From contig CAJOPO010000300.1 of the NCBI GenBank assembly GCA_905236315.1, forward strand, positions 1-5,521: DNA of 5,521 nt, read 5' to 3'. Shown here piece after piece: positions 1-5,521 of the stretch. The DNA comes from an uncultured Treponema sp. GTDB taxonomy: Bacteria > Spirochaetota > Spirochaetia > Treponematales > Treponemataceae. Positions within the stretch are counted from its first letter, which is position 1, and every line of letters starts with the position of its first letter. A model generated the notes under the pieces. The model ran no database searches. It was not told the DNA's origin and saw nothing but the letters and a program-made list of their open reading frames with translations. The position numbers and the translations under genes are program-made.

Positions 1-1
1 G

Positions 2-673
2 GCTGGTGAGCTTTCTATTTCTACATATCTTTCTTGGTTCATTGATGGAAAAGCCATTCTACCAGCTGCAGATGAAAACTTTATTCCAAATATAATTTTG
101 CGTATTATATACCTATCCCTTTCTACCATGTTGCTATGGCTGCTTACATATCTTGTAGAAAAGCGGCTTGCTAAAGAACTTGAAAAACTCGCTGATTATG
201 ACACTTTAACTTTACTACATAATAGAAGAAGTTTAAGAGGTCATATAAACAGAGTAATAAAACAAGCAGAAAGGGGAGATGGCACTTTTACACTTTTAAT
301 GTGTGATTTAGATAATTTTAAGCGCATAAATGACACCTATGGTCATGATTGTGGAGACTTAATTCTAAAAACTGTCGCAAATATAATTAGTTGTGATGTA
401 AGAAAAGATGATATTGTATTTAGATATGGTGGTGAAGAAATACTTGTAATGGTTCGAGCTGATAACGAAATAACTCAAAGCGTAGCAGAAAGAATACGAG
501 CGGATGTAGAAAAAGAAAAAATCACATATAACGATTCTGATGTAAAAATAACTATTACTATTGGAGTGGCAAGTTATCGTCCTAAAGCAACCATTGATGA
601 ACTTATCAAAATAGCAGACGATAAATTGTATATTGGCAAGAACAATGGTAAAAACCAAGTTGTAAACAGTTAA
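2..673 (+). CDS. Membrane-linked diguanylate cyclase (GGDEF), 5' end outside window
   Basis: This gene makes the second messenger c-di-GMP from two GTP. The frame is open to the left edge, so 223 C-terminal residues are visible and the real start lies upstream; a TTG at 98 is in frame but sits inside the coding sequence and should not be taken as the start. Numbering from the first visible codon, a hydrophobic segment at about 31-52 followed by a basic Glu/Lys-rich linker looks like the last transmembrane helix leading into the cytoplasmic GGDEF domain (about 65-221). Visible motifs are the DxLTxLxNRR entry (67-76), the metal-binding DLDNFKRIND (102-111), the signature GGEEI (143-147) and a GKNNGKN segment near the end (212-218). 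An inhibitory I-site RxxD (R134, D137) sits exactly five residues before the signature, so product feedback is likely. Departures from consensus are Leu71 for Gly, Ile147 for Phe and Gly212 for Ala. The key acidic residues are kept, so I infer an active cyclase. The sensor domain is not visible. Base composition is more AT-rich than in the next gene. Confidence 0.93.
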   Translation, partial: AGELSISTYLSWFIDGKAILPAADENFIPNIILRIIYLSLSTMLLWLLTYLVEKRLAKELEKLADYDTLTLLHNRRSLRGHINRVIKQAERGDGTFTLLMCDLDNFKRINDTYGHDCGDLILKTVANIISCDVRKDDIVFRYGGEEILVMVRADNEITQSVAERIRADVEKEKITYNDSDVKITITIGVASYRPKATIDELIKIADDKLYIGKNNGKNQVVNS

Positions 674-680
674 AAAAAAT

Positions 681-709
681 TTGCTTTTCTATAAATGTGG
701 TATTACAAT
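681..709 (+). promoter_or_regulatory. Candidate sigma-70 promoter for the GH3 gene
   Basis: TTGCTT (681-686) and TACAAT (704-709) are separated by 17 nt. The -10 box matches consensus at five of six bases; the -35 matches only the TTG. The predicted start of transcription is near 716, giving a leader of about 72 nt before the GH3 start. TATAAA at 690-695 is an alternative -10 but lacks a -35 at proper distance. I see no terminator after the GGDEF gene, so read-through from upstream could also supply transcript. Confidence 0.5.
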
Positions 710-721
710 AAATTTCATTAG

Positions 722-766
722 AGGAACGTAGATTCAGCTTAACTTTGGAGCTTCAAATTAGTTCCT
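722..766 (+). promoter_or_regulatory. Possible stem-loop in the GH3 mRNA leader
   Basis: AGGAAC (722-727) can pair with GTTCCT (761-766), and G721 can wobble-pair with T767. A smaller inner hairpin, TTTG (744-747) with CAAA (754-757), is possible. The 3' arm ends 10 nt before the Shine-Dalgarno, and its TCCT (763-766) could instead pair with AGGA (776-779) of that site. Two exclusive foldings are therefore possible, but all helices are short and may be chance. Confidence 0.25.
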
Positions 767-775
767 TACTATTTT

Positions 776-783
776 AGGAGGGG
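776..783 (+). promoter_or_regulatory. Shine-Dalgarno site of the GH3 gene
   Basis: AGGAGGGG at 776-783 contains the full AGGAGG core, 7 nt from its last base to the ATG at 789. This strong, well-spaced site fixes the start of the GH3 gene. Confidence 0.9.
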
Positions 784-788
784 ACGCA

Positions 789-3188
789 ATGTCCAAACAA
801 AAAGCAAAGAAAGCACAACGTGCATTAATAGGTGCACTTTTGTGCGGAATTGTGTTAGCTGACGGTTATGCTGCAGCTCAAGCAAAAAAGTATACCACAG
901 AAACTGTTTCTGATGGAAAAACACAGTACGTAATTGTACGAAATCCCAAAAATGGTGCCATACTAGGCTATTCTTCAAAATCTGGTGTAAAACTCTTAGA
1001 AGAAACTAAGGGTGGCTACACTTATGCTTTTAAAGACCTAAACAAAAATGGAAAGCTTGACACATGGGAAGACTGGAGATTAAAACCAGAGCAGAGAGCG
1101 GCTGCCCTTGCAAAAGAGTTGACTACAGAGCAGATTGCAGGACTTATGTTGTTTAGTTCTCATGAAAGAGCAATAGAAGATGGTCTTACCGATGCACAAA
1201 AGAAATATCTAAAAGAAGATAACTTGCGTGCTGTATTAAATGCAGGTAGCAATAACGTAGCTGCTGCTGTTCAGTGGAATAACGAGATGCAGGCCTTTGT
1301 AGAAGGCTTAGACTTCCCAGTTCCTGTAAACTATAGCTCTGACCCAAGAAGCACAGCAGGTAGAGGCGACCAGTATTCAAGCATGGTTTCTGGAGCAGAC
1401 ATTTCTATGTGGCCTTCTAATTTAGGACTAGCCGCTACATTTGATACAGATATAATGTATACCTTTGCAAAAGATGTTTCTGCAGAATATAGAGCAATGG
1501 GTATTACTACAGCTTTAGGACCACAGATTGACCTTTCAACTGACCCTCGTTGGCTCCGCATTTATGGCACATTTGGAGAAGGCACTCAGCTTGCTATAGA
1601 TATGACACAGGCTTATGTTGATGGCTCTCAGTCTACATATAACGAAAAGGGTAAAGACATAGGTTGGGGCGAAGATTCTATAAACTGTATGATTAAACAC
1701 TGGCCAGGAGATGGTGTTGGAGAAGCAGGTAGAGAGTCTCACACAGAAAGTGGAAAATATGCAGTTTATCCAGGAAACAACTATGAAGAGCACAAAAAGC
1801 CCTTTATTTTAGGCGGATTTAAGCTAAAAGGTAAAACAAAGACTTCTGCTGCTGTAATGGATTCATATTCCATCGCTCTTAATGCAGACGGTAGTGCTTT
1901 AGGTGGTAGTGCAGTAGGTTCTGCATACAACAAAAAGAAGATGGATGACTTACGCACTGGTGCTAAGTTTGACGGTGTTGTATGTACAGACTGGGCTGTA
2001 ACATCTGCTCTAAAAGATGGTGGAATTATAGGCACTGCATGGGGAGAAGAAGACCGCACTATTGCAGAACGTCATTATGATTTACTTATGAATGGCGTTG
2101 ATATGTTTGGTGGTAACAATGATTCTAAACCTGTTATAGAAGCCTATGCTATGATGGAAAAGGAAATGGGCAAGGACGCAGCTCGTGCACGCTTTGAAAA
2201 ATCTGCTGAGCGCATACTTTTGTTAGAGTTCCGTCCTGGTCTTTTTGAAAATCCTTATATCAACATTGAACATTCAAAGGCTGTAGCTGGTTCTAAAGAA
2301 AAATGTGAAGACGGATATAATGCACAGTTGGCTTCTGTAGTTATGCTAAAGAATAAGGGCAACGTAATAGCTTCATCTTCTTCAGACAAAGGCTCTCTTG
2401 CAAACAAGAAAGTATACATTCCTATGACTTATCTTGATTCAATTCCAGGTCCATGGGGTGCAAGTCCTGCAGAATGGCTTGAATCTCTTTCTTTAGGTGC
2501 TGCAAAACAGTTCTGTAAAGAAGTTATAACAGACATTCAGCAAAAAGATGCAGACGGTAATGTAACTTATGTTACTCCAGATTTATCTGATGTAGATTTA
2601 GTAATTGTTGGTATGTCTACTCCTAATAATGGTTCAAACTTCTCTTATGCAGGAATGAACAGAGAAGACAGAAGTTTCTATCCTCTTTCTTTGCAGTATC
2701 AGCCTTATACAGCAAAATCAGGACGCTCTGAGTCTATTAGTGGTGATATTGTAGACGGTAAGAAAGAAAACCGCAGCTACAATGGTAAGACTTCAAAGCT
2801 ATATAACGCTTATGACTATACAGCATTTATGAACACTGTAAATGCCATAAAAGCGACTGGCAAGAATATTCCTATTGTTGTATGTATGACTGCTTCTAAC
2901 CCTGTTTGCTTTGGCGAAATTGAACCTTATGCAGATGCAATCCTTATGGGATTTTCTGTAAGCGACCAAGCTTTCTTTGACATTCTAGCAGGTAAATATG
3001 AACCACGTGGTCTTTTGCCTTTGCAGATGCCAAAAGATATGGAAGCTGTTGAAGCACAGAACGAAGATGTTGGACGTGATATGGAATGTTATACTGATGA
3101 AGTTGGTAATGTTTACGATTATGCTTATGGCTTAAATTATTCAGGACGCATTGCTGACAAGCGTACAAAGAAGTATAGCAAAAAATAA
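789..3188 (+). CDS. Secreted glycoside hydrolase family 3 (beta-glucosidase-like)
   Basis: A retaining exo-acting glycosidase, probably releasing single sugars from beta-linked oligosaccharides outside the cytoplasm; the exact substrate cannot be read from sequence. It has 799 residues, within the family's usual size. The N-terminus has a Sec signal peptide: a basic n-region (residues 3-11), a hydrophobic core (12-24) and likely cleavage after the AAA at 28-30. Cys19 is in the core, but no proper lipobox surrounds it. Residues 83-94 form a canonical EF-hand-type calcium loop (D83, N85, N87, G88, D91, E94). The (beta/alpha)8 domain follows, with KHWPGDG (303-309) and the nucleophile Asp401 in VVCTDW. 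The C-terminal GH3 domain runs from about 515 to 785, with TASNPV (701-706), GFSVSDQA (721-728) and the closing AQNEDV (756-761). There is no fibronectin III or carbohydrate-binding tail; the protein ends in a short Lys-rich stretch. It appears to have its own promoter and ends at a strong terminator, so it is probably transcribed alone. Confidence 0.93.
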   Translation: MSKQKAKKAQRALIGALLCGIVLADGYAAAQAKKYTTETVSDGKTQYVIVRNPKNGAILGYSSKSGVKLLEETKGGYTYAFKDLNKNGKLDTWEDWRLKPEQRAAALAKELTTEQIAGLMLFSSHERAIEDGLTDAQKKYLKEDNLRAVLNAGSNNVAAAVQWNNEMQAFVEGLDFPVPVNYSSDPRSTAGRGDQYSSMVSGADISMWPSNLGLAATFDTDIMYTFAKDVSAEYRAMGITTALGPQIDLSTDPRWLRIYGTFGEGTQLAIDMTQAYVDGSQSTYNEKGKDIGWGEDSINCMIKHWPGDGVGEAGRESHTESGKYAVYPGNNYEEHKKPFILGGFKLKGKTKTSAAVMDSYSIALNADGSALGGSAVGSAYNKKKMDDLRTGAKFDGVVCTDWAVTSALKDGGIIGTAWGEEDRTIAERHYDLLMNGVDMFGGNNDSKPVIEAYAMMEKEMGKDAARARFEKSAERILLLEFRPGLFENPYINIEHSKAVAGSKEKCEDGYNAQLASVVMLKNKGNVIASSSSDKGSLANKKVYIPMTYLDSIPGPWGASPAEWLESLSLGAAKQFCKEVITDIQQKDADGNVTYVTPDLSDVDLVIVGMSTPNNGSNFSYAGMNREDRSFYPLSLQYQPYTAKSGRSESISGDIVDGKKENRSYNGKTSKLYNAYDYTAFMNTVNAIKATGKNIPIVVCMTASNPVCFGEIEPYADAILMGFSVSDQAFFDILAGKYEPRGLLPLQMPKDMEAVEAQNEDVGRDMECYTDEVGNVYDYAYGLNYSGRIADKRTKKYSKK

Positions 3189-3219
3189 CATTATCATTGC
3201 TATATAATTAGCATTTATA

Positions 3220-3261
3220 GCCTTGCTTGAAAATTAAAGTTTCCAAGCAAGGCTTTTTTTT
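3220..3261 (+). terminator. Intrinsic terminator of the GH3 gene
   Basis: GCCTTGCTTG (3220-3229) pairs perfectly with CAAGCAAGGC (3244-3253), a 10-bp GC-containing stem around a 14-nt loop. AAA/TTT can extend it inside after one mismatch. Eight T follow directly (3254-3261), then CTTTT. It starts 31 nt after the GH3 stop. On the minus strand the same hairpin has no U-run behind it, so it would be a poor terminator for the convergent operon. Confidence 0.93.
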
Positions 3262-3293
3262 CTTTTGTAAGCTAGTTGCCCTTAGTATGAGGG

Positions 3294-3341
3294 AGAGCCT
3301 TAAGACTTTGGCTTAACTCTTACGCTTTATTCTAAAGTCTT
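3294..3341 (-). promoter_or_regulatory. Inverted repeats at the 3' end of the minus-strand operon
   Basis: Two overlapping pairings exist: AGCC (3296-3299) with GGCT (3310-3313), and AAGACTTT (3302-3309) with AAAGTCTT (3334-3341). The second straddles the acetyltransferase stop codon. Neither is followed by a U-run in minus-strand reading, so this is at most a 3'-end-protecting structure or a weak or factor-dependent end. I found no convincing intrinsic terminator for the operon within the window. Confidence 0.25.
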
Positions 3342-3893
3342 TATAATCTTTGCAGGAACTCCGCCTACGACAGTCATTGCAGGAACATCTTTGGTTACTA
3401 CCGCTCCTGCTGCAACCACAGCCCCTTTACCAATCGTAACTCCGGGAAGAATTGTTGCATTTGAGCCAATCCACACGTTCTCTCCAATATAAACTGGTAA
3501 AGGGAATATATCAGCACGATTTTCTGGAGCAAGGTCATGATTTAGAGTAGCAATGACTACGTTATGCCCAATGAGCGCACCATCGCCAAGCGTGATTTCC
3601 CCTTGGTCTTGAAAGCGACAGCCAGCATTTATAAATACATTGCGCCCAACAGTGATGTTCTTTCCACAGTCGGTTGTGAAAGGTGGAAACATTCTAAATG
3701 AGTCATCAACCTTTTTCCCCGTTAGTTCAGAAAATAGAGAGCGTATTTCTTCTGGGGTATGGTACGAGCTGTTTAATTCCGCCGTGATTTTTAGGGCTTC
3801 TTGAGAGAGTTCACTCATTTTTAGATGTGTAGGGGAGCCTGCGACAACACGTTCCTTTGTTGCCATAATCTGTAAAAATTCTTTATTTGTCAT
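3327..3893 (-). CDS. Maltose/galactoside-type O-acetyltransferase (left-handed beta-helix)
   Basis: A cytoplasmic acetyl-CoA-dependent transferase that acetylates a hydroxyl of a sugar or similar small acceptor; the acceptor is unknown. Its 188 residues match the Maa/LacA/NodL family. Residues about 3-58 form the helical N-terminal maltose-acetyltransferase domain. From about 73 hexapeptide repeats of the left-handed beta-helix run to the C-terminus: [36 protein letters not shown] and VVAAGA. His119 in TLNHD is the expected catalytic base, and the final [10 protein letters not shown] (175-184) is the family's closing signature. All expected parts are present. The start is supported by AGGA (3902-3899) 5 nt before the ATG, and that site overlaps the TAG stop of the gene before it. 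The 7-nt gap means translational coupling is likely. It is last in the three-gene operon. In many bacteria such genes are thought to detoxify non-metabolised sugars, which is only a family-level guess here. Confidence 0.93.
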
Positions 3894-3898
3894 ATTTA

Positions 3899-3902
3899 TC
3901 CT
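3899..3902 (-). promoter_or_regulatory. Shine-Dalgarno overlapping the upstream stop codon
   Basis: In minus-strand reading TAGGAT shares the AG of the lipoprotein gene's TAG stop with the AGGA that serves the acetyltransferase, 5 nt before its ATG. A ribosome ending on the first gene covers the start site of the next, the usual mark of coupled translation. Confidence 0.7.
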
Positions 3903-4395
3903 ATTGCAAAATTGAAAATATAGCAGTTACGTTTCCTGCGCCAAGAATCCTTTTTAGTTCTGCTTGACTAACATTGTCTACCTTACCAAGTCGTGTAAAA
4001 TTCCATGAATTAACATCATAGTAGATTGTAATCTGGTTTCCTTGATAGAGTATGATGTCTCCCGCGCTAGTGGTGATTTGCGTATCAGTGCGCGGAAGAG
4101 ATGTGCCAAGCGAACCCACTTTCTCAAAACTACCATAGTCGTGCATGGCAACTGATACTTCGCCTTTTTTCAAAAGTTCGTAAAACGCAATGGCAGATTT
4201 ATTATCTGCAAGTGTTGCAGTAAGTGTATGATTTCCGCTATTGCTTGTAATATCTATTTTAATTTTCATTGTAGAATCACCTCCTGTACTAGATAATTTG
4301 CTGCCGTTCTCGTTAGAACCATTTGCAAAACTACCTACGCATGCCGTTATGGAAAGCAAAATGAAAATAAGAAAGAATAAAACATTTTTTTTCAT
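3901..4395 (-). CDS. Cyclophilin-like fold lipoprotein, with probable internal second start
   Basis: A 164-residue protein with a lipoprotein signal peptide: Lys2-Lys3, a hydrophobic run (5-16), and a lipobox-like SITAC ending at Cys19. Val follows the cysteine, so there is no Asp retention signal. A flexible Gly/Ser/Asn linker (20-42) leads to a cyclophilin-like beta-barrel domain (about 43-164). It shows the family's [17 protein letters not shown] (59-75), then MHDYGSFEK (84-92), [15 protein letters not shown] (112-126) and a C-terminal LGKV...[13 protein letters not shown] pattern. Such proteins (TM1367-like) resemble cyclophilin in fold; prolyl isomerase activity is not established and the role is unknown. 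The ATG at 4395 has AAGGAG upstream but with a rather long 10-nt spacer. A second in-frame ATG (Met43, 4269-4267) has a stronger Shine-Dalgarno and lies exactly at the domain boundary, giving a 122-residue form without signal peptide. It sits 31 nt after the hydrolase and 7 nt before the acetyltransferase, so it is in the same operon. Confidence 0.87.
4276..4285 (-). promoter_or_regulatory. Internal Shine-Dalgarno before Met43 of the lipoprotein gene
   Basis: In minus-strand reading AGGAGGTGAT is a perfect 10-nt complement of the conserved 16S rRNA 3' tail. It is followed by 6 nt and then ATG in the frame of the lipoprotein gene. The spacer from the AGGAGG core is 10 nt, a little long but equal to that of the first start. 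It encodes part of the linker (GGD), so coding need could explain part of it, but the length of the match is unusual inside a gene. Confidence 0.6.
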
Positions 4396-4426
4396 TGCTC
4401 ATTTTCTCCTTGCAACATAGTGTCTT

Positions 4427-5410
4427 TTATTTTAAATTACTTTTCATAAAATCGTCAATTTTTGCAAATGGAATTTTATCCTTATTATCGTACAAGTCTA
4501 CATGGCTTGCTTCAGGGATAATCATAAGTTCTTTATTTGCAGCAAAGGGGGAACCTTCTGTCATGTTTTTAAAAGCGTCTTCACTAAAATAACGGCTATG
4601 CGCTTTTTCTCCATGAATGACAAGAACAGCATTTTCAATTTCGTTAGAATAAGCAAGCAATTTTGTATTAAGAAGAGATGTTCCCGCTGTTACATTCCAG
4701 CCACCATTTGAATTTAGACTGCGTTCGTGATAGCCACGTGGTGTTTTGTAATAGGCATAGTAATCTTTAACAAACTGAGGAGCATCTTCTGGGAGGGGGT
4801 CAATTACACCACCGGCTAGTTTGTATGTGCCACCTGAAGAAACTGCCTTAAAATCTTCTATTCTCTGTGCCATAAGAGCCTTTCGAGCTTTGTTTCTTGC
4901 TTCTATAGAATTTGCAATATCGAAATATCCATTTGCTGTAACACGGCTCATATCATACATTGTGCTTGCAACGGTTGCCTTTATGCGTGTATCTATTGCC
5001 GCTGTATTTAATGCCATTCCGCCCCAGCCACATATTCCAATGATTCCTATTTTATCTGGGTCGATATTCTCTCTTGTAGAAAGAAAGTCAACTGCTGCCA
5101 TAAAATCTTCTGTGTTAATATCAGGGCTGTTCATATAGCGCACTTCCCCGCCTGATTCACCTGTAAAAGAGGGGTCAAATGCTAAGGTAATGTAACCACG
5201 ACTTGCCATTTCGTTAGCGTAAAGCCCGCTTGCTTGTTCCTTTACAGCACCAAAGGGACCGCACACTGCAATGGCTGGATTTTTTTTAGTAGCAGGTAAG
5301 TCTTTAGGGGCGTAAAGGTCGCCTACAAGTTTAATGCCAAAGTGATTTTTAAATGTAACCTTTGTGCGTATTACATTTTCGTTTAAGGTAAATGTGTAAT
5401 GTTCTTCCAT
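4427..5410 (-). CDS. Alpha/beta hydrolase with predicted Cys nucleophile
   Basis: A 327-residue soluble alpha/beta hydrolase of the dienelactone-hydrolase/YcjY-like type; no signal peptide is visible, so cytoplasmic. The substrate is unknown. Residues 16-38 match the usual entry strands (VTFKNHFGIKLVGDLYAP). GPFGAVKEQASGLYA (51-65) carries the oxyanion-side loop, and AFDPSFTGESGGE (77-89) is highly characteristic of this family. The nucleophile elbow is GICGWGG (125-131), with Cys127 where a Ser is usual. Glu268 in VIHGEKAHSRY and His303 in PEASHVDLYD would complete a Cys-Glu-His triad. The segment 158-245 forms a cap with NSNGGW (233-238). The ATG at 5410 is chosen because GAGG (5419-5416) lies 5 nt upstream; it gives about 15 residues more than the conserved core needs, so a slightly later start is not excluded. 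It is the first gene of the operon, directly behind an unusually palindromic upstream region. Confidence 0.9.
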   Translation of the reverse strand: MEEHYTFTLNENVIRTKVTFKNHFGIKLVGDLYAPKDLPATKKNPAIAVCGPFGAVKEQASGLYANEMASRGYITLAFDPSFTGESGGEVRYMNSPDINTEDFMAAVDFLSTRENIDPDKIGIIGICGWGGMALNTAAIDTRIKATVASTMYDMSRVTANGYFDIANSIEARNKARKALMAQRIEDFKAVSSGGTYKLAGGVIDPLPEDAPQFVKDYYAYYKTPRGYHERSLNSNGGWNVTAGTSLLNTKLLAYSNEIENAVLVIHGEKAHSRYFSEDAFKNMTEGSPFAANKELMIIPEASHVDLYDNKDKIPFAKIDDFMKSNLK

Positions 5411-5415
5411 AAAAG

Positions 5416-5419
5416 CCTC
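5416..5419 (-). promoter_or_regulatory. Shine-Dalgarno of the hydrolase gene, inside a possible masking helix
   Basis: GAGG in minus-strand reading lies 5 nt before the ATG at 5410. Its bases are part of ACGAG (5421-5417), which is complementary to CTCGT (5490-5486) farther upstream. The site is short, and could be hidden in the folded leader. Confidence 0.55.
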
Positions 5420-5425
5420 GTAGTT

Positions 5426-5441
5426 CTTAAAATGTTTTAAG
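5426..5441. promoter_or_regulatory. Perfect AT-rich palindrome, operator-like
   Basis: CTTAAAATGTTTTAAG is two perfect 7-bp arms around TG, 15 nt upstream of the hydrolase start. Size and symmetry fit binding by a small dimeric repressor, and position between the likely transcription start and the ribosome site fits repression. No regulator gene is in the window, so the call rests on symmetry alone. Confidence 0.4.
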
Positions 5442-5484
5442 GGTATCTCTAAAAACTCACCTTTGGTGATTTTTTAGAGAACCC
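5441..5484. repeat. Long near-perfect inverted repeat upstream of the operon
   Basis: TCTCTAAAAACTCACC (5446-5461) pairs with GGTGATTTTTTAGAGA (5465-5480) with one mismatch in 16 and a 3-nt loop. After one unpaired base (A5445), GGGT (5441-5444) pairs with ACCC (5481-5484), so about 19 of 20 positions pair. There is no U-run after it on either strand, so it is not a standard terminator. It could be a leader RNA hairpin, a small palindromic repeat, or joined ends of an insertion element; no transposase is present. Confidence 0.75.
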
Positions 5485-5490
5485 GACGAG

Positions 5491-5521
5491 TTTTAATTCC
5501 TGGTAATAGCAGGAATTAAAA
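5491..5521. promoter_or_regulatory. Perfect 12-bp inverted repeat around a possible -10 box
   Basis: TTTTAATTCCTG (5491-5502) and CAGGAATTAAAA (5510-5521) are perfect complements around a 7-nt spacer. In minus-strand reading the spacer holds TATTAC (5508-5503), preceded by TG one base away, an extended -10-like element four of six to consensus; the -35 would lie outside the window. The arms begin with T and end with A, the reverse of a terminator. An operator enclosing the operon promoter is the simplest reading. The repeat may continue past the right edge. Confidence 0.5.

Follow-up and report, generated by a model that had tools for sequence, protein, structure and literature searches.

Can one gene furnish both a lipid-anchored protein and a cytoplasmic one? 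The question is raised by a 5,521-nucleotide stretch of an uncultured Treponema sp. (hereafter the window, meaning that whole stretch), in which the gene for a predicted lipoprotein carries a second putative ribosome site and start codon inside its own reading frame. Based on comparison with its relatives, we consider it probable that the gene gives rise to a lipid-anchored form of 164 residues and a cytoplasmic form of 122 residues, by way of a second in-frame site and start that are kept as nucleotides in most relatives examined.

The lipoprotein gene and its predicted product

The right half of the window is occupied on the minus strand by a packed operon of hydrolase, lipoprotein and acetyltransferase genes, with the following features.

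3327..3893, minus strand: hexapeptide acetyltransferase gene, downstream in the operon (open reading frame and profile matches; no obvious signal peptide)
3901..4395, minus strand: long form, predicted lipoprotein of 164 amino acids with signal peptide, Cys19, linker and Cyclophil_like2 domain (open reading frame, PF18050 match, Cys19 from the sequence)
3901..4269, minus strand: putative short form of 122 amino acids, the whole domain, predicted cytoplasmic (first strand at 44-51 in the AlphaFold model; database proteins of 122-123 amino acids)
4267..4269, minus strand: candidate internal start codon ATG, Met43 (sequence; ATG or GTG in 92 of 98 readable same-genus entries)
4270..4338, minus strand: linker, residues 20-42, predicted unstructured (AlphaFold pLDDT and secondary structure)
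4276..4285, minus strand: putative internal ribosome site AGGAGGTGAT, a 10-nt complement of the genus 16S tail (sequence, RNAduplex)
4339..4395, minus strand: signal peptide and lipobox up to Cys19 (codon TGC at 4341-4339, ...SITAC; read from the sequence)
4406..4411, minus strand: AAGGAG, ribosome site of the long form, 10 nt before the ATG at 4395-4393 (energy -8.3)
4427..5410, minus strand: alpha/beta hydrolase gene of the Peptidase_S15/DLH type, upstream in the operon (open reading frame and profile matches; no obvious signal peptide)

The Cyclophil_like2 domain (PF18050) spans residues 53-158 (E 4.8e-21; 75.4 bits against a curated cut-off of 22.7). By eye, an n-region, a hydrophobic stretch and a lipobox cysteine are all present in the 164-residue protein, and the lipobox rule was used for calling Cys19 a lipoprotein signal. 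In the AlphaFold model, block-mean pLDDT is 43-54 for residues 1-40 and 94-98 thereafter, with no secondary structure until residue 44 and a first strand at 44-51; the product starting from Met43 would thus be the whole predicted domain. Congruent with this, a preliminary description of the locus had placed Met43 at the opening of the cyclophilin-like domain, with signal peptide, Cys19 and linker all before it. Foldseek returned KslB (E 1e-5, TMq 0.58) and the cyclophilin-like 3kop (E 2e-4, TMq 0.49) as top matches, the TM scores being moderate for a query that includes 42 disordered residues, while a PDB sequence search with the window protein gave no match.

The outer AAGGAG also lies 3 nt before an out-of-frame ATG, which opens a frame of about 23 codons overlapping the signal peptide (4402-4331, minus strand). 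On the plus strand, a GH3 glycosidase gene (PF00933, PF01915; 789-3188) with a signal-peptide-like N-terminus is convergent with the operon, and is itself preceded by a fragment of a GGDEF cyclase.

A second ribosome site within the reading frame

Read along the minus strand, AGGAGGTGAT (4285-4276) is followed by the six nucleotides TCTACA and by ATG (4269-4267), codon 43 of the 4395-3901 reading frame. The 3' end of the 16S rRNA is GGATCACCTCCTTT in three same-genus genomes, and AGGAGGTGAT pairs perfectly with it; a 16S search of the window's own incomplete genome gave no match. The ten-nucleotide anti-Shine-Dalgarno match six nucleotides before an in-frame Met43, from which the preliminary description had set out, is hence confirmed at these positions against the 16S tails of three genomes.

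The pairing energy upstream of Met43 is -16.6 (RNAduplex). In 1.2 Mb from three related genomes, none of 5348 internal in-frame ATGs was as strong, and neither was any of 735 putative true ATG starts, the latter defined as the first ATG within 60 nt of an upstream stop, a rough rule rather than an annotation. The inner site is far beyond chance for a single site, and it is much stronger than the outer one (-16.6 against -8.3). A separate scan of the same 1.2 Mb, covering 251 signal-peptide-like reading frames, found 19 of 316 inner ATG or GTG codons reaching -7.5. PF18050 genes account for 4 of those 19 (one in G001, one in G060 and two in G068), the G001 and G060 matches being orthologues by coordinate and sequence.

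Conservation among relatives

As judged by comparison, it is the relatives that make the putative inner site a family feature. A match was present in 97 of 200 same-genus genomes; a search of genome contigs supplied 80 loci, the best 80 of 97, some of them, going by their titles, from Fibrobacter, Bacillota, Atopobiaceae, Synergistaceae and Bacteroidales. The Met43 column was then read from an alignment of 155 non-identical homologues. Among 98 readable same-genus entries, 92 have a start codon there (90 ATG and 2 GTG), the six exceptions being CTG (followed by ATG), GGA, TAC, AAG and two 5'-truncated genes. Among the 92, a site of -6 or stronger precedes Met43 in 63 of 73 distinct linkers (mean -8.06) and is weaker in the remaining 10. 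The same threshold is reached by 444 of the 5348 internal ATGs and by 325 of the 735 putative true starts. For internal methionines of other predicted lipoproteins, the count is 7 of 48 (0.146; average -2.9), at least one of these 48 itself belonging to a PF18050 protein.

Fibrobacter linkers behave similarly, with 12 of 13 distinct linkers at -6 or stronger (mean -9.5). A valine column read as GTG was considered there as proof of the start codon and rejected, since other valine columns in Fibrobacter are mostly GTG too. In other phyla, excluding proteins with an N-terminal flavodoxin-type fusion, a start codon lies within four codons of the column in 23 of 27 rows, 21 of which reach -6, a search that favours chance because nine positions and three start codons were allowed. 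Five of the nine flavodoxin-type fusions reach -6 or stronger (L086, L088, L095, L096 and L098); the other four (L041, L055, L084 and L094) comprise one with a start and no site and three with no start. A start codon or a site is likewise missing at this position in L181, L188 and L201 in the genus and in L037 and L079 in other phyla. In the paralogue clade L193-L197, which contributes to the 10 weaker same-genus linkers, the methionine is kept and the site is weak and AGGTGAAAA-type, and these genes may have lost the inner start. Predicted mRNA accessibility is slightly raised at the inner site (0.518, against 0.473 at internal ATGs and 0.483 at true starts), a small effect.

Upkeep of nucleotides, not only of residues

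As a null that keeps composition, codons were permuted within each linker, with counts including related sequences. In the genus, the observed energy is -8.31 against -3.25 for the shuffle; 81 of 81 linkers are stronger than their own null mean and 41 fall in the lowest 5%. The corresponding values are -9.85 against -2.35 in Fibrobacter (20 of 20 stronger than their null mean, 19 within 5%) and -8.57 against -4.23 in other phyla (19 of 21, 7 within 5%). Recoding the same residues with the codon usage of the genus gave -6.24 against an observed -8.0 across 66 distinct octapeptides (Wilcoxon p 1.8e-11), the observed energy standing at a median 20th percentile of each linker's own synonymous recodings. 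Thus, the residues used explain much of the motif, not all of it.

The motif is spelled in several ways: AAA GGA G (KGE, KGV, KGD), CAA GGA GCA (QGA), AAG GAG (KE), AAA AGG GAG (KRE), TGG AGG (WR) and ACG GAG G (TE). Together these occupy three coding frames, with at least 17 frame changes on a domain tree of 120 rows (11 with strict cores), at least 10 of them within the genus (6 with strict cores); the counts are rough, the tree being short, with 48 of its 115 inner branches unresolved. Since three frames are used, with repeated switches on the tree, the inner site is kept as nucleotides and not only as a peptide. The alignment of homologues, suggested earlier as a check, does not show the free variation that would have refuted the preliminary description: the GGD residues of the window vary, yet the site and the start codon are kept in most homologues read (the 63 of 73 distinct linkers above).

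Codon choice was also inspected. Glycine at codon -5 is GGA in 39 of 39 cases, and the next codon is GNN in 39 of 39 despite encoding E, G, V, D or A (near-copies included); for serine at codon -2 before the methionine, all four TCN codons are used. GGA followed by G is found at 49 of 68 linker glycines at -2 to -6, against 7 of 113 elsewhere in the linkers. GGA bias alone was set aside as not decisive, two glycine columns of the domain also being about 75% GGA. By position, GGAG, GAGG or AGGA never exceeds 4% of linkers at any single site between -45 and -17, and climbs to as much as 34% between -16 and -9. The spacing from GGxx to the start is 8.7 ± 2.6 nt, and the last cysteine lies 8-41 codons from the methionine (n 60). 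In these alignments, it is from the start codon, not from the lipobox cysteine, that the putative inner site keeps a set distance.

The outer start and natural variants

Pattern matching located a signal-peptide start in 69 of 73 relatives, with a mean energy of -7.11 and 72% at -6 or stronger; one of these 69 (L119) is spurious. The export signals among the 69 comprise 46 with a strict lipobox, 12 more with a lipobox-like cysteine by eye, and 11 that are type I-like or have none. In 70% of the relatives with a pattern-found export start, the inner site is the stronger. Judged from their sites, both starts look live.

Natural variants exist in which the outer start is altered. L119 and L022 have CTG at the export start and tyrosine in place of the lipobox cysteine, with the domain, inner site and ATG intact, and P0159, the database protein of the L119 contig, is called from the inner methionine. 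The species of L119 seems to be losing the export module, and some export-frame product is possible in both, since weak initiation at CTG can occur. L250, from another family of the class, is a distant PF18050 gene (37 bits); it is free-standing, has no signal peptide and carries GGAGGAG before its ATG. Addition of an export module to an older cytoplasmic gene and loss of such a module are accordingly both possible, L250 being free-standing and L119 apparently losing its module.

Alternative explanations

It could be argued that the inner start alone is used, the upstream signal-peptide frame being untranslated. The greater strength of the inner site in the window (-16.6 against -8.3) and the CTG and missing lipobox cysteine of L119 fit such a situation, as does the fact that 55 of 182 database proteins among the matches listed are 122-123 amino acids long and begin at the inner methionine, although starts set by gene callers are not independent evidence, because ribosome-site scoring drives them, and express caller preference rather than cell behaviour. 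Against it, pattern matching located an export start in 69 of 73 relatives; 72% of these starts have a site of -6 or stronger, and 46 of the 69 have a strict lipobox. The window itself retains its outer ATG, site, hydrophobic stretch and cysteine; we regard this explanation as highly improbable. Another possibility is an elongation pause, in which the Shine-Dalgarno-like stretch slows the ribosome as the signal peptide emerges and so aids export, with no second protein. According to excerpts of one study, E. coli membrane proteins are enriched for such pauses at codons 16-60, a proposed targeting aid (PMC4359368), and the window resembles them in having a Shine-Dalgarno-like stretch early in the coding region of a membrane-targeted protein, at codons 37-40. 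The elements described in those excerpts are, however, not tied to a start codon, and periplasmic proteins appear depleted of them (PMC4359368). A pause needs no start codon, whereas the spacing from the motif to ATG or GTG is tight and the distance from the last cysteine is wide; its position is not one set by a signal or membrane segment independently of the start codon. Moreover, the site is kept far from the signal peptide, behind about 300 residues in L177 and in five of the nine flavodoxin-type fusions. We therefore think a pause unlikely.

The site might instead be a relic, a decaying and useless leftover of an old gene in front of which a signal peptide was fused. The GGAGG before the same domain start in the distant, free-standing L250 would agree with such a history, as would the different N-terminal modules of the relatives (lipobox, type I, DUF362). 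At such divergence, however, a relic would be expected to approach the shuffled value of -3.25, while 66 distinct octapeptides, a motif in three frames and strong sites in 63 of 73 linkers are observed, and we judge it very unlikely. This bears on the proposal of the preliminary description that the old ribosome site still works: the site is indeed kept, whereas the differing frames and residues across lineages fit active upkeep better than a leftover. Finally, linkers rich in glycine, lysine and glutamate could acquire purine-rich codons that happen to look like a ribosome site, and synonymous recoding of the same residues does give -6.24. Composition alone is nevertheless rejected by the codon shuffle (-3.25 against -8.31); the motif is also nearly absent elsewhere in the linkers, and internal methionines of other predicted lipoproteins average -2.9, leaving chance composition with very little probability.

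Relation to known two-form genes

We thus favour two products from one gene. Ribosomes would enter a single mRNA at either site; the long product would enter the Sec pathway and be lipidated at Cys19, while the short product, without a signal, would remain inside. Dual localisation by an internal start is already known in bacteria from single genes. HBP35 of Porphyromonas gingivalis is described, in excerpts of the report, as having a long signal-bearing form, part of it at the surface, and short signal-less forms from internal in-frame methionines, supported by start-codon replacement (PMC2907840). The window gene is alike in that a single gene would give a signal-bearing long form and a signal-less short form from an inner methionine; it differs in that HBP35 is a single gene for a thioredoxin/haem protein rather than a Cyclophil_like2 protein, and those excerpts do not mention that its inner site is conserved between phyla or in several frames. 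The same excerpts cite PilB (MsrA/B) of Neisseria meningitidis, which exists as a secreted outer-membrane protein and, by initiation at an internal AUG, as a cytoplasmic one (cited in PMC2907840). As described there, the short form of PilB loses its thioredoxin domain, whereas that of the window would retain the sole folded domain. As for these genes, the window has an in-frame inner start and putative ribosome site after the signal peptide, and its short form would be signal-less and hold the fold predicted by AlphaFold. In Salmonella, excerpts of a study by ribosome profiling and proteomics suggest truncated signal-less forms of OmpX and PagC, as well as a shortened yfhG lipoprotein whose outer-membrane location may be lost (PMC11005335). 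Those proteoforms, as presented there, come from experiment in one species, whereas the present case rests on comparative sequence only, but extends across phyla.

A literature search combining cyclophilin-like with PF18050 found nothing, and no report of dual forms from an inner start in the PF18050 family was seen among the matches listed, by title and abstract opening. The part that is new to us is the family-wide, cross-phylum and frame-switching conservation: in Treponema, in Fibrobacter and in relatives belonging to other phyla, the inner ribosome site persists as a family feature although its frame changes. Should both forms be produced, every database entry of the PF18050 family covers just one of two products. 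The combination used here, a motif kept across coding frames and a null of linkers with shuffled codons, could reveal further dual-compartment genes from sequence alone.

Neighbours, fusions and possible partners

Within two genes on the same strand, the 98 same-genus homologues have flavodoxin (30), hydrolase (29), aldo/keto reductase (16) and DUF362 (12) neighbours; in 25 of the 98, the gene immediately upstream, on the same strand, encodes a related hydrolase. In Bacillota (L042 being assigned to Bacterium only), the cyclophilin-like domain is fused to aldo/keto reductase in L042, L043, L074, L078, L080 and L091, to flavodoxin in L076, and to flavodoxin plus aldo/keto reductase in L061. All of these bear a signal, and in each the domain is preceded by a start codon with a site of -6.3 to -10.4. 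In the genus, L131 is a signal-cyclophilin-aldo/keto reductase protein and L177 a signal-DUF362-cyclophilin protein. A hydrolase-cyclophilin fusion in L200 was considered as a link between cytoplasmic partners and found weak, since of the hydrolase no more than a C-terminal fragment is present.

The cofactors that aldo/keto reductases and flavodoxins normally require are cytoplasmic. The inner form might serve NAD(P)H- or flavin-linked partners, a suggestion drawn from the Bacillota proteins, where the inner start precedes a domain fused to flavodoxin and/or aldo/keto reductase. A bolder and rather doubtful extension would be a small redox system in two compartments, in which cyclophilin-like proteins, their flavodoxin partners and flavodoxin/aldo-keto-reductase fusions, each with an export signal and a conserved inner start, provide matching envelope and cytoplasmic versions in anaerobes of several phyla. 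By a crude pattern, exported-looking hits in the fetched DNA amount to 42 of 62 flavodoxins, 16 of 16 DUF362 proteins, 14 of 32 aldo/keto reductases and 12 of 46 hydrolases. With so many neighbour-type proteins of exported appearance, the exported form may be the principal product. The preliminary description had put the short form in the same compartment as the operon enzymes; this holds insofar as the window neighbours have no obvious signal peptide, and is weakened by the exported look of many neighbour-type proteins in relatives.

The exported flavodoxin neighbours, in which no inner start was apparent at the domain, were tried as a negative control and rejected, since many carry GGAGG and ATG inside the signal peptide. 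GGAGG (or GGAGC) with an in-frame ATG is found there (LLLGGFIM) in L009, L024, L040, L138 and L151, and likewise in L156, L164, L166, L172 and L180. In this strict set of 10 the first glycine is GGA in 10 of 10 and the second codon varies; synonymous recoding gives -7.6 against an observed -9.2, so that the residues explain much of the signal. The exported flavodoxin is possibly a second gene with an inner start.

A neighbour at the L184 locus, which we take to be a cupin-bearing, carboxymuconolactone-decarboxylase-like protein, is a lipoprotein with the linker ...ISKGEHT before a methionine and an energy of -10.2, the layout being repeated in another family.
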